This document shows positions 1 through 64,000 of a stretch of 64,000 nucleotides of DNA, piece by piece (position 1 is the first letter of the stretch; each line of letters opens with the position of its first letter). The DNA lies in contig NZ_CP011479.1 in the NCBI RefSeq assembly GCF_001011155.1, positions 762,501 through 826,500 of the forward strand, written 5' to 3'. The notes under the pieces were generated by a model. It did no database searches. It was not told the DNA's origin and saw only the letters and a program-made list of their open reading frames with translations. The translations under genes and the position numbers were made by a program. The DNA comes from Hoeflea sp. IMCC20628. GTDB lineage: Bacteria; Pseudomonadota; Alphaproteobacteria; Rhizobiales; Rhizobiaceae.

Positions 1-151
1 ACACACTCCACATGAGGGCTACGATGAGGAGAGTCATTCCCAAGGAAAAAACAGCGGACGTCTCTTCTGTCGGTTTGATGGCTTTCATGACGATTTCGCA
101 GTTCTCGCTACGGCAGGTTTTCGCCAAGGACGAGGTGAAGAACGCAGGCAT
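1..151 (-). CDS. Partial small membrane protein, cut by the left window edge
   Basis: An open frame reads off the left edge with 50 codons visible. The ATG at 151 is preceded by a strong AGGAGG ribosome site 8 bases upstream, which is the main reason to believe it. A second ATG lies at 88. Residues 33-50 are hydrophobic and could start a membrane segment; two cysteines sit near residues 13 and 18. I do not recognise the family, and with the 3' end missing no role can be assigned. The start could also be a chance frame. Confidence 0.35.
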   Translation of the reverse strand, partial: MPAFFTSSLAKTCRSENCEIVMKAIKPTEETSAVFSLGMTLLIVALMWSV

Positions 152-377
152 ACGTCATCCCTCCTGGCAAACATCATTGCCCGGCTAAGTTGGTAAACCT
201 TCACGCAATTGGCTTTCAGCAACGGCACGATCTGGTGGAGGCGGAGGTTGGGTGCGTGTTCTTCCACCAGGTCGCGTTGAACCACTCCCTGCCGACGCTG
301 TCGTTGAGAGGGTGTTGCGCACCTGACAAGGGTTTCTCGGCCAGGCCACTCATGTGCTGGATTTTGTGCTTGATTGA

Positions 378-410
378 ACGCTAGCGCAGCAAAAATGCGC
401 TAGCGTTTTT
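378..410 (+). terminator. Perfect 11-bp stem-loop with T-run
   Basis: Arms ACGCTAGCGCA (378-388) and TGCGCTAGCGT (396-406) pair perfectly around a 7-base loop and run into TTTTT on the plus strand. On the minus strand it lies just past the stop of the 415-777 gene but has no U-run, so it may act in both directions. Confidence 0.6.
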
Positions 411-414
411 CAAA

Positions 415-777
415 TCAGCCTGCTTTGGGAGGCGGAGGGCCATCATTGGGAACGCAGGCGGTCTGACCCTCGGGGACTTTGCGACATGTGCCGTCGATTT
501 CCGCACCACGGCGCGTATCGGTGAAGCTGCAGCTGGTGTTTTCTGATTTGCCCTGACAAGCGCTTAGCGCTTCTTTAGGGGGCGGGCCTGGCCGGTTTTC
601 ATTCTGCGGCGGCGCTTTGCTCTGCGCCAGTATCACAGCGTTATCCCATCGGGATAGGGTATCTGCAAAGGCGGTCGTCGCCACGCTCAAAGAGCAAAGA
701 GACGTTGCAGCAAGAATGATGAGCAGTGAAACCCTGCTCGCAGAATGGCGGTATCGGTTTTCTGATTTCATGTTCAT
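415..777 (-). CDS. Small exported cysteine-containing protein
   Basis: A 120-residue protein starting MNMKSENRY. Residues 16-38 form a signal peptide ending near TAFA. The mature part is proline-rich (PPPKEALSACQGK) and carries four cysteines in the pattern ACQGK...SCSF...GTC...ACVP, probably two disulfides in the periplasm or outside the cell. Small proteins with this cysteine pattern occur widely in proteobacteria without assigned function. The frame extends upstream to 927, but that part lacks signal-peptide character, so I start at 777. The ribosome site is weak (GGGA), and the second Met two codons on is an alternative. The 378-410 hairpin follows the stop. Confidence 0.6.
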   Translation of the reverse strand: MNMKSENRYRHSASRVSLLIILAATSLCSLSVATTAFADTLSRWDNAVILAQSKAPPQNENRPGPPPKEALSACQGKSENTSCSFTDTRRGAEIDGTCRKVPEGQTACVPNDGPPPPKAG

Positions 778-1304
778 TTCAAAATCCCATTTGTTTGTTT
801 TTCCAAGGTGCGGGACATGTGCCCGCCAGAGAAAACCAACTCGGTTGGCCGGCTGGCAAACATCGGGGTGTTCGCCGAACCGGTGAGACTGAAATGCCGG
901 GCATGGCGCAACAAAACCATCAGCCAAAAGATGGTGGGACGGTTTTCAAACCAAAGACCCACGGCCGTAAACCGAAGTTATACGCCAACTCAAAACCAGA
1001 GCTTCGAGTTGGGGGCAGCCTACCTATTGCTGGCCAAAAACAATTCACGGCCCATCGGGGCCGGGCGATATCGCTGCGGTGGTGATACATCGGGATAGAC
1101 AGGATGGCGAAGGCATCGGTAAATCCGACGCCCACTCTCAACCAGCGGAACGCCGTTGGCATTTGCGGCAGCTATGGGCGCGAAAACGCCAACCGTTTAG
1201 GGGCGGGGTAGGCCTCCAAACGGTCCTTTCACCTTGCCAGATCAATGGGCTCTGATGCTGGTGCGCGCGGAATTTCATTGAAGCTTTAGCGGCGACCCAT
1301 GGCT
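778..1304. other. Intergenic, no supported gene
   Basis: 527 bases. Short overlapping frames exist on both strands, but none has a convincing ribosome site, signal sequence or recognisable family. It presumably holds the promoter of the 415-777 gene. Confidence 0.5.
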
Positions 1305-1796
1305 TCAGGGTTGTGCGAACAATGCCTCGAGCCGGGCGCGGTTCTTGCCGAAATCACTTTTGCCCAGTTGTGCGCGTGAATAGGCCATCACCCCGGTACG
1401 GCCGTCCGCCATGGTCACGGCCTCGAGGTGGATCACATCGGGAAACCGCATCAGCGCGGAGTAGGTGACAAACCGTGCCTTGGCCGGGTTGGTGCCGTCA
1501 TCAACCCTTCTGGATCGCGGGTCGGTGGCGGCAAGCCTCTGCGATAACTGCTCAATAACGTCTGCCGGGGCTTCATTGACCGGGGCAATAGTAAAATCCG
1601 GTTCAGTGCAGAGGCCGGGAGAGCAGGCGAGTGCGTCATTGGCGGTCGGACTGCGTTTGCCATCGGTGAAATCGTGCTGGCCACCGTCGGCAGGTCCGGC
1701 GATCATTTCCCAGCTGCGCTCCCGCCCGATCAGCACGAACGCGAGCAATGCAACGCCGATGAGCGCGACGACGCCCAGTAAGATTGTCTTCAACAT
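1305..1796 (-). CDS. DUF1499 family membrane-anchored protein
   Basis: A 163-residue protein. Residues 1-24 are a hydrophobic N-terminal anchor (LLGVVALIGVALLAFVLIG). The rest matches DUF1499: a CSPGLC segment, then RFVTYSALMRFPDVIH and a C-terminal RAQLGKSDFGKNRARLEAL helix. The role of DUF1499 is unknown, although it is common in alphaproteobacteria. It lies 70 bases downstream of the sugar-dehydrogenase gene on the same strand, so the two may be co-transcribed. The frame is open to 1916, inside the neighbour's 3' end, but the ATG at 1796 puts the anchor at the N-terminus and is preferred. Confidence 0.75.
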   Translation of the reverse strand: MLKTILLGVVALIGVALLAFVLIGRERSWEMIAGPADGGQHDFTDGKRSPTANDALACSPGLCTEPDFTIAPVNEAPADVIEQLSQRLAATDPRSRRVDDGTNPAKARFVTYSALMRFPDVIHLEAVTMADGRTGVMAYSRAQLGKSDFGKNRARLEALFAQP

Positions 1797-1866
1797 GATG
1801 GTAATAGGGCCTTTCAGACGCCGGTCATTGTCGCGCTCGGGCGAGACCAGCAGGATATGTAAAAAT

Positions 1867-3036
1867 TCATTCGATGGGGTCAGGTGTCCGCGATATCCGC
1901 AACACTGCACCGTCATCCTCGTCGGTCACCATGAGCACCGCACCGTCAGGGGCGACGCGGACATCACGAATGCGACCGTAATTTCCCTTGAACAGCCGTT
2001 CCTCCGACAGCACTTCTCCGGATTCGTCGTCGAGGTCAAGCCGCACCAGCATCTGGAATTTGAGAGCGCCCACCAGAAGGTCGCCATCCCATTCGGGAAA
2101 CATCTCGCCGCGGTAGACGGCCATGCCGCCCGGCGCAATCGAGGGATCCCAATAATGAACCGGTTGTTCAAACCCTTCGGCGGCGCTGCCGATGCCGATT
2201 TCCGCGCCGCTGTAGTGGCGCCCATAGGAAATCACCGGCCAGCCGTAATTGCGGCCCGCTTGAGGACGATTGACTTCGTCTCCGCCACGGGCGCCGTGTT
2301 CAACCGAGTAAAGAACGCCGGTCGTTGGATCAATGTCGAGACCCTGCGCGTTACGATGGCCCTTGGACCAGAGTTCAGCCGCGCCGCCGCCCGCATGGGG
2401 ATTGTCCGCCGGGATGGTACCATCGGCGTTTAGGTGCAGCACTGCGCCGGCGTGATCGTCCGGATCCTGCGCCCGTTCGCTTTCGCCGCGATCGCCGATG
2501 GTAAAAAACAGGGTGCCGTCCGTGGCCACCGCTATGCGCGAGCCAAAGTGCCGGCCGACATCGGAGAACCGGTTCATCCGGAAAATTTCTGTCACATCGG
2601 TGAGCGCCGTCCCGTCTTGCGTCAGGCGGGCACGGGCGATTGCCGTGCCATAGCCACCGTCGCCGCTGGCGCTGTAGCTCAGGAAAATCAAGCGGCTGGT
2701 GGCGAAGTCAGCAGCCAGCGCGATGTCGAGCAAGCCGCCCTGGCCATGCGCAGCGACTTCGGGCAAACCGGAAATCGGCGCCGATACCTTGCCGTCTCGC
2801 AGCATTCGCAATGTGCCGCTTCGCTCGCTGACGAGAATTGTGCCGTCTGGCAATGGCTCGACGCCCCAGGGGTGGTCGAGGCCGGAGGCGAGCACTTCGA
2901 CATCGACGCTTACCTCATGGGTGGGAATGGTTTCGCGCGCCGTGACAGGGAATGCGACAGCCGACGAAAGGATCGTCAGGAGGGCGATGACGGCGGGGAT
3001 GCGCCTGCGTCGTGTCTGAGCGATCTGGTCTGGCAT
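1867..3036 (-). CDS. PQQ-dependent sugar (glucose/sorbosone) dehydrogenase
   Basis: A 389-residue soluble-type quinoprotein with a signal peptide (about residues 1-33), so periplasmic. It has the six-bladed propeller signatures of the GSDH/YliI family: LASGLDHPWGVEPLPDG near the mature N-terminus, FFTIGDRGE, WSKGHRNAQGLDIDP and VEHGARGGDEVN, which form the calcium and PQQ pocket. It would oxidise aldose sugars and pass electrons to the respiratory chain. The true sugar cannot be told from sequence, and many relatives are uncharacterised. It is divergent from the 3164-3673 gene and upstream of the DUF1499 gene. No PQQ biosynthesis genes are visible here. Confidence 0.88.
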   Translation of the reverse strand: MPDQIAQTRRRRIPAVIALLTILSSAVAFPVTARETIPTHEVSVDVEVLASGLDHPWGVEPLPDGTILVSERSGTLRMLRDGKVSAPISGLPEVAAHGQGGLLDIALAADFATSRLIFLSYSASGDGGYGTAIARARLTQDGTALTDVTEIFRMNRFSDVGRHFGSRIAVATDGTLFFTIGDRGESERAQDPDDHAGAVLHLNADGTIPADNPHAGGGAAELWSKGHRNAQGLDIDPTTGVLYSVEHGARGGDEVNRPQAGRNYGWPVISYGRHYSGAEIGIGSAAEGFEQPVHYWDPSIAPGGMAVYRGEMFPEWDGDLLVGALKFQMLVRLDLDDESGEVLSEERLFKGNYGRIRDVRVAPDGAVLMVTDEDDGAVLRISRTPDPIE

Positions 3037-3163
3037 GGGTCACCTCTTCTGCGGTCCTGACCTGTTGTATGCCATCCATATGGGGCATCGGGAAGGCGGG
3101 AAAAGCCCCCGACGCACAAAGCTCTCGCGTGACGAGCGAAAAAATACGGCTACACTTGTCACG

Positions 3164-3673
3164 ATGGAACCCGTCGATTCGCAATTTGAACCGAAAAACA
3201 TGGATGCCGGGCAGATTCAGCAGCATCGGGTCGCCTGGCGCGCCAACGCAATCGCCCTGTTTCTGCCAGGGTTGGCGGTGGCTGCAGGCTATGGCGGCCT
3301 ATGGCTGGTACTGTATCTGGATGGCCGGGGTGCCGGGGCTCTGGCGCGTGTCAGCCTGATGGTCCTGGTAATTGGTGTGCCGCTTCTGCTTGCCCATGCG
3401 GGGCTGCGGTTATCGACCACGCGGTTGACGCTGCGCGGCACCCATCTGGAAGCTCATCCGGGGTTTCCGTCGCGTGATCCGGTGATCGTTGCTTATCCGG
3501 CGGTGACCAGGCTTTCGCTGCGCCGCGGACTGTCGGGCTGGATCACCGGCGCCGGATCTCTGGTGATCGAGCGCGAGAATGGCGCGCCGGTGATCATCCC
3601 GGGGCTGTCACATCCCGACGCCGCGCTGGCGGAACTGTCCGCCCACCGGGCCTCATTCAGCAAGCCGGGTTGA
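3164..3673 (+). CDS. Membrane protein with PH-like domain
   Basis: A 169-residue protein. Two hydrophobic segments (about residues 25-50 and 60-78) are followed by a beta-rich cytoplasmic part (LTLRGTHLEAHPGF, VIVAYPAVTRLSLRRG, AGSLVIERENG) typical of bacterial PH-like membrane proteins. Function unknown. The frame is open from 3035, but that upstream part overlaps the start of the divergent dehydrogenase gene, so the ATG at 3164 is chosen. The last 17 bases overlap the 3' end of the convergent 3657-3911 gene. Confidence 0.6.
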   Translation: MEPVDSQFEPKNMDAGQIQQHRVAWRANAIALFLPGLAVAAGYGGLWLVLYLDGRGAGALARVSLMVLVIGVPLLLAHAGLRLSTTRLTLRGTHLEAHPGFPSRDPVIVAYPAVTRLSLRRGLSGWITGAGSLVIERENGAPVIIPGLSHPDAALAELSAHRASFSKPG

Positions 3674-3911
3674 CGGGACTGGCAGCGTCTGGCCGGAATG
3701 TCTGAAGCGGATGTTTGGCAGGCTGGATCTTGTGGGCGGCGGGAACCGGTTGGTGAAGACCGGCGTCAGGCTGCGCACGCGCCTGCATCACCAGCACGGA
3801 CAGCAGCAATAGGCAGCCCATCAGCGCCATCAACGCGATCCTCAGGATGGTGACGCTTTCGCGCCGGGCGGATTTGTAAAGCAGGAAGTCATCATCCGGA
3901 AGCATGGTCAT
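3657..3911 (-). CDS. Small single-span membrane protein, unknown
   Basis: An 84-residue protein, MTMLPDDDF at the start, with one strong hydrophobic segment (about residues 25-45, LRIALMALMGCLLLLSVLVM) and a proline-rich tail. No family recognised. The ATG at 3905 is an equally good start. It lies 107 bases downstream of the EAL-domain gene on the same strand and overlaps the convergent PH-like gene by 17 bases. Confidence 0.5.
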   Translation of the reverse strand: MTMLPDDDFLLYKSARRESVTILRIALMALMGCLLLLSVLVMQARAQPDAGLHQPVPAAHKIQPAKHPLQTFRPDAASPVNPAC

Positions 3912-4018
3912 TGCCCGTTCTCTGTTGTTCGAGAACCAGATAAGCTCCGGAACGCGTCGCCAATCAGTCCAGATTGTGGCGCAGCCGGATTTTTGTAGTG
4001 GCAAGATTGTGTATCAGG

Positions 4019-4957
4019 TTAACGACTGCGCTTGCCGAAGGTCGCGGTGCGAGGCGGGAGGTAGGGCCGCTGAGAGACTGCCTCGGCGTAAACCGGCGGC
4101 TTGGCTCCCTGCGTCGTCAGACTTGCCTGCCGGTGTGTCACATCGCCCATTTGGGACGTCTCGGGTTCCGGAAACCTGTCATCAAACGTCCGCGGGACGA
4201 TTTCAGGCCGCGCCAGGGCATATCCCTGCATCAACGGAACGCCGATCTGCTGGCAGAATTCGACCTGATGGTCTTCCTCAAGCCCTTCGAACAGCACCGT
4301 GATGCCACGCGCCAGGAACTGTTCCACCATCAGCTTGAGCAATCCCATGCCCGCGGATGTTTCGGTGAAGCGGCGCACCCATGCTGCGTCGAATTTGAGG
4401 ACGTCAGGATTGAGATCATCCACCCGTTTGGAATCGGAATCGTCGGCGCCGAAATCATCCACCGCAATCCTGAACAGCCGCGAACGCAACCCCTCGACCA
4501 ACCGGTTGAGCACGTCCTCGTCGCCACTGCCCTGTTCGGTGATTTCACAGACAATGCGTCCGGGTCTCAATCCCGCCCGTACGGTGATGTCGACCATCCG
4601 GTCGACTTCTGCATCGATGTCGGCAACGGCGTCGAACAGGCCCGGATTGAAGTTGATGAAAAGCCGGGCCTTCTTGCGGTTGAGTTTGCCCATGTTGAGG
4701 ATGTGCAATTCCCGGCACAGCGTGTCGACAGCGACCGCGTCGGATTTTTCGACCAGTGAGAAGAAATGCCCCGGCGATACTGGTTTGCCGTCGCGTTGCG
4801 CGCGGATGAGTGCCTCAAAAGCCTCGATTGTCAGGTGGCCTTCTTCATTCTGGCTGAAGATCGGCTGAAACGCGGAGCGCAGCACAAAGGGACCGTAAGA
4901 GGTGGCATAAAAACCCCGGTCGTCTTGCAGAAAGTGCGGTTCGCGACGCCCTGGCAT
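4019..4957 (-). CDS. EAL-domain cyclic-di-GMP phosphodiesterase
   Basis: About 312 residues, essentially one EAL domain (residues 25-260), which hydrolyses cyclic di-GMP to pGpG. The catalytic signatures look intact: EAL at 48-50 (EAFEALIR), FINFNP, CEITEQ, the metal-binding DDFGADDS, LKFDAAW, FEGLEE and QGYALARP. There is no GGDEF or membrane segment, so it is probably a soluble active phosphodiesterase. The ~50-residue tail is low-complexity and ends in basic residues. The start is uncertain. The frame is open to 5401, over aatA; 4957 has GGAG about 10 bases upstream, and 5062 is an alternative that adds 35 residues. Confidence 0.82.
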   Translation of the reverse strand: MPGRREPHFLQDDRGFYATSYGPFVLRSAFQPIFSQNEEGHLTIEAFEALIRAQRDGKPVSPGHFFSLVEKSDAVAVDTLCRELHILNMGKLNRKKARLFINFNPGLFDAVADIDAEVDRMVDITVRAGLRPGRIVCEITEQGSGDEDVLNRLVEGLRSRLFRIAVDDFGADDSDSKRVDDLNPDVLKFDAAWVRRFTETSAGMGLLKLMVEQFLARGITVLFEGLEEDHQVEFCQQIGVPLMQGYALARPEIVPRTFDDRFPEPETSQMGDVTHRQASLTTQGAKPPVYAEAVSQRPYLPPRTATFGKRSR

Positions 4958-5084
4958 TGCGCACAGGTCTCCGGTTGGCAAACGGATATGAACAGTTATC
5001 CTAACCCCCAAACCTTTCGCCGGCGTTAATTCTCCTGTCCGAACCGGCTTGACGGCTTGCATCGGTGGCCCCATTGCGACATAG

Positions 5085-6347
<1,263 letters not shown>

Positions 6348-6397
6348 CCAGCAATATAACCAGCAATCCGGGGGAAGCATATTCCCGGACCCGCATG

Positions 6398-6425
6398 ACG
6401 GCCGCCTTCAACGGGCGGCCGTTTT
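6398..6425 (+). terminator. Rho-independent terminator of aatA
   Basis: ACGGCCGCC and GGCGGCCGT form a 9-bp stem around a short loop, followed by TTTT. It ends 3 bases before the stop of the convergent DUF2177 gene, so it may serve both. Confidence 0.8.
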
Positions 6426-6428
6426 GGT

Positions 6429-6833
6429 TCAAGTCCAGCGCAGCAGCCAGTAGCCGACTGCCGAAGCGGCTGTCGTGAGCAGTGTGCCCCAGGCCATGTC
6501 GACCAGACTCATCGTCAGCGGCCAGTTCTTCAGCGTCGCCAGATTGGTGATGTCGTAGGTTCCGTAGGCGGCGAAGCCGAGGATGGCGCCGAGCATCAGC
6601 GCGTCGGTGAGCGAACCGGAGCGGGCTGCTGCGGACGAGGCAAGGATGACCACTGCGCCGGAATACATCACATAAAACAGGGCGGCGATCGCCAGGCGCG
6701 GCTGGTCAAGCATGAGATCGCCGAGCTGGCGGCTGTAAAACCCCTTGGCGACAAGGCCGAGCCAGATGGCGTCTATGGCGAGGATGAAGGCTGCGGTCCC
6801 TGCCCATGCCGTGAGAAAACCGGCCGGGATCAT
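6429..6833 (-). CDS. DUF2177 membrane protein
   Basis: A 134-residue integral membrane protein with four hydrophobic segments. It matches DUF2177 in the pattern AIDAIWLGLVAKGFY near the start, YGTYDITNLATLKNWP in the middle and VDMAWGTLLTTAAS near the end. The function of the family is unknown. It is convergent with aatA, and its stop lies just past that gene's terminator. Confidence 0.85.
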   Translation of the reverse strand: MIPAGFLTAWAGTAAFILAIDAIWLGLVAKGFYSRQLGDLMLDQPRLAIAALFYVMYSGAVVILASSAAARSGSLTDALMLGAILGFAAYGTYDITNLATLKNWPLTMSLVDMAWGTLLTTAASAVGYWLLRWT

Positions 6834-6946
6834 TGCTCAGCCTCCGCCAGTGGCGCTGCGTGAAGGCGTGACACCGCGAGGTGCTGCCGGGTTTGGATCA
6901 GGGTCATGGGAAGGCCTCTCTGTGGGGGTGGATGCCTTCGTGTACG

Positions 6947-7885
6947 TCAGGTCGCCTCGGACGGATCAGCTCTTGCTCCACCTGCGTAGGTTTGGGGTAC
7001 CAGAACTCTCAGTGCGCCGGCGTGGCAGATGCATTCCACCTCTTGCTCCAGCGGAATGATCTCGCCATCAATCGCTGCCTTGGTGCCGCGACGCAGGTTG
7101 GGAAATCTCAGGGTGACCTTTTGCGCCGACTCGACCGTCATGTCGGGATCTTCCTTCAGCCTGCCTATGATCGCATGCAGCGTCATCCGCAGCACCGTGC
7201 TCGATTCGAGCGCGCCGGACCGGTAAAGCCCCAAAACGCCCTCATCGAGCACTGCCGCATAGGACAGCGGGGTGTCTCCAAACAGATTGTTGGATACTGA
7301 GACGACAGACACGATCTGGCGGTCGCGCAGCGAATCGGTCTCCACCTCAACGCCGAAACGCGGCGGCTTCATGATAACCCGGCCGAGGGTCTTGAGAGTG
7401 GAGGTAATCTTGCGCAGGCGGGTGGATGTGTCCAGCCGTGCTCGCTGGTGCACCAGGCGGGCATGCAGCCCCACTGAGAACTGATGAACAAAGGGACGGC
7501 CATTGGCCGTGGCGATATCAAGTTGCCGTTCGTCGGCTGTGGCAAGAGCTTCCAGGGCGTCTGTCGGATCGAGCGGTAGCCCGAGGCTTCGCGCAAACAG
7601 GTTCATGGTGCCCAGCGGAAGCACGCCCAGGGTCTTTCCGGATTTGAAACAGGACGCGGCCGCTGCCGAAATGGTGCCGTCGCCGCCACCTGCCACAATG
7701 GTTCCGGTATCCTTGTCGTCCGCGGCATCATTGAGCGCATCGACCAGATCCTTGCCGGAAACCAGACGCACCACGCAGTCGCCGCCGTTGCCGGACAGCT
7801 TGGAAGCCGCCATCTCGCCGAATTCCTGCGCATCCATTCCGCGAATGGTGCCGCCGTCCTGATTGAGGATCATGGTGATGCGCAT
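6947..7885 (-). CDS. Diacylglycerol/lipid kinase family protein
   Basis: A 312-residue protein starting MRITMILNQDGG. It has the DAGK catalytic fold: the nucleotide loop GTIVAGGGDGTISAAA, GVLPLGTMNLFARSL, and the C-terminal beta-sandwich region with AIDGEIIPLEQEVE. It probably phosphorylates a lipid (diacylglycerol, sphingoid or related) at the inner membrane; the substrate cannot be read from sequence. The frame is open to 8032, but only the ATG at 7885 fits the family N-terminus. It stands upstream of the DUF2177 gene on the same strand, 113 bases apart. Confidence 0.85.
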   Translation of the reverse strand: MRITMILNQDGGTIRGMDAQEFGEMAASKLSGNGGDCVVRLVSGKDLVDALNDAADDKDTGTIVAGGGDGTISAAAASCFKSGKTLGVLPLGTMNLFARSLGLPLDPTDALEALATADERQLDIATANGRPFVHQFSVGLHARLVHQRARLDTSTRLRKITSTLKTLGRVIMKPPRFGVEVETDSLRDRQIVSVVSVSNNLFGDTPLSYAAVLDEGVLGLYRSGALESSTVLRMTLHAIIGRLKEDPDMTVESAQKVTLRFPNLRRGTKAAIDGEIIPLEQEVECICHAGALRVLVPQTYAGGARADPSEAT

Positions 7886-8067
7886 TGAGACTCCGTGAGC
7901 ATGAATGAGGCAAGTTGAGTATCTGCATGCGCGAGCATGGCGGATGCTCACCACTATTGCACGCCATGTAGAACATTGCAGCGGGCCCGAAGTTCCATGA
8001 CACCTTTCGAATTCTGCGGATTGCGCGGGCACCGGCGGCGTGGATCGTTCCGGCAGGCATCAGGCGA

Positions 8068-8430
8068 TCACCCCGTTTTCCGCGCGATCATTAGCTCAAC
8101 CCGTTTAAGCTCGCGAAGAATCCTGTCCGCCTGCATTTGCGGCATCAGGCTGGTCTTGAGGATGGTGGCGACAATCATCAGCGTTGCGGAGGGAACTCCC
8201 CATTTCAGCGCGGTCAGCACATCGCTTGCTGCGAAGAAATGCCAGCCGGTCCAGACAGCCAGACCGAACAGCGCGATCTGAACGATCATGATGACCCATG
8301 ATACCCAGCCGAGCTTGCCGGTGAACTGGCTGGCGCCAAGCGCAAACCAGCCCAGTTCCTTCGTCTCACGCAGGATATCGTCGTCTTGTTCGGAGAGGGC
8401 TTCCTCAATCAATCGGTCAAGTTTACTCAT
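8068..8430 (-). CDS. DUF6768 membrane protein paired with ECF sigma factor
   Basis: A 120-residue protein with a cytoplasmic N-terminal helix (MSKLDRLIEEALSEQDDD), two membrane segments (about residues 43-62 and 68-92) and a basic C-terminal helix (RILRELKRVELMIAR). It resembles DUF6768. Its start overlaps the stop of the upstream sigma-factor gene by 8 bases, which implies translational coupling. That arrangement is usual for membrane anti-sigma factors, but there is no zinc anti-sigma HxxxCxxC motif, so the regulatory role is only inferred from position. Confidence 0.7.
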   Translation of the reverse strand: MSKLDRLIEEALSEQDDDILRETKELGWFALGASQFTGKLGWVSWVIMIVQIALFGLAVWTGWHFFAASDVLTALKWGVPSATLMIVATILKTSLMPQMQADRILRELKRVELMIARKTG

Positions 8431-8974
8431 CTGGGATTCCTTTCAGGGCTTTGTTCAGTTTGGTTCGTGCATGCATCAGCCGCGTCTTGATGGTTCCGAC
8501 CGGCACATCCAGCGAGATGGCAACTTCGGCGACGCTCATGTCTTCAAGATAGAACAGTGAAATCGCGGCGGCCTGTGCAGGCGGCAGTGTCTTGATGGCC
8601 TGGCGTACGGCATGGGCGTCGGCAGCCGCGGATGCAGATTCGGCGATGCTCACATCGTCCACTGCCGCCACATCCGCGGCATGACGGCGGCGTTTGATAT
8701 TGGCAGCAATGATGCGCGCGGCGCGCCGGGTGACGATCCGGTAGGCCCAGGCCGGAAATGCCCGGTCATCGTGCAATCCCTTGAGACCCTTGAGGATCTC
8801 GATCCAGGCGTCCTGCATGGCATCCTGCGCGTCGTCGCGATTGCCCAGCAGCCGGTAGGCGTGACGCAACAGTCCAGGGCCACGCAACGCCGCCAGCCTG
8901 GCTATGGCCTTGCGATCGCCCAGCCGCGCGCCAGCCACCAGATATTCCTCGACAATGTTTTCGGTGCTGCGCAT
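8423..8974 (-). CDS. ECF-type RNA polymerase sigma factor
   Basis: A 183-residue sigma-70-family protein of the two-domain ECF class. Region 2 covers residues about 20-95 (LLRHAYRLLGNRDDAQDAMQ, PAWAYRIVTRRAARI). Region 4 covers about 125-178 with the helix-turn-helix LEDMSVAEVAISLDVPVGTI. It would direct polymerase to its own stress or envelope regulon. It heads a two-gene unit with the DUF6768 membrane protein, the likely candidate for its control. An ATG 6 codons upstream (8992) is an alternative start. Confidence 0.88.
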   Translation of the reverse strand: MRSTENIVEEYLVAGARLGDRKAIARLAALRGPGLLRHAYRLLGNRDDAQDAMQDAWIEILKGLKGLHDDRAFPAWAYRIVTRRAARIIAANIKRRRHAADVAAVDDVSIAESASAAADAHAVRQAIKTLPPAQAAAISLFYLEDMSVAEVAISLDVPVGTIKTRLMHARTKLNKALKGIPDE

Positions 8975-9073
8975 CCAGGCTTTCCTTGTCACGGACGCTA
9001 CATGGTGGCGTCAGATGACAATCCGGTTCAATGGCCGACCGAATAATTAGATTACCGAGTGGAAATGCAGCGC

Positions 9074-9193
9074 AAAAAAAATGGGCCTCGAGATTGCTCT
9101 CGGGCCCAATAGGTATGAAGGTCAAAAACCTCCAGAGGGGAACAGCTCATGCGGCGACACTGGGAGGAGTAGGCCGCCATGTATGCATCAGCT
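9074..9193 (-). ncRNA. CUCCUCCC-motif sRNA (ar14/cuckoo type), copy 1
   Basis: About 120 nt. A promoter with TTGCGC (9223-9228), a 17-base spacer and CATATC (9200-9205) predicts a 5' end near 9193. The RNA has a 6-bp stem GGCGGC/GUCGCC whose loop exposes CUCCUCCC (9162-9169), complementary to Shine-Dalgarno sequences. It ends in a strong hairpin (9083-9107) followed by eight U. These traits match the alphaproteobacterial ar14/cuckoo family, which is thought to pair with ribosome-binding sites of mRNAs. Ends are inferred, not mapped. Confidence 0.78.
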
Positions 9194-9280
9194 ATAAGCG
9201 ATATGGTGCTTTATTGGGCATTGCGCAAGGGATTGATGCGCATGGCAGCCATGTGAATACTGCATGCTTAAAGTATAGCG

Positions 9281-9400
9281 CAAAAAAATGGGCCTCGAGA
9301 TTGCTCTCGGGCCCAATAGGTATGAAGGTCAAAAACCTCCAGAGGGGAACAGTTCATGCGGCGGCACTGGGAGGAGTAGTCCGCCATGAATGCATCAACT
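9281..9400 (-). ncRNA. CUCCUCCC-motif sRNA, copy 2
   Basis: Same architecture shifted by 207 bases: -35 TTGCGC (9430-9435), -10 CATATG (9407-9412), CUCCUCCC at 9369-9376, terminator hairpin 9290-9314 and a seven-base U-run. A substitution turns the G-U pair of the first stem into G-C, while the loop motif is unchanged. The promoter -10 is slightly different, so expression may differ from copies 1 and 3. Confidence 0.77.
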
Positions 9401-9487
9401 GTGAGCCATATGGTGCTTTATTGTGCATTGCGCAAGGGTTTGATGCGCAGGGCAGCCATGCGAATACTGCATGCTTAAAATATAGGG

Positions 9488-9607
9488 CAAAAAAATGGGC
9501 CTCGAGATTGCTCTCGGGCCCAATAGGTATGAAGGTCAAAAACCTCCAGAGGGGAACAGCTCATGCGGCGACACTGGGAGGAGTAGGCCGCCAAGTATGC
9601 ATCAGCT
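9488..9607 (-). ncRNA. CUCCUCCC-motif sRNA, copy 3
   Basis: Third copy: -35 TTGTAC (9637-9642), 17-base spacer, -10 CATATC (9614-9619), CUCCUCCC at 9576-9583, terminator hairpin 9497-9521 and U-run. The sRNA body is nearly identical to copy 1, whereas the sequence upstream of the -35 is the most diverged of the three. Confidence 0.77.
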
Positions 9608-9767
9608 ATAAGCGATATGGTGCTTTATTATGCAATGTACAAGGGAGCGGTGTGCATGTCAGCCATGCAATTACTGCATAGCTGACGGATTTTGGAGCAA
9701 CGAGCCATGCAGTGGTCTTTGCTGTTGCTTCAACTGATCGTTCTGGTGCTGTGTAAGCGGGCGTGCC

Positions 9768-10667
9768 CTAATAGTTCCAGGTGCGCGCCTTGGAGATGAG
9801 AAAATCCCGGAAGGCCTTGAGTTTGGCGGCGTTTTTCATCTCTTCGGCATAGCAGAAATAGGTGTCGAAGGTCGGAATGTCGGCCGTGATGTTGAGTTGC
9901 ACAAGATCCAGATCGCGATTGATCATATAATCAGGCAGCAGCGAAATGCCTGCGCCGTTGAGCGTGGCACGCCGGACCGCCGGCAAATTGTTGATCTGCA
10001 AATGCGCCATGCGCAGATTATCCGGTGTGCGACCGGCATGCTCGAGCCAGTTCACATCCATCAGATAGGCCGGAGCCGGTTCGCCAAAGGTGATGATTCG
10101 GTGATTGTCGAGGTCCTCGATGGTCTTGGGCTCGCCGTGACGGGCAATATAGGCCGGCGAGGCATAGACATGCAAGTGCACGGTGAACAGGCGGCGCTGG
10201 ATCAGATCGGGCTGCTGTGGCAGGCGCAGCCTAATGGCGCAGTCGGCCTGGCGCATATTGACGTCGAGTTCTTCATTGTCGAGCAGCAACTGCACCTGGA
10301 CATCGGGATAAAGCGCTTGGAATTCCTGCACTTTTTCTGTGAGCCAGCCCTGGCCGAAGCCGACCGTGGTGGTGACGCGCAATTTACCCGAGGGCCGTTC
10401 GCGGGTTTCGGTGAGCCGGTTTTTCACCGATTCGAGCTTCATCAGCACTTCATGCGCTGTCTGGTAGAGGATTTCCCCCTGCTCGGACAGGATCAGGCCC
10501 CGGGCATGCCGGTGAAACAGCTTGGCGCCGATGTCCATTTCAAGGGCGGAAACCTGGCGGCTGATCGCCGATTGCGACAGATGCAGTTTCTCCGCCGCGT
10601 GGGTGAATGACCCGGCTTCGGCAGCCGCATGAAAAATACGCAGTTTATCCCAATCGAGTGGCACCAA
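9768..10667 (-). CDS. lsrB: LysR-family regulator, LsrB/VtlR type
   Basis: A 299-residue LysR protein. The winged helix-turn-helix is at residues 4-62 (WDKLRIFHAAAEAGSFTHAA, LSQSAISRQVSALE) and the co-inducer domain at about 95-295. The sequence and its position just downstream of trxB match LsrB of Sinorhizobium/Agrobacterium and VtlR of Brucella, which act in oxidative stress, LPS and symbiosis or virulence, and in sRNA and small-protein control. Cysteines at 143 and 272 are possible redox residues, as redox cysteines are reported for LsrB. It lies 51 bases from trxB and is probably co-transcribed. The tandem sRNAs lie 160 bases beyond its 3' end. Confidence 0.85.
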   Translation of the reverse strand: MVPLDWDKLRIFHAAAEAGSFTHAAEKLHLSQSAISRQVSALEMDIGAKLFHRHARGLILSEQGEILYQTAHEVLMKLESVKNRLTETRERPSGKLRVTTTVGFGQGWLTEKVQEFQALYPDVQVQLLLDNEELDVNMRQADCAIRLRLPQQPDLIQRRLFTVHLHVYASPAYIARHGEPKTIEDLDNHRIITFGEPAPAYLMDVNWLEHAGRTPDNLRMAHLQINNLPAVRRATLNGAGISLLPDYMINRDLDLVQLNITADIPTFDTYFCYAEEMKNAAKLKAFRDFLISKARTWNY

Positions 10668-10718
10668 ACTACCGTCCCCCTGGCCCGTTGATCGGGCCTT
10701 AATCTGGCGCTGGTGCGC

Positions 10719-11693
10719 CTATTCTGCGGCTTCAGCCTGTCTGACATGTCCTGCCAGAAAACGTTCGGCCTCCAAAGCTGCCATGCATCCCATGCCAGCG
10801 GCAGTCACCGCCTGGCGGTAGATGTCGTCGGTCACGTCGCCGGCGGCGAAAACGCCCGGGACATCCGTGGCAGTTGAATCCGGTGCTGTCCACAGATAGC
10901 CGTTGGATTTGTGCTTTAGCTTGTCCTTGAACAGGCTGACCGCGGGAGCATGGCCGATGGCGACGAACACGCCGTCAATCGGCATGTCGCTGATATCGCC
11001 GGTCTTGCGGTTCTTGAGTCTGACGCCGGTGACAGACGCAGGCATCGGTTTTTGCGCCGGGGTCCCCAGATACTCCACCACTTCCGTGTCCCAGATGACA
11101 TCGATGTTGGGCTTGTCGAACAACCGCTGCTGCAGGATCTTTTCAGCGCGAAACCCGTCGCGGCGGTGGATTACAGTCACCTTGGCTGCGAGATTGGACA
11201 GGTACAGCGCCTCTTCGACAGCGGAATTTCCGCCGCCGACAACCACGACGTTCTTGCCGCGATAGAAAAAACCGTCACACGTGGCGCAGGCTGAAACGCC
11301 AAAGCCCATGAATTCCTTTTCGGTCGGAATGCCCAGCCATTTGGCCTGCGCACCGGTGGCGATGATCAGTGCGTCGCAGGTCCACACCGCGCCGGAATCG
11401 GTTGTCACGGTAAATGGCCGCGCTGTCATCTCGACATTTGTGACCAGGTCGTTGACGATTTCCGCACCGACATGCTCGGCCTGTTTGAGCATCTGTTCCA
11501 TCATCCAAGGACCTTGCACCGGATCGGCATAGCCCGGATAGTTTTCCACGTCGGTGGTGATCATCAACTGGCCGCCTTGCTCCATGCCGGCGATCAGAAC
11601 CGGCTGAAGCATGGCACGCGCGGCATAGATCGCGGCGGTGTAACCGGCGGGGCCGGAGCCAATGATAAGAACGGGAACATGGCGAGTGGGCAT
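10719..11693 (-). CDS. trxB: Thioredoxin-disulfide reductase
   Basis: A 324-residue low-molecular-weight thioredoxin reductase. It has the FAD motif GSGPAGYTAAIYAARA, the redox-active CATC in SACATCDGFFYRG, the NADPH-binding GGGNSAVEEALYLS and the second FAD motif AAGDVTDD near the C-terminus. It transfers electrons from NADPH to thioredoxin in the cytoplasm. The frame is open to 11789, but the family N-terminus begins at MPTRHVPVLIIGSG (11693). It heads a likely trxB-lsrB unit and is divergent from lrp. Confidence 0.95.
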   Translation of the reverse strand: MPTRHVPVLIIGSGPAGYTAAIYAARAMLQPVLIAGMEQGGQLMITTDVENYPGYADPVQGPWMMEQMLKQAEHVGAEIVNDLVTNVEMTARPFTVTTDSGAVWTCDALIIATGAQAKWLGIPTEKEFMGFGVSACATCDGFFYRGKNVVVVGGGNSAVEEALYLSNLAAKVTVIHRRDGFRAEKILQQRLFDKPNIDVIWDTEVVEYLGTPAQKPMPASVTGVRLKNRKTGDISDMPIDGVFVAIGHAPAVSLFKDKLKHKSNGYLWTAPDSTATDVPGVFAAGDVTDDIYRQAVTAAGMGCMAALEAERFLAGHVRQAEAAE

Positions 11694-11972
11694 GGAAAGA
11701 TCCTGGAACACATGTTGCGAGGGGCCAGCTTGAGCCATCCTCAATGGCGCATCAATGGTGAAAGCCCGCATTTTTGCGGCTGACGTCACTGCGCATTCGA
11801 AGTGACCCCCATTTAGGTGTGGGCAGGCATTGGTTTCAAGCTTATAGGCACGTTACGCACAGAACTTCGCACAGATACCCTGTTGAGGCTTTACAGGGGC
11901 TGTCACTCACGCAATAAAGTTTCGTCATCCTCGCCTCGATGCGGGGTGGCGTGCCGGTAACAGGAAGAGCCA

Positions 11973-12443
11973 ATGGCGATCAAAGCCGAACTCGATGCGA
12001 TCGACTTCAAGATTCTGCGTGAATTGCAGAACGACGGACGCATGACCAATGTGGACTTGTCGGAGCGCGTCGGCATCTCGGCACCGCCTTGTCTGAGGCG
12101 GGTGCGCAAGCTTGAGCAAGCCGGAATCATCCGCGGTTACCGGGCGCAGTTGAATGCGCCGAGCCTTGGCTTCGATCTCGTTGCCTTCTGCATGGTTGGC
12201 CTCAAACACCAGTCGGACGCCAATCTGAAGGCTTTCGCCGCGATCACCAAGGAATGGCCGATCGTGCGGGAAACCTGGATGGTCTCGGGCGAGAGCGATT
12301 TCCTGCTGCATTGCGTTGCCCGCAATCTCACCCATTTTCAGGATTTCGTCATTGAGGAACTCACCGCCACGGACAATGTCGATACCGTTCGCACCATGTT
12401 GACGATTCGGAAGGTCAAGGACGTGGGGCTGGTGGCCCTATGA
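11973..12443 (+). CDS. lrp: Lrp/AsnC family transcriptional regulator
   Basis: A 156-residue regulator. The N-terminal winged helix-turn-helix spans residues 5-62 (LDAIDFKILRELQNDGRMTN, LRRVRKLEQAGIIRGY), followed by the RAM ligand-binding domain (about 70-150). Lrp proteins sense amino acids and form octamers. It lies divergent from trxB across 279 bases of regulatory DNA, and its stop overlaps the start of the FkbM methyltransferase in an ATGA junction, so the two are translationally coupled. Confidence 0.9.
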   Translation: MAIKAELDAIDFKILRELQNDGRMTNVDLSERVGISAPPCLRRVRKLEQAGIIRGYRAQLNAPSLGFDLVAFCMVGLKHQSDANLKAFAAITKEWPIVRETWMVSGESDFLLHCVARNLTHFQDFVIEELTATDNVDTVRTMLTIRKVKDVGLVAL

Positions 12444-13300
12444 GCCGCGAAGTGTGGAAGCTACTTGATGCGGGGCGCTGGTTGGCCGAAGGCGCTGACG
12501 GGCAGGTGCTCACCGCTTGTCCGCCCAATGCAGCCCAGACGATGCTGGTTGATCTGGCCAGACGGACCCCGCTGAGGCGTGGGATTTTTCGCGCAACATT
12601 GAGCCGGTTGGCTTTTGCCCTCGGCGGCGGCAAACCAATCGATGTCGGGTTCCGGGATGCGGTTTTCCGGCTTGAGGGTGGCCGCAATCTGATCGAATAC
12701 GGCATTCTGCTCAATGAAGCCTACAACCAGCAGGATATTGATTTCCTCGAGGAGGCGCTGTCGCCCGGTGGGGTAATTGTCGATATTGGATGCAATATCG
12801 GGCTTTACAGCCTGCCGCTGGCAAAAACGGCTGGCCCGCAAGGTCATTGTATTTCCATCGACGCCAACCCGATGATGACCGGCCGGTTGCTGCGCAATGC
12901 GGTCCTGAGCGGTCTGGACAATATCACTGCGTTTGCCTGCGCGGTCAGTGACCGCGACGGGGCCGGGAGCTTGACGGTGCGCAAGAATGACGATGCCATC
13001 GTTGCGCTGGTGGAAAATGACGACGGCCCGATCCCGGTCCGGACGCTGATGTCGGTGCTGAGCGAAGCTTCTGTCGACCATATCGATGTTCTTAAGATCG
13101 ACATTGAAGGCCACGAGGACAAGGCGCTGGTGCCGTTTCTGGACAGCGCGCCGCGAGCGCTGCTACCGCGCCGTATCGTTATTGAACACCCCGAACAGGG
13201 TCGTGATTATGAAGGCTGCTCCGCCGCCTTCGACCGTCATGGCTATCAATTGATGGGCCGAAGTCGCAACAATTCGCTCTATGAACTGCGCGCTGTTTGA
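12440..13300 (+). CDS. FkbM family methyltransferase
   Basis: A 286-residue SAM-dependent methyltransferase of the FkbM class. The SAM-binding loop is GGVIVDIGCNIGLYSLPLA (about residues 110-128), and the family signature DVLKIDIEGHEDKAL lies near residue 217. FkbM enzymes O-methylate sugars or polyketides; beside an LPS-core glycosyltransferase a sugar substrate is likely, but that is inference. It overlaps lrp by 4 bases and converges on the glycosyltransferase gene with a 27-base gap. Confidence 0.82.
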   Translation: MSREVWKLLDAGRWLAEGADGQVLTACPPNAAQTMLVDLARRTPLRRGIFRATLSRLAFALGGGKPIDVGFRDAVFRLEGGRNLIEYGILLNEAYNQQDIDFLEEALSPGGVIVDIGCNIGLYSLPLAKTAGPQGHCISIDANPMMTGRLLRNAVLSGLDNITAFACAVSDRDGAGSLTVRKNDDAIVALVENDDGPIPVRTLMSVLSEASVDHIDVLKIDIEGHEDKALVPFLDSAPRALLPRRIVIEHPEQGRDYEGCSAAFDRHGYQLMGRSRNNSLYELRAV

Positions 13301-13327
13301 AGCCGATGCCGAAATCTGTGCCCCGGC

Positions 13328-14425
13328 TCAGATTTTGCCAGAGCGGACTTGCTCATAGACTGCGTTGATCCCGTCGGCTTCCGTCGCCACGCTGAACTTT
13401 TCCACCGCGCGGGTGCGGGCCGCCACAGCCATTGCCGCATGCCGTTCCGGATTGGAAAGGATTGCGATGATCTCATCTGCCGCCGCCTGGCTTTCCCCAT
13501 CGGGAATCACCATGCCGGCAGCACCATTGCCCGAAAATTCGTCAAACCATCCCGCGTCGCTCGCCACGAATGGCACGCCAGAGGCCATTGCCTCCAGCGG
13601 CGTGACGCCAAAGCCCTCATAGCGCGGCAGTGCGACCAGAAGGCTGAGCCCGCGCACCAGATCCGGCATCGCGTGCGGATCGGTCTCGCCCGGAAACAGA
13701 ATCCGGTTGCTCAGACCGGCGGCGGTAACCTGATCTTTCAATCGCGCCAGGAATGGCATGTGCTCGGGCGTTGCCTTGCCGAGCACCAGCGCCGTGCATT
13801 CGGGCAAGTGCGGCAAGGCGGCAATCATCGCGGCAACAAAGCGGTCGGTGCCTTTTTCCGGGCGAATACGGCCTATGGTGGCGATGCCGGCCCTGCCCGG
13901 ATAGGGGTTCTTCGCCCAGGCCTCGGCTCGCGAGGGAGCGGGATGAAAGCGGTCGATGTCGACACCGTGCGGCACCACCGCGCGGACGCCAGGCACGAAA
14001 GTCGCGGCCTCCGGCGTGGTTGCGATCACGGCATCCATGCGTGAAATCAGCCAACGCGGGAGCAGGCTGTGGCGGCGCTGGGCGGCGGACGTGAAAACCA
14101 GCTTGATCGGCAGTCGGAGAATGTCGCGGGCGAAAACTCCGGCACGCATTTCGGGATTGCGGCGCACATGCCAGATGTGGAAACCTTCGCCCGATGGCGC
14201 GTGGCGCGACAACCGCATGGCCTGCCAGATTGAGATCGGGTCCCGACAACCGGGCAGGGGGCGTCCCACCAGTTGCACATCGTAACGGTTGGCCTGTTGC
14301 CGTGTGACAGCAGCTGCCGTCGCCGAAACGCCGGTGAAATTGCGATGCAGGTTGAGCACGAACAAGCCCTCCCTGCCGGCTTTGCCCTTGGGGTCTCCAG
14401 GGTTGCCGGCGGGAAGAGTGCTCAT
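13328..14425 (-). CDS. lpsB: LPS core glycosyltransferase (GT4), LpsB/LpcC type
   Basis: A 365-residue GT-B glycosyltransferase. The acceptor-binding N-terminal half contains LFVLNLHRNFTGVSATAA. The donor-binding half has IGRIRPEKGTDRF and the GT4 E-x7-E motif in YEGFGVTPLEAMASGVPFVA. Its place next to greA in the lps neighbourhood matches LpsB of Sinorhizobium and LpcC of Rhizobium, the mannosyltransferase of the LPS inner core, acting at the cytoplasmic face of the inner membrane. It starts 31 bases downstream of the greA stop, so a greA-lpsB operon is likely. Confidence 0.82.
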   Translation of the reverse strand: MSTLPAGNPGDPKGKAGREGLFVLNLHRNFTGVSATAAAVTRQQANRYDVQLVGRPLPGCRDPISIWQAMRLSRHAPSGEGFHIWHVRRNPEMRAGVFARDILRLPIKLVFTSAAQRRHSLLPRWLISRMDAVIATTPEAATFVPGVRAVVPHGVDIDRFHPAPSRAEAWAKNPYPGRAGIATIGRIRPEKGTDRFVAAMIAALPHLPECTALVLGKATPEHMPFLARLKDQVTAAGLSNRILFPGETDPHAMPDLVRGLSLLVALPRYEGFGVTPLEAMASGVPFVASDAGWFDEFSGNGAAGMVIPDGESQAAADEIIAILSNPERHAAMAVAARTRAVEKFSVATEADGINAVYEQVRSGKI

Positions 14426-14456
14426 GAGGATGACCGGGGAGGGCGCAGCGGGGCGA

Positions 14457-14933
14457 TCAGCCCCACTTCACCGCAAGGATTTCATAGGCCTTGGAGCCGC
14501 CCGGGGCGATAACCTCGACGCTGTCGCCGACCGATTTGCCGATCAGCGCGCGCGAGATCGGCGAGGAGATCGAAATCCGGCCCTGCTTCACATCGGCTTC
14601 CTGGTCGCCGACGATCTGGTAGGTCTTTTCCTCTTCGGTGTCCTCGTCAATCAATTTGACGGTGGCGCCGAACTTGATGGTGTCGCCTGACAGTTTCGAC
14701 AGGTCAATGATCTCGGCGCGGCCGACATAATCCTCAACCTCGCCGATGCGGCCCTCATTGTGGCTCTGGGCTTCTTTCGCTGCGTGATATTCGGCGTTCT
14801 CGGAAAGGTCGCCATGCGCGCGCGCTTCGGAGATCGCCTCGATGATCCGCGGCCGCTCGGTTTGCTGGCGCCAGCGCAGTTCATCCCGCAGCTTGGTGTA
14901 GCCCGCCTGCGTCATCGGAACCTTTTCAACCAT
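14457..14933 (-). CDS. greA: Transcription elongation factor GreA
   Basis: A 158-residue GreA of standard length. The N-terminal coiled coil (residues 1-75) carries the tip residues in [16 protein letters not shown]; the C-terminal FKBP-like domain includes [17 protein letters not shown] and [13 protein letters not shown]. It rescues backtracked RNA polymerase by stimulating transcript cleavage. ATG 14933 (MVEKVPMT) gives the family N-terminus; an in-frame ATG at 14951 is less likely. lpsB follows closely. Confidence 0.95.
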
Positions 14934-15287
14934 CGGTCTTATCCTTGTCATGTCGTTCTGACGCCAGGTCAAATGGCGGCAGTACACAAAATGAAACGGC
15001 CCCCGAAGCGGTCACTTCGTAGCCGTCCCTGTTTTCTCTACTTCAGGCTTATCAAATCCGGTTCAAAATTTCACCTGAAAAAATCGTGGATGATTTGCCA
15101 TGGCCGGAATCGCAGTTCGAAGCTCTGGAAGGCCGCTTTGGCTGGCGATGTTGTGCTAGACCAAAACCGGCGACCCATTTCCGGCAGCAGTGTTGCGGTC
15201 AGACGCCGCATGCGGCGGCCGCTGCCTCGACGCCGCCGCTTGGGGCTGTCACACTGACGGCGGCACGGGCCAGACGGAGGACCACCC
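14934..15287. other. Intergenic between greA and EEP gene
   Basis: 354 bases between divergent genes. It must hold the greA promoter and that of the plus-strand gene at 15288. I see no gene or strong hairpin. A GC-rich run of CCG repeats near 15205-15235 is the only notable composition. Confidence 0.5.
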
Positions 15288-16331
15288 ATGGCTGACATCA
15301 AGCTCGCAACCTTCAATCTCTACCATTTTGCCGCCCCCGGCATTTTCTGGCATGAGCGCAAGCCGTCAGCGACCTATTCGGAAGCCCACTGGGCGGAGAA
15401 GAAAGACTGGATCGCGGCGACTGTGGCGGCGATGGACGCCGATGTGATCGGTTTTCAGGAAGTTGTGTCGTTTGATGAACTGGGCGCACTGATGGCGGCG
15501 AATGGCTACCCCTATTTCTTCTGCACGGGACACCCCATTTTCGACGAGGATGATCCGGCGGTCTATGTCAACGCCACGGTGGCTATCGCCTCGCGCCATC
15601 CCTTTGTCAGCGTCAGAGCGCTGTCGGGCGTTGCCGGTGTTCCGGATGACACGGTCATCGACGCGGATTTCAATTTCTCCCGCACCCCGGTCGATGCGGT
15701 GATCGACCTGCCGGGAATTGGCGAAACCCGGATTTTTGTCTGCCACTTCAAATCCCAGGGCGCCTTCGTCGATGATGATGATATCGATGTGCTATCCGAT
15801 TGGGGCGACAAGGTCCGCACCACCTATATGGAGCGTGCCATGGCGGGCGTGAACCAGGTGGCCAAGCGCGCCGCCGAAGCAGGCGCGATCTACCGCATGT
15901 TCCGGCAGACAATCGACGCCGATCCGGATGCCCCGGTAATCCTGCTTGGTGATCTCAACGAGAACCCGGCCTCGCACACCATCTCGATTCTCACGCAGGC
16001 CGACCGGGTCTGGTCCTGGGGCAGCGTTCCGGCCAACGGCGTTCCTGAGCCGTTTGCCTATCTCAAGCATGTCTACAAACTTTATGACGGCTTCAATCTG
16101 GTGCCGATGCAGGGGCTGGTGCGCCCCAACACCCATGGCGGCATTATTTCGGGCTCCGTGCTGGATTACTGCGTGGTTTCCAACGGTCTCAACCCGAAGA
16201 ACCCGCGCCGTCGCGGCACGGTCACAAAAGTCGAGGTTTTCGACGCTCATTTCGAGCTCGGCCCGCCAAGGGATCGTTCTTCCGATCACGCACCGGTGGT
16301 GACCACTATAGAAGCTGACGGCGCGGGGTGA
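15288..16331 (+). CDS. Endonuclease/exonuclease/phosphatase family protein
   Basis: A 347-residue protein of the EEP fold with its hallmarks in order: IKLATFNLYHF at the N-terminus, DVIGFQEVVSF, the catalytic GDLNENP near residue 222 and SSDHAPVV at the C-terminus. No signal peptide is seen, so it is cytoplasmic. The fold covers DNases, phosphodiesterases and phosphatases; the substrate cannot be chosen from sequence. It is a single gene with no close partner. Confidence 0.85.
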   Translation: MADIKLATFNLYHFAAPGIFWHERKPSATYSEAHWAEKKDWIAATVAAMDADVIGFQEVVSFDELGALMAANGYPYFFCTGHPIFDEDDPAVYVNATVAIASRHPFVSVRALSGVAGVPDDTVIDADFNFSRTPVDAVIDLPGIGETRIFVCHFKSQGAFVDDDDIDVLSDWGDKVRTTYMERAMAGVNQVAKRAAEAGAIYRMFRQTIDADPDAPVILLGDLNENPASHTISILTQADRVWSWGSVPANGVPEPFAYLKHVYKLYDGFNLVPMQGLVRPNTHGGIISGSVLDYCVVSNGLNPKNPRRRGTVTKVEVFDAHFELGPPRDRSSDHAPVVTTIEADGAG

Positions 16332-16669
16332 AGTGAGGGTGAGGCTGAACTGGGGCCTCTTCAGCTGGATTCCGACCGCTTGGTGAAGGAGGAATTCCGG
16401 GAAAGGGGCGGCAGGGAGTGAGTACATCCAGAACAAATGTCTGCACCTGCACTTCGTGTTCAATCAGTTCGGTGATCTTGAGAGATGTGTCTTGCGTCAT
16501 GGCAATGTCCACCGCCCTGAGGGGTGGGATGGCGTGCTGACACCTGTGGTGGCGCGCTACCCGGCCGAGGCGCGGCCTTCGATCATGCGTCGCCGGTTTC
16601 GCGCCGATGCGGCCTGCGCCATCTCTGTCTTGTGCGAGGACAAGACAGAGATGGCTGGACTTGATCGGA
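16332..16669. other. Intergenic, holds a long perfect hairpin
   Basis: 338 bases between a plus-strand and a minus-strand gene that converge. Apart from the 15-bp inverted repeat at 16618-16655 I see no supported gene. A 68-codon minus frame starting at 16512 ends in low-complexity proline-rich sequence. Confidence 0.5.
16618..16655. terminator. 15-bp perfect inverted repeat
   Basis: GCCATCTCTGTCTTG (16618-16632) and CAAGACAGAGATGGC (16641-16655) pair fully around an 8-base loop. It lies 15 bases past the stop of the minus-strand gene at 16670, where a terminator is expected, but neither strand shows a U-run. Confidence 0.5.
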
Positions 16670-16954
16670 TTAGCAGCACTTGAGCCTTTCGACGCTGACA
16701 GCCTTTTCCTTCTTCTGCCAAGGCCAACGGAATGTAGCGTCTTTATCAGCTACATCAGTAACAACAGACCGCGTAGTCTTATCGAGGGTTTTCTCCAGGG
16801 GATTTTTGGGGCAGGGGGCAACCTTGCAACCAGAATAAACAGTCTCTTTGGAGGATGCCGGCGCTATGTTCCCTGCCGTTGCGCCAGCAACTGAAGCAAT
16901 AATGGATGTGGCTGTAATCATGGCAACAAAAGTAGTTTTAAATTTCTGAGTCAT
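16670..16954 (-). CDS. Small exported protein, unknown
   Basis: A 94-residue protein. The ATG at 16954 has a good ribosome site (GAGAGGAAA). A signal peptide covers about residues 1-27 (FVAMITATSIIASVAGATAG). The mature part has CKVAPCPKNP and ends in CC, giving four cysteines, with a basic PWQKKEK stretch before the end. No family recognised; periplasmic or secreted location is inferred. The frame is open to 17068, but only this start gives a signal peptide. Confidence 0.6.
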   Translation of the reverse strand: MTQKFKTTFVAMITATSIIASVAGATAGNIAPASSKETVYSGCKVAPCPKNPLEKTLDKTTRSVVTDVADKDATFRWPWQKKEKAVSVERLKCC

Positions 16955-17258
16955 TTTCGAATTTCCTCTCTGTGTGTCTCTTCCCTGCTTCGATTGTTTG
17001 GAAGCGCCGGTCCGAGTTGGCAATTTGACACTAGGGATATTCAGATGAACTGCTCTTGAGTGCTCCATTCAGAATTTGTTCATGTCGCGAACGGGCCTCC
17101 TGATCTGTACAAGGCCTTCCGGTCCAATCCGAACCGCGACGCCGCAGACCTTCTGGGGATTACCCATTTAGGATAGCTTGCGGTTGGATTGATGTAGGGT
17201 GGTCATGAATGGTCGCTGTACGTTTTTTATCTCACCAATGCATTGAGGAACTCATCCC
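16955..17258. other. Intergenic between divergent small exported-protein genes
   Basis: 304 bases upstream of both neighbours, so it carries two promoters. No gene or notable repeat seen. Confidence 0.5.
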
Positions 17259-17612
17259 ATGATCCGTTTATCTATCGTCGTAATGTTTGCGCTGACGTTT
17301 GCCAGTCCCGCATCGGCTTTGCAGAAGTTCGAGGAATACCGGATTTTGGGAAGCGAGATCCTCTCGGTCCGGCTTGGCCGGCAAGAGGTCGAGGATCCGG
17401 CGACACTGATCATCGAGCTGGTGACGGAATCGTCTCAGTCGCAGGAGCTCAGCATCGAATCCGACGGCGGCCTTGATGAATGCAAGCTGACGATCGACTA
17501 CGCCATCGGCGACAAGGCCAGCTACATCGAGATCCGGGTTCACATGACGGCGGACACCATGAACGGCGTGATGGTGACCGAGTGTGCCAGAATATCCATT
17601 CCGAATTACTGA
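17259..17612 (+). CDS. Small exported protein, unknown
   Basis: A 117-residue protein with a signal peptide ending at ASPASA (about residue 20). The mature domain is short and beta-rich (LIIELVTESSQSQELSIES, SYIEIRVHMTAD) with two cysteines near residues 72 and 110 that could pair. No family recognised. It is divergent from the 16670-16954 gene. Confidence 0.6.
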   Translation: MIRLSIVVMFALTFASPASALQKFEEYRILGSEILSVRLGRQEVEDPATLIIELVTESSQSQELSIESDGGLDECKLTIDYAIGDKASYIEIRVHMTADTMNGVMVTECARISIPNY

Positions 17613-17681
17613 CTGTCGGTTCTCATCGTTCCAATATTCTATGGCTGTCGAACACTGACAAGGGGCTGGTGAACCCGGTTG

Positions 17682-18917
17682 CTACGGACCGGGGGCCGCC
17701 CGCGTCGTCATCACCTCATAGGTCCTCGGCAGGTTGGGCGGGCTGTAGTCAACCCGGTTTTCGAGCCGCGTGATCACGGCTTGATGCAGTTTGGCGCCTT
17801 CGGGTATCCGGCGCCGGTCAAACACCGGAAAATAGATTTTCCCGATCTGCAACTGGCGGTAAAACGAGGTTTTCGGCACCTTGCGCGGCAGGAATTCGAC
17901 AAGGGCCCAGCCGGCATTCATCGAGTTGTTGATGTCGGCCAGCGGGTCGGGCGCGCCATAGCGTTTCTGCCTCTTGTCGGCCTCGTCACGCGCCAGATCA
18001 GCACTTGGCTGCGCGGTGTCGGCAACCGGTGTGCCATGGGTGAGCAGCCTGAACACGTCGTTGTTGCTCAAAACGCCGGCGGCCACAGCCTCGCGATAGA
18101 GCCATTCCAGCGGTATCTTGGCGAGCCCACTCCTGTCATCCGGATGGCCACCGCCAACATCGCCATGGCAGCCGGTAAACCAGACTTCCTCGAAATCCTG
18201 GCGGGTCCTCTCATAAGAGCGGGACTTGCGCGACCACTCCTCATAATCCTGCCCCGGTTCCCACAGCGAGGGTTGGAAATAGGTTCGCTGCTCATCGATG
18301 GCGACGGCGTGACGGACGATTTTCACCCGGTCGTTCCGGTTGGTGTAGGCTTTCTGGGTGATGGTCAGCCAGGGGAAGCCTGACTTCGCATCAAACACCG
18401 AGGCCACCGTGTCCCAAAGGCCCAGAAACTCGATGCGGACGCCGGTGCCGCCGAGCACATTCTGGAAATGGCTGATTTCTGCGGCGAAGTTCCTGCTGCC
18501 CGGCTGGCCGAGGCGGGTATAGGCGCGCCAGGCATAGCGCACCAGTTGCAGTTGCTCGGGCCGCACCAGCCCGAAAATCCGCAGAAATCCGGCCAGCAGC
18601 CGGGCGGTGTAGGCGCCACGCGAAAAGCCGAAAATATGGATCTTGTCGCCATATTGCCAGTTGTTGGTCAGGAATTCATAGGCCTGGATCACATTGTCGG
18701 CGATGCCGGTGCCGGTGGCCCGTCCCAGCAAGATGCGGATCCTGGATTTCAATCGCTGCCACCGGCCACTCAGACCAAAGGTGCCGATGCCGGGCTGGTA
18801 AAACACCAGTTGCTGTTTCGAACGCACCAGAGAGCCATAGAGCCGGAGCACATTGGTCCGGTCGCCGGAAATCTGGTTCGATGTACCGTCCAGCAAAATG
18901 ATGATGTTCCTGGCCAT
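17682..18917 (-). CDS. DUF2235 alpha/beta-hydrolase-like protein
   Basis: A 411-residue protein matching DUF2235: an N-terminal NIIILLDGTSNQ strand-loop, the nucleophile elbow GFSRGAYTARLLAG (GxSxG serine near residue 100) and the later block GCHGDVGGGHPDDRSGLA. DUF2235 proteins are predicted lipases/hydrolases, and some are type VI secretion effectors (phospholipases). No T6SS gene, immunity gene or signal peptide is seen here, so a housekeeping hydrolase is as likely. An in-frame ATG at 18932 would add five residues; 18917 gives the usual N-terminus. Confidence 0.85.
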   Translation of the reverse strand: MARNIIILLDGTSNQISGDRTNVLRLYGSLVRSKQQLVFYQPGIGTFGLSGRWQRLKSRIRILLGRATGTGIADNVIQAYEFLTNNWQYGDKIHIFGFSRGAYTARLLAGFLRIFGLVRPEQLQLVRYAWRAYTRLGQPGSRNFAAEISHFQNVLGGTGVRIEFLGLWDTVASVFDAKSGFPWLTITQKAYTNRNDRVKIVRHAVAIDEQRTYFQPSLWEPGQDYEEWSRKSRSYERTRQDFEEVWFTGCHGDVGGGHPDDRSGLAKIPLEWLYREAVAAGVLSNNDVFRLLTHGTPVADTAQPSADLARDEADKRQKRYGAPDPLADINNSMNAGWALVEFLPRKVPKTSFYRQLQIGKIYFPVFDRRRIPEGAKLHQAVITRLENRVDYSPPNLPRTYEVMTTRAAPGP

Positions 18918-19028
18918 GGCGCGACCCTCCACTTGGAGGATTATACGCGAAGATCAGGGAGTGGGTAATCAGAGGGGCGTGTGTTGGCCTGGGTCGCAGG
19001 TCGGATTCAGCCTCAGGCGACGCCTGTA

Positions 19029-19475
19029 TCAGCCGTGGCTCTCATTCTTTTGGAGAAACTGCTCCAGCCGATCAAAGTTCTGCTCATTGGCGGCGTGCAG
19101 GAATTTTGCCATCTGCTCGTTCTCGTCGGTGCGGTCAAACAGCATCCGCCAGGACAGTCGCGCGCTGCGATCCTCGTCGGCAAAGCGCATTTCGAGCTTG
19201 AACACATGCACCGGCTCATGGTGGGTCATCCTGACCATCTCGCCAGTGACCACATCCTCGAACGTCCAGTGATTGTGGAACTCCGTGCCGTTATCGGCAG
19301 TCATGGTGACCAGCCAGTTTCCACCGGGCTTCAGATCGAACACCGATATCCGGTTGGTGAACCCCTCGGGCCCCCACCATTGGGCCAGCTTCTGCGGATC
19401 AGCGAAGGCATCGAACAGCGTTGCCGGGTCAACAAGGAACAGGCGGTCGTTGAGGATTTCGATGGTCTCGGTCAT
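19029..19475 (-). CDS. SRPBCC (AHSA1-type) domain protein
   Basis: A 148-residue START/Bet v1-like protein of the AHSA1 group. It has a beta-alpha-beta start (LVDPATLFDAFADPQKLAQW), the typical WWGPEGF and GGNWLVTM motifs, and a long C-terminal helix (NEQNFDRLEQFLQKNE). Such proteins bind hydrophobic ligands; the role is unknown. ArsR-type regulators often sit next to AHSA1 genes, but none is present. The ATG at 19475 is preferred over the longer frame to 19526. Confidence 0.8.
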   Translation of the reverse strand: MTETIEILNDRLFLVDPATLFDAFADPQKLAQWWGPEGFTNRISVFDLKPGGNWLVTMTADNGTEFHNHWTFEDVVTGEMVRMTHHEPVHVFKLEMRFADEDRSARLSWRMLFDRTDENEQMAKFLHAANEQNFDRLEQFLQKNESHG

Positions 19476-19624
19476 GGGTTGGTCCTCTACCGGGCAAATG
19501 ATACGTGGGATACCGGTTTCCAGCAATCAGAGGGGGCAGAGTGGAAAATTGTTTCGCGTATGACGTGAGAGTTGGAAAAGTGGTTTCATGTGCAAAATGG
19601 CTGGATCGTGACGAGGGGTATGTC

Positions 19625-20632
19625 GTGTTTGAGTATCGTAGTCTTGTAAAAATGTTAGCAGTAATTGTGGCCACCACTAATTCTGCGATTGCCGCGGATA
19701 TTTCGGTATCTGAAACAGATGGCCCCTCTGGAGCCAAGCAATCCATTGTTCGGATTGTTGGTGATATGCATGTTGATGATATTTTGAGATTCAAGCAAAT
19801 CAGCAAGTCGTTACCGCCACAGACTATTGTCAGTCTGGAATCACCTGGGGGAAGCTTGTTGGCCGGCATTGAGATTGGCAAGGTCATTGCGGCTTCAAGC
19901 TTTGCGACGTCGGTGCAGGGCGTATGTGCTTCTTCCTGTGCACTCGTCTGGTTGGCCGGGGCACCGAGAATCTTGGCACCCTCCGCGAAGGTAGGATTTC
20001 ACCTGGCCTACAAGAGCGATATGGACAAGACCGAGTCGGGAGCGGGTAACGCTTTGGTCGGTTCATATGTGACCGGCTTGGGCTTTGGCGACAATGTTGT
20101 GCGCTACATAACTTCAGCGGCTCCCGGCGATATGCAGTGGCTTAGTTCAAGAGATTCCGACCTTTTGGGTATCGACATCGTCGTTTCGGAGGATCGGCAG
20201 ACCCGAAGCGTGACAAGAGAAACCTCGCCCGCTGACACCGAGACCGTGGACCCTACTGTGGCGGCAGTTGAGCTGATTACGTCGATAATAATCGCAACGA
20301 CCTATTCCGACGCCAAGGCACTCGAAACGGTTCGGCAACTCTATGCTGACAGGGTTTTGTACTTCGGGGAAATGAAATCCAGGGTAGAAGTCTATACAGA
20401 TAAGCTCAAGTACATTAAGCGCTGGCCTTACCGGTCCGTCAATTTGCGTGAAGATTCGATTTCGGCATCGTGCCAGATTTCCCGGTGCAAGGTCACGGGG
20501 ATTTATGACTGGGGGGTCGGCAATGCAAAGGGCCGCAAGAAAAATGGGACGGCTGTTTTTGTTTATGAGTTTGAAGTGAGTGATAAGATCCATATTACGA
20601 CGGAAGGTGGCGAAGTTCTTAGCCGCTATTAG
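19625..20632 (+). CDS. Exported ClpP-fold serine-protease-like protein
   Basis: A 335-residue protein. I choose the GTG at 19625, with GAGGGG six bases upstream, because it places a signal peptide (residues 1-24, MLAVIVATTNSAIAA) at the N-terminus; an ATG at 19505 would bury it. The ClpP/crotonase-like core (35-190) shows SLESPGGSLLAG, CASSCALVWLAGAPRI with the probable nucleophile S104, and KVGFHLAYK with a candidate catalytic H126. The C-terminal 140 residues are not recognised. Base composition looks lower in GC than its neighbours, which suggests acquisition. It would act in the periplasm; the substrate is unknown. Confidence 0.65.
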   Translation: MFEYRSLVKMLAVIVATTNSAIAADISVSETDGPSGAKQSIVRIVGDMHVDDILRFKQISKSLPPQTIVSLESPGGSLLAGIEIGKVIAASSFATSVQGVCASSCALVWLAGAPRILAPSAKVGFHLAYKSDMDKTESGAGNALVGSYVTGLGFGDNVVRYITSAAPGDMQWLSSRDSDLLGIDIVVSEDRQTRSVTRETSPADTETVDPTVAAVELITSIIIATTYSDAKALETVRQLYADRVLYFGEMKSRVEVYTDKLKYIKRWPYRSVNLREDSISASCQISRCKVTGIYDWGVGNAKGRKKNGTAVFVYEFEVSDKIHITTEGGEVLSRY

Positions 20633-20702
20633 GTAACCACATCCGTACTAGGCGTATCTCTGCGATGTGGCCGAGTTTCACTGTCCTTGGTATGACAGAT
20701 GC

Positions 20703-20897
20703 TTATGCAGCTTCGGTCAACGTCGCGGGCGGCAAGTGCTTGCGCGCTTCAAGCATTTCCATGTCGACGATCCTGCCATTCTCGTCAAAATCAAGAACGA
20801 TAGCATCGGAAACCTCTTCACCCTCGAGAACGGTCTCTCCGGAAAACCGGATGCAAGCCGCGTCGGCAGCCGGATCAAATTTTACGGTCGGCGTCAT
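20703..20897 (-). CDS. DUF2283 family protein
   Basis: A 64-residue protein of the DUF2283 family: KFDPAADAACIRFSG, then VLDFDENGRIVDMEMLEA. DUF2283 genes usually follow a small DUF4258-type gene, in what may be a toxin-antitoxin-like pair. Here the start ATG overlaps the stop of just such an upstream reading frame, but that partner is only a remnant (20894-20995). Confidence 0.8.
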   Translation of the reverse strand: MTPTVKFDPAADAACIRFSGETVLEGEEVSDAIVLDFDENGRIVDMEMLEARKHLPPATLTEAA

Positions 20898-20995
20898 TGA
20901 TGCCTGCTTGCCCGGCGATCTAGAAACACTGAGATAATACGGATTTCGACAGCATTTTCCACACAGATGACGCGCAACACGCGTCCTTGTCGCTC
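20894..20995 (-). pseudogene. C-terminal remnant of a DUF4258-like partner gene
   Basis: About 33 codons ending GRVLRVICVENAVEI...FLDRRASRHQ and stopping in a 4-base overlap with the DUF2283 start. The tail resembles the end of small DUF4258-type proteins normally encoded upstream of DUF2283. Upstream of it the frame enters a palindromic repeat (21027-21144) and loses protein-like character, so the N-terminal two-thirds are gone. The family assignment rests on a short stretch. Confidence 0.35.
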
Positions 20996-21026
20996 CGGGT
21001 TCGCTGCTGTGGGTACGCCGTTATCC

Positions 21027-21144
21027 CCGTCATGCCGGACCCGCCCGGTCAGCAAGACTCCGTCTGCAGCCGGCGCCGATTGCAAGAGTCTTCTACCGCG
21101 CAGACGCGCGGTTGCTGGGTCCCGGATCAAGTCCGGGAAGACGG
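21027..21144. repeat. MITE/RPE-like palindromic element, copy A
   Basis: Begins CCGTCATGCCGGACC and ends GGTCCCGGATC...GACGG, so the ends are imperfect inverted repeats. It shares the CCGTCAT(C/G)CCGG terminus with copies at 24889 and 58060. It lies between carB and the DUF2283 locus, at the edge of the truncated partner gene. Confidence 0.6.
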
Positions 21145-21174
21145 AAGCCGGGTCTGCCAGACCCGGCGGTCCCC

Positions 21175-24666
<3,492 letters not shown>

Positions 24667-25224
24667 GGTCCGGGTCCGATTCTAACAAGCGTCGCGCAAA
24701 AAATCCCCCGCCGGGAATCCACTCAAAAGATTCGGGTCGGGAGACGCCATGCGCAAAATCAAAGGCTAGACGCGGCTTATAGGGAAATGCGCGACCGGAG
24801 GGAACCCCAAAAGGGCGTTGTTCAGGGGAAAATGGGGGGCGAAAACGCCAGAGGCTGCCCCCCTTTGTTCGATTGTCCATCTACGACGCCGTCATCCCGG
24901 CCTTGAACCGGGATCCAGCCACCGCATGTCGATGCGGTGCGGGACTGGTTTCGGAGCATTTGGTGTGCACCTGGACCGGCGGGTCAGATGCCGGTCACGA
25001 ACCAGTTTGAGCCTGGTTCCTGGCCATGGTTTCAACAGGGCGATAATCCTATGGCCCACGGATCAAAGCTCCAGCGAAGACTGGATTCGCCGCCACCCGC
25101 CTGGCGCTGAAGGTGAGGCAGACGCCGACATATGCAACCAATCCAATCCATATTCACGTTTTATAAAAAGGATCTTGTCACTTTGGCGGTGCGATTTGTT
25201 GATCCAAAGAAGTCTGGTTGCCCG
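24667..25224. other. Intergenic upstream of carB
   Basis: 558 bases between divergent genes. It carries the carB promoter/leader and a half copy of the palindromic element (24889-24943). I see no gene. The frame of the PAP2 gene is open from 25132, but that extension is not hydrophobic and lacks family features. Confidence 0.5.
24889..24943. repeat. MITE/RPE-like palindromic element, half copy B
   Basis: Carries CCGTCATCCCGGCCTTGAACC and the following CCACCGCAT-gtcg-ATGCGGTG stem, nearly identical to the left half of the copy at 58060. No matching right end is seen. Confidence 0.6.
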
Positions 25225-26313
25225 ATGATCCGAAGCCTGCAGTCCTTTCCCGCCGAAGTGCTTGAGCGGTTGCGCGCCGATGCGTGGTTTTACGCCACGG
25301 TCATCGGCTACACCGCATTTGGCCTCATCTATCTGCAGGGCTTCGGCCAGTTGGACGGGACGTCGCATTCGGCCTATGTCGGGCCCGGGCTGTGGACTTT
25401 TGCCTTTTTCATGCCGGTTGTGGTGGTACTGTTTGATCTGGTGCGCGTCGTGCACAGGTTCGATGGCCGCCGCCGGCTGGCGTTCAAACGCAGTTTTTCC
25501 GGCCGCCGGATGGCGGCGCTGGCGTCAGGCATGGCGCTGATGGCCGGGATCACGCTGTTTCAGGGCACCTTCACCTCGATCAAGATTTCCTTTGCCAATA
25601 TTCATGGCGGATTTCCCTATGATCTGTACCTGGCCAATGCCGACAAATTCCTGCATTTCGGCAGCGCGCCCTGGCGCCATCTCTATGCGGTCGCCCAGAA
25701 CCCGACGGTGCTTGCCATCGTTGAAGTGAATTACAATGTGTTGTGGCACATGATCAATTTCGGCGCGCTGTTCTTCGTGGTGACTTCGCCGCGCGCCAAC
25801 CGGGTGCGGATGCACTATCTGGCAATGTTCCTGTTTGTCTGGATCGTCTGCGGCAACATTCTCGCCAGCATGTTCCTGTCCGCCGGACCGGCGTTTTATG
25901 GCAATGTCACCGGAGATACAGCCCGCTTCGCCGAACAGATGGCCTTTCTGGCAGGCAGCGATGCGGTCAATTCCGCAGCCGGTATCCAGCACTATCTCTG
26001 GTCGCTCTACGAGCGCGGCCAACCCGGGATCGGCGGCGGCATATCGGCCTTCCCCAGCGTGCACGTGGCGCTGATCACCATGAACGCGTTGTTCCTGTCC
26101 AGCTATTCGCGGGGGCTTGGGGGCCTTGCCTTCGCCTATGTCGGCTTTGTGCTGGCAAGCTCGGTCTATCTCGGCTGGCATTATGCCGTCGATGGTTACA
26201 CGTCGATCGTGATCGTCACGCTGGTGTATCATTTCTCGCGCAAGCTGTTTGACCGCCAGACCGCAGCTGCAGCAGCCTTCGGGATATCGGGCCGGTCTCC
26301 CGTTATCGTTTGA
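25225..26313 (+). CDS. PAP2-superfamily membrane phosphatase/phosphotransferase
   Basis: A 362-residue polytopic membrane protein with at least six hydrophobic segments. The C-terminal third has the PAP2 motifs GGISAFPSVHVALITMNA and YLGWHYAVDGYTS (catalytic histidines), as in the inositolphosphotransferase-like branch. It probably removes or transfers phosphate on a lipid at the outer face of the inner membrane. The start MIRSLQSF at 25225 is chosen over an upstream ATG at 25132, which would add a 31-residue non-family extension. It converges on the cytochrome c gene with a 26-base gap. Confidence 0.8.
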   Translation: MIRSLQSFPAEVLERLRADAWFYATVIGYTAFGLIYLQGFGQLDGTSHSAYVGPGLWTFAFFMPVVVVLFDLVRVVHRFDGRRRLAFKRSFSGRRMAALASGMALMAGITLFQGTFTSIKISFANIHGGFPYDLYLANADKFLHFGSAPWRHLYAVAQNPTVLAIVEVNYNVLWHMINFGALFFVVTSPRANRVRMHYLAMFLFVWIVCGNILASMFLSAGPAFYGNVTGDTARFAEQMAFLAGSDAVNSAAGIQHYLWSLYERGQPGIGGGISAFPSVHVALITMNALFLSSYSRGLGGLAFAYVGFVLASSVYLGWHYAVDGYTSIVIVTLVYHFSRKLFDRQTAAAAAFGISGRSPVIV

Positions 26314-26339
26314 GGCAGGCAAGCCGGTCCGACCAATCC

Positions 26340-26651
26340 TTATTTCTGCTGCAGCGACAACAGATAGGCGACGACATCGGCTTTCTCGTGATCGAACAGC
26401 CGGAAGGTGGTCATTGGGAAATGGTCGGCTTCGAGAAAGGCTTCGAACCAGGCGCGGTCGCGGCCTTCGATATTGACCAGGTCGGCATAGGGCGGCGCCA
26501 TATCCGCATCGGGATTTTGGCCGTCCGGGACATGGCAGTCTCGGCACCATTCATCGACCACGGCCTGGCCGCGCGCCACGGCGGCCTTGTCCGCGAGCGC
26601 TGTGCTCACCGGTAGTATCAGGGTCAATCCGGCAATCAGCAATCTGAGCAT
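26340..26651 (-). CDS. Small periplasmic c-type cytochrome
   Basis: A 103-residue class I cytochrome c. A signal peptide ends near residue 20 (STALA). The haem-binding CRDCH lies at C36-H40, and the likely axial methionine is M80 in HFPMTTFRL. It carries electrons in the periplasm; the partner is unknown. It lies 105 bases downstream of the MFS gene on the same strand, with no evident functional link. Confidence 0.88.
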   Translation of the reverse strand: MLRLLIAGLTLILPVSTALADKAAVARGQAVVDEWCRDCHVPDGQNPDADMAPPYADLVNIEGRDRAWFEAFLEADHFPMTTFRLFDHEKADVVAYLLSLQQK

Positions 26652-26756
26652 TGTTCACCTCTTCGCATGCGTGGAGTTTAGTCCTGTCCGGGTTGAGCCG
26701 AACTGATCAGGATCAAACCGGGAGAGATGATGAAAGGCGAGGGCCGGCGCAAGGCC

Positions 26757-28316
26757 TCACTCGCCGCCGCCATGTTTGACCGGCAACTGGATGTTCTTCA
26801 GGGACAATGCGGCGATCAGGCCCAGGAAGCTGATGAAGGCTGCGGTCATGAAGAGTGGCTGGTAGGCCTGCTGGTAAACCTGCGCAATCAACTGCCGCGT
26901 TTCCTCTGGCAGGGCGGCGACCGCAGCCGGGGCCAGTTTTTCGATGTCGGATATGCCCGGTACCGTGATTTTCGAGCGGGCGACACCGGCCGCAAGGATG
27001 GCGCCATAGATAGAAATGCCGATCGAGGCGCCGCCCATTCGGGTCAGCGTCACCACGCCCGTCGCAGCGCCGGTATCGGAGCGCCGGGCGGCATTCTGCA
27101 CGCCGAGTACCGGCACCTGCTGATTCATCCCGATGCCGATGCCCTGGACCAGCATCACGACCGCGACCATGGTCAGCGGTGTAGCCGAACCGATGAATTG
27201 ATAGCTGGCAAGCATGACAATACCGATTGTTGTAGAGGCGACAGAGAAGACCTTGTAGCGGCCGGTAATCGACATGATGCGCCCGGAGGTGAGTGAACCC
27301 AATGCAATGCCGCCGGTCAGCGGAATGAAGAACAGGCCAGCTATGGTCGGGCTCATGCCGAGTCCGGATTGCAGGTAGAGGGCATGGTAATTGACCAGGC
27401 CGATGCCGATGGCGCCGCTGGTCAGCGACAGGAACAGCAGCAGGCTGATGGTGGGATCGGAAAACAGGGTGAGCGGCACGACGGGCTCGGGAACCCGTTT
27501 TTCGACCCACAGCCAGCCGGCAAGGCATGCAAGGCCAACGGCGACGATGGCGAGACTTTTCATCGTCAGCAGGCCACCGAAGAGTTCGGAGCTGTCAGCC
27601 CAGAGCACGATGCTGCCAATCGCGCCGGCGAGCAGCGCCGCACCCGCATAATCGATCTTCGGTTTGCGGGCCGGCCGCTTGTAGGGCAGCAGGAAGGCGA
27701 GGCCGATAAGCACGCCGATGCCGATCGGCAGATTGACGAGGAAGATCGAACGCCAGCCGAAGAGGTCGCTCATGGCGCCGCCAAGAACGGGCCCGATCGC
27801 ACCAGAAAGCATCAGCACGAGGCTTGCATAACTCTGGTAGCGGGCGCGTTCGCGCGGTTCGAAGAGATCGGCGTTGATGGAAAAGATCGATACCATGATG
27901 CCGCCGCCGCCGAGCGCCTGCAGCACGCGGGCGGCAATCAGCGTATTCATGGAAACAGCCAAGCCGCAGACCAGCGAACCGACGGTAAAAATGAAGATCG
28001 CCGACATCATCACGTATTTGCGACCAAAAAGGTCGCCCAGCTTGCCATAGACCGGCATCACCGCGCTCGAGGCCAGCAGATAGGCAGACCCAATCCAGCC
28101 GAATCGTTCCAGCTGTCCGAACTCGCCGACGATGGTGGGAAGCGCGGTGGCGACAATCTGGCTGTCGAGCGTCGCCATGAACATGCCTGTCAGCAGGATC
28201 AGGAACACGATGATGCGCCGTCGGTTATCGGCAACAAGCGGTGTGTGTGGAGGGCCGGGCGTTATTACTGGTGGCACGGTGGGACCGGCGACGGCCGCGA
28301 TTGGACTGTTATCCAT
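26757..28316 (-). CDS. MFS multidrug transporter, DHA2 (14-TM) family
   Basis: A 519-residue transporter with about 14 membrane segments. Motif A GKLGDLFGRKYVMM is in the loop after TM2, the DHA2 motif LDSQIVATALPTIVGEFGQL is in TM1, and GGAMSDLFGWRSIFLVNLPIG is the family's motif C region. It exports hydrophobic toxicants by proton antiport. It is divergent from a MarR gene and shares its palindromic promoter (28360-28401), so the MarR protein is the likely repressor. From the predicted start near 28354 the leader is about 38 bases. Confidence 0.92.
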   Translation of the reverse strand: MDNSPIAAVAGPTVPPVITPGPPHTPLVADNRRRIIVFLILLTGMFMATLDSQIVATALPTIVGEFGQLERFGWIGSAYLLASSAVMPVYGKLGDLFGRKYVMMSAIFIFTVGSLVCGLAVSMNTLIAARVLQALGGGGIMVSIFSINADLFEPRERARYQSYASLVLMLSGAIGPVLGGAMSDLFGWRSIFLVNLPIGIGVLIGLAFLLPYKRPARKPKIDYAGAALLAGAIGSIVLWADSSELFGGLLTMKSLAIVAVGLACLAGWLWVEKRVPEPVVPLTLFSDPTISLLLFLSLTSGAIGIGLVNYHALYLQSGLGMSPTIAGLFFIPLTGGIALGSLTSGRIMSITGRYKVFSVASTTIGIVMLASYQFIGSATPLTMVAVVMLVQGIGIGMNQQVPVLGVQNAARRSDTGAATGVVTLTRMGGASIGISIYGAILAAGVARSKITVPGISDIEKLAPAAVAALPEETRQLIAQVYQQAYQPLFMTAAFISFLGLIAALSLKNIQLPVKHGGGE

Positions 28317-28359
28317 GGGGTACCGTTTCAGGTAGGAAAGGTTTGTGCAAAAGTCACGA

Positions 28360-28401
28360 ATTTATGTGCACTTGACACATTCTTGTCAAGTGCACATAAA
28401 T
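28360..28401. promoter_or_regulatory. Symmetric divergent promoter/operator for MFS and marR
   Basis: An 18-bp perfect inverted repeat with a 6-base spacer (arm TTTATGTGCACTTGACA). Each strand reads TTGACA, 17 bases, CATAAA: plus at 28372-28377 and 28395-28400, minus at 28389-28384 and 28366-28361. The two promoters therefore overlap completely and point outward. The symmetry suits a MarR dimer, which would block both at once. Confidence 0.8.
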
Positions 28402-28459
28402 AATTAGTCTGCCGGTTCGCATTCCGGCACCCGGCCAACATGATGAATCTGGAACCCGC

Positions 28460-28972
28460 ATGATCAAGGCAGCAGACGGAACGGCATCGGCAGTCGCGCA
28501 GGACGAGATCTCCAATATCGCGATGATCTCCGAAGCGATGGCGCGCATGCGGCTGATGATCGGCCGGCGCATCATCGGTCGCATGGCGCTGAGCGCGCGC
28601 GCGCCTGAGCTCGATCTTTCCCACCTGGATGTGGTTTCGGCGTTCAGGCGCGCCAGTCAGGAAGGCGAGGTTACCGTTGGAGCTGTCGCAGAGGTCATGC
28701 GTGTCGATCATTCACGCGCCAGCCGACTGGTATCGGACCTGGTTGATCGCGGCCTGCTGGTCAGAAGTGCTTCCCAGGCGGATGCCCGCCGCACGGTGGT
28801 CGAACTCACCGACCAAGGCCACTCGCTTGCCAACGCCGCTCACGAGGTAAAGCGCAAGCTGATCGCGACGATCGTGGCGGATTGGCCGGCGCAGGATGTC
28901 GAGCAGTTCTCGACGCTGTTCCTGCGCTTCGTCGAAGGCTTCGAAAACGCAGCCAGAATTCCCGACAGCTGA
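28460..28972 (+). CDS. MarR family transcriptional regulator
   Basis: A 170-residue MarR protein. The winged helix-turn-helix spans about 60-135, with VDHSRASRLVSDLVDRGLLV as recognition helix and DARRTVVELTDQGHSLANAA as the wing region. It is divergent from the DHA2 exporter and probably represses both genes from the palindrome between them, with a toxic ligand relieving repression. The ligand is unknown. Confidence 0.9.
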   Translation: MIKAADGTASAVAQDEISNIAMISEAMARMRLMIGRRIIGRMALSARAPELDLSHLDVVSAFRRASQEGEVTVGAVAEVMRVDHSRASRLVSDLVDRGLLVRSASQADARRTVVELTDQGHSLANAAHEVKRKLIATIVADWPAQDVEQFSTLFLRFVEGFENAARIPDS

Positions 28973-29009
28973 ATTACGCTCGTCTCCGTCAATTGTAATC
29001 GCTAGCGGC

Positions 29010-29900
29010 TCAGGCGCTGTCGCGCTGTCCGATCCAGTGCTGCACCTTGGCTGCAAATGTGCGGCTGACCGGCACTTCAAAGCCGTCGGCAGCGCGGACA
29101 CAGAGCCGGCCGTTCGTGCCGCTGCCGCGCATCAGCGCATTGTCTTCGTGCTCGGCCACCCAGTGCGAGCGGTGAACCTGCTGGCCGGCGCCAGCCTCGA
29201 CAATCGCGTCGCCGAGCCGCATCAGCAGCAGTTGTGTGCCTCTGGTGGTCACCACCAGCACGTAATGGTCCTGCACTTCAAGCCGGATCAGGATGCCGCG
29301 CTTGTCCACCGGCAATCTGTCAAGCAGCGGCGGACGGTTGACCCGCTTCTCGGCGCTGGGCCGCGGCGGTGATGCTTCGCTGCTCTCAAAGGCCAGCGGC
29401 GATGCCTGCGCGTCGGCCTCTCCGGCATCATCCGGGTTTTTGGATTTCCCATCTGTCAGCACCTGGTCTCCGCCGCTGAGGCTGAGCCAGGTCAGCAGCG
29501 AGAAAGCCAATCCGATCGGCAGCGCGGTCAGCGCATTTTCGGCAATCTGGGCACCATTGAGCGGCCGCATCAGCAGCGCGAAATTGATCACCGTGATCGC
29601 CAGCCCGACAGGCAGCGCCGAAAGGACGGCGCCGGTCAGCATGCGGTAGAGCCGGGAGGAGATACGGGTGCGGAGAGCCACGTCGAAAAACGCGATACTG
29701 ATGAGCGCGCAGGCCCAGGTCGCGGCGTGCAGCATCAGCCAATAGCCAAGCCGGGTGGGGAAGGCGAGGCGTTCATAGGTGCCAAACGGGCCGGTCACCA
29801 CGAACAGCCAGACCACCAGCGCAAACACCAGCCACAACCGTGGCCTGATCAGCAGCAGTCGCAGTTCACGAAGCGTGGATTGCAGCAATGTGTCGCTCAC
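29010..29900 (-). CDS. Membrane-bound LytTR-domain regulator
   Basis: A 296-residue protein. Four membrane segments occupy residues 20-145; a charged linker (about 150-195, rich in Ser, Ala, Pro and Glu) follows, then a C-terminal LytTR DNA-binding domain (about 198-292) with RLEVQDHYVLVVTTRGTQ, QQVHRSHWVAEHED and VPVSRTFAAKV. A transcription factor tethered to the inner membrane is unusual in layout but known for this class. It is divergent from a DUF2306 membrane protein, its most likely target or partner. Confidence 0.85.
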   Translation of the reverse strand: MSDTLLQSTLRELRLLLIRPRLWLVFALVVWLFVVTGPFGTYERLAFPTRLGYWLMLHAATWACALISIAFFDVALRTRISSRLYRMLTGAVLSALPVGLAITVINFALLMRPLNGAQIAENALTALPIGLAFSLLTWLSLSGGDQVLTDGKSKNPDDAGEADAQASPLAFESSEASPPRPSAEKRVNRPPLLDRLPVDKRGILIRLEVQDHYVLVVTTRGTQLLLMRLGDAIVEAGAGQQVHRSHWVAEHEDNALMRGSGTNGRLCVRAADGFEVPVSRTFAAKVQHWIGQRDSA

Positions 29901-30034
29901 GAAGTTCTCCGGTCACAGACGCAGATGCCGTTGGCAAACGCCTCCGGTCATGGCGGATGGGGACAGATCTTGCCATCGGATCGCGGGTTTTGTCTCCCCT
30001 GTCAACCGCGCTCTCTCTTCCAAGGATTTCTCCC

Positions 30035-30991
30035 ATGACACTCGAACCGCTTCTCAATGCCAGCCCGGCGATCCAGTTTCACGTCTTCACTGTCGTCCCG
30101 GCGGCGCTGATCGGCGGCATCTTGCTGCTCAGGAAAAAGGGCACTTTTGCCCACCGCATGACCGGGCGGGTGTGGATTGTCCTGATGGTGCTCACCGCGC
30201 TGTCGACCTTCATGATCCATGAGATTGATCTGTTTCATGGCTTCTCGCCGATCCATCTGCTGTCGATCCTCACCCTTTTTGGCGCCTTCATCGTTGTGCA
30301 GTCGGCGCGGCAGCGCAATTTCATCCGGCATCAGCGGGTTGTGAAGATGCTCTATTTCGGCGGCATCGGCATTGCAGGGTTTTTCACCTTCATGCCGGGG
30401 CGCATCATGCATGAGGTGGTGTTCGGCTTGCCGACACTGGCCGATGCAGCGCTGTCGCCGTCTGCACCGATGGCTTTGCAAGTGGCACATGCTGCGCCGA
30501 TCTGGGTGTGGCCCTTGCTGGTGGCGCTGATCGGGCTCGGTATCAGCCGCATGCGCGATCGTGACATGCCGCTGTGGCGGCTGATGTTGCTGCCGGTGAT
30601 CCTCGTCGCATCATCACTGATCACCGCTTTGACGGGGCAAACGAGCGGCTCAGGCCTGGCGGCATTGATGAGTGGCCTGGCACTCGGTGCGTTGGCCGGT
30701 TGGTGGTCTTTGCTTTATGCCGAAGTGGAGTGGCTTTCCGGCAATCGGGTCCGGGTGAAGGGCGAAGTGGTGTCGCTCATTGCCATTCTGGCGATCTTCG
30801 CCTGCCGCTTTATCGCAGGTGCAATGGCTGTGGTGTTGCCGCAGATGATGGCTAAACCCGGCGTGGCGGAACTTTTCATCGCTCTGCCGGTTTTCTGTGC
30901 GGCGCTGATGGCTGCCCGCGCCCTGGCTCAGGCCGGGTTCAATCCGCTGACCGCCATGCGTCAGCAGCTGGTTGCCAAAACTGAGTGTTGA
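30035..30991 (+). CDS. DUF2306 membrane protein
   Basis: A 318-residue polytopic membrane protein with about eight hydrophobic segments. The N-terminal half matches DUF2306, with KGTFAHRMTGRVWIVLMVLT and RQRNFIRHQRVVKMLYFGGI. The C-terminal half is not recognised. Function unknown. The ATG at 30035 is used because earlier in-frame starts overlap the divergent LytTR gene and add a basic, non-membrane leader. DUF2306 genes are often found beside LytTR regulators, which fits here. Confidence 0.78.
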   Translation: MTLEPLLNASPAIQFHVFTVVPAALIGGILLLRKKGTFAHRMTGRVWIVLMVLTALSTFMIHEIDLFHGFSPIHLLSILTLFGAFIVVQSARQRNFIRHQRVVKMLYFGGIGIAGFFTFMPGRIMHEVVFGLPTLADAALSPSAPMALQVAHAAPIWVWPLLVALIGLGISRMRDRDMPLWRLMLLPVILVASSLITALTGQTSGSGLAALMSGLALGALAGWWSLLYAEVEWLSGNRVRVKGEVVSLIAILAIFACRFIAGAMAVVLPQMMAKPGVAELFIALPVFCAALMAARALAQAGFNPLTAMRQQLVAKTEC

Positions 30992-31061
30992 AACTGGCGC
31001 TGGCGGCCAGTACAAGCCCGGTGTAAAAGCAAGGCTTGATGCCGACAGGAGAGTTTTGACC

Positions 31062-31976
31062 ATGGATTGGAAGGGCCGTCGCCAGAGCGACAATATCGAG
31101 GACCGGCGCGGAAGCTCGTCGGGCAGCCGCAATCCGTTCGGGCGCAGCGGTATCCGCTTGCCCTCGGGCGGCATGCGCCGCTCGGGAATGAGCTTCAAGA
31201 CCATTTTGATCATCGGCGTGATCTACCTCGGCCTGAAACTCATCGGCATCGATCCCTTGCAACTGCTTGGCGGCGGAACTTCCGGCGGCCTGCCCAGCGG
31301 CCAGAGCGTCAGCGAGCGGCAGATATCGCCAACCCGCCAGGACGAGATGACCCAGTTCGTCGCCACCGTCCTGGCCGAGACCGAAGATGTCTGGAACGGT
31401 ATCATGGCATCGGAAGGCCTTGATTATCCCGAGCCCAAGCTGGTGCTGTTTACAGACTCCGTCAGTTCGGCCTGCGGCAATGCCAGTGCGGCGTCGGGCC
31501 CGTTCTACTGTCCCGGCGACCAGAAGCTTTACATCGATCTGACTTTTTACGACGAGCTGGCGCAGCGCTTCGAGGCCTCGGGTGATTTCGCCCAGGCCTA
31601 TGTGCTGGCCCATGAAGTCGGCCATCATGTGCAGAACCTGATCGGCGTGCTGCCCGAGTTCAACCGGATGCGTCCGTCGTTGAGCCAGTCCGAAGAAAAC
31701 CAGATGTCGGTCCGGGTCGAGCTGCAGGCTGACTGCTTTGCCGGCATCTGGGGCCACTTCACGGCGCAGAAGGGTTTGCTCGAGCGCGGCGATCTGGAAG
31801 AGGCTCTCAATGCGGCGCAGCAGATCGGCGACGATACGCTGCAGCGGCGCACCCAGGGCTATGTGGTTCCCGACAGCTTCAATCACGGCACCTCGGCGCA
31901 GCGCAAGGAGTGGTTCGCGAGCGGCTTCGAAACCGGCCGTCTGGACGCCTGCGACACCTTCAACAACCCGGTGTGA
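31062..31976 (+). CDS. Neutral zinc metallopeptidase, YpfJ family
   Basis: A 304-residue protein: a basic glycine/serine-rich cytoplasmic start, one membrane segment (residues 46-63) and a periplasmic domain with the zincin motif HEVGHH (H184-H189) and a later glutamate in VRVELQADCFAG. Two cysteine pairs, near 138/150 and 223/298, fit the family. The peptidase activity of the family is predicted rather than proven. The start MDWKGRRQ at 31062 is typical; the gene ends at a strong terminator (32001-32038). Confidence 0.9.
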   Translation: MDWKGRRQSDNIEDRRGSSSGSRNPFGRSGIRLPSGGMRRSGMSFKTILIIGVIYLGLKLIGIDPLQLLGGGTSGGLPSGQSVSERQISPTRQDEMTQFVATVLAETEDVWNGIMASEGLDYPEPKLVLFTDSVSSACGNASAASGPFYCPGDQKLYIDLTFYDELAQRFEASGDFAQAYVLAHEVGHHVQNLIGVLPEFNRMRPSLSQSEENQMSVRVELQADCFAGIWGHFTAQKGLLERGDLEEALNAAQQIGDDTLQRRTQGYVVPDSFNHGTSAQRKEWFASGFETGRLDACDTFNNPV

Positions 31977-32000
31977 GTGTTCCCACCCGAGCGACATAAC

Positions 32001-32038
32001 AACGGGGCTGCATCCGCAAAGATGCGGCCCCGTTTCGT
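32001..32038 (+). terminator. Rho-independent terminator
   Basis: AACGGGGC-t-GCATC pairs with GATGC-g-GCCCCGTT around CGCAAA, followed by TTT-C-GTTT. It lies between convergent genes and may also stop mscS transcripts. Confidence 0.8.
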
Positions 32039-32063
32039 TTCTGCCCGCTTGACCGGCAGAAGC

Positions 32064-33386
32064 CTACTCCGCGTCGGGCGCGTCGCGGCGCACCACTTCC
32101 ACCGGGGAGCGCATGATGATCGCGCGGTGCGGGAAGGGGATGTTGATGCCGTTTTCCTTGAAGGCGTCCCACATGGCGAGCAGCACCTTGCCGCGCACAT
32201 TGGTCAGTCCTGCCTGCGGATCGGCTATCCAGAAGCGCAGTTTGAAATCCAGCGACGACGACCCGAAGGCGGTCATCCAGCACACCGGTTTGGGCGCGTC
32301 CAGCACACGCTCGACGGTTGAGCCGGCAGCGATGGCGAGCTTTGCGACCTGGTGCGGATCGCTGTCATAGGACACGCCGAAGTCGACATCGACACGGACC
32401 AGCTTGTCGGAGAACGACCAGTTGACCACCTGATGGGTGATGAAATCCTCGTTCGGGATCAGATATTCGCGGCCGTCGCGGGTGATCACCGAGACAAAGC
32501 GGGCGCGCAATTCACGGATCCAGCCGAAAGTCTCGCCCAGCGCAATGGTGTCACCGGGCTTGATCGACCGGTCCATCAAAATGATGACGCCGGAGATGAA
32601 GTTGGACACGACCTTCTGCAGGCCGAAACCCAGGCCGACGCCGACGGCGCCGGAAAATACCGTCAGCGCGGTCAGGTCGATGCCGGTTGAGGACAGCGCC
32701 ATCATCCCGGCGATGACGATGAAGCTGATCTTGACAACCTTGCCGGCGAGAACCTTGAAGGAGGGCGAGAGATCTTCAACGGTATTGATGCGGCTGTCGA
32801 AGAAATTGCCCAGCAGGTTGGCGATCCACAAGAACCCGACCGTAACGAGGATGGTGCGCAGAACGAAGAGCGCCGAGATCCGCAAGTCGCCGAGCTGGAT
32901 TGCCACTTGATCCAGAAAGGCCGTGGCTTCCGGGCGAAGGTCGAGGATCCCCAGTGCCACATAGCTGAAAACCGCAAGCGCGATGAGCCGGGACACAGTC
33001 CGGTTATGAATGATCCGGCTTGTCACCGAGATGGTCAGCCAGGACCAGCCGAGTGTCAGGGCCAGCGCCATCATGTAGGTGCGCGAAGGCCAGGTCATTT
33101 CCAGCGTCACCAGGCGGACGATGCTCAGCAGAAAAAGAAATATCACCCAGTGGCTTCTGCGCATCACCGCGATGATCACCCGAAGCAGTCCGGGCTTGCC
33201 CTTGATGGTGCGGGCGCGGCTTTCGAGCCAGGGCTCGACCTTGCGCGAGATCAGCCAGCCGATGAGATAGCACGCGGCGATGATGCCGATCTGGTAGAAG
33301 GTCCAGGGCTGGGCGAAATACGCCTTGGCTGTGTCTAGAAGCGTCAGGAAGTCTTGCGCAAATCTGGGCAGGTCAATGGTTTCCAT
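32064..33386 (-). CDS. Mechanosensitive channel, MscS family
   Basis: A 440-residue protein with about six membrane segments before the MscS core. The pore helix and beta domain are clear: AVGVGLGFGLQKVVSNFISG, then MDRSIKPGDTIAL and GWIRELRARFVSVITRDGRE, then a C-terminal alpha/beta vestibule with LKLRFWIADPQAG. It opens under membrane tension to release solutes on osmotic downshift. It is longer at the N-terminus than small MscS, like YbdG/MscM-type relatives. It is divergent from the MATE gene. Confidence 0.9.
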   Translation of the reverse strand: METIDLPRFAQDFLTLLDTAKAYFAQPWTFYQIGIIAACYLIGWLISRKVEPWLESRARTIKGKPGLLRVIIAVMRRSHWVIFLFLLSIVRLVTLEMTWPSRTYMMALALTLGWSWLTISVTSRIIHNRTVSRLIALAVFSYVALGILDLRPEATAFLDQVAIQLGDLRISALFVLRTILVTVGFLWIANLLGNFFDSRINTVEDLSPSFKVLAGKVVKISFIVIAGMMALSSTGIDLTALTVFSGAVGVGLGFGLQKVVSNFISGVIILMDRSIKPGDTIALGETFGWIRELRARFVSVITRDGREYLIPNEDFITHQVVNWSFSDKLVRVDVDFGVSYDSDPHQVAKLAIAAGSTVERVLDAPKPVCWMTAFGSSSLDFKLRFWIADPQAGLTNVRGKVLLAMWDAFKENGINIPFPHRAIIMRSPVEVVRRDAPDAE

Positions 33387-33593
33387 GGCACGATATTAAA
33401 CAGATAGACGGGGAGGAGATAGACCAAATCGCGACCGGGTTACGCCGCTCCTGTCTGCTTGAAACTGCTCCGCCTGCGATGTCCGGGCAGGGCGTTTGCG
33501 GTCTTGAGCCCGTGTCCCGCAGCGGGGCGGATCGGCCTTGCCAAACAAGGTGTGCTGGGCGCATAAGCGCTGTTCGAAATGCGGGAGTTGGTG

Positions 33594-34982
33594 ATGGACG
33601 TATCAACCAGGGGTGTGAGAGACGGGCAAAGCTGGGGCGCCCAGATCTGGGCGACGCTGGCGCTTGGCTTGCCGCTGGTCGGCACCCAGATCGCCCAGAT
33701 CGCCATTGCCACCACCGATGTCGTCATGCTCGGCTGGTATGGCACCGCCGAGCTGGCTGCCACGGTGCTGGCCTCGCAGGCATTTTTCATGGTGTTCATC
33801 TTCGGCTCCGGCTTTGCCGGTGCGATCCTGCCGCTGGCGGCCCAGGCCGAAGGCCGCAATGACCCCACCCATGTGCGCCGCTCGGTTCGGATGGGGATGT
33901 GGATCCTGTTGCTCTACGCGGTCATGGCCATGCCGTTCCTGTGGTATCTCGAGCCGGCGCTGATCTGGCTGGGCCAGAAACCCGAACTGGCAGCACTTGC
34001 CAGCGATTACATCCGCATTGCCCAGTGGGGCATGTTCCCGGCGCTGATGATGATGGCGCTCAGGTCGTTCTTTGCCGCGCGTTCGCGCGCCGCAATCGTG
34101 CTCTGGTCGGCGCTGTTTGGCACCGTGGTCAATGGTATCCTCAATTATGGACTGATCTTCGGCAATTTTGGCTGGGCGGAAATGGGCGTGCGCGGCGCGG
34201 CGGTGGCCTCGGTCTTCAGCTCGACCGTGATCTTCCTGATCATGGCCGGATGGGCCTATTGGCACCCGAGGCATCAGGATTACCGGCTGTTCCAGCGCTT
34301 CTGGCGGCCCGAGTGGCCGGCGTTTTTCGAGGTGTTCCGGCTCGGTCTGCCGATCGGCTTTACCATTCTGGCCGAGGTCGGATTGTTTATGGCGGCCTCG
34401 GTGATGATGGGATGGCTCGGCACCGTTGAACTGGCGGCCCATGGCATCGCCATTCAGCTCGCCTCGATCAGCTTCATGATTCCGCTTGGTCTGTCTCATG
34501 CCGCGACAGTGCGCGTTGGCCAGGCCTATGGCCGTGGTGACATGGCCGGACTGGCGCGGGCCTCGCACACGGTGATGGCGCTGGCGATTGTGATTTCGGT
34601 CGCCTCCGCCGCGCTGTTCTGGCTGTTGCCGGAAGCGCTTGTCAGCCTGTTTATCGACGAAGCCAATGCAGATGCGGCCCAGTTGCTGGCGGTGGCTGTC
34701 CCGCTGATTCTGGTGGCGGCCGCATTCCAGATCGTCGACGCCATCCAGGTGATCGCGGCAGGGCTGTTGCGCGGCATCAAGGACACCCGCATTCCGATGC
34801 TGATTGCGGTGATCAGCTATTGGCCGATCGGCCTGTCGGCAGCCTACGGGCTGGGCTTCGGGCTCGGATTTGGTGGTCCAGGCATCTGGGCAGGACTGGC
34901 CATCGGCCTCGGCGTGGCGGCCGTGCTGCTCAACCTGCGCTTCGTCAAGCGGCATTTGTTTCTGGATGTTGTGAAGGTTTGA
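33594..34982 (+). CDS. MATE family efflux transporter
   Basis: A 462-residue protein with 12 membrane segments in two similar halves. The N-terminal half begins LALGLPLVGTQIAQIAIATT and has AGAILPLAAQAEGRND; the second half has LGLPIGFTILAEVGLFMAAS and IPLGLSHAATVRVGQAYGRG. It exports organic cations or dyes in exchange for Na+ or H+. The ATG at 33594 has GGAG six bases upstream and is preferred to the ATG at 33579. Confidence 0.92.
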   Translation: MDVSTRGVRDGQSWGAQIWATLALGLPLVGTQIAQIAIATTDVVMLGWYGTAELAATVLASQAFFMVFIFGSGFAGAILPLAAQAEGRNDPTHVRRSVRMGMWILLLYAVMAMPFLWYLEPALIWLGQKPELAALASDYIRIAQWGMFPALMMMALRSFFAARSRAAIVLWSALFGTVVNGILNYGLIFGNFGWAEMGVRGAAVASVFSSTVIFLIMAGWAYWHPRHQDYRLFQRFWRPEWPAFFEVFRLGLPIGFTILAEVGLFMAASVMMGWLGTVELAAHGIAIQLASISFMIPLGLSHAATVRVGQAYGRGDMAGLARASHTVMALAIVISVASAALFWLLPEALVSLFIDEANADAAQLLAVAVPLILVAAAFQIVDAIQVIAAGLLRGIKDTRIPMLIAVISYWPIGLSAAYGLGFGLGFGGPGIWAGLAIGLGVAAVLLNLRFVKRHLFLDVVKV

Positions 34983-35468
34983 GCGGTCGAGGTTTTATCG
35001 GCGGTTATGCGACCTGGCTGGTGTTGGCGAGATATCCGAATGGGCATTTCCGGCCCTGAGCTGACATCGAAGATGATTGCAAAAAACGGCAGCTGTTTTT
35101 CCAAACAGATATGACAGAGACGTTTGCGGAAAGGTTTTGCAACTCTCATTGATGGCTTTACCAGCTTCACGTCAGACGCACTTGGCACCCTTTGCGCCCA
35201 AGAAGAGATCGCCCCCCGCGATGCTTGCCGACTGATATATATCAATGCAAACCAGAGCAGTTAAGCGATACAACATGACCCTGAGCACGGAGATGAAGCT
35301 GCGCATCTTGCTGATGCGCATCGAAAGCCGGTGCGACAACTTTCGCCCGGATTATCCGGCTGGGAATGCCGAAAATTGGCCCAGATAAGACTGAAGCCAA
35401 AAAGAGACCGTGCGACGTTGGCGATCTCTTCAACAGAACGCCAAGAATGCTAGCCGGGAGCAATTCGA
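34983..35468. other. Intergenic, border of a probable accessory segment
   Basis: 486 bases between the MATE gene and the sulfatase. Overlapping short frames on both strands show no family; a 37-codon plus frame at 35275 has no ribosome site. GC content appears to fall from here into the sulfatase gene. No terminal repeats or integrase are visible. Confidence 0.45.
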
Positions 35469-36761
35469 ATGCAAACCGTTATGAAGTTCGCCTTTGGTTT
35501 GGCGCTTGCGTTTGCTCTGCCGGGCGCCGCTTTTGCTAAGCCCAATATTCTCCTGATCATTGCGGATGATATGGGGCTGGATGCATCGCGATGTTACTCT
35601 GTCGGGTCACAGCAGGCACAAATGCCGATTGTCGAACAGATGTGCGCCGATGGGCTGGTGTTTGAGAACGCCTATTCGGCCCCTGTATGCACCCCGACCC
35701 GGGCCACGATCATGACTGGTAAATATGGATTTCGCACTGGCATGGGGGGAGCTATCCCCCGTGAAGGTGGTGTTGGCATGTCGACCGATGAAGTGAGCCT
35801 TTTCGATGCATTGAACGAAACCGATTACTCCAGTGCAGTTATCGGCAAATGGCATCTGGCCAGTTCGAAAAATGACTATAACCATCCCGCCGAGTTGGGT
35901 GTGAATACCTATTTTGGCCTGCTCGCCGGTGGCGTCCCCGACTACTACAAATGGGATGCGGTGGATAATGGAAAGCCTGTCGATGTAGATGGATATGCAA
36001 CAACCGTCCTCACTGACCGCGCCATCAATTGGATCGGCGAACAGGAAACTCCATGGTTCTTGTGGCTCGCCTACAATGCGCCGCATACCCCGTTCCACGT
36101 ACCTCCGAGAGCGCTTTATACCGGCAATGATCTGCTGAATGACCAAAGTGAAATCGATGAGAACCCGCTACCCTATTACAACGCCATGCTTGAAGCGCTG
36201 GATAGTGAAATCGGCCGATTGCTGGAAAGTCTGACCGATGATGTCCGTGAAAATACGGTTGTCATTTTCATTGGCGATAATGGCACGCCGGGTCAGGTTT
36301 CCCGTGAATTGTATGGCCGCAAACGGTCCAAGGGCACCATCTACCAAGGCGGCACGGCCGTGCCGATGATTGTTACCGGTCCCGGTGTCGAAGGTGGCCG
36401 CACAAATGCTCTTGTCAACACAACCGATTTGAACTCGACCATCAGGGCATTGGCCAATGCCGAAGTGATTCAATCGGATGGCATTGATCTGAACCCGGTC
36501 CTGAGCGGAGAACCAGGGTCGCGGAAATACGCTTATGCCGAACATTTCGCTGATCAAAAAATGCCCCCGGATGTGATGGGATGGGCCATCCGTGATGAGC
36601 GCTACAAACTCGTGGCAGCGGACGGCGAGCCAGAACAATTGTTTGATGTTGCCAATGATCCGTTGGAGCAATCCGACTTGTTGGCTGGCGATTTGACGCC
36701 TGAATTGTCTGGACGGGTCGCAGCGTTGCGCGCAGCCTATCAGCAACTTCGAAACAATTAG
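35469..36761 (+). CDS. Secreted type I sulfatase
   Basis: A 430-residue arylsulfatase-type enzyme with a signal peptide (residues 1-23, AAFA). Metal ligands D33-D34 are in LLIIADDMG; the formylglycine site is C74 in APVCTPTRATIMTGKY (C-x-P-x-R); GKWHLASS and FIGDNGTPG follow. It would remove sulfate esters from a sugar or aryl substrate outside the cytoplasm, once C74 is converted by a formylglycine-generating enzyme that is not in this window. It lies 23 bases before the DUF1566 gene, so they form one unit. Codon and base use are more AT-rich than the neighbours. Confidence 0.9.
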   Translation: MQTVMKFAFGLALAFALPGAAFAKPNILLIIADDMGLDASRCYSVGSQQAQMPIVEQMCADGLVFENAYSAPVCTPTRATIMTGKYGFRTGMGGAIPREGGVGMSTDEVSLFDALNETDYSSAVIGKWHLASSKNDYNHPAELGVNTYFGLLAGGVPDYYKWDAVDNGKPVDVDGYATTVLTDRAINWIGEQETPWFLWLAYNAPHTPFHVPPRALYTGNDLLNDQSEIDENPLPYYNAMLEALDSEIGRLLESLTDDVRENTVVIFIGDNGTPGQVSRELYGRKRSKGTIYQGGTAVPMIVTGPGVEGGRTNALVNTTDLNSTIRALANAEVIQSDGIDLNPVLSGEPGSRKYAYAEHFADQKMPPDVMGWAIRDERYKLVAADGEPEQLFDVANDPLEQSDLLAGDLTPELSGRVAALRAAYQQLRNN

Positions 36762-36784
36762 GTCAGGACTGAAAGGAATACATC

Positions 36785-38021
36785 ATGAGGTTCATGCAAG
36801 CTCTGCGCACAACATTATACACTTCAACATGTGTGCTTCTCGCAACCCAGACCACGATGGCGCAGCCTCCCTATCCAATTCCTGATACCGGACAGTCGAG
36901 ATGCTATGACGCAACCAAAGCCATCGACTGTCCAACCGCAGGCGAACCCTTCTACGGTCAGGATGCCCAGTATATCGGCGCGCAACCCAGCTACACAGAC
37001 AATGGCAATGGCACTGTAACTGACAATGTGACCGGCTTGATATGGGTGCAGACCCCTGATCTCAATGGCGATGGCCTGATTAATATCGACGACAAGCTGA
37101 CCTATGAGGGCGTACTATGCTCGAACGCTAGAATTGGCCGGATATGATGACTGGCGGGGCCCGACAATCACCGAGATGTATTCCTTGATGAATTTCCAAG
37201 GCGTCGATCCGAGTGGCTATGAAGCAGACGACACCTCCGGCTTGATACCGTTCCTCAACAACGAGGTGTTCGCTTTTGGATACGGCGACACGCAGGCGGG
37301 TGAGCGGATTATTGATGCACAACTTGCCTCAAGCACATTGTATGTCTCCAAAACCATGCACAATCAGGATGTTACGATGTTTGGTGTGAATTTTGCCGAC
37401 GGTCGGATCAAGGGATATGGCATGAGGCTTCGCGGTCAGGAGAAAACCTTCTACGTTATGGCGGTGCGCGGTGATGTTGGTTATGGCGTGACCAAGCTGA
37501 CGGATAATGGTGATGGCACGATCACCGATAGCGCCAGCGGATTGATGTGGCCACAAGCGGACAATGGCGAGGCAATCAGCTGGCAGGCTGCGCTCGCTCT
37601 TGGTGAACAGGCCAACGCACAAAACTATCTTGGACATGACGATTGGCGTGTGCCGAATGTCAAGGAACTGCAAAGCCTTGTCGATTATACCCGTTCGCCT
37701 GATACGACCAATTCGGCAGCTATTGACCCGCTGTTTGAGACGAGTGAAATCCTCAATGAGGCGGAGCAGACTGACTATCCAGCCTATTGGAGTTCCACCA
37801 CGCACGCAAACTGGACCCGGTCTCCGGGCAGCCACGCCGCCTATGTCAGTTTCGGACGCGCCATGGGTTACATGAACGGATGGACCGACGTGCATGGAGC
37901 GGGTGCCCAGCGCTCTGATCCCAAGGTCGGCGATGCGCAAGCTTTTCCTGAAGGATTCGGGCCGCAGGGTGATGCTATCCGCATCAATAATTATGTCCGC
38001 TTGGTCAGGGATAGCGAGTAA
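36785..38021 (+). pseudogene. Exported DUF1566 (C-type-lectin-fold) protein, frameshifted
   Basis: Two overlapping frames together make one protein of about 410 residues. The first (36785 to about 37110) has a signal peptide (to TTMA, residue 26), a C-x9-C pair and the motif YTDNGNGTVTDNVTGLIWVQ. The second (from about 37104) continues with ARTLELAGYDDWRGPTITEM and a second NGDGTITDSASGLMWPQADN block, ending in NYVRLVRDSE. Both are classic DUF1566/Lcl signatures. The frame changes near 37108-37120, consistent with one extra base or two lost. The first frame alone stops at 37147. It could be a true pseudogene, a sequencing error or programmed slippage. Co-transcribed with the sulfatase. Confidence 0.75.
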
Positions 38022-38431
38022 AGGAACTATGCTCTGAGCCCTTAAGGCTTGGCGCCCGACTTGGGGGGGTGCACCTCAATAAAAGGGGACAGACTGGCCT
38101 CAAATCGCCGACAATTCAGTGAGGTCACCTACTAATTGAACGACAGGCTGCATATTTGATTAAATACTCGAAACGTCCAAAATTGTGCACCGCATAGAAG
38201 GCCGCTTTCCGCCAAATGCGGCCGCGGAGCCCGGCGCATCAAATGGCCACAACCGGTTCTTAGCCGGTCATTCAAGCGTTTGCCCCGATCACGGCCCCGG
38301 TGCGCGGGTCTCACCGCTCGGTCAGCGCAGGCAATCTCTTGCGTTAGCCGATCATATTCATGAAGCGGCGGAACTAATATCGGAGTTTTGTTTCTGTCTC
38401 GCTGGCTCGGTGGCGCGCTCCTGCTCAGGGA
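38022..38431. other. Intergenic holding a decayed carA fragment
   Basis: 410 bases between the DUF1566 gene and the convergent VOC gene. Besides the carA-like 64 bases at 38311-38374 I see no gene. A GGGGGG run is at 38064-38069. Confidence 0.5.
38311..38374 (-). pseudogene. Relic copy of the carA 3' end
   Basis: These 64 bases align without gaps to 38893-38956, the last codons of carA, with 53 identities. The stop codons coincide at the left edge. Translated on the minus strand it reads FRRFMNMIG, then an in-frame stop where carA has glutamate, then RKRLPALTER. Similarity ends sharply on both sides. The two copies are direct repeats 582 bases apart that flank the VOC gene. Confidence 0.8.
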
Positions 38432-38848
38432 TCAGTCCGGTCGTTTGGGCTCGTCCCTGTTGTTGCAAACCAGCGCGATCTTGTTGCCTTGAGGATCGCG
38501 GAGATAGCCTACATAGAAATGCGCGCTGTACTCGGCCCGAAAGCCAGGCCCACCTTCGTCTCGCCCGCCAGCAGCAAGCGCTGCCGCGTGAAGTTCGCGG
38601 ACCATGGCCTGAGTTTTCACCTCGAAAGCCACCATGGTGCCGTTGCCGCTCGATGCCGGCTGCCCGTCATACGGCGGCTTGACGTAGAAATCGGCTGGCT
38701 GGGGCCACTGGTCGCTCGTGCTGGGGATCGAGTAGCTCAATCCTTCAGGCGAGATCTCCAAATTGTAGCCGAGGCTCGGCAGGAATGCAGAGTAGAACCT
38801 TTCGGCAAGCGGGATGTCGTCGGCACCGACTGTGACATAGCCAATCAT
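38432..38848 (-). CDS. VOC family (glyoxalase-like) protein
   Basis: A 138-residue vicinal-oxygen-chelate protein: MIGYVTVGADDIPLAERFY at the start, DFYVKPPYDGQPAS and MVAFEVKTQAMVREL in the middle, and AHFYVGYLRDPQGNKIALVC at the end. The group includes glyoxalases, dioxygenases and resistance proteins; small ones like this are mostly uncharacterised. It lies between carA (same strand, 44 bases) and the carA relic, so it may have arrived by an insertion that duplicated the carA end. Confidence 0.88.
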   Translation of the reverse strand: MIGYVTVGADDIPLAERFYSAFLPSLGYNLEISPEGLSYSIPSTSDQWPQPADFYVKPPYDGQPASSGNGTMVAFEVKTQAMVRELHAAALAAGGRDEGGPGFRAEYSAHFYVGYLRDPQGNKIALVCNNRDEPKRPD

Positions 38849-38892
38849 TGGACCTCTCCGACTACCTAGCTAGCCGATGCCGGCTCTCTCTT

Positions 38893-40104
38893 TCAGCGCT
38901 CGGCGAGCGTCGGCAGGCCCTTGCGTTCGCCGACCATGTTCATGAAGCGGCGGAACAGGTAGTGGCTGTCCTGCGGGCCGGGGGAGGCTTCCGGGTGATG
39001 CTGAACCGAAAACACCGGCTTGCCTGTCAGCCGCAATCCGCAATTGGAGCCGTCAAACAGCGAAACATGGGTTTCCTCGACGCCTTCGGGCAGGCTTTTG
39101 CCGTCCACCGCAAAACCGTGGTTCATCGAGACGATTTCGACCTTGCCGGTGGTGTAGTCCTTGACCGGGTGATTGGCGCCGTGATGGCCCTGATGCATCT
39201 TCACGGTCTTGCCGCCCAGCGCCAGCGCCAGGATCTGGTGACCGAGGCAAATGCCGAACACCGGGGTTTCGCTGTCGATCAGCTTGTTGATCACCGGTAC
39301 GGCATATTTGCCGGTTTCGGCCGGATCGCCAGGACCGTTGGACAGGAACACCCCGTCGGGCGCCATCGCCAGAATGTCTTCGGCGCTGGCTGTCGCCGGA
39401 ACCACCGTAACCTTGCAGCCAAGACCGGTGAACAGCCGCAGGATGTTGCGCTTGACGCCATAATCCACGGCGACGATATGCGCCACGGGTTCGCCGGTCT
39501 GTGGAAATCCTTCGTTCCAGACCCATGGGCCCTGGGTCCAGCTCGATGACTGGCCCGATGTGGCGTCCTTGGCCAGATCAAGGCCTTCGAGCCCGCTCCA
39601 CTGCTTGGCAAGTGCTGTCAGCGCCTCGATATCGAAATTGCCGCTGGGGTCATGGGAAATGACCGCGTTGGGCGTGCCGTTTTCGCGGATCCAGGCGGTC
39701 AGTGCCCGTGTGTCGACGCCGGACAGGCCGATTATGCCGCGGGTCTTGAGCCATGTGTCGAAATGCCCGGCGGAGCGGTAGCTCGACGGCTCGGTGATGT
39801 CGGCCTTGAAGATCGCGCCAACCGCGCCGATGCGGGCCGCCGGGGTCAGATCCTCGATGTCCTCGTCATTGGCGCCGATATTGCCGATATGCGGGAATGT
39901 GAAGGTGACGATCTGTCCCAGATAGGAGGGGTCGGTGAGGATCTCCTGATAACCGGTCAGCGCCGTGTTGAAGCAGACCTCGGCCTGCGCCGTGCCGGTG
40001 GCGCCAACGCCATGGCCCTTGATGACGGTGCCGTCGGCGAAAACCAGAACAGCGGTGGGCTTTGTCTCGGTCCATGGTTTTGTAGTCTGGGCGCTTGTGG
40101 TCAT
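38893..40104 (-). CDS. carA: Carbamoyl-phosphate synthase small subunit
   Basis: A 403-residue CarA. The N-terminal domain has TAVLVFADGTVIKGHG and CFNTALTGYQEILTDPSY; the C-terminal class I glutamine amidotransferase domain has GPGDPAETGKYAVPV, the nucleophile in VFGICLGHQILALALGG and the His-Glu pair in VQHHPEASPGP. It supplies ammonia to CarB. ATG 40104 has GGAG 5 bases upstream; a GTG two codons earlier (40110) is possible. It is divergent from the yqeY gene. Confidence 0.96.
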   Translation of the reverse strand: MTTSAQTTKPWTETKPTAVLVFADGTVIKGHGVGATGTAQAEVCFNTALTGYQEILTDPSYLGQIVTFTFPHIGNIGANDEDIEDLTPAARIGAVGAIFKADITEPSSYRSAGHFDTWLKTRGIIGLSGVDTRALTAWIRENGTPNAVISHDPSGNFDIEALTALAKQWSGLEGLDLAKDATSGQSSSWTQGPWVWNEGFPQTGEPVAHIVAVDYGVKRNILRLFTGLGCKVTVVPATASAEDILAMAPDGVFLSNGPGDPAETGKYAVPVINKLIDSETPVFGICLGHQILALALGGKTVKMHQGHHGANHPVKDYTTGKVEIVSMNHGFAVDGKSLPEGVEETHVSLFDGSNCGLRLTGKPVFSVQHHPEASPGPQDSHYLFRRFMNMVGERKGLPTLAER

Positions 40105-40431
40105 GTCCACTCCGTTGACGGCTGCAGTGCCGCTTCATCGCTGGCAAGTGGCCCCTTGACGTCAAGCCGGGGCATCGCCATTTAAGTCACCGGAAGCCAC
40201 ACGCGGAAAAGCAGTTGCCGCGTTGGATGATTTCGATCCGGTCATGCATCAGCCTTCAGATAGAGAAGCCGCTCGTCCGGGTCAATCAGCACTGTGGCGT
40301 GGACCCCTCAATAATTTGCTTGAACAGGATGCTATCCAAGGGTTAATCCTGTCCATTCGCAATTGCGGGCTCTCGGGTCTTGCTAATGGGGCTTGCCACC
40401 AGGCCTTTACTGAACTGCCGGAGAAAGTTTG
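40105..40431. other. Intergenic between carA and yqeY
   Basis: 327 bases with the promoters of both divergent genes. TTGCTTGAACAGGATG at 40317-40332 is a possible promoter region for the plus strand, but no clear -10 is obvious. No gene supported. Confidence 0.45.
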
Positions 40432-40884
40432 ATGATGCGGGAACGGTTTACCGAAACGCTGAAGGACGCCATTCGCGCCAAGGACACGCGTCGCATGTCG
40501 ACATTGCGGCTGATCCAGGCTGCGATCAAGGATCGTGACATCGCCAATCGCGGCGCTGGCAAGGATCCCGTCAGCGATGACGACATTCTTCAGATTCTGA
40601 CAAAGATGATCAAGCAGCGCGAAGAATCAGCGACCATCTATGAAGACAATGCCCGGCTGGAGCTTGCCCAGCAGGAGCGCGATGAAATCGCTATCATCCG
40701 CCAGTTTCTGCCCAAGCAGCTGCCGGAAGAGGAAGTGCGTGAGCTCTGCGCCTCGGTCATCAACGAGACCGGCGCTGCGGGCTTGCGTGACATGGGCAAA
40801 TGCATGAACGTGCTCAAGGAACGCTATCCCGGCCAGATGGATTTTTCCAAGGCCTGCGGCATGGTCAAGGGCCTGTTGCAGTAG
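40432..40884 (+). CDS. GatB/YqeY domain-containing protein
   Basis: A 150-residue protein of the YqeY family: helical N-terminus (RERFTETLKDAIRAKDTRRM, STLRLIQAAIKDRDIA) and the GatB/YqeY C-terminal helices (LPEEEVRELCASVINETGA, GKCMNVLKERYPGQMDFSKA). The domain resembles the tRNA-binding tail of GatB, but free-standing YqeY has no proven enzymatic role. GGAG lies 8 bases before ATG 40432; the next ATG, one codon on, is equally close to family starts. It lies upstream of dnaG with a 250-base gap. Confidence 0.92.
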   Translation: MMRERFTETLKDAIRAKDTRRMSTLRLIQAAIKDRDIANRGAGKDPVSDDDILQILTKMIKQREESATIYEDNARLELAQQERDEIAIIRQFLPKQLPEEEVRELCASVINETGAAGLRDMGKCMNVLKERYPGQMDFSKACGMVKGLLQ

Positions 40885-41134
40885 GCGGCATTGCTGTCTG
40901 GACTGCATCAGCAGCAAGGATTGGTCCCGGTTTGCGCCGGGATCAGGGCTTTTGCCCGCGCGGTTTGGCGGGTGATGCAGCGGTGCTCCGGTTCAAGATC
41001 AAGGCCCGTGTGAATAGCGGGGAGTGACGCATCAAGGGCTTTGCCTCTGCGGCGCGCAGCTTCTATATAGAATGACCAATACATAGTACGACCTGTCACC
41101 CAACCTCGTCCAAGCGCCGGAGGCGCGCCAGATT

Positions 41135-43126
41135 TTGCGGTTTTCCCCGTCCTTTCTTGACGACATTCGCGACCGCGTTCCGATCTCGGACGTGATTGGC
41201 CGTCATGTGACCTGGGATCGCAAGAAAACCAACACCTCGCGCGGCGACTGGTGGGCCTGCTGCCCGTTTCATGGCGAAAAATCCCCGAGCTTTCACTGCG
41301 AGGACAAGAAGGGCCGCTACCATTGCTTTGGCTGCGGCGTGTCGGGCGACCATTTCAAGTTTCTGACCGAGCTTGAAAGCCTGAATTTTCCCGAAGCGGT
41401 CGAGCGTGTCGCCGACATGGCCGGCATTTCCCTGCCCGCACCCGATCCGCAAGCTGCCCAGCGCGAGCGCCAGCGCGCCACGCTGGAAGATGTCATGGAA
41501 ATGGCGGCGGCCTATTTCGAAGGCGAACTGCAGGGCCCGCAAGGCGCCAAGGCGCGGGCCTATCTGCGTGACCGTGGCCTGTCAGGCCGCACCATCGCCG
41601 CCTTTCGTCTGGGCTACAGCAATGACAACCGCAGCGCGCTGAAGGAACATCTGGCTTCGCGCGGCGTCGACCGCGAGCAGATCGAGGCCTGCGGGCTGGT
41701 GGTGCACGGGCCGGAAATCTCGGTGTCCTATGACCGGTTCCGCGACCGCATCATGTTCCCGATCCTGTCGTCGCGCGAGCGGGTGATAGCCTTTGGCGGC
41801 CGGGCGCTGTCGCCGGGCGCGCCGGCCAAATACCTCAATTCCAACGAGACCGAGCTCTTCCACAAGGGCAATGTGCTCTACAATTTCGCCCGTGCCCGGC
41901 GCGCCTGCGGCCAGGACGGCACGCTGATCGTGGTCGAAGGCTATATGGACGTGATCGCGTTGGCGCAGGCAGGCATCGACAATGTGGTAGCACCTCTGGG
42001 CACTGCACTGGGTGAGAACCAGCTCAAGCTGATCTGGCGGATCACGCCGCAGCCGGTTTTGTGCTTTGACGGCGACGAGGCCGGTCAGCGCGCAGCCAAC
42101 CGGACGGTGGATCTGGCCTTGCCGTTGATCGGGCCGGGACGCTCCCTGCGCATTGCGGTGTTGCCGGCGGGCAAGGACCCTGATGATCTGGTGCGTCAGG
42201 ACGGCCGCGATCCGTTTGACCAGGTGATCAACTCGGCCCGGCCGCTGGCCGATGTGGTGTGGTCGCGCGAGGCCGGCGCCGGGGTGTTCGAAACGCCTGA
42301 AAGCCGCGCCGAACTCGAGGCCAAGCTGAAGCAGACCACCGGGCTGATTGCCGATGAAAGCCTGCGCCGGCATTACCAGCAAGACATGCGCGACCGCATG
42401 CAGGCGTTCTTCGGCTACCGCAACCGTGAGCAGGGCAAGTCCGGCCGCGGCAATTATGGCCGTGAGGGCGGTGGCCGTGGCAGCTTCGAGCGCGGCAATG
42501 GCAATGGCGGCGGACGCCCGGGCCCGCAATCGGCGCGCGGCATGGTGGCGGTATCGGAGCGGTTGAGCCGTTCCGGCATGGTCCGCGGCCACGCCGAAAT
42601 GCCGTCGCTGCGCGAAACCGTTCTGGTCATGACCGTCGCCAACCATCCGCAGATGCTGCATGACGAATTCGACGAGCTGGCGGCCTTGGAATTTGAGGAC
42701 AAGGGCCTGATGCGGGTCTGGCAGGTGATGCTCAATGCCGCGTCGGCCGGCGGGCGCTTCGACCGCGAGCGCCTGTTCGCAGCGCTTGAGGCCGACGGGC
42801 AGGGCGCCTTCATCGCCCGGCTCGAGAGCCAGATCCGCAACGCAAGGATCTGGACCGCGACGGTGGAGGCGGCGTCGGAGGATGCCCGCGAGGGATACAT
42901 ACAGGCGCTCGGCCTGCACAAGCGAACCCGCGAACTGAAATGGCAAAAATCCGAGCTGGAGCGCGATATCGTCGAATGCGAGGATGCCGAGCAGAGCTAC
43001 GCCATCATGGCAACCCTGGAGCAGGTGCAGCTCGAGATCGCCCGGCTGGAAAACCAGGAAGCCATCATTGATGGTTTCGGCGTGCTGTCGGGCCGGGTCA
43101 AGGGTGGACGCGGCAGCAACGGTTGA
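41135..43126 (+). CDS. dnaG: DNA primase
   Basis: A 663-residue primase that starts with TTG at 41135 (RFSPSFLDDIRDRVPISDVI), because no ATG or GTG fits the conserved N-terminus; GGAGGC lies upstream. The CHC2 zinc finger (CCPFHGEKSPSFHCEDK, YHCFGCGVSGDHF) is at residues 36-70. The TOPRIM core has LIVVEGYMDVIALAQAG and CFDGDEAGQRAANR. A glycine/arginine-rich linker (about 430-465) precedes the C-terminal DnaB-binding helical domain. It makes RNA primers for replication. It is followed by rpoD, the familiar dnaG-rpoD order, without the rpsU seen in gammaproteobacteria. Confidence 0.95.
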   Translation: MRFSPSFLDDIRDRVPISDVIGRHVTWDRKKTNTSRGDWWACCPFHGEKSPSFHCEDKKGRYHCFGCGVSGDHFKFLTELESLNFPEAVERVADMAGISLPAPDPQAAQRERQRATLEDVMEMAAAYFEGELQGPQGAKARAYLRDRGLSGRTIAAFRLGYSNDNRSALKEHLASRGVDREQIEACGLVVHGPEISVSYDRFRDRIMFPILSSRERVIAFGGRALSPGAPAKYLNSNETELFHKGNVLYNFARARRACGQDGTLIVVEGYMDVIALAQAGIDNVVAPLGTALGENQLKLIWRITPQPVLCFDGDEAGQRAANRTVDLALPLIGPGRSLRIAVLPAGKDPDDLVRQDGRDPFDQVINSARPLADVVWSREAGAGVFETPESRAELEAKLKQTTGLIADESLRRHYQQDMRDRMQAFFGYRNREQGKSGRGNYGREGGGRGSFERGNGNGGGRPGPQSARGMVAVSERLSRSGMVRGHAEMPSLRETVLVMTVANHPQMLHDEFDELAALEFEDKGLMRVWQVMLNAASAGGRFDRERLFAALEADGQGAFIARLESQIRNARIWTATVEAASEDAREGYIQALGLHKRTRELKWQKSELERDIVECEDAEQSYAIMATLEQVQLEIARLENQEAIIDGFGVLSGRVKGGRGSNG

Positions 43127-43568
43127 GCCGGTTTGAGCCCGGATTATGCCTGTCGGGACACATCGGATCCTTTGAATCTGAGTCGGGCACTTGCGAACTC
43201 GAATGTGGCCACTACATAAGATGTCCAGCGATGAAACCGAAATATCGGGCGATTTCACGCAAATTGCCGCAACTGCAGGCTTTTTCTCCATTAAGCCTTG
43301 ACGGATGGGTTTTTTGTGGGAATCACCTGTTTGATACAATAGAAGCGGGATCACGGGCCGGAGGGCGTCCGACGATCACGCAGTTTTCCGCGATCCTTTG
43401 GCCACGAGGCTCTAAGATCTGCATGGTTAACAGGGAATTAAGTATCCATACGCCACAACAATCCGGATGATTCGCAAAAGCAGCCTGCCACACTGGTAGG
43501 TCCGATGCGCCGACAGGCTGGCGCGGAGCTGGCATCAACCGAACGAAATCCGGGGAAAGTGACTGCCC
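43127..43568. other. Intergenic upstream of rpoD
   Basis: 442 bases that must hold rpoD promoter(s) and leader. A 115-codon plus frame crosses it but has no family features. AT-rich stretches near 43200-43290 are candidates for promoters; none is clear enough to mark. Confidence 0.45.
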
Positions 43569-45620
43569 ATGGCAACCAAGGTTAAAGAAGCAGCAGCAGA
43601 CGAGACGGAAACCGAACGCGATGCCAGTGCCCCAGACGGGCCATTGCTGGATCTGTCGGATGACGCCGTCAAGAAAATGATCAAGACCTCGAAAAAACGA
43701 GGGTACGTGACCATGGACGAGCTCAATGCCGTGCTGCCGTCGGAAGAGGTGACCTCCGAGCAGATCGAGGACATCCTGTCGATGCTGTCGGATATGGGCA
43801 TCAATGTCGTCGAGGAAGACGAAGCCAGCGACGACAAGGAAACCGAAGAAGAGACCGAAACGGAAGAGCCAAGCGAAGGCGGCGAAGTCGCCACCGCGTC
43901 GGGCACCGCCGTTGCCGCCACCAAGAAAAAAGAACCGACCGACCGCACCGATGATCCGGTGCGCATGTACTTGCGCGAAATGGGCTCGGTGGAGCTTTTG
44001 TCCCGCGAAGGCGAAATCGCCATCGCCAAGCGCATCGAGGCCGGCCGCGAAACCATGATCGCAGGGCTTTGCGAAAGCCCGCTGACCTTCCAGGCCATCA
44101 TCATCTGGCGCGAGGAGCTCAACGAGGGCGCCACGCTTCTGCGTGAGATCATTGATCTCGAGACCACCTATTCGGGTCCCGAAGCCAAGGCTGCGCCGCA
44201 GTTCCAGAGCCCGGAAAAGATCGAGGCTGACCGCAAGGTCGCCGAGGAAAAGGAAAAGGTCCGGGCTGAAAAGGCCAAGTCGGACGACGTTACCAATGTC
44301 GGCGGCGAAAGCCAGTATGAAGAGGACGAAGAGGACGACGACGAGAACAATCTCTCGCTCGCCGCCATGGAAGCCGAACTGCGCCCGCAGGTGATGGACA
44401 CGCTCGACATCATCGCCGAGACCTACAAGAAACTGCGGAAGCTTCAGGACCAGCAGGTCGAAGCCCGCCTGACCGCCAGCGGCACGCTGTCGCCGGCTCA
44501 GGAGCGCCGCTACAAGGAACTCAAGGACGCGCTGATCACCTCGGTCAAGTCGCTGTCGCTGAACCAGAACCGCATCGACAGCCTTGTCGAGCAGCTTTAC
44601 GACATCAACAAGCGTCTGGTTGCCAATGAAGGCAAGCTCTTGCGTCTGGCCGAGAGCTATGGCGTCAAGCGCGACGACTTTCTGGTGCAGTATTCCGGTG
44701 CCGAGCTTGATCCCAACTGGATGAAGTCAATCGCCAATCTGTCGGCCAAGGGCTGGAAGGAATTCGCCAAGTCCGAATCCAACGGCATCCGCGACATCCG
44801 CGCCGAGATCCAGTTTCTGGCAACCGAAACCGGCATTTCGATCTCGGAATTCCGCCGCATCGTGCAGATGGTCCAGAAGGGCGAACGCGAAGCCCGCATC
44901 GCCAAGAAGGAAATGGTCGAGGCCAACCTGCGTCTCGTTATTTCCATCGCCAAGAAATATACCAACCGTGGCCTGCAGTTCCTCGATCTGATTCAGGAAG
45001 GCAATATCGGCCTGATGAAGGCGGTGGACAAGTTCGAGTACCGCCGCGGTTACAAGTTCTCGACCTACGCCACCTGGTGGATCCGGCAGGCAATCACCCG
45101 CTCGATCGCCGACCAGGCCCGCACCATCCGTATTCCTGTGCACATGATCGAGACGATCAACAAGATCGTCCGCACGAGCCGCCAGATGCTGCACGAGATC
45201 GGCCGCGAGCCGACGCCGGAAGAGCTGGCCGAAAAGCTCGCCATGCCGCTCGAAAAGGTGCGCAAGGTGCTGAAAATCGCCAAGGAGCCGATCTCGCTCG
45301 AAACGCCGGTCGGCGACGAGGAAGATTCGCACCTGGGTGATTTCATCGAGGACAAGAATGCGATCCTGCCGATCGATGCGGCCATTCAGGCGAACCTGCG
45401 CGAAACCACCACCCGCGTGCTGGCCTCGCTCACCCCGCGTGAAGAACGCGTGCTGCGCATGCGCTTCGGCATCGGCATGAACACCGACCACACGCTCGAG
45501 GAAGTCGGCCAGCAGTTCTCGGTCACCCGCGAACGCATCCGCCAGATCGAAGCCAAGGCGCTGCGCAAGCTCAAGCACCCGAGCCGGAGCCGCAAACTGC
45601 GAAGCTTTCTGGATAGCTGA
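43569..45620 (+). CDS. rpoD: Primary sigma factor, sigma-70
   Basis: A 683-residue housekeeping sigma factor. Region 1.1 is near the N-terminus ([20 protein letters not shown]), region 1.2 is [20 protein letters not shown], and a long acidic non-conserved region lies at about 200-270 ([10 protein letters not shown]). Region 2 has [20 protein letters not shown] and region 4.2 is [20 protein letters not shown]. It directs RNA polymerase to most promoters. A terminator-like hairpin follows at 45676-45702. Confidence 0.97.
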
Positions 45621-45626
45621 TCGGCG

Positions 45627-46265
45627 ATGCGTATCGTTCAACCAACTGGTACGCGTGGAAGTCTGAAATGGATACAACGGGCGGTCAATGACCGCCCGTT
45701 TGTGCTTGCCCACCCTGGTTTGCAGCCAGTCGAGTGGCTGTCGCCTTTGGCTACTGACGGTTTTGCGGAGTATCGCGATGGCGCATTCCTGGATCGCCTC
45801 GGCCTTTCCCGGCTGTCACCCGCCCTTGATGCCTTCTGGCCGAAACGAGGCCCGCAATGGGATGCGTTGGGTATTGCTGGGAATTCTGTGGTGCTTGTTG
45901 AAGCCAAGGCGCATCTCGATGAACTGTTTTCGTCCTGCAAGGCAGGCGACGCATCCCGTCGCCGAATTGAGGCCACTCTCAACGCTGTCCGGACAGTGCT
46001 GAAGGCAGGAGACGGTGCGGACTGGACGCAGCGCTTTTATCAGTATGCCAACCGACTGGCACACCTCTGGCAGCTGAGGAGCAACGGCGTCGATGCCCGT
46101 CTTTTGCTTGTCGGGTTTCTCAACGATAGTGACGTCAAAGGTCCAGTGTGCGCCGAGGAGTGGAAAGCAGCATACAGGATGATGGACTATGCAATGGGCT
46201 TGCCTAGGCGCCATGTCCTTTCGGCCCATATCTTGCACGTCTTTCCGGATACCCGTGAATTGTGA
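45627..46265 (+). CDS. PD-(D/E)xK nuclease-fold-like protein, unknown role
   Basis: A 212-residue protein without signal or membrane segments. D79 in RGPQWDALGIAGN and E92-x-K94 in SVVLVEAKAHLDEL form the D-(n)-ExK pattern of restriction-nuclease-like folds. Other features are RGSLKWIQRAVN at the start and helices with RFYQYANRLAHLW. I know of no assigned function; a nuclease or nucleic-acid repair role is inference. It starts 6 bases after rpoD, and its first 25 codons contain the probable rpoD terminator. Confidence 0.6.
   Translation: MRIVQPTGTRGSLKWIQRAVNDRPFVLAHPGLQPVEWLSPLATDGFAEYRDGAFLDRLGLSRLSPALDAFWPKRGPQWDALGIAGNSVVLVEAKAHLDELFSSCKAGDASRRRIEATLNAVRTVLKAGDGADWTQRFYQYANRLAHLWQLRSNGVDARLLLVGFLNDSDVKGPVCAEEWKAAYRMMDYAMGLPRRHVLSAHILHVFPDTREL
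45676..45702 (+). terminator. Probable rpoD terminator inside the next gene
   Basis: AACGGGCGGT (45676-45685) and ACCGCCCGTT (45691-45700) form a 10-bp stem with loop CAATG and a short T-run. It lies 56 bases past the rpoD stop, within codons 17-25 of the 45627 gene. Confidence 0.55.
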
Positions 46266-46301
46266 TGTCGCTGGTGTGCGGCGAGTGAGGAGCCCATATT
46301 A

Positions 46302-47180
46302 ATGACCATGCAAATCCTCCGCCCCTTCGACGACATTTTGGCCTTCTACGACGGCCGCACCGGTGAACCAGCCGCCGACACATGGGTCGATGACGGTGCG
46401 CTGTCGCTCGGCATTGCCAGCTACGCGATTGTCAGCGGCAGCGCGGCGCTGGTCTATGACACCCATGTCTCGCTCGATCATGCGCGGTTGATCCGCAATT
46501 ATCTCGAAAACCTCGGCGTCACCGAGATCACCGTGCTTCTGAGCCACCATCACCTCGATCACGTCGCTGGCACCGAAATCTTTGCCGATTGTCCGGTCTG
46601 GTCGACGGCCAAGACCTTGGCTCATCTCGAGCGGCTGAAATCGAAGATCGAGAGCGGAACCCATCACGGCCCGCCGGCGATCAATCCGCTGATCCTGCCC
46701 GACAACACATTCGAAGGCTCGATGCAGTTGCAGATCGGCGCGCTGACGCTCGACATTCTGGAGTTCGACATCCACAGCGATGACGAGGCGCTGATCTGGA
46801 TCGTTGACCGCAAGATCCTGCTGGCGGGCGACGCGCTGGAAGACATGATCACCTATGTCGCGGAACCGCAGAATCTCTCGGTGCATTACCGCGAGATCGA
46901 CCGGCTCAAGGCTCTCGCGCCGCGCCATATCCTGCCCAATCACGGCGATCCGTCGCGCATTGCCAGCGGCGGTTATGGGCCCGGGCTGTGCGACGCCACC
47001 CAGTCCTACATCAACGACCTTCTCGATATCGCTGCGGGCACCACGCCGCAAGACACACCACTTGCGGAGCTGGTAAGCGGTTGGCTGCAATCTGGCGAGC
47101 TGATCTGGTTTGACGCCTATGAACGGGTACACCGGCAAAATGTCGCCAAGCTGCTTGCGGCACGGCGCAGCCTGGGCTGA
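46302..47180 (+). CDS. Metallo-beta-lactamase-fold hydrolase
   Basis: A 292-residue MBL-fold protein. The metal-binding motif HHHLDH is in VLLSHHHLDHVAGTEIF, a second ligand set is in LLAGDALEDMITYV and the final histidine is in RHILPNHGDPSRI. There is no signal peptide, so the protein is cytoplasmic. Substrates of this fold are diverse (thioesters, lactones, nucleic acids) and not decided here. The C-terminal WLQSGELIWFDAYERVHRQN helix is shared with lactonase-like branches. Confidence 0.87.
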   Translation: MTMQILRPFDDILAFYDGRTGEPAADTWVDDGALSLGIASYAIVSGSAALVYDTHVSLDHARLIRNYLENLGVTEITVLLSHHHLDHVAGTEIFADCPVWSTAKTLAHLERLKSKIESGTHHGPPAINPLILPDNTFEGSMQLQIGALTLDILEFDIHSDDEALIWIVDRKILLAGDALEDMITYVAEPQNLSVHYREIDRLKALAPRHILPNHGDPSRIASGGYGPGLCDATQSYINDLLDIAAGTTPQDTPLAELVSGWLQSGELIWFDAYERVHRQNVAKLLAARRSLG

Positions 47181-47310
47181 GCGGTCACCTCCCGCGACAT
47201 ATTCGCTCAATTGAATGTTTGGGTCTGGAACTCGCCCACCATCCGCATGATATGCGCATTATCGCCGCCGCACCCTGCGGCTGGTCGCATCATGCCGGAG
47301 CCGCACCCTG

Positions 47311-47544
47311 ATGGAACAGCTGACCCAAATCCTCGACCAATTCTCCTGGCCCATTGTCATCATCGCCTGCCTGACCCTGGGACTGGCGCCGTTCGTGCCG
47401 GAGCCGCATATCTGGGAGAAGCTGAAGATGCTGGTGGCCGGCACATTGATCAAGCCGATCGACATTTTCGACCTGCTGATGCATGCAGCGCCGTTTCTGC
47501 TTGCAGCGCTGAAACTGGCGCTAACGGTTTTGCGGGCGGAATAG
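47311..47544 (+). CDS. Small two-span membrane protein (often annotated RND transporter)
   Basis: A 77-residue protein: a hydrophobic segment (FSWPIVIIACLTLGLAPFVP), a loop PEPHIWEKLKMLVAGTLIKP, and a second hydrophobic segment (IFDLLMHAAPFLLAALKLAL). I recognise it as a short conserved family that databases call RND transporter, although it is far too small to be one. Function unknown. No operon partner. Confidence 0.65.
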   Translation: MEQLTQILDQFSWPIVIIACLTLGLAPFVPEPHIWEKLKMLVAGTLIKPIDIFDLLMHAAPFLLAALKLALTVLRAE

Positions 47545-47661
47545 AGGCTTCACTGCCTGTCGCGTTCAAATGGATGAATTTGGACAATCATATACATGCA
47601 CCCTTTCATCCCGGCGACATCTCACGGTTCGAGCCCTATGAGCGGGTCACCGGCACCATGC

Positions 47662-48267
47662 TCAGCCAAGCACGTTGGCTATGATTTTGGAAATGTCGTC
47701 GAGACAGGTGATCGGGTAGATTTTTGGCGTCGGCTGGCGCAAATCGGGCCAATAGGTGCCCTTGGGGATCTCGACCGCACCGGCTGCCGTGCCAAGCTGG
47801 ACGATGCCTTCAAGCACGTTCTTCTGGATGTCGCCCCAATTGGGCTGGCTGCTGCCGATGCCGGTGCCGAGCGAGAGCTTGAAGCCTGGACCGATCTGGT
47901 GATCAACGAAAATCGGGATGACGACGTTTTTGCCGTCGGCGATCAAGGCCGCCAGTTCAGCATAGACCGGCGTATTGAGCGGCATATCGGCGTCATCCAT
48001 GGTGATGATGCCGATATAATGCGGGTGCATCCGGCCAATGGTCGGGCCATGCGCTGCGCCAGCCATGCCGCCGCCGCCGATGACGCTGCCGATCGGGCGT
48101 TGCTGGTAATTGCCGGCATTGGCGCCCCAAGTGTAATAGGTCGAGCGCTCCCACACCGTCCAGACCACATCGGGGTCGGTTTTCGGGGTGCCGTCCCACC
48201 AGTCGTCGGGAAGCCGGGCAATTTCCGCGAATTTCAAGGAACCTGGGGTCGGGTGAGGGTCTGCCAT
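47662..48267 (-). CDS. Hypothetical cytoplasmic protein
   Basis: A 201-residue protein starting MADPHPTPGSLKFAEIARLP. It has tryptophan-rich and glycine-rich blocks (DDWWDGTPKTDPDVVWTVW, SVIGGGGMAGAAHGPTIG) and a mixed alpha/beta C-terminus. There is no signal peptide or membrane span. I do not recognise a family. The frame is open to 48321; ATG 48267 is the first start after a plausible GGAGGC site. Confidence 0.55.
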   Translation of the reverse strand: MADPHPTPGSLKFAEIARLPDDWWDGTPKTDPDVVWTVWERSTYYTWGANAGNYQQRPIGSVIGGGGMAGAAHGPTIGRMHPHYIGIITMDDADMPLNTPVYAELAALIADGKNVVIPIFVDHQIGPGFKLSLGTGIGSSQPNWGDIQKNVLEGIVQLGTAAGAVEIPKGTYWPDLRQPTPKIYPITCLDDISKIIANVLG

Positions 48268-48382
48268 GGGTGCCTCCGGTCGTGTCCATCTCCATAATGG
48301 CCCAAATTGACGTAGCGTCAACCGGAGTTTGCTGCGGTTTCAGGCGGCGTCAGGCCACCGGGCCGGAACCCGGTGGCACCAG

Positions 48383-48733
48383 TCAGTTGCCGCAGAAGTA
48401 TTTTCCGGCGATCGTCTGCACTTCGGCGGGCACCGAGCCCACGGTCGACCACTCGCTGAGATCGGACCAGGTCATGGTCTGTGACGCGCATTGAATGGTC
48501 AGCGTGCCGTCGAACACCGTCTTTTCGTCGGTATGGATCAGCACCTGCGGCTTGCGGGTGTTGTTGCCGACCTGCTTGCCCCACCAGGTGGTGAAATAGG
48601 GCGCCTCCATGATTTCCTCATAGAGGAAGCGATAGCCGTTCTCGCCGTGAGCGCCGATATCGGTGGCGCGGGCGTCGGTGCTGCCAAGTGCTGCGAGCAT
48701 CGCGGCGCCGATCAAAATACGCGTTGTGAGCAT
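48383..48733 (-). CDS. Small exported protein, unknown
   Basis: A 116-residue protein with a signal peptide to about residue 23 (ALGSTDARA). The mature domain has GYRFLYEEIMEAPYFTTWWG, QVLIHTDEKTVFDGTLTIQC and a C-terminal cysteine (KYFCGN), so one disulfide between C82 and C114 is possible. No family recognised. It lies between the 47662-48267 gene and the GST gene on the same strand. Confidence 0.6.
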   Translation of the reverse strand: MLTTRILIGAAMLAALGSTDARATDIGAHGENGYRFLYEEIMEAPYFTTWWGKQVGNNTRKPQVLIHTDEKTVFDGTLTIQCASQTMTWSDLSEWSTVGSVPAEVQTIAGKYFCGN

Positions 48734-48852
48734 TGTCTGTTTCCTTTGGTGAGTGGCGTGCCCCTGTGCATCCGGGTGGAGGCACCAGCGCTATTGGAGT
48801 GCAGAAGCGGAAAAAGCCGCTTGCGGCGCGCGTCGTCGGCAGTGCCTTGCGC

Positions 48853-49467
48853 CTATTTGCCGAACCCGTGATGGCGCCAGGCGTCGCTGACGGCGGGGTT
48901 TTCCAGCACATGGCGCACCAGGGCTGCGATCTCCGGCGTTTGCCGTGCCGGTTCGTACCAATCAGCCAGCATTGCCGCATAGACATCGGCAATGGTCATG
49001 GTCTGGCCAAGCAGGAACGGTCCTTCAATCTCGGCGGCCAGTTGGGCGAAATCGAGGTCCATGTCGAGCGCTGCCTGCTGCCTGATCGCCTCGGCAGCTT
49101 CTGGGCTTGTGTCCACCGTGTGGAGCGCCGGATAATAATAGCGCCGCGCTGCGGGATAGATGTTTGTGGCCATGAACACCAGCCATTGCACCGCAGTGGT
49201 GTGCGCGGGTGTGCCGTGTGGTGGCAGCAGCCGGGTCTCGGGAAACAGATCATCCAGCGCCATCAGGATCGCCGCGCTCTCGGCGATTACCGGACCGCTG
49301 GCACAGACCAGCACCGGCACCTTGGCCGCAGGGTTGAGCGCCAGGAATTCAGGCCTGGCGGTATCGTCGACCTGCACCTTGTCAAATGCCACGCCGATCA
49401 GCCGCAACGCCGCCTCGACCACCATCGAGCCTGTTCCCGGTTTCCAGTATAATGTGTAGCCAGCCAT
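48853..49467 (-). CDS. Glutathione S-transferase family protein
   Basis: A 204-residue GST. The thioredoxin-like N-domain (1-80) starts YTLYWKPGTGSMVVEAALRL and has the glutathione-site motif FLALNPAAKVPVLV with VIAESAAIL; the all-helical C-domain (90-204) has PFLLGQTMTIADVYAAMLAD, where the aspartate of TIAD is the conserved N-capping residue. It conjugates or reduces small electrophiles; the actual substrate is unknown. Confidence 0.9.
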   Translation of the reverse strand: MAGYTLYWKPGTGSMVVEAALRLIGVAFDKVQVDDTARPEFLALNPAAKVPVLVCASGPVIAESAAILMALDDLFPETRLLPPHGTPAHTTAVQWLVFMATNIYPAARRYYYPALHTVDTSPEAAEAIRQQAALDMDLDFAQLAAEIEGPFLLGQTMTIADVYAAMLADWYEPARQTPEIAALVRHVLENPAVSDAWRHHGFGK

Positions 49468-49594
49468 GTGGTCCCCGCGCGCGTGTTTGCGCTGAAGTCA
49501 TGCCAGCATCGGGGCAAGTGGGCAAGCAGAACCGCTACGGACCAAGCGCGCCGGCTTGCGCCAGGAAACTGTTCCCGCCATTCCAGTCCCGCGG

Positions 49595-50746
49595 TCAGAA
49601 CTTCTTGCGCAGGCCGATGGATGCGATGACGCGGGTGGCCGAATCTGACGAGAAACCGGCGGTGGCCTGTTCGCTCGGGTTTTGCGGTGCGTGGAAGCTG
49701 GTGACTTGCGGCAGGTATGAAAACTCCAATTTGCTACCCAATCGCCATCCCGGAGCAATTTCATAGGATGTTCCCACGGAAACCCCGGCCCCGACGGCAA
49801 ATTCGTTATTGGAGTAATTCTGCGACTGGTTAACCTGTATTCCTCCGCCAACGCCGGTTTGCTGCGCGTATTGGCCTTCGCCGCGATGATAGCCGAGATA
49901 GAGATCCGCGCCGAAGCTGGTTTTCAACTTTCCATCCAGGCATGGCGGCAGCCCGATATGGGCTCCCAAACGCACACCGAAATAGTCGTCTTCGGCGTTG
50001 AGATTGTAATTTTGGTAGTAGCCGTTGAAAGGCGCGCCGTTGAAGGTCAGATCGGCTCTTCCGCTCGCCTTGGTATTCAAGGTTTCATAGAACAGGCCAA
50101 GGCGGCCGCGGACTCGAAGTCCGTCGCCCCCGTTCGTGCCGGAGCTTTCGTCAAAGCCGGGGACGGCAATCTTTATCCCCAAATTGGCTCGGTGCCAGTT
50201 GTTGTCCAGTTCGCCGCTGCTTTCGAGACCGAAGCCGTTGGCGCCGGCGACCACACCCGTGCCGTAGTTGGCGTTGGGCTCAAGAAAGGTGAAGCCCGAT
50301 CGGGTGACGTTGTCGACCCCGATAACCGAGCTCGCCTGATAGCCTTCATCGCCCCATGCGCCTGCGTAATCGACATAGGCGCCGACCAAAGGAATTGTTC
50401 CGATTTTCGCATCGCCGTAATCGCCGGATATGCGAAGTCCGGCACTCACACCGTCGCGCTTGATCCAGCTGCCGAAGGTTCCTGCGAACCTTTCATTTGC
50501 CGGACCGCCGCCACCATAGACAGTTGTGCCTCCGCCTAGACTGTGGGTGTTTTCCAGCCACGATGATTCGTAGTACACACGACCAGTGAAATTCAGGCAG
50601 GTCTCGGTTCCCGTGGTTTTAGATAGGTCAAGGCCTATGGGACTACAAACCGCTTCGTAGTTATCAGGCTCCGCCACGGCGTGGCCTGGAACAGCAAAGA
50701 GAAGCGCTTGTATTGAAACAATCGCTGCCAGATTGGTTTTGTTCAT
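49595..50746 (-). CDS. Outer-membrane beta-barrel-like protein
   Basis: A 383-residue protein starting MNKTNLAAIV, with a signal peptide ending near GHAVA (residue 25). The rest alternates short amphipathic strands rich in Gly, Tyr and Asn (RVYYESSWLENTHS, AGLRISGDYGDAKIG, DYFGVRLGAHIGL) and ends in RKKF, the terminal phenylalanine typical of barrel proteins. Two cysteine pairs are possible. It resembles rhizobial porin-like proteins in build, but I cannot place it in a named family. Upstream DNA is AT-rich. Confidence 0.65.
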   Translation of the reverse strand: MNKTNLAAIVSIQALLFAVPGHAVAEPDNYEAVCSPIGLDLSKTTGTETCLNFTGRVYYESSWLENTHSLGGGTTVYGGGGPANERFAGTFGSWIKRDGVSAGLRISGDYGDAKIGTIPLVGAYVDYAGAWGDEGYQASSVIGVDNVTRSGFTFLEPNANYGTGVVAGANGFGLESSGELDNNWHRANLGIKIAVPGFDESSGTNGGDGLRVRGRLGLFYETLNTKASGRADLTFNGAPFNGYYQNYNLNAEDDYFGVRLGAHIGLPPCLDGKLKTSFGADLYLGYHRGEGQYAQQTGVGGGIQVNQSQNYSNNEFAVGAGVSVGTSYEIAPGWRLGSKLEFSYLPQVTSFHAPQNPSEQATAGFSSDSATRVIASIGLRKKF

Positions 50747-51160
50747 GATCAGCCCCATTGCTCCACGTTGCCCGCGTCCCGCACTAGGCGGATTTGGAGG
50801 CCGCGTGATTTATGCAGGCCAACTATACGTATAAACATCAAGTATTGCAAAATTTCGCTACGCCGTTGCGTGAGCAACAAAGCAGATTGAGTTGTCAGTT
50901 TCCGTTCTATTAAGCTAAATTATTGATATCAATGCGTAAGTCATGAACTGTATTACTTGTGATTCGGTCGTGTATACTCGTAAGAGTCGTGGTCCTGTCT
51001 GACCTTGCTGACTGTCGTATTGTCGCGCGGATGCGCGGCAATAGCCGAATCATTGGCTGATCCACTGCCTGGACCTAGACGTGCTCAGACACCGTGCCGC
51101 AACGACGGACATCCTTGCATGAGGATGGTTTGATGGAAGCCGGGCACGCGAAGCTTTGCG
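50747..51160. other. Intergenic, AT-rich, with one hairpin
   Basis: 414 bases upstream of the barrel gene and past the end of the SDR gene. AT content is high at 50820-50960, likely promoter DNA. ATTGTCGCGC-ggat-GCGCGGCAAT (51019-51042) forms a 10-bp hairpin without a U-run. No gene supported. Confidence 0.5.
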
Positions 51161-51835
51161 TCAATCCGCCGGCATTAGAAACACTTCGCGCACGGCGTTG
51201 CGTGGTTTGGCTTCAAGCGCAAACACTACTGCGTCGGCCACGTCTTCCGGCTGCAGCTTGTCGGGCTTGGCCTCGTCAAAAAAGGCAGTGTTGACCATGC
51301 CGGGTGCAATCACCGTGCAGCGGCCGCCCCAATCCTTCATCTCCTCGGCCAGATTGCCGGCATAGCCGTGGACGAACCATTTCGAGGCGCCATAGACCGA
51401 ACCGGACATATGCACCCGGCCGGCTGCCGAACCGGTCATCAGCATGTGGCCCTTGCGCAGGCGCAGATGCGGCATCGCCGCCTTGGCGGTGTAGAGCAGG
51501 CCCATGATGTTGACATGGATCAGCTTGTGCCATTCTTCCGGGTCGCCCTGTTCGGTGCCTGCGGCTTTGACGCCCATGCCGGCATTGGCAAAGGCGGCAT
51601 CGACATTGCCGTAGGTGTGCTTGAGCTTGGCCAGCGCCTGGTTCTGGTCATCCAGGCTGGTGGCGTCGCCGGGCAGCGCCAGTGCGCGGTCGCCCAGTTC
51701 CTCGACCAGCGCATTGAGCTTGTCTTCGGAGCGGGCAAACAACCCGACATTCCAGCCAGCGAGGCGTGCGGCGCGGGCGGTGGCTGCGCCGATGCCGCTC
51801 GAGGCGCCGGTGATGAAGAGGGTCTTTGCGGTCAT
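51161..51835 (-). CDS. Short-chain dehydrogenase/reductase
   Basis: A 224-residue classical SDR: the NAD(P) motif TGASSGIGAATARAA at the N-terminus, AFANAGMGVKAAG, catalytic serine in LMTGSAAGRVHMSG and the YGASKWFVHG Y-x3-K pair. R31 in the region after the second strand suggests NADP(H). The ending (REVFLMPAD) is typical of YdfG-like short SDRs. Substrate unknown. It is divergent from the DUF930 gene. Confidence 0.9.
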   Translation of the reverse strand: MTAKTLFITGASSGIGAATARAARLAGWNVGLFARSEDKLNALVEELGDRALALPGDATSLDDQNQALAKLKHTYGNVDAAFANAGMGVKAAGTEQGDPEEWHKLIHVNIMGLLYTAKAAMPHLRLRKGHMLMTGSAAGRVHMSGSVYGASKWFVHGYAGNLAEEMKDWGGRCTVIAPGMVNTAFFDEAKPDKLQPEDVADAVVFALEAKPRNAVREVFLMPAD

Positions 51836-51992
51836 GGGTATGCTCCTTGGGAAATGATCTCGCTTGCCAACGCATCAGCCTCCAAGCCGTTCCACCGGCA
51901 TTTTTGCTGGCTGATGCAGGCCGCCGCGACAGTGTCGCAGGCATTGCTGCAAGGATCTCGGATCCGGCCCTTGTTCCGCCTGATTTTCTGCT

Positions 51993-53213
51993 ATGGATCG
52001 CCGCATGAAGCGATTGCGGGACATGGTGTCGAACGGGTTGAGCGGAGCGCTGGTGCTGTCGCTGCTTGTGCACGGGCTGATTGCCGCCGCATTGCTGATC
52101 ACTTTGCCGCTGCCCGAGGCCGAGCCGGAGCCGGAAGAACAGGTGATCGAGGTGACGCTGGTGGAGCCGCAGGACGTTCCTGAAGTCGAGATCGAAGAAC
52201 CGGATGTGCCCGAACCCGAATTGACAGAACCGGAGCAGCCGGCTGAGGAGGCGCCAGCCCCCGAGCCGCCTGAACCCGAGGCGGCTGCGCCTGAAATGCC
52301 TGAACCCGAGGCGTCCGCCGAGGAGCCCGCGCCCGAACCCGAACAAGCTGCGGCTGCGGACGAGCAGACAGTTCCTCCACCAGGTGTCGCAGGCGAGGGG
52401 CAGGCTGTGCCGATCCCGGTGCTCAGGCCGGTGTTTCAATTTGGCGAGCGCGATGCCGGACCGCGCGAGGCGCTCGATGGCGCCAGCGCCGAAGAGCCCG
52501 AGCAAGCGGAGCCGACTGAAACCGAAGCCGCCACTCCACCGATGCAGCAAACCGCAGAGCCTGAGCCGGAGCAAAGCGAACCCGCCGAGGCGGCCGCTGG
52601 AGAGCCCGACCCGGCAACCGCCATTCTGGATGCAGTTGAAGCCGAGTCGCAAGAACCGGAAATCGCCGGGTTGTCGCTGCCGGAGATCACGCTGCCCGGT
52701 TCCGGCTTGCCGCAAGGCGGGTTGCCCGAACCGGACCCGGACGCCCAGCCATCAACCACGGGGCTGCTTCCCGAGCCGAGGCTCGGCGAACCGACGGCCA
52801 GCCAGCCGCCCGCCGATACCGGTGCCATTGACGAGGCGACAGTCCCTGACGTGCTGAATGAGGCGCGGCAATTGTTTTCCACCAGCATCAGCGACAATCC
52901 GGCGGCGATGGTGGCGATGGGCAACCTGCCGCGCGGTTTGAGAGCCAGTCAGCTCTGCACCACCGAGCTGCGCGAGCAATTGCGCAGCGGGCCCGAACCC
53001 TACGGGCTGGAACTGCTGCCGTCCTATCGCCTCGACACCGGCAACGTCCTGACAGAGACCAACGCCGCCTTCCGCGCCGACGGCGCCTGGTACTCCTTGA
53101 GCTTCCGATGCACGGTTGATGACGATGCGCTCAAGGTCACCGGCTTCGCGCACAGCGTCGGCGCCGCCATCCCGCGCGCCGACTGGAAAGCCCGCGGCTT
53201 TCCGGATTTTTGA
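51993..53213 (+). CDS. Membrane-anchored proline-rich DUF930 protein
   Basis: A 406-residue protein. One membrane segment (residues 18-40, GALVLSLLVHGLIAAALLIT) resembles the TonB/TolA type of anchor. About 240 residues of Pro/Glu/Ala-rich sequence span the periplasm, and the C-terminal DUF930 domain (about 285-406) includes ATVPDVLNEARQLFSTSISD, RASQLCTTELREQL, SFRCTVDDDALKVTGFAHS and IPRADWKARGFPDF. DUF930 is a rhizobial family of unknown role, with two conserved cysteines that may pair. The ATG at 52005 is a possible alternative start. Confidence 0.85.
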   Translation: MDRRMKRLRDMVSNGLSGALVLSLLVHGLIAAALLITLPLPEAEPEPEEQVIEVTLVEPQDVPEVEIEEPDVPEPELTEPEQPAEEAPAPEPPEPEAAAPEMPEPEASAEEPAPEPEQAAAADEQTVPPPGVAGEGQAVPIPVLRPVFQFGERDAGPREALDGASAEEPEQAEPTETEAATPPMQQTAEPEPEQSEPAEAAAGEPDPATAILDAVEAESQEPEIAGLSLPEITLPGSGLPQGGLPEPDPDAQPSTTGLLPEPRLGEPTASQPPADTGAIDEATVPDVLNEARQLFSTSISDNPAAMVAMGNLPRGLRASQLCTTELREQLRSGPEPYGLELLPSYRLDTGNVLTETNAAFRADGAWYSLSFRCTVDDDALKVTGFAHSVGAAIPRADWKARGFPDF

Positions 53214-53367
53214 TCGCGTTGCCGGGCAGGCGGGGTGCGCAGGTGCGGTCGACCGTCCCGGACCGCTTGCTCCATCCTGCCGCCTTGCGGGGTGAACTTT
53301 GGCGCGCGCCGTTCGGGCTACGGTCCGGGGAACGGCGCCAGGTAGTCGTTGCCGCTGTAATCTTTGG

Positions 53368-54741
53368 TAATTACCCACCCCTGAATTCGTGATTTCCGGT
53401 TCTTCTACCGGCCTATGCCAGGACGGATGCGATGACCTGGAAGGGGTTTGCGCCTTTGAGGCGTGCGGTATCGACTGTCGTGCGTATGTTCGCTTCGGCT
53501 TGGGCGGCCCACATGGCGCGATATCCGTTTGTCACCTTTCGCTGAATGACCCATGGACGGAGCTTTCGCTCAGATGTGTTGTTGGTGACATCGACTTCTC
53601 CGGGATAGTCGCAAAACGTCAGCAGCTGATCGCGGGCCCGCCCGATCTTGGCCTGGAGCTTTTGGGCCAGGTCGCATGAAGTCGGGGCGCATAGAAGCCC
53701 GGCAAGCTGTTTATCGAATTTGCGCTTCTTGCTTGCGACGGTAGACGCAGCGAATGTGCTTATGGCTCTGGCGAAATCAAACACACGGCCAAACCAAAGC
53801 TGGAAGCGAAGAGGGAGATCATCCTCGCCATGTTCCAGCGCAAAGGCTGTATCACGCGCCAAATGTGCAAGGCAGGTTTGATGTCGATGGCCGTGAGATT
53901 GCTGGGCTGAATACCGATCAGATATCCATACCTCGGGGACATGGCCGCCCATGGTCTCGTGAACGACCCGTGCTGCACGGGAGTAATCGGGCTGGTGGAC
54001 AACGGCATCCTTGCAATGAAAAACCCAGTGTTGGGCATTTGTGCCCTCAATACGCACACCGGTTTCGTCGCTGGCGACAACGCGGGCGGCTCGAAGGCTG
54101 GCCTTGGCGGCCTGTGCTGTGGCCTGGAAGCTCGGACGGGAGCGGGCAAACATGTTCATGATCGCGCCCTCGCTCGCATGGAGGCCGAAAATATCCATGA
54201 ACACACCGCTCAGGCGTTCGTAAGACAATGCATGGAAACTCTTGAGGTAGATCGCCAGCGCGTGAATGCCTGGCCCGAACGGCGTTGCGGTTGCCACGGC
54301 AGGTGCGGTGGCTTTTGTCGTCGTGCCGCATTGCGGGCAATGACAGGAAAAACGCCGATGCCGGGTGACATGAGGACGGATCGCAGGAATATCGATCTCG
54401 TCATAGGCCCCGGCCAGCACCATCGTATCATCACCGGAAAACGCATGGCCGCATCTCTTGCAGGCGGTCGGTTCATGATCGCGAAACATGTCGGCAAAAT
54501 CCGCCAGCACCCTATTGTGGGGTTCATGCCCGGGCTTGGCTCCACCCGGTCGTGAGTTGACGCGTTTCTCTTTCTTGTCCGTAGAGGGCGGCTTGGAAGA
54601 CGTCCGAGAATCCTTGGCAGGCCGTTGGAGCCGAAGCACCATCTCGATCAATTCGTCCTTGCTCAGCTGCTGCAAATCAGTCCGATCCATATCATCATGG
54701 ATTCAGACATTGTGGTGCATGGCAAGGGGGTGGGTAATTAC
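53368..54741 (-). mobile_element. IS66-family insertion sequence (tnpC-only, ISBst12-like)
   Basis: A 1374-bp element. The perfect 15-bp ends are GTAATTACCCACCCC at 53368-53382 and its complement at 54727-54741. The 8-bp target duplication AATCTTTG is at 53360-53367 and 54742-54749. It carries one intact transposase gene and no tnpA/tnpB. The 8-bp duplication is the hallmark of IS66. It inserted between the DUF930 gene and the CxxCH protein gene, apparently without cutting a gene. Confidence 0.92.
53413..54690 (-). CDS. tnpC: IS66-family transposase
   Basis: A 425-residue DDE transposase. The N-terminal region has LSKDELIEMVLRLQRPAKDS, a basic linker and a zinc-finger-like CKRCGHAF...CHCPQCG (about 75-115). 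The DDE core includes VVASDETGVRIEGTNAQHWV (first D), YLIxxx-type PEVWISDRYSAQQ (second D) and NNTSERKLRPWVIQRKVTNG (E). It is a stand-alone form that lacks the TnpA/TnpB helpers of large IS66 elements. The frame is intact, so the element may be active. Confidence 0.93.
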   Translation of the reverse strand: MDRTDLQQLSKDELIEMVLRLQRPAKDSRTSSKPPSTDKKEKRVNSRPGGAKPGHEPHNRVLADFADMFRDHEPTACKRCGHAFSGDDTMVLAGAYDEIDIPAIRPHVTRHRRFSCHCPQCGTTTKATAPAVATATPFGPGIHALAIYLKSFHALSYERLSGVFMDIFGLHASEGAIMNMFARSRPSFQATAQAAKASLRAARVVASDETGVRIEGTNAQHWVFHCKDAVVHQPDYSRAARVVHETMGGHVPEVWISDRYSAQQSHGHRHQTCLAHLARDTAFALEHGEDDLPLRFQLWFGRVFDFARAISTFAASTVASKKRKFDKQLAGLLCAPTSCDLAQKLQAKIGRARDQLLTFCDYPGEVDVTNNTSERKLRPWVIQRKVTNGYRAMWAAQAEANIRTTVDTARLKGANPFQVIASVLA

Positions 54742-54913
54742 AATCTTTGGTTAGGGATGAAGTCATCAATACGTTTATCCAGCTTGTAACGGTTTCAGGG
54801 CCGTGTGTCTGATGCTACAATACGCATGATTTTGGCGGTTTTCAGAGTAATTCATCATTTTTTCTGGTCGCCTTTGTTTTTTATTTGATCATAACTTTTG
54901 GAGGGCCTCGACC

Positions 54914-56116
54914 ATGACCTCACCTGCCACGCTCATTCTGGCTGTTGCCTGCCTTGTTGCGCCCACGCTGCCTGCCTTCGCCCAGGATGCGGATTCAAAA
55001 TGCGCCAGTGAAGGCTGGCCGACCAAGCCGGATGCGGAGTTTGCCGCCGACTGCGTCGACACCGCTTTCAACGGCAGCCTCGAGGAGCGCGAAAGGCTGG
55101 CCTGGATGTTCTTCACCCGGGTCAATCAGCTGATCGCCGACCCGGCAAAAGGCGGCATGTCGGGCAAGGACAGGGTGCCGGTGTGGATGGCCTGGCCCAC
55201 CGACCCCGACACGTTCGGCTCGACCCGGCCGTTTTTCGAAAACTATTCGGGCAATGCGCCGGTACCGCGGACAGTGATGAAGCCGAGCACCGAAAAGAAG
55301 GACCTGCAATCAGGCAGCGTGGCCACCGCCGATCCCGATGGCGCCAACGAGGAGGTCACCCGCAACCGGATCAGCTACGACTACCTGACCCGGAGCGGGC
55401 TGACGACCAAGCTCGACGTCGCCGCCTTTTTCGCCGACAATGATTATGTCGACATGCCTGTCGGCTCGGTCGAGCTGAAGGCCTCTTGGCTGCAGGTGAC
55501 CGAGGGCAGCCCGGCGCCCGATGGCGCGCTGACATTCAAGTTCGACAGCGGCGAGTACTGGTGGCGCGGGCTGCACATCATGGTCAAGATGCAGTCGCTC
55601 GAAAACCCCGGCGACGTGTTCTATTCCGAGGAACCGAGCTGGTTCTGGACCACCTTCGAGTTCAACGACAACCCCGGTGTGGCCCATGTGCGCGACAAGC
55701 TGATCACCCAGCGGGCGCCTTTGCCTGCCGCCGAGATCGCCGCCGTGCTGGCTGCTGGTGGTCTGGAAAATTTCGGGTTTGAAAACTATGCTCCCAACGG
55801 CACCCAGATCCGCTTCACGGTGGATGGCAGCGGCGATACGCCGGTGATCCTGGGCCATACCGACATGGAGGATTTTGCCGGCAGTCCCAACACCGCGCAG
55901 CCGCAATACTGGAACCGTTTCGAGGCCAGCTGTCACAGCTGCCATGCCACCGCCGCCTACAATCCGGAGACGAAAGCCTTCTTCCCGTTTTCGGTGCCCA
56001 CCGGCGCCCTGCATCCCGGCTACAACAAGTCCGACAAGGCAGGCACGGTGCAATATCTGGGGCAGGGCTACAAATCGCTCGACTTCATGTGGCCGATCGC
56101 CTTCCAGTCTCACTGA
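54914..56116 (+). CDS. Exported protein with single CxxCH haem motif, unknown
   Basis: A 400-residue protein with a signal peptide (residues 1-23, LPAFA). The mature part has no repeats; it carries C30, C47 and, near the end, C340-H-S-C343-H344, a c-type haem-binding motif. Blocks such as WMFFTRVNQLIAD, GEYWWRGLHIMVKM and PSWFWTTFEFNDNPG look like a family of secreted proteins found near respiratory or dehalogenase-type genes, but I cannot name it. A periplasmic electron-transfer or redox enzyme role is inference. It follows the IS66 element. Confidence 0.65.
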   Translation: MTSPATLILAVACLVAPTLPAFAQDADSKCASEGWPTKPDAEFAADCVDTAFNGSLEERERLAWMFFTRVNQLIADPAKGGMSGKDRVPVWMAWPTDPDTFGSTRPFFENYSGNAPVPRTVMKPSTEKKDLQSGSVATADPDGANEEVTRNRISYDYLTRSGLTTKLDVAAFFADNDYVDMPVGSVELKASWLQVTEGSPAPDGALTFKFDSGEYWWRGLHIMVKMQSLENPGDVFYSEEPSWFWTTFEFNDNPGVAHVRDKLITQRAPLPAAEIAAVLAAGGLENFGFENYAPNGTQIRFTVDGSGDTPVILGHTDMEDFAGSPNTAQPQYWNRFEASCHSCHATAAYNPETKAFFPFSVPTGALHPGYNKSDKAGTVQYLGQGYKSLDFMWPIAFQSH

Positions 56117-56399
56117 CCCGCAAGGCGGCGGCCCCCGAACCCGTAGGCCCGATCTCCGCCGCAAGGAGGGAGGTCGGGCCTCGTCGCGCGTCCCCTGTTT
56201 ACTCCATCATCCAGTGAAATCAACCCTGCGTCCGGGTCCTCCAGGACAGTCAGAAATTCTTCATCATGATTTGGAGAATATTTTGTCCAATGCAACCGGT
56301 GCGGTATTTCTTTAAGGCTCCGTTCACGATGCGCGCCTAATCGTGATTTTTATGGTGGCTTCGTTTCGAAATGTCACTTCCTGCTTTTGGAGCGATCGC

Positions 56400-58004
56400 A
56401 TGTGTAAGTCTCATGTGGGGGCCAGACAATTCTGGCAATGCAAGCGTGGCAATTTCGGCATCCTTGCAGCACTCCTGTTACCCCTGCTGCTGACCGCGGC
56501 GGGCCTGGCTGTTGATTACACCAACATGTCCCGCGCCAAGGTCGAATTGCAGAACATGGTCGATACCGCTGTTCTGGCAGCGTCCAAGAAAGCCACCGAG
56601 GTGGGCGACCGCGAGGTGCTTTACCGGCAAATGCTGCAGGCCCAGGTGACTGCCAACTCCGACATGACGCTCGTTGACGAGAGCATCGATCTGACAATCG
56701 GTCTGAACTACATCCGCTCCGATGCCTATGCGAGTGTGAGCATTCCGCTGAGCTTCATTGGCAAATTCATGCCGAACACGGTTTCGGTCGTGGCCTCGAC
56801 CTATTTCTCGACCCGCGCCATCGAAATTGCCATCGCGCTGGACAACACCGGATCGATGGGAACCGGCGGTATCTCGGCGTTGAAGGACGCCTCTCATGCC
56901 CTGCTTGATGCGCTCAGTGATATCGACACCACCCGGCAGAGCCTGAAGGTCGGCCTCATTCCCTTCGTCACCTCGGTCAATGTCAACGGCGAAGGCTTCA
57001 ACAGCGCCTGGATGGATACCGCCGGAAACTCGATTTACAACGGCTGGACCTTCCTGACCGACGCCCAGCGCGCCACCCGCAAATCCTCAGGCAGCAACAA
57101 GGCTGATTTCACTGCCGCAACCTACCCGCACCATACCAGTTTGTTTGCCTGGTCCGGCACAAGCTGGAAGGGCTGTGTCGAGGCGCGTCCCGTCCCCTAC
57201 AACACGAACCTGACCCCGCCCGACGCCACCAAACCCGACACGCTGTTCGTGCCCTATTTCGCGCCCGATGAGCCGGGGAACCGCATCTCCACCGGTGGCA
57301 ACAACTCCTCGAGTTTCAACAATTCCTGGCTCAATGATGGTCTTTCCGGTGATGATGCCACGGTTCAGCGCTCGATTGCCAAATACAAGACCCAGACCGC
57401 CGTCACCAAGGATTTCAAGGATGCGACCGGACCGCTGACCATGGGTCCGAACCGCGCCTGTCCGACGCCGATCGTGCCGCTGACGGCAACGCTGTCAAAG
57501 GTGCGAACCGGCATCGACGCCATGCAATACTGGAATGGTTCGGGCACCAACATTGCCGAGGGCCTGGCCTGGGGCTGGCGTTTGTTGTCGCCCGACGAGC
57601 CCTACACCCAGGCTCTCCCCTTTGGCACCGAAACCGCGTCGAAAATCCTGGTCATCATGACCGACGGCGCCAATGTCTCCTTTGGCGCCAGCAACACCAT
57701 CAACAAGTCAGACTATGGCTCCTATGGCTTTCTGGCCGACAAGCGCATCAATTCGACAACCACCCAGTCAGCTGCCGAAACCTACCTCAACACATCGACA
57801 GCCAGCATGTGCGTGGAGATCAAGAAGCTTGGCATCGAGGTCTACACAGTGCTCTACAAAACCTCCACGTCCTCGGTGGTGAACCTGTTTTCCAATTGCG
57901 CCACCCGCAAGGAAAACTTCTTCATGGCCAGCGATGTCGTCTCGCTGAAAAAGGCCTTCTCGGCCATCGGCCAATCCGTCTCCGGCGTGCGATTGGTGAA
58001 TTGA
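56400..58004 (+). CDS. Tad-like pilus-associated protein with vWA domain
   Basis: A 534-residue protein. The N-terminus matches TadE/TadG: a short basic stretch, RGNFGILAALLLPLLLTAAG as a membrane span (18-38), then a region with DYTNMSRAKVELQNMVDTAV. A von Willebrand A domain follows, with the MIDAS start D148-N-T-G-S152 (IAIALDNTGSMG) and a later IMTDGANVS. It is probably exported and binds a divalent metal and a ligand. No other tad/cpa pilus gene is in the window, so it is an orphan here. ATG 56400 is chosen because 56343 adds a non-conserved leader. The terminator at 58090-58122 lies inside a palindromic repeat. Confidence 0.8.
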   Translation: MCKSHVGARQFWQCKRGNFGILAALLLPLLLTAAGLAVDYTNMSRAKVELQNMVDTAVLAASKKATEVGDREVLYRQMLQAQVTANSDMTLVDESIDLTIGLNYIRSDAYASVSIPLSFIGKFMPNTVSVVASTYFSTRAIEIAIALDNTGSMGTGGISALKDASHALLDALSDIDTTRQSLKVGLIPFVTSVNVNGEGFNSAWMDTAGNSIYNGWTFLTDAQRATRKSSGSNKADFTAATYPHHTSLFAWSGTSWKGCVEARPVPYNTNLTPPDATKPDTLFVPYFAPDEPGNRISTGGNNSSSFNNSWLNDGLSGDDATVQRSIAKYKTQTAVTKDFKDATGPLTMGPNRACPTPIVPLTATLSKVRTGIDAMQYWNGSGTNIAEGLAWGWRLLSPDEPYTQALPFGTETASKILVIMTDGANVSFGASNTINKSDYGSYGFLADKRINSTTTQSAAETYLNTSTASMCVEIKKLGIEVYTVLYKTSTSSVVNLFSNCATRKENFFMASDVVSLKKAFSAIGQSVSGVRLVN

Positions 58005-58059
58005 GGTGGGGTATCGATGGGACAATCTTGTAGCTTGCTCATCTTGGGACCCGGCTAAT

Positions 58060-58203
58060 CCGTCATCCCGGCCTTGAGCCGGGATCCAGCCACCGCGCGT
58101 CGGCGCGGTGGGAGATTTTTTTGCCCACCCCACCTGTATAAGCCGCAAACCGGTCTCCCGGACGCTCGCCTGCTGGATACCGGATCAGGGTCCGGCATGA
58201 CGG
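58060..58203. repeat. MITE/RPE-like palindromic element, complete copy C
   Basis: 144 bases. The left end CCGTCATCCCGGCCTTGAGC and right end CCGGATCAGGGTCCGGCATG-ACGG are imperfect inverted repeats of about 30 bases. An internal stem CCACCGCGC-gtcg-GCGCGGTGG lies at 58090-58111. The same termini appear at 21027 and 24889. Confidence 0.7.
58090..58122 (+). terminator. Hairpin with seven T inside the repeat
   Basis: CCACCGCGC and GCGCGGTGG pair over 9 bp around GTCG; GAGA and seven T follow. It lies 86 bases past the vWA gene and may end its transcript. Confidence 0.6.
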
Positions 58204-59298
58204 AGATTGCGATCTTGCGATCAGGTCCGGCACATATGCGGGGCTAAGGGCGGAAATGGCCTTTGATCTCCCCCGCAAGGGGGGAGATCGGGCTCCGCGG
58301 ACTCTTCTGCAGTCATCCCAAAACTTCCGCAATTCGTCATCCTAGGCTCGGGGCCCGAGGATGACGAAATGGGAGCGCGCAATGTTTCCCCCTCTACCCT
58401 TGAGGGAGAGGAAGAAAAATCATGGTCTTGGTGCGCAGCGCCAAGTCATAGATTTTTCAGGTGAGGGGGTATTTCTGCCCTCGAGACACACCCCCTCTCT
58501 TGGAATTTCTAGCACTTAGCTGGCGCTAAGATGCTGAAATTCGCATTCTCCCCCACCGAGGGGGAGAGGGTGCGCGCAGCACCATTCATCCAATTTCCCC
58601 CCAATCTTTTCCCCACCTTCCGCCCCCATGTCATGATCCGCGTGCTTCCGCTGCCGGATGGATCGCGAACGTGTTGGACCAGGCGGGAGGAAGGCCTTTC
58701 GAACCTTGCTGTAACGTGTGGTGAGGACCGGGAGGAGGCGGAGGCCATCGGGGTTCCGCTGGCGGGCGGTCGCAGTGACCGTGCAAAGCCAGCCACCGTA
58801 CCGGGTTCGTTGTGCGCCAGCCGAAAGGCGGGATGCGTGGCGGAAAGAGCGGTCCGGGCCTGTGGCGGACATGATGGCCGGATGGCCTTCAGGGTCCGTG
58901 CCGGAACCTTGTCAGAACCACTCCCGCGGTCGGTCCAGACTGCGGCAGGAGCAATCCGGGCGGGGATAAACTCCCGTGGAGTGTGAGGTGCTGCCTGTCG
59001 GATGCGGACATCATCCGGCGATAGTCGGGCCGTGCGCGCGCTGCGCCACCCAACACACCCTAATTTCCGTAAGGCAAAGCCCGCGTGCGGCCCTCCGGAC
59101 CCGAAATTTTGATCAGCCCGCCGGCGCATTTGCCGGCGGGGGTTTGGCCATGCCGCAACAAGGGAACCGAAGCAGCCGTTGCTGCGTTGTGGTCGGGAAC
59201 AGACCAAGCTGGCCAACACAACCCTTGCCTCGCAGGCGGGCCCTGTGGCACCTGTGGTCACACCCATTCTCACACCCATTCTCACCCCCGGAGTTCCC

Positions 59299-59724
59299 AT
59301 GAGCCGAGATGACACCATCGCCCTGATCCGCCGCTATCTTGACGCCTTCAACGCCAAGGATTTCGATGCCATGCTGGCCTGCCTGTCCGACGATGTGATC
59401 CACGACATCAACCAGGGCGGCCGCGAGATCGGCAAGGAAAAATTCCGCTGGTTCAATGCCAAGATGACCCGGCATTATGACGAGGAACTCGGCGATATCG
59501 CCATCATGGTCGATGAAACCGGGATGCACGGCGCTGCGGAATTTACCGTGCGCGGCAGCTATCTCGCCACCGACGAGGGGCTGCCCGAAGCCAACGGCCA
59601 GCGCTATTCGCTGCCCGCAGGGATCTTCTTCGAGGTTGAGGACGGCGACGGCGGCAGCGAAATCACACGCGTCTCCACCAGCTACAATCTCACCGACTGG
59701 GTGGCCCAGGTCAAAGCCGGCTGA
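59299..59724 (+). CDS. Ketosteroid-isomerase-related (NTF2/SnoaL-like) protein
   Basis: A 141-residue NTF2-fold protein: MSRDDTIALIRRYLDAFNAK, MLACLSDDVIHDINQGGREI, GAAEFTVRGSYLATDEGLPE and LPAGIFFEVEDG. It resembles the ketosteroid-isomerase-related subgroup, whose real substrate is unknown. ATG 59299 follows GGAG at 7 bases; the frame is open from 59179 through tandem repeats that are unlikely to be coding. The GNAT gene follows 11 bases after its stop, so the two are an operon. Confidence 0.85.
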   Translation: MSRDDTIALIRRYLDAFNAKDFDAMLACLSDDVIHDINQGGREIGKEKFRWFNAKMTRHYDEELGDIAIMVDETGMHGAAEFTVRGSYLATDEGLPEANGQRYSLPAGIFFEVEDGDGGSEITRVSTSYNLTDWVAQVKAG

Positions 59725-59735
59725 GGCGACAGCCT

Positions 59736-60341
59736 ATGACGCGCAAGCACGCCGGGCTCAGCTTCGCGGTGCTGTCGGCAGACGAGATCCCTGCGGCGCT
59801 AACCGATCTGGCGCGGCTCAGGATCACGGTGTTTGCCGCCTGGCCCTATCTCTATGACGGCGATGCAGCTTACGAAGCGGGCTATCTGGCCCGCTTCGCC
59901 GCCTCGCCGGGTGCTGTGGTCATCGCCGCCCATGACCCTGACGGCCGCATGGTCGGGGCGGCGACGGCGGCGCCGCTCATCGATCACGCGGACGAGTTCG
60001 CGGCCCCCTTCGCCGATGCCGGGCTTGATCCGGCAGACTATTTCTATCTCGCCGAATCGGTGCTGCTGCCGGAGTTTCGCGGGCAGGGCGCGGGGCGACA
60101 TTTCTTCGAGATGCGCGAGGCCGCCGGACGGGCGCAGGGATTTTCGCGCGCCGTGTTCGCCTCGGTGCAGCGGCCCGCCGCTCATCCGGCCCGGCCCGAA
60201 GATTACTTGCCACTCGATGCGTTCTGGCGGCGGCTTGGGTATCAGCTGCTTGCAGGATTGCAGGCAGAATTCTCCTGGCGCGACATCGGCGACAGCGCCG
60301 AAAGCCTCAAGACACTGCAGGTCTGGGGCCGGGATCTGTAA
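59736..60341 (+). CDS. GNAT family N-acetyltransferase
   Basis: A 201-residue acetyltransferase. Motif A, which binds acetyl-CoA, is in LLPEFRGQGAGRHFFEMREA (R/Q-x2-G-x-G). The N-terminal strand-helix SAFAVLSADEIP-type start and LARLRITVFAAWPYLYDGD contact the acceptor. GNATs acetylate amines or peptides; the acceptor here is unknown. It is the second gene of the pair with the NTF2-like protein and follows it after 11 bases. Confidence 0.86.
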   Translation: MTRKHAGLSFAVLSADEIPAALTDLARLRITVFAAWPYLYDGDAAYEAGYLARFAASPGAVVIAAHDPDGRMVGAATAAPLIDHADEFAAPFADAGLDPADYFYLAESVLLPEFRGQGAGRHFFEMREAAGRAQGFSRAVFASVQRPAAHPARPEDYLPLDAFWRRLGYQLLAGLQAEFSWRDIGDSAESLKTLQVWGRDL

Positions 60342-60498
60342 GGCTGCGGGCCGGTGATATTTCGATGAATGCAGGATGAACGGGCAGTTGCAATTCAGTT
60401 CAGGTAGGCGGGGCTAGTGTGGGGTCAATCGAACGGAACAACCGCTCGAGACACAGGAACACCCCCAAGCGCAACAGTCGCAAATCTGGAGAACAGTC

Positions 60499-60876
60499 AT
60501 GAACAGCTTCATCCGCAATACACTTGCCGCCCTTGTTGTCGCCTCCGCTGGCGTCGCCGCATCCGCCCCTGCAGCCAATGCCGGTGGCATCGGTTTCGAA
60601 TTTTCGTTCGGCGGTCACAATAACGGCGTCGTCGTTCGTGACCATCGCCGCAACGGTGGCTGGAACCGGTTTGAAGAGCGTCGTGGCGGCTGGAAGCGTG
60701 ATGTCTGCAAACCACATCGCGCCGTCAAGAAAGCCCGTCGCATGGGCCTGCGCCGCGCCGAAGTCGTCCGCACCAATCACAAGCGCGTCGTCGTCGCCGG
60801 TATGCGCCATCACCGTCCGGTCCGCGTCGTCTTTGCCAATGATCGCAATTGCCCGGTAATCAACGTGCGCCGCTAG
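60499..60876 (+). CDS. Small exported basic protein, paralogue 1
   Basis: A 125-residue protein. A signal peptide covers residues 1-28 (LAALVVASAGVAASAPAANA). The mature part starts GGIGFEFSFGG, is rich in Arg and His (about 30 percent) and carries cysteines near residues 69 and 118 (DVCKPHRA, NDRNCPVI) that may pair. It resembles rhizobial exported proteins of unknown role. The gene and its promoter region are duplicated at 60991-61503; the two proteins are clearly homologous throughout. A 13-bp hairpin follows. Confidence 0.7.
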   Translation: MNSFIRNTLAALVVASAGVAASAPAANAGGIGFEFSFGGHNNGVVVRDHRRNGGWNRFEERRGGWKRDVCKPHRAVKKARRMGLRRAEVVRTNHKRVVVAGMRHHRPVRVVFANDRNCPVINVRR

Positions 60877-60906
60877 TCCGGCCAGCCAGTTATCAGCGGT
60901 CACATC

Positions 60907-60939
60907 GAAACCCCGGAAGCGCCAGCCTTCCGGGGTTTC
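60907..60939 (+). terminator. 13-bp perfect hairpin
   Basis: GAAACCCCGGAAG and CTTCCGGGGTTTC pair fully around a 7-base loop, 31 bases past the stop of paralogue 1. The U-rich tail is limited to UUUC inside the arm. Confidence 0.65.
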
Positions 60940-61128
60940 TGACTGTCTGGGGACCGGTCGATCCCGCCGGATTGGCGACGGACCGGTATTGATGAATGCC
61001 GCATGAACGGACGGTTCCGGTTCGGTTCAGGTGGGCGGGACCAGTGTGGGAGCAATCGGACGGGACAGCCGCTCGAGACACAGATTATCCCTCAAGCGCC
61101 AGAGCGCCACCACACCAGGAGACCAGCC

Positions 61129-61503
61129 ATGAACAGCTTCATTCGCACCACACTCGCAGCCCTCGTTGTCGCCACTGCCGGCGTCGCTGCCTCCGCCCCA
61201 GCCCAAGCCGGCGGCATCGGCTTCGAATTCTCGATCGGCGGTCCCGCCAGCGGTCGTCTCGTCCGCGATCATGGCCGCAGCGGCGGTTGGGATCGTTTCG
61301 AAGAACATCGCGGCGGCAGGGATCGCGATGCCTGCAAGGCCGGCAAGGCACTCAGGAAGGCCGGCGACATGGGCCTGCGCCGCGCCGAAATCGTTCGCTC
61401 CGGTCACAACCGGGTTGTCGTCGAGGGTTTCCGCCATCGCCGCCCGGTGCGTGTCGCCTTCGCCAATGAACGCAATTGCCCGGTGATCGGCTGGGACCGG
61501 TAA
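61129..61503 (+). CDS. Small exported basic protein, paralogue 2
   Basis: A 124-residue paralogue of the 60499 gene. The signal peptide is almost the same (MNSFIRTTLAALVVATAG). The mature part begins GGIGFEFSIGG, and the cysteine positions (DACKAGKA, NERNCPVI) and GLRRAEIVRSGHNRVVVEGF are kept. It is less rich in lysine and histidine than paralogue 1. The ATG at 61129 gives the matching start; the frame is open to 61003, which is the duplicated non-coding leader. Confidence 0.72.
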   Translation: MNSFIRTTLAALVVATAGVAASAPAQAGGIGFEFSIGGPASGRLVRDHGRSGGWDRFEEHRGGRDRDACKAGKALRKAGDMGLRRAEIVRSGHNRVVVEGFRHRRPVRVAFANERNCPVIGWDR

Positions 61504-61535
61504 TCCGGCCCGCCCTTCACTTCAAGCCCAAAAAT

Positions 61536-61567
61536 AGACCCCGGGAAGCTTCTGCCTCCCGGGGTCT
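61536..61567 (+). terminator. 11-bp perfect hairpin
   Basis: AGACCCCGGGA and TCCCGGGGTCT pair around a 10-base loop and are followed by TGTATTGT. It lies between paralogue 2 and the convergent SIMPL gene. Confidence 0.65.
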
Positions 61568-61602
61568 TGTATTGTCTGAAAAATGCCGTGTCGCCTTGCG
61601 CG

Positions 61603-62358
61603 CTACTGGATGATTTCCCAGGTGATGCTGACGCTGACGCGGTATTCATTCTCGCCCGAAGCCACCGGCACCGAACTGTCTGACTTGGCAGACATCATCG
61701 CCATTTCGGCGCGCGCCATCGGCATCGGTGGCGTGGCATAGGAATTTTCCGAAATCTGGCTGATCCGGCCCAGCCCGACGCCGAGCGCTTCGGTCATAGC
61801 GGTGGCCTTGGCCTTGGCCTTGGCAATGGCATCGAGGCGGGCAGCATCGCGAACCGTGTCCTGATCATCATTGGTGAAGGCGACATCGCCGCCCTGGTTG
61901 ACGCCGAGCGTCACCGAGGTGTCGAGAATGGCGCCGAGCCGGCTGAGATCGCGAATGCGCAGGGTCAGTGTGTTGTTGACGGTGTAGCCGGTGATCCGCG
62001 GTTCCTCGGCCTGGCCGTCATTGCGGTTGGGCGGATAGAACCAGCGTGGCTGGATCGAAAAAGCGCCGGTCTGCAAATCGCGCTCGGCGATGCCTTCCTC
62101 TTTCATCGCGGTTAGCACCTGGGCCATTGCCTCGTTGTTGGCGTCGAGCGCCTGGCGTGCGGTCTCGGCCTCGCGCAGCACGGTGAGCGAGACCACCGCC
62201 ATATCCGGCGCAATCGAAGCGGAGCCTTCGCCGACCACGGAAATCACACCCGGTTGTGGCGGTCTGGTCTCGTCGGCAAGCGCCGGGACGGTGAGCATAG
62301 TCGCAGCGAGTGCAGCGGCGAAGATCATCCTGCGGCGGATATTGATAGCGGGGGTCAT
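61603..62358 (-). CDS. SIMPL (DUF541) domain exported protein
   Basis: A 251-residue protein with a signal peptide (to about residue 28, TVPALA). The SIMPL/DUF541 domain fills the rest: GVISVVGEGSASIAPDMAVV, LQTGAFSIQPRWFYP, GYTVNNTLTLRIRDLSRLG and AKAKATAMTEALGVGLGRI, ending with VSVSITWEI. Members are periplasmic or outer-membrane proteins linked to oxidative-stress protection, with no known enzymatic activity. ATG 62358 is preferred over 62439 because it places the signal peptide first. Confidence 0.88.
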   Translation of the reverse strand: MTPAINIRRRMIFAAALAATMLTVPALADETRPPQPGVISVVGEGSASIAPDMAVVSLTVLREAETARQALDANNEAMAQVLTAMKEEGIAERDLQTGAFSIQPRWFYPPNRNDGQAEEPRITGYTVNNTLTLRIRDLSRLGAILDTSVTLGVNQGGDVAFTNDDQDTVRDAARLDAIAKAKAKATAMTEALGVGLGRISQISENSYATPPMPMARAEMAMMSAKSDSSVPVASGENEYRVSVSITWEIIQ

Positions 62359-62707
62359 GAAAAGTCTCCAAATTGATCCGGATTGTCCCAACCCGCATTG
62401 TCTGGCGGGCGATTGTGGGCGCATTGGGGCAGCGGACAAGTGTCAACCTACAGCCGGTTGGGCGACATGCCAATGTATCGTTGCAGGCTGGTGTTCTGCC
62501 ATCCGAAAATCACCGTGGTAGCGAGGGCGGGTAGCCTGTGTCCCGGGGCGGATGGGTGTTTGTTTTGGCAATGCCGTAACGGCTTGTGATGGCTTTCGTT
62601 TTGGTCTAAACCGCAAACGTCCGGGCCTGGTGTCCGGCCGGGGACCTTGCCCGCAACCTTCGGGGTGCGGCTGTCACACGACGTCTGACGCGTTGTGGTG
62701 AACCTCC
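62359..62707. other. Intergenic upstream of the tRNA
   Basis: 349 bases. It carries the promoter of the minus-strand SIMPL gene and of the tRNA. No gene supported; the sequence is GC-rich with short CCGG palindromes near 62622-62642. Confidence 0.45.
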
Positions 62708-62784
62708 GGGCCTGTAGCTCAACTGGTTAGAGCCGTCCGCTCATAACGGATTGGTTGGGGGTTCGAGTCCCTCCGGGCCTACCA
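62708..62784 (+). tRNA. tRNA with CAU anticodon, probably tRNA-Ile2
   Basis: 77 nt with encoded CCA. The acceptor GGGCCTG pairs with CGGGCCT (G-U at the first pair). The D-arm is GCTCAACTGGTTAGAGC, the anticodon loop CTCATAA gives CAU, and the T-arm is GGGGG-TTCGAGT-CCCTC. CAU is read as Met, initiator Met or, after lysidine modification, Ile (AUA). The stem pattern resembles alphaproteobacterial tRNA-Ile2, but elongator Met is not excluded. Confidence 0.85.
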
Positions 62785-62816
62785 CTCATTTGAAGGATAT
62801 CGGGTGTGGCGGCGCT

Positions 62817-63023
62817 ATGAACCAAGTAGTCGCGGAAAAATCGCATCATCGTTTTGATATTGATGGCCTCCGCGCCATTGCCGTCATCTCCATCCTGCTG
62901 TTCCATATCAACGAAAACTGGCTTCCCGGCGGCTTTGTCGGCGTTGATGTTTTCTTTGTCATTTCAGGCTTCGTGATCACGGCAAACCTGGCTCGTGATT
63001 TGCGGCGCGGAACGTTCAGTGTC
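62817..63023 (+). pseudogene. Acyltransferase 3 family gene truncated by IS insertion
   Basis: Only 69 codons of an OafA/YrhL-type membrane acyltransferase remain, with the family start FDIDGLRAIAVISILLFHIN, then GGFVGVDVFFVISGFVITAN. Intact members exceed 330 residues. The reading frame meets an in-frame TGA that belongs to the left end of the IS3-like element (63024). The rest may lie beyond the element, outside the window. Confidence 0.88.
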
Positions 63024-63104
63024 TGACGTCAGCGCCCGTGGGACAGATTTGAGGATTTGAACAACGGAGGATTTCTGGTTCATCTTACCGATTGGGAGAT
63101 CGAG

Positions 63105-63479
63105 ATGAGACAGAAGCCTGAAACATCGAAGAACGCAGCTGACAAGCTGGTCAAGAACATCCGCCGCAAGACCCGCCAGACCTATTCAGCGGAGGAAAAA
63201 ATCCGTATCGTTTTGGCGGGTTTGCGTGGAGAGGAAAGCATCTCGGTGCTGTGCCGCCGCGAAGGTATCGCCGAAAGCCTGTATTACAGCTGGTCGAAGG
63301 AGTTCCTGGAAGCAGGCAAGCGCCGGCTCTCGGGTGACACAGCACGGCAAGCGACGTCGCCGGAAGTAAAGGACCTTCGCTCTGAAGCCTTGGCGTTGAA
63401 GGAATGCGTCGCCGATCTGACCCTGGAGAACCGCCTGCTCAAAAAAAGCATGACAGGTGCTGGGGAGGACGAGGCATGA
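63105..63479 (+). CDS. IS3-family transposase OrfA
   Basis: A 124-residue OrfA with a helix-turn-helix of the IS3/transposase-8 type (about 25-75, TYSAEEKIRIVLAGLRGEES, REGIAESLYYSWSKEFLEAG) and a C-terminal leucine-zipper coiled coil (LRSEALALKECVADLTLENR). It binds the element's ends. ATG 63105 has a GGGAG site. Its stop overlaps the start of OrfB in ATGA, which points to coupled reinitiation rather than the usual frameshift fusion. Confidence 0.88.
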   Translation: MRQKPETSKNAADKLVKNIRRKTRQTYSAEEKIRIVLAGLRGEESISVLCRREGIAESLYYSWSKEFLEAGKRRLSGDTARQATSPEVKDLRSEALALKECVADLTLENRLLKKSMTGAGEDEA

Positions 63480-64000
63480 GATACCCTGCGACCGAGAAGC
63501 TTGAGATCATTCGCACGGTCGAAGGATCGCACCTGCCAACCAAGCAGACCCTCGATATGCTGGGCATACCGCGCACCACTTTTTACAGATGGTATGATCT
63601 TTACCTCGACGGTGGGGTTGTTGCCTTGGATGATCGGTCTCCACGGCCGAAGTCGGTCTGGAACCGTATCCCCCAAGACCGGCGTGATGACCTGATTGAG
63701 TTCGCGCTGGAACACGAGGCGCTGACGACCCGGGAGCTGGCAGTCAAATACACTGATGAGAAGCGGTATTTTGTCTCTGAATCATCGGCTTATCGTATCC
63801 TGAAGGAAGCCGATTTAATCACCGCACCGGCCTATGTGGTGATCAAGGCAGCCAATGAGTTCAAAGACAAAACTATCGCCATCAATGAGATGTGGCAGAC
63901 CGACTTCACCTACTTCAAGATCATCGGGTGGGGCTGGTATTACCTCAGCACGATCCTGGACGATTACAGCCGCTACATCATCGCCTGGAAGCTTTGCACA
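63476..64000 (+). CDS. IS3-family transposase OrfB, partial
   Basis: 175 codons read to the right edge with no stop. The N-terminal helix-turn-helix includes LDMLGIPRTTFYRWYDLYLD; the rve/DDE integrase core starts with NEMWQTDFTYFKI (first catalytic D) and LSTILDDYSRYIIAW. The second D and the E lie outside the window. It overlaps OrfA by 4 bases. Confidence 0.88.
   Translation, partial: MRYPATEKLEIIRTVEGSHLPTKQTLDMLGIPRTTFYRWYDLYLDGGVVALDDRSPRPKSVWNRIPQDRRDDLIEFALEHEALTTRELAVKYTDEKRYFVSESSAYRILKEADLITAPAYVVIKAANEFKDKTIAINEMWQTDFTYFKIIGWGWYYLSTILDDYSRYIIAWKLCT

Follow-up and report, generated by a model that had tools for sequence, protein, structure and literature searches.

The window, i.e. 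the whole stretch of 64,000 nucleotides of Hoeflea sp. IMCC20628 DNA analysed here, contains three direct repeats of 207 nt, which start at positions 9075, 9282 and 9489 (spacing 207 and 207), with the array ending at 9695. In plus-strand order the second repeat is 93% and the third 88% identical to the first. A covariance scan returned one full-length minus-strand match per repeat to the Rfam family ar15 (RF02345, AbcR), with E ~1e-18 and scores of 95.2-96.2 bits against a gathering cut-off of 40, covering model positions 1-112; three lower overlapping matches from the same clan were dropped from the array listing. Each match corresponds to a 117-nt AbcR/ar15 sRNA gene on the minus strand, denoted copy A (9491..9607, 95.3 bits), which lies nearest lsrB, copy B (9284..9400, 96.2 bits) and copy C (9077..9193, 95.2 bits), which lies farthest from it. 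When the whole genome (5.12 Mb, 3 contigs) was searched with ar15 at E ≤ 0.001, the array copies were the only three matches. Repeat mapping and the ar15 matches thus bear out the three minus-strand sRNA genes with an exact 207-bp period described in the first-pass annotation. The span given there, 9074-9682, holds as a three-unit array but ends too early, as the repeat runs on to 9695.

The same annotation placed the units in the ar14/cuckoo family, to which NfeR1 belongs and with which they share the CUCCUCCC loop motif. This placement is not tenable: the best Rfam family is ar15/AbcR, and a search of the organism's own genome with the ar14 model (RF02344) gave no match at the array locus at E ≤ 0.001. 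The model instead matched three other places, all on contig 1 (positions 1868597 and 1602970, with 95.1 and 92.2 bits, and position 3110358, below threshold at 37.3 bits). The architecture is likewise different, the two strong ar14 genes having three CCUCCUCCC loops apiece and the array units one such loop together with the AbcR GUUCCC motif. Published ar14/cuckoo RNAs (SmelA075/A099, PMC3927594) resemble the units in their CCUCCUCCC-type anti-Shine-Dalgarno loop, but they carry several such loops per RNA, belong to another covariance model and occupy other loci in this genome. Taken together, the ar15 matches and the own-genome ar14 search rule out an ar14/cuckoo identity with near certainty.

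The upstream neighbour on the same strand is a gene for a LysR-type regulator (9768..10667, minus strand; Pfam HTH_1 and LysR_substrate), the lsrB/vtlR orthologue and probable activator of the array. The protein shares 94% identity with its counterpart in Hoeflea alexandrii DSM 16655, 98.7% with that of the same-genus genome G010, and 77% with orthologues from a Sinorhizobium and an Agrobacterium. Its cysteines 142 and 271 are invariant in 5 of 5 aligned sequences; two cysteines, to which Cys 142 and 271 may correspond, are described in PMC8844928 as important for the activity of S. meliloti LsrB. The next gene (10719..11789, minus strand; Pfam Pyr_redox_2) encodes a pyridine nucleotide-disulphide oxidoreductase and sits where trxB is found in the known abcR locus, the name trxB resting on position and family. 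The resulting order, trxB-lsrB-abcR, corresponds to the trxB-vtlR-abcR order reported for Agrobacterium in PMC7486931, and places the array beside lsrB/vtlR and trxB, in the AbcR location of the Agrobacterium type. On the downstream side the locus departs from S. meliloti and Agrobacterium, which have an ArsR gene where family searches place an ECF sigma factor gene here (8423-8992, minus strand), followed by a DUF6768 gene (8068-8430, minus strand). These two genes (8068-8992) share an 8-base overlap immediately downstream of the array, and are possibly a sigma factor and its partner. Elsewhere in the window (63057-64000, plus strand), two overlapping frames resemble by eye the helper and integrase genes of IS3-type elements. 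They just follow a tRNA gene (62708-62781) and a short frame that looks acyltransferase-like, and the start context GGGAGGACGAGGCATG found at 63463 in this region occurs 14 times among the 100 genome matches listed.

RNA architecture and upstream elements

The three RNAs fold at -45.9 to -47.8 kcal/mol with z-scores of -5.05, -4.09 and -4.85, and for every copy 0 of 200 shuffles folded as well. The architecture is common to all copies, comprising hairpin 1 with CUCCUCCCAG, a GUUCCC linker, a second hairpin and a G+C-rich terminator hairpin followed by a U-run at the RNA 3' end. The two motifs that define AbcR RNAs in PMC5461406, M1 (CUCCCA) and M2 (GUUCCC), lie at the expected places in all three copies, i.e. 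in the loop of hairpin 1 and in the linker between hairpins 1 and 2, and are identical across them. In single-sequence folds the three bases on either side of the loop pair, giving a short UAC/GUG extension that lies partly outside the M1 motif. Conservation was assessed in an alignment of 32 sequences, hand-picked from the loci at hand and including the three window copies: the stretch of 17 nt surrounding M2, CTGTTCCCCTCTGGAGG, does not vary in any of the 32, and 8 of the 29 predicted pairs have both sides changed in at least one sequence. One such change falls inside the window, where a basal-stem pair is U-A in copy B and C-G in copies A and C (alignment and pair table).

Putative promoters could be read directly upstream of each copy on the minus strand, namely CTTGTA-N17-CCATAT for copy A (9615..9643) and CTTGCG-N17-CCATAT for copies B (9408..9436) and C (9201..9229), with the CCATAT element 7 nt upstream of the RNA start. 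Their two elements match the alphaproteobacterial form CTTGAC-N17-CTATAT quoted in PMC8844928 at 4/6 and 5/6 positions. The promoters partly fit the RpoH1 form CTTGAA-N16-CCTATAT, quoted in the same source, as well, so that either sigma factor may use them. Putative intrinsic terminators, each a 3' hairpin with U-run recognised from fold and sequence, lie on the minus strand at 9489..9522 (copy A), 9282..9315 (copy B) and 9074..9108 (copy C). Generic E. coli-type scans missed all of these elements: the promoter scan gave 2 promoter-like sites elsewhere against 0.9 expected, and the terminator scan gave 0 terminator-like sites. The earlier description of three anti-Shine-Dalgarno-type sRNA genes, each with a promoter and terminator of its own, nevertheless stands as a prediction from sequence.

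Every copy is also preceded on the minus strand by a predicted LsrB/VtlR box. Relative to the consensus GCAT-N3-TG-N3-T given in PMC7486931 and PMC8844928, the boxes of copy A (GCATGGCTGACATGC, 9654..9668, -61 to -47) and copy B (GCATGGCTGCCCTGC, 9447..9461) are exact, and that of copy C (ACATGGCTGCCATGC, 9240..9254) has one mismatch, at the first base. The offset is the published one, as the LsrB box of S. meliloti abcR1 is placed at -61 to -49 in PMC8844928, where its removal is reported to cause a >22-fold loss of promoter activity. All three copies therefore have the box of an abcR1-type gene, with activation by LsrB predicted, and none has the boxless upstream region of an abcR2-type gene.

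The array is thus like the S. meliloti AbcR1/AbcR2 locus described in PMC3712013 and PMC8844928, with which it shares the ar15 family, the tandem position beside lsrB, a box at -61 (there at abcR1) and both CUCCCA and GUUCCC. It differs in that S. meliloti has two copies, of which the second, abcR2, is reported in PMC8844928 to carry no LsrB motif and to depend on RpoH1, whereas the three copies here are all boxed, one with a mismatch. Likewise, the order trxB-vtlR-abcR1-abcR2 and the binding of VtlR to the abcR1 promoter link the array to Agrobacterium tumefaciens (PMC7486931). There, however, two copies are present, and VtlR activates abcR1, while the abcR2 promoter was used as a non-specific competitor.

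Boxes and copy number in related genomes

The occurrence of the box was followed in the best 80 of 275 lsrB relatives. On either strand, an exact box was found in 65/77 first copies, 7/28 second copies and 5/5 later copies. The exact forward box lay at -61 in 57/110 and at -62 in 2/110 copies, and nowhere else in 110 nt; 0 of 22,000 shuffled upstream regions fitted it at the fixed offset. These counts refer to copies with a complete 5' end, 24 of the 134 nhmmer copies in the 80 loci being excluded because they start after model position 3; among those 24, none fits the box at -61/-59, and within 3 bases two first copies are exact and one has one mismatch. Neither the Martelella-like second copies (L054-L059, L061 and L063, the last with an incomplete 5' end) nor those of Sinorhizobium/Ensifer (L060, L064, L068, L080, L100 and L106) have a box within one mismatch and a 3-base shift. 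Exact boxes do occur in 4/4 extra copies of the named Hoeflea loci, in 2/3 of Ferirhizobium, and in the Rhizobium extra copies of L072, L088, L097 and L117 and the third copy of L096; in Metarhizobium extra copies the exact box occurs once at -61 and once shifted by one base. We read this as suggesting two routes of abcR expansion, one boxed and one unboxed. In the window copies and L040-L119, moreover, the box forms part of a 15-bp inverted repeat that is imperfect, GCATGNC-W-GNCATGC, with its centre at -54. At least 5 of its 7 mirrored positions match in 72/77 and at least 6 in 40/77 first copies, against a background of at least 6 in 0.55% of 4,928 places. The published LsrB/VtlR box may accordingly be better described as one face of this repeat.

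Copy number varies within the genus. A search of 18 genomes, with up to 118 candidates scored per genome, gave 1, 2, 3 and 4 abcR copies in 8, 3, 3 and 1 of 15 good genomes, respectively, after three genomes had been set aside: G006, which is 77% complete and has no match; G007, at 75% completeness with 1 match; and G012, which shows 9% contamination and whose 2 matches lie on two contigs. Collapse in draft assemblies may hide copies; the single-contig genome G001 has one ar15 match. Two censuses with stricter filters, the counts of which are consequently lower bounds, found a match in 37 of 61 genomes (29 above the cut-off) and in 46 of 297 genomes (18 above the cut-off, 12 candidates scored per genome). 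Outside the genus, an Rfam scan of 20 chosen loci revealed three copies in L096 and L109 and four in L108. In the best 80 of 275 lsrB loci nhmmer detected 1, 2, 3 and 4 copies in 31, 45, 3 and 1, although it is less sensitive than the covariance model, as seen for the second copy of L115 (22 bits with nhmmer, 61 with Rfam).

An lsrB tree of 18 rows (the 15 genomes and 3 outgroup loci, with outgroup copies counted at this locus only) requires at least 5 changes between single and multiple copy states. A tree of 32 units joins copies B and C as sisters (support 99/98) and unites all three window copies with a support of only 67/82. The three copies of G004 also group together (59/87), and for five other genomes a single clade of own copies is neither shown nor rejected (p-AU 0.14 to 0.56). 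Copy C differs from copy A at 1 nt in the RNA and 24 in the upstream 90 nt, and from copy B at 5 nt in the RNA and 9 in the upstream 90 nt, with copies A and B having 28 upstream differences; in the RNA, copy B is thus set apart from the other two by 5-6 nt. The RNA and upstream parts thus disagree on which copies are closest, a pattern such as recombination between the repeats would give.

Predicted targets and the reading of the triplication

The loop exposes UCCUCCCAG, and the complement pattern CTGGGAGGA-N4-10-ATG has 17 matches in the genome as compared to 1 for the reversed pattern. Once two sites antisense to abcR had been dropped and one double start codon merged, 14 distinct sites with the 9-nt loop complement ahead of a start codon remained outside the array. 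Seven of these begin DctP genes (PF03480, TRAP receptor), while a Peripla_BP_4 gene and a dehydrogenase E1 gene, possibly pdhA, account for one site each. The other five lead into short frames of 9-90 aa, the one of these that was scanned having no family, and may for that reason be no gene starts. A site was counted as DctP if the Pfam match begins within 320 nt, using the 25 of 26 DctP matches in the genome that lie on contig 1. Strong ribosome sites may simply be commoner in front of receptor genes, and GGGAGGA sites without CT, the two AbcR-specific bases, were accordingly taken as the fairer control. Among the matches listed, 2/70 such sites were DctP as compared to 7/14 (Fisher 2e-5), or 2/85 before deduplication (Fisher 7e-6); here 100 of 107 GGGAGGA matches were listed and 85 lacked CT, and the figure of 70 leaves out 1 double start as well as 14 repeat copies that are identical. 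An unrelated Shine-Dalgarno control, AAAGGAGA, gave 1/33 (Fisher 4e-4) from 35 contig-1 sites out of 40, two of them merged, and replaced a first control pattern with 5 sites. Since some of its frames look ABC-receptor-like by eye, enrichment is claimed for DctP only.

A replicate in other genomes of the genus, comprising 28 loci from 259 matches in 17 genomes, yielded 25 frames of at least 100 aa that were scanned. They comprise 6 DctP proteins, 3 ABC-type and 2 TctC receptors, 4 dehydrogenase E1 proteins, 1 BCCT transporter, 7 members of other families and 2 without a family. The dehydrogenase E1 gene (possibly pdhA) has the CTGGGAGGA start context in the organism's own genome and at four other same-genus loci (L139, L184, L186, L189 and L209 in all), and may thus be a target in central metabolism that AbcR has kept across the genus. 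Predicted duplex energies with the M1 stretch ranged from -17.9 to -27.6 for nine candidates and from -7.9 to -18.9 for 19 control genes with frames of at least 105 aa, hand-picked from 30 loci, a contrast that is partly circular because the candidates were chosen by motif. The CCC of the ar14 loops precedes AAA, GAG or CCG, and the CT context thus suits AbcR better than ar14. M2 gave four gene-start matches, three antisense to the array itself and one elsewhere. Predicted target sites per genome, in a count that retained double start codons and abcR-antisense sites, did not rise with copy number (Spearman -0.21, p 0.45, 15 genomes).

In combination, these observations make it most probable that the array is a tandem triplication of an LsrB-controlled abcR1-type gene, with apparently redundant copies that would set the amount of AbcR. 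Judging from orthologues, the LsrB/VtlR protein encoded next door would bind the -61 box of each copy and activate three separate promoters, and every copy would yield nearly the same 117-nt sRNA, probably bound by Hfq. M1 and M2 would then pair with solute-receptor mRNAs at the ribosome-binding sites and reduce the translation or stability of these mRNAs, as is known for AbcR elsewhere, and we infer this Hfq-dependent repression for Hoeflea also. The copies look redundant, and their main effect would be on the amount of AbcR available while LsrB is active; the copy-number variation and mosaic copies suggest that the array grows and shrinks through recombination between repeats. The first-pass annotation had suggested either dosage or condition-specific expression. 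Dosage is favoured, because the pairing motifs are identical and LsrB boxes precede all three copies. What has been multiplied is the boxed abcR1-type unit itself, and this speaks for a larger supply of the same RNA rather than for condition-specific expression, which has no sequence support in the array. Counted against the triplication model are the box mismatch of copy C, the resemblance of the promoters to the RpoH1 form, the 67/82 clade support and the single M2 gene-start match outside the array; the dosage idea also gains no support from the predicted target number, as this does not rise with copy number.

It is quite conceivable, though on balance doubtful, that the triplication reflects neutral copy turnover, a transient outcome of recombination between repeats that brings no selected benefit. 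The single copy in 8 of the 15 good genomes, the repeated changes on the lsrB tree and the lack of relation between copy number and predicted target number all agree with such turnover. Conversely, most extra copies are not visibly decaying, as judged from the exact boxes in all four extra copies of the named Hoeflea loci and from mostly intact RNA motifs, a clearly altered M1 loop being found in one Hoeflea copy among those compared. This copy, copy 1 of L026 (1048-1163) and one of three AbcR copies in G016, has AGGCCTCCCAG rather than ACTCCTCCCAG in the 5' half of the M1 loop, perhaps with changed targets as a result.

Specialisation of the copies, with separate promoters answering different conditions as for S. 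meliloti AbcR1 (LsrB) and AbcR2 (RpoH1), appears improbable. The different inputs of the S. meliloti tandem copies described in PMC8844928 offer a precedent, the upstream region of copy A is the divergent one of the three, and the box of copy C is imperfect. However, the three copies share the box offset, a near-identical core promoter and both M1 and M2, and the array is unlike the Sinorhizobium- and Martelella-type loci, in which the second copies have no box within one mismatch. Read-through between copies into a longer composite RNA with targets of its own, in the manner of PrrH from PrrF1-PrrF2 of Pseudomonas aeruginosa, would fit the tandem layout described in PMC4211561, but is very unlikely given the strong hairpin and U-run that close each copy and the spacer lengths that vary between relatives. 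Finally, the plus-strand 216-aa frame across the repeats (9031-9681) stays open through all three units, 207 being a multiple of 3, and has a Protoglobin match, but a repeat protein gene is ruled out for practical purposes by the lack of frame conservation in six other same-genus arrays, in which only 2/10 spacings are divisible by 3 and the antisense frames interrupted by stops differ, and by a Pfam score of 20.2 bits under the cut-off of 25.

With the triplication of a boxed abcR1-type gene as the preferred reading, the array represents a known RNA, a known regulator and a known locus, and what is new is the unusual boxed triplicate and its labile copy number. Multi-copy siblings such as Qrr or PrrF (PMC4211561) similarly have several related sRNA genes per genome, often with shared targets, but their RNAs and regulators are unrelated to AbcR and LsrB. 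The one fresh lead is the predicted TRAP-centred AbcR regulon. A link between AbcR and TRAP transporters was not found in the open-access papers examined: the word TRAP is absent from the main text of PMC8844928, the TRAP- or DctP-like words in passages of PMC5461406, PMC3484140 and PMC5928217 are dCTP, trap column and ion trap, and two further papers in which both terms occur proved to be chance matches. Hoeflea and AbcR were not found together as whole words in the open-access papers searched, a search that spellings with AbcR1 or AbcR2 only would escape. We tentatively suggest, as a rather unlikely but specific proposal, that Hoeflea AbcR may chiefly restrain TRAP transporters, in place of ABC importers, with LsrB setting the level of receptors for organic-acid-type uptake and lineages tuning the brake through gain or loss of boxed abcR units. 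If true, the TRAP receptor link would widen the AbcR target class. The tandem abcR locus can expand through duplication of an LsrB-controlled unit instead of the addition of a differently regulated AbcR2, and the natural series of 1-4 copies within one genus provides a setting for tests of sRNA dosage.
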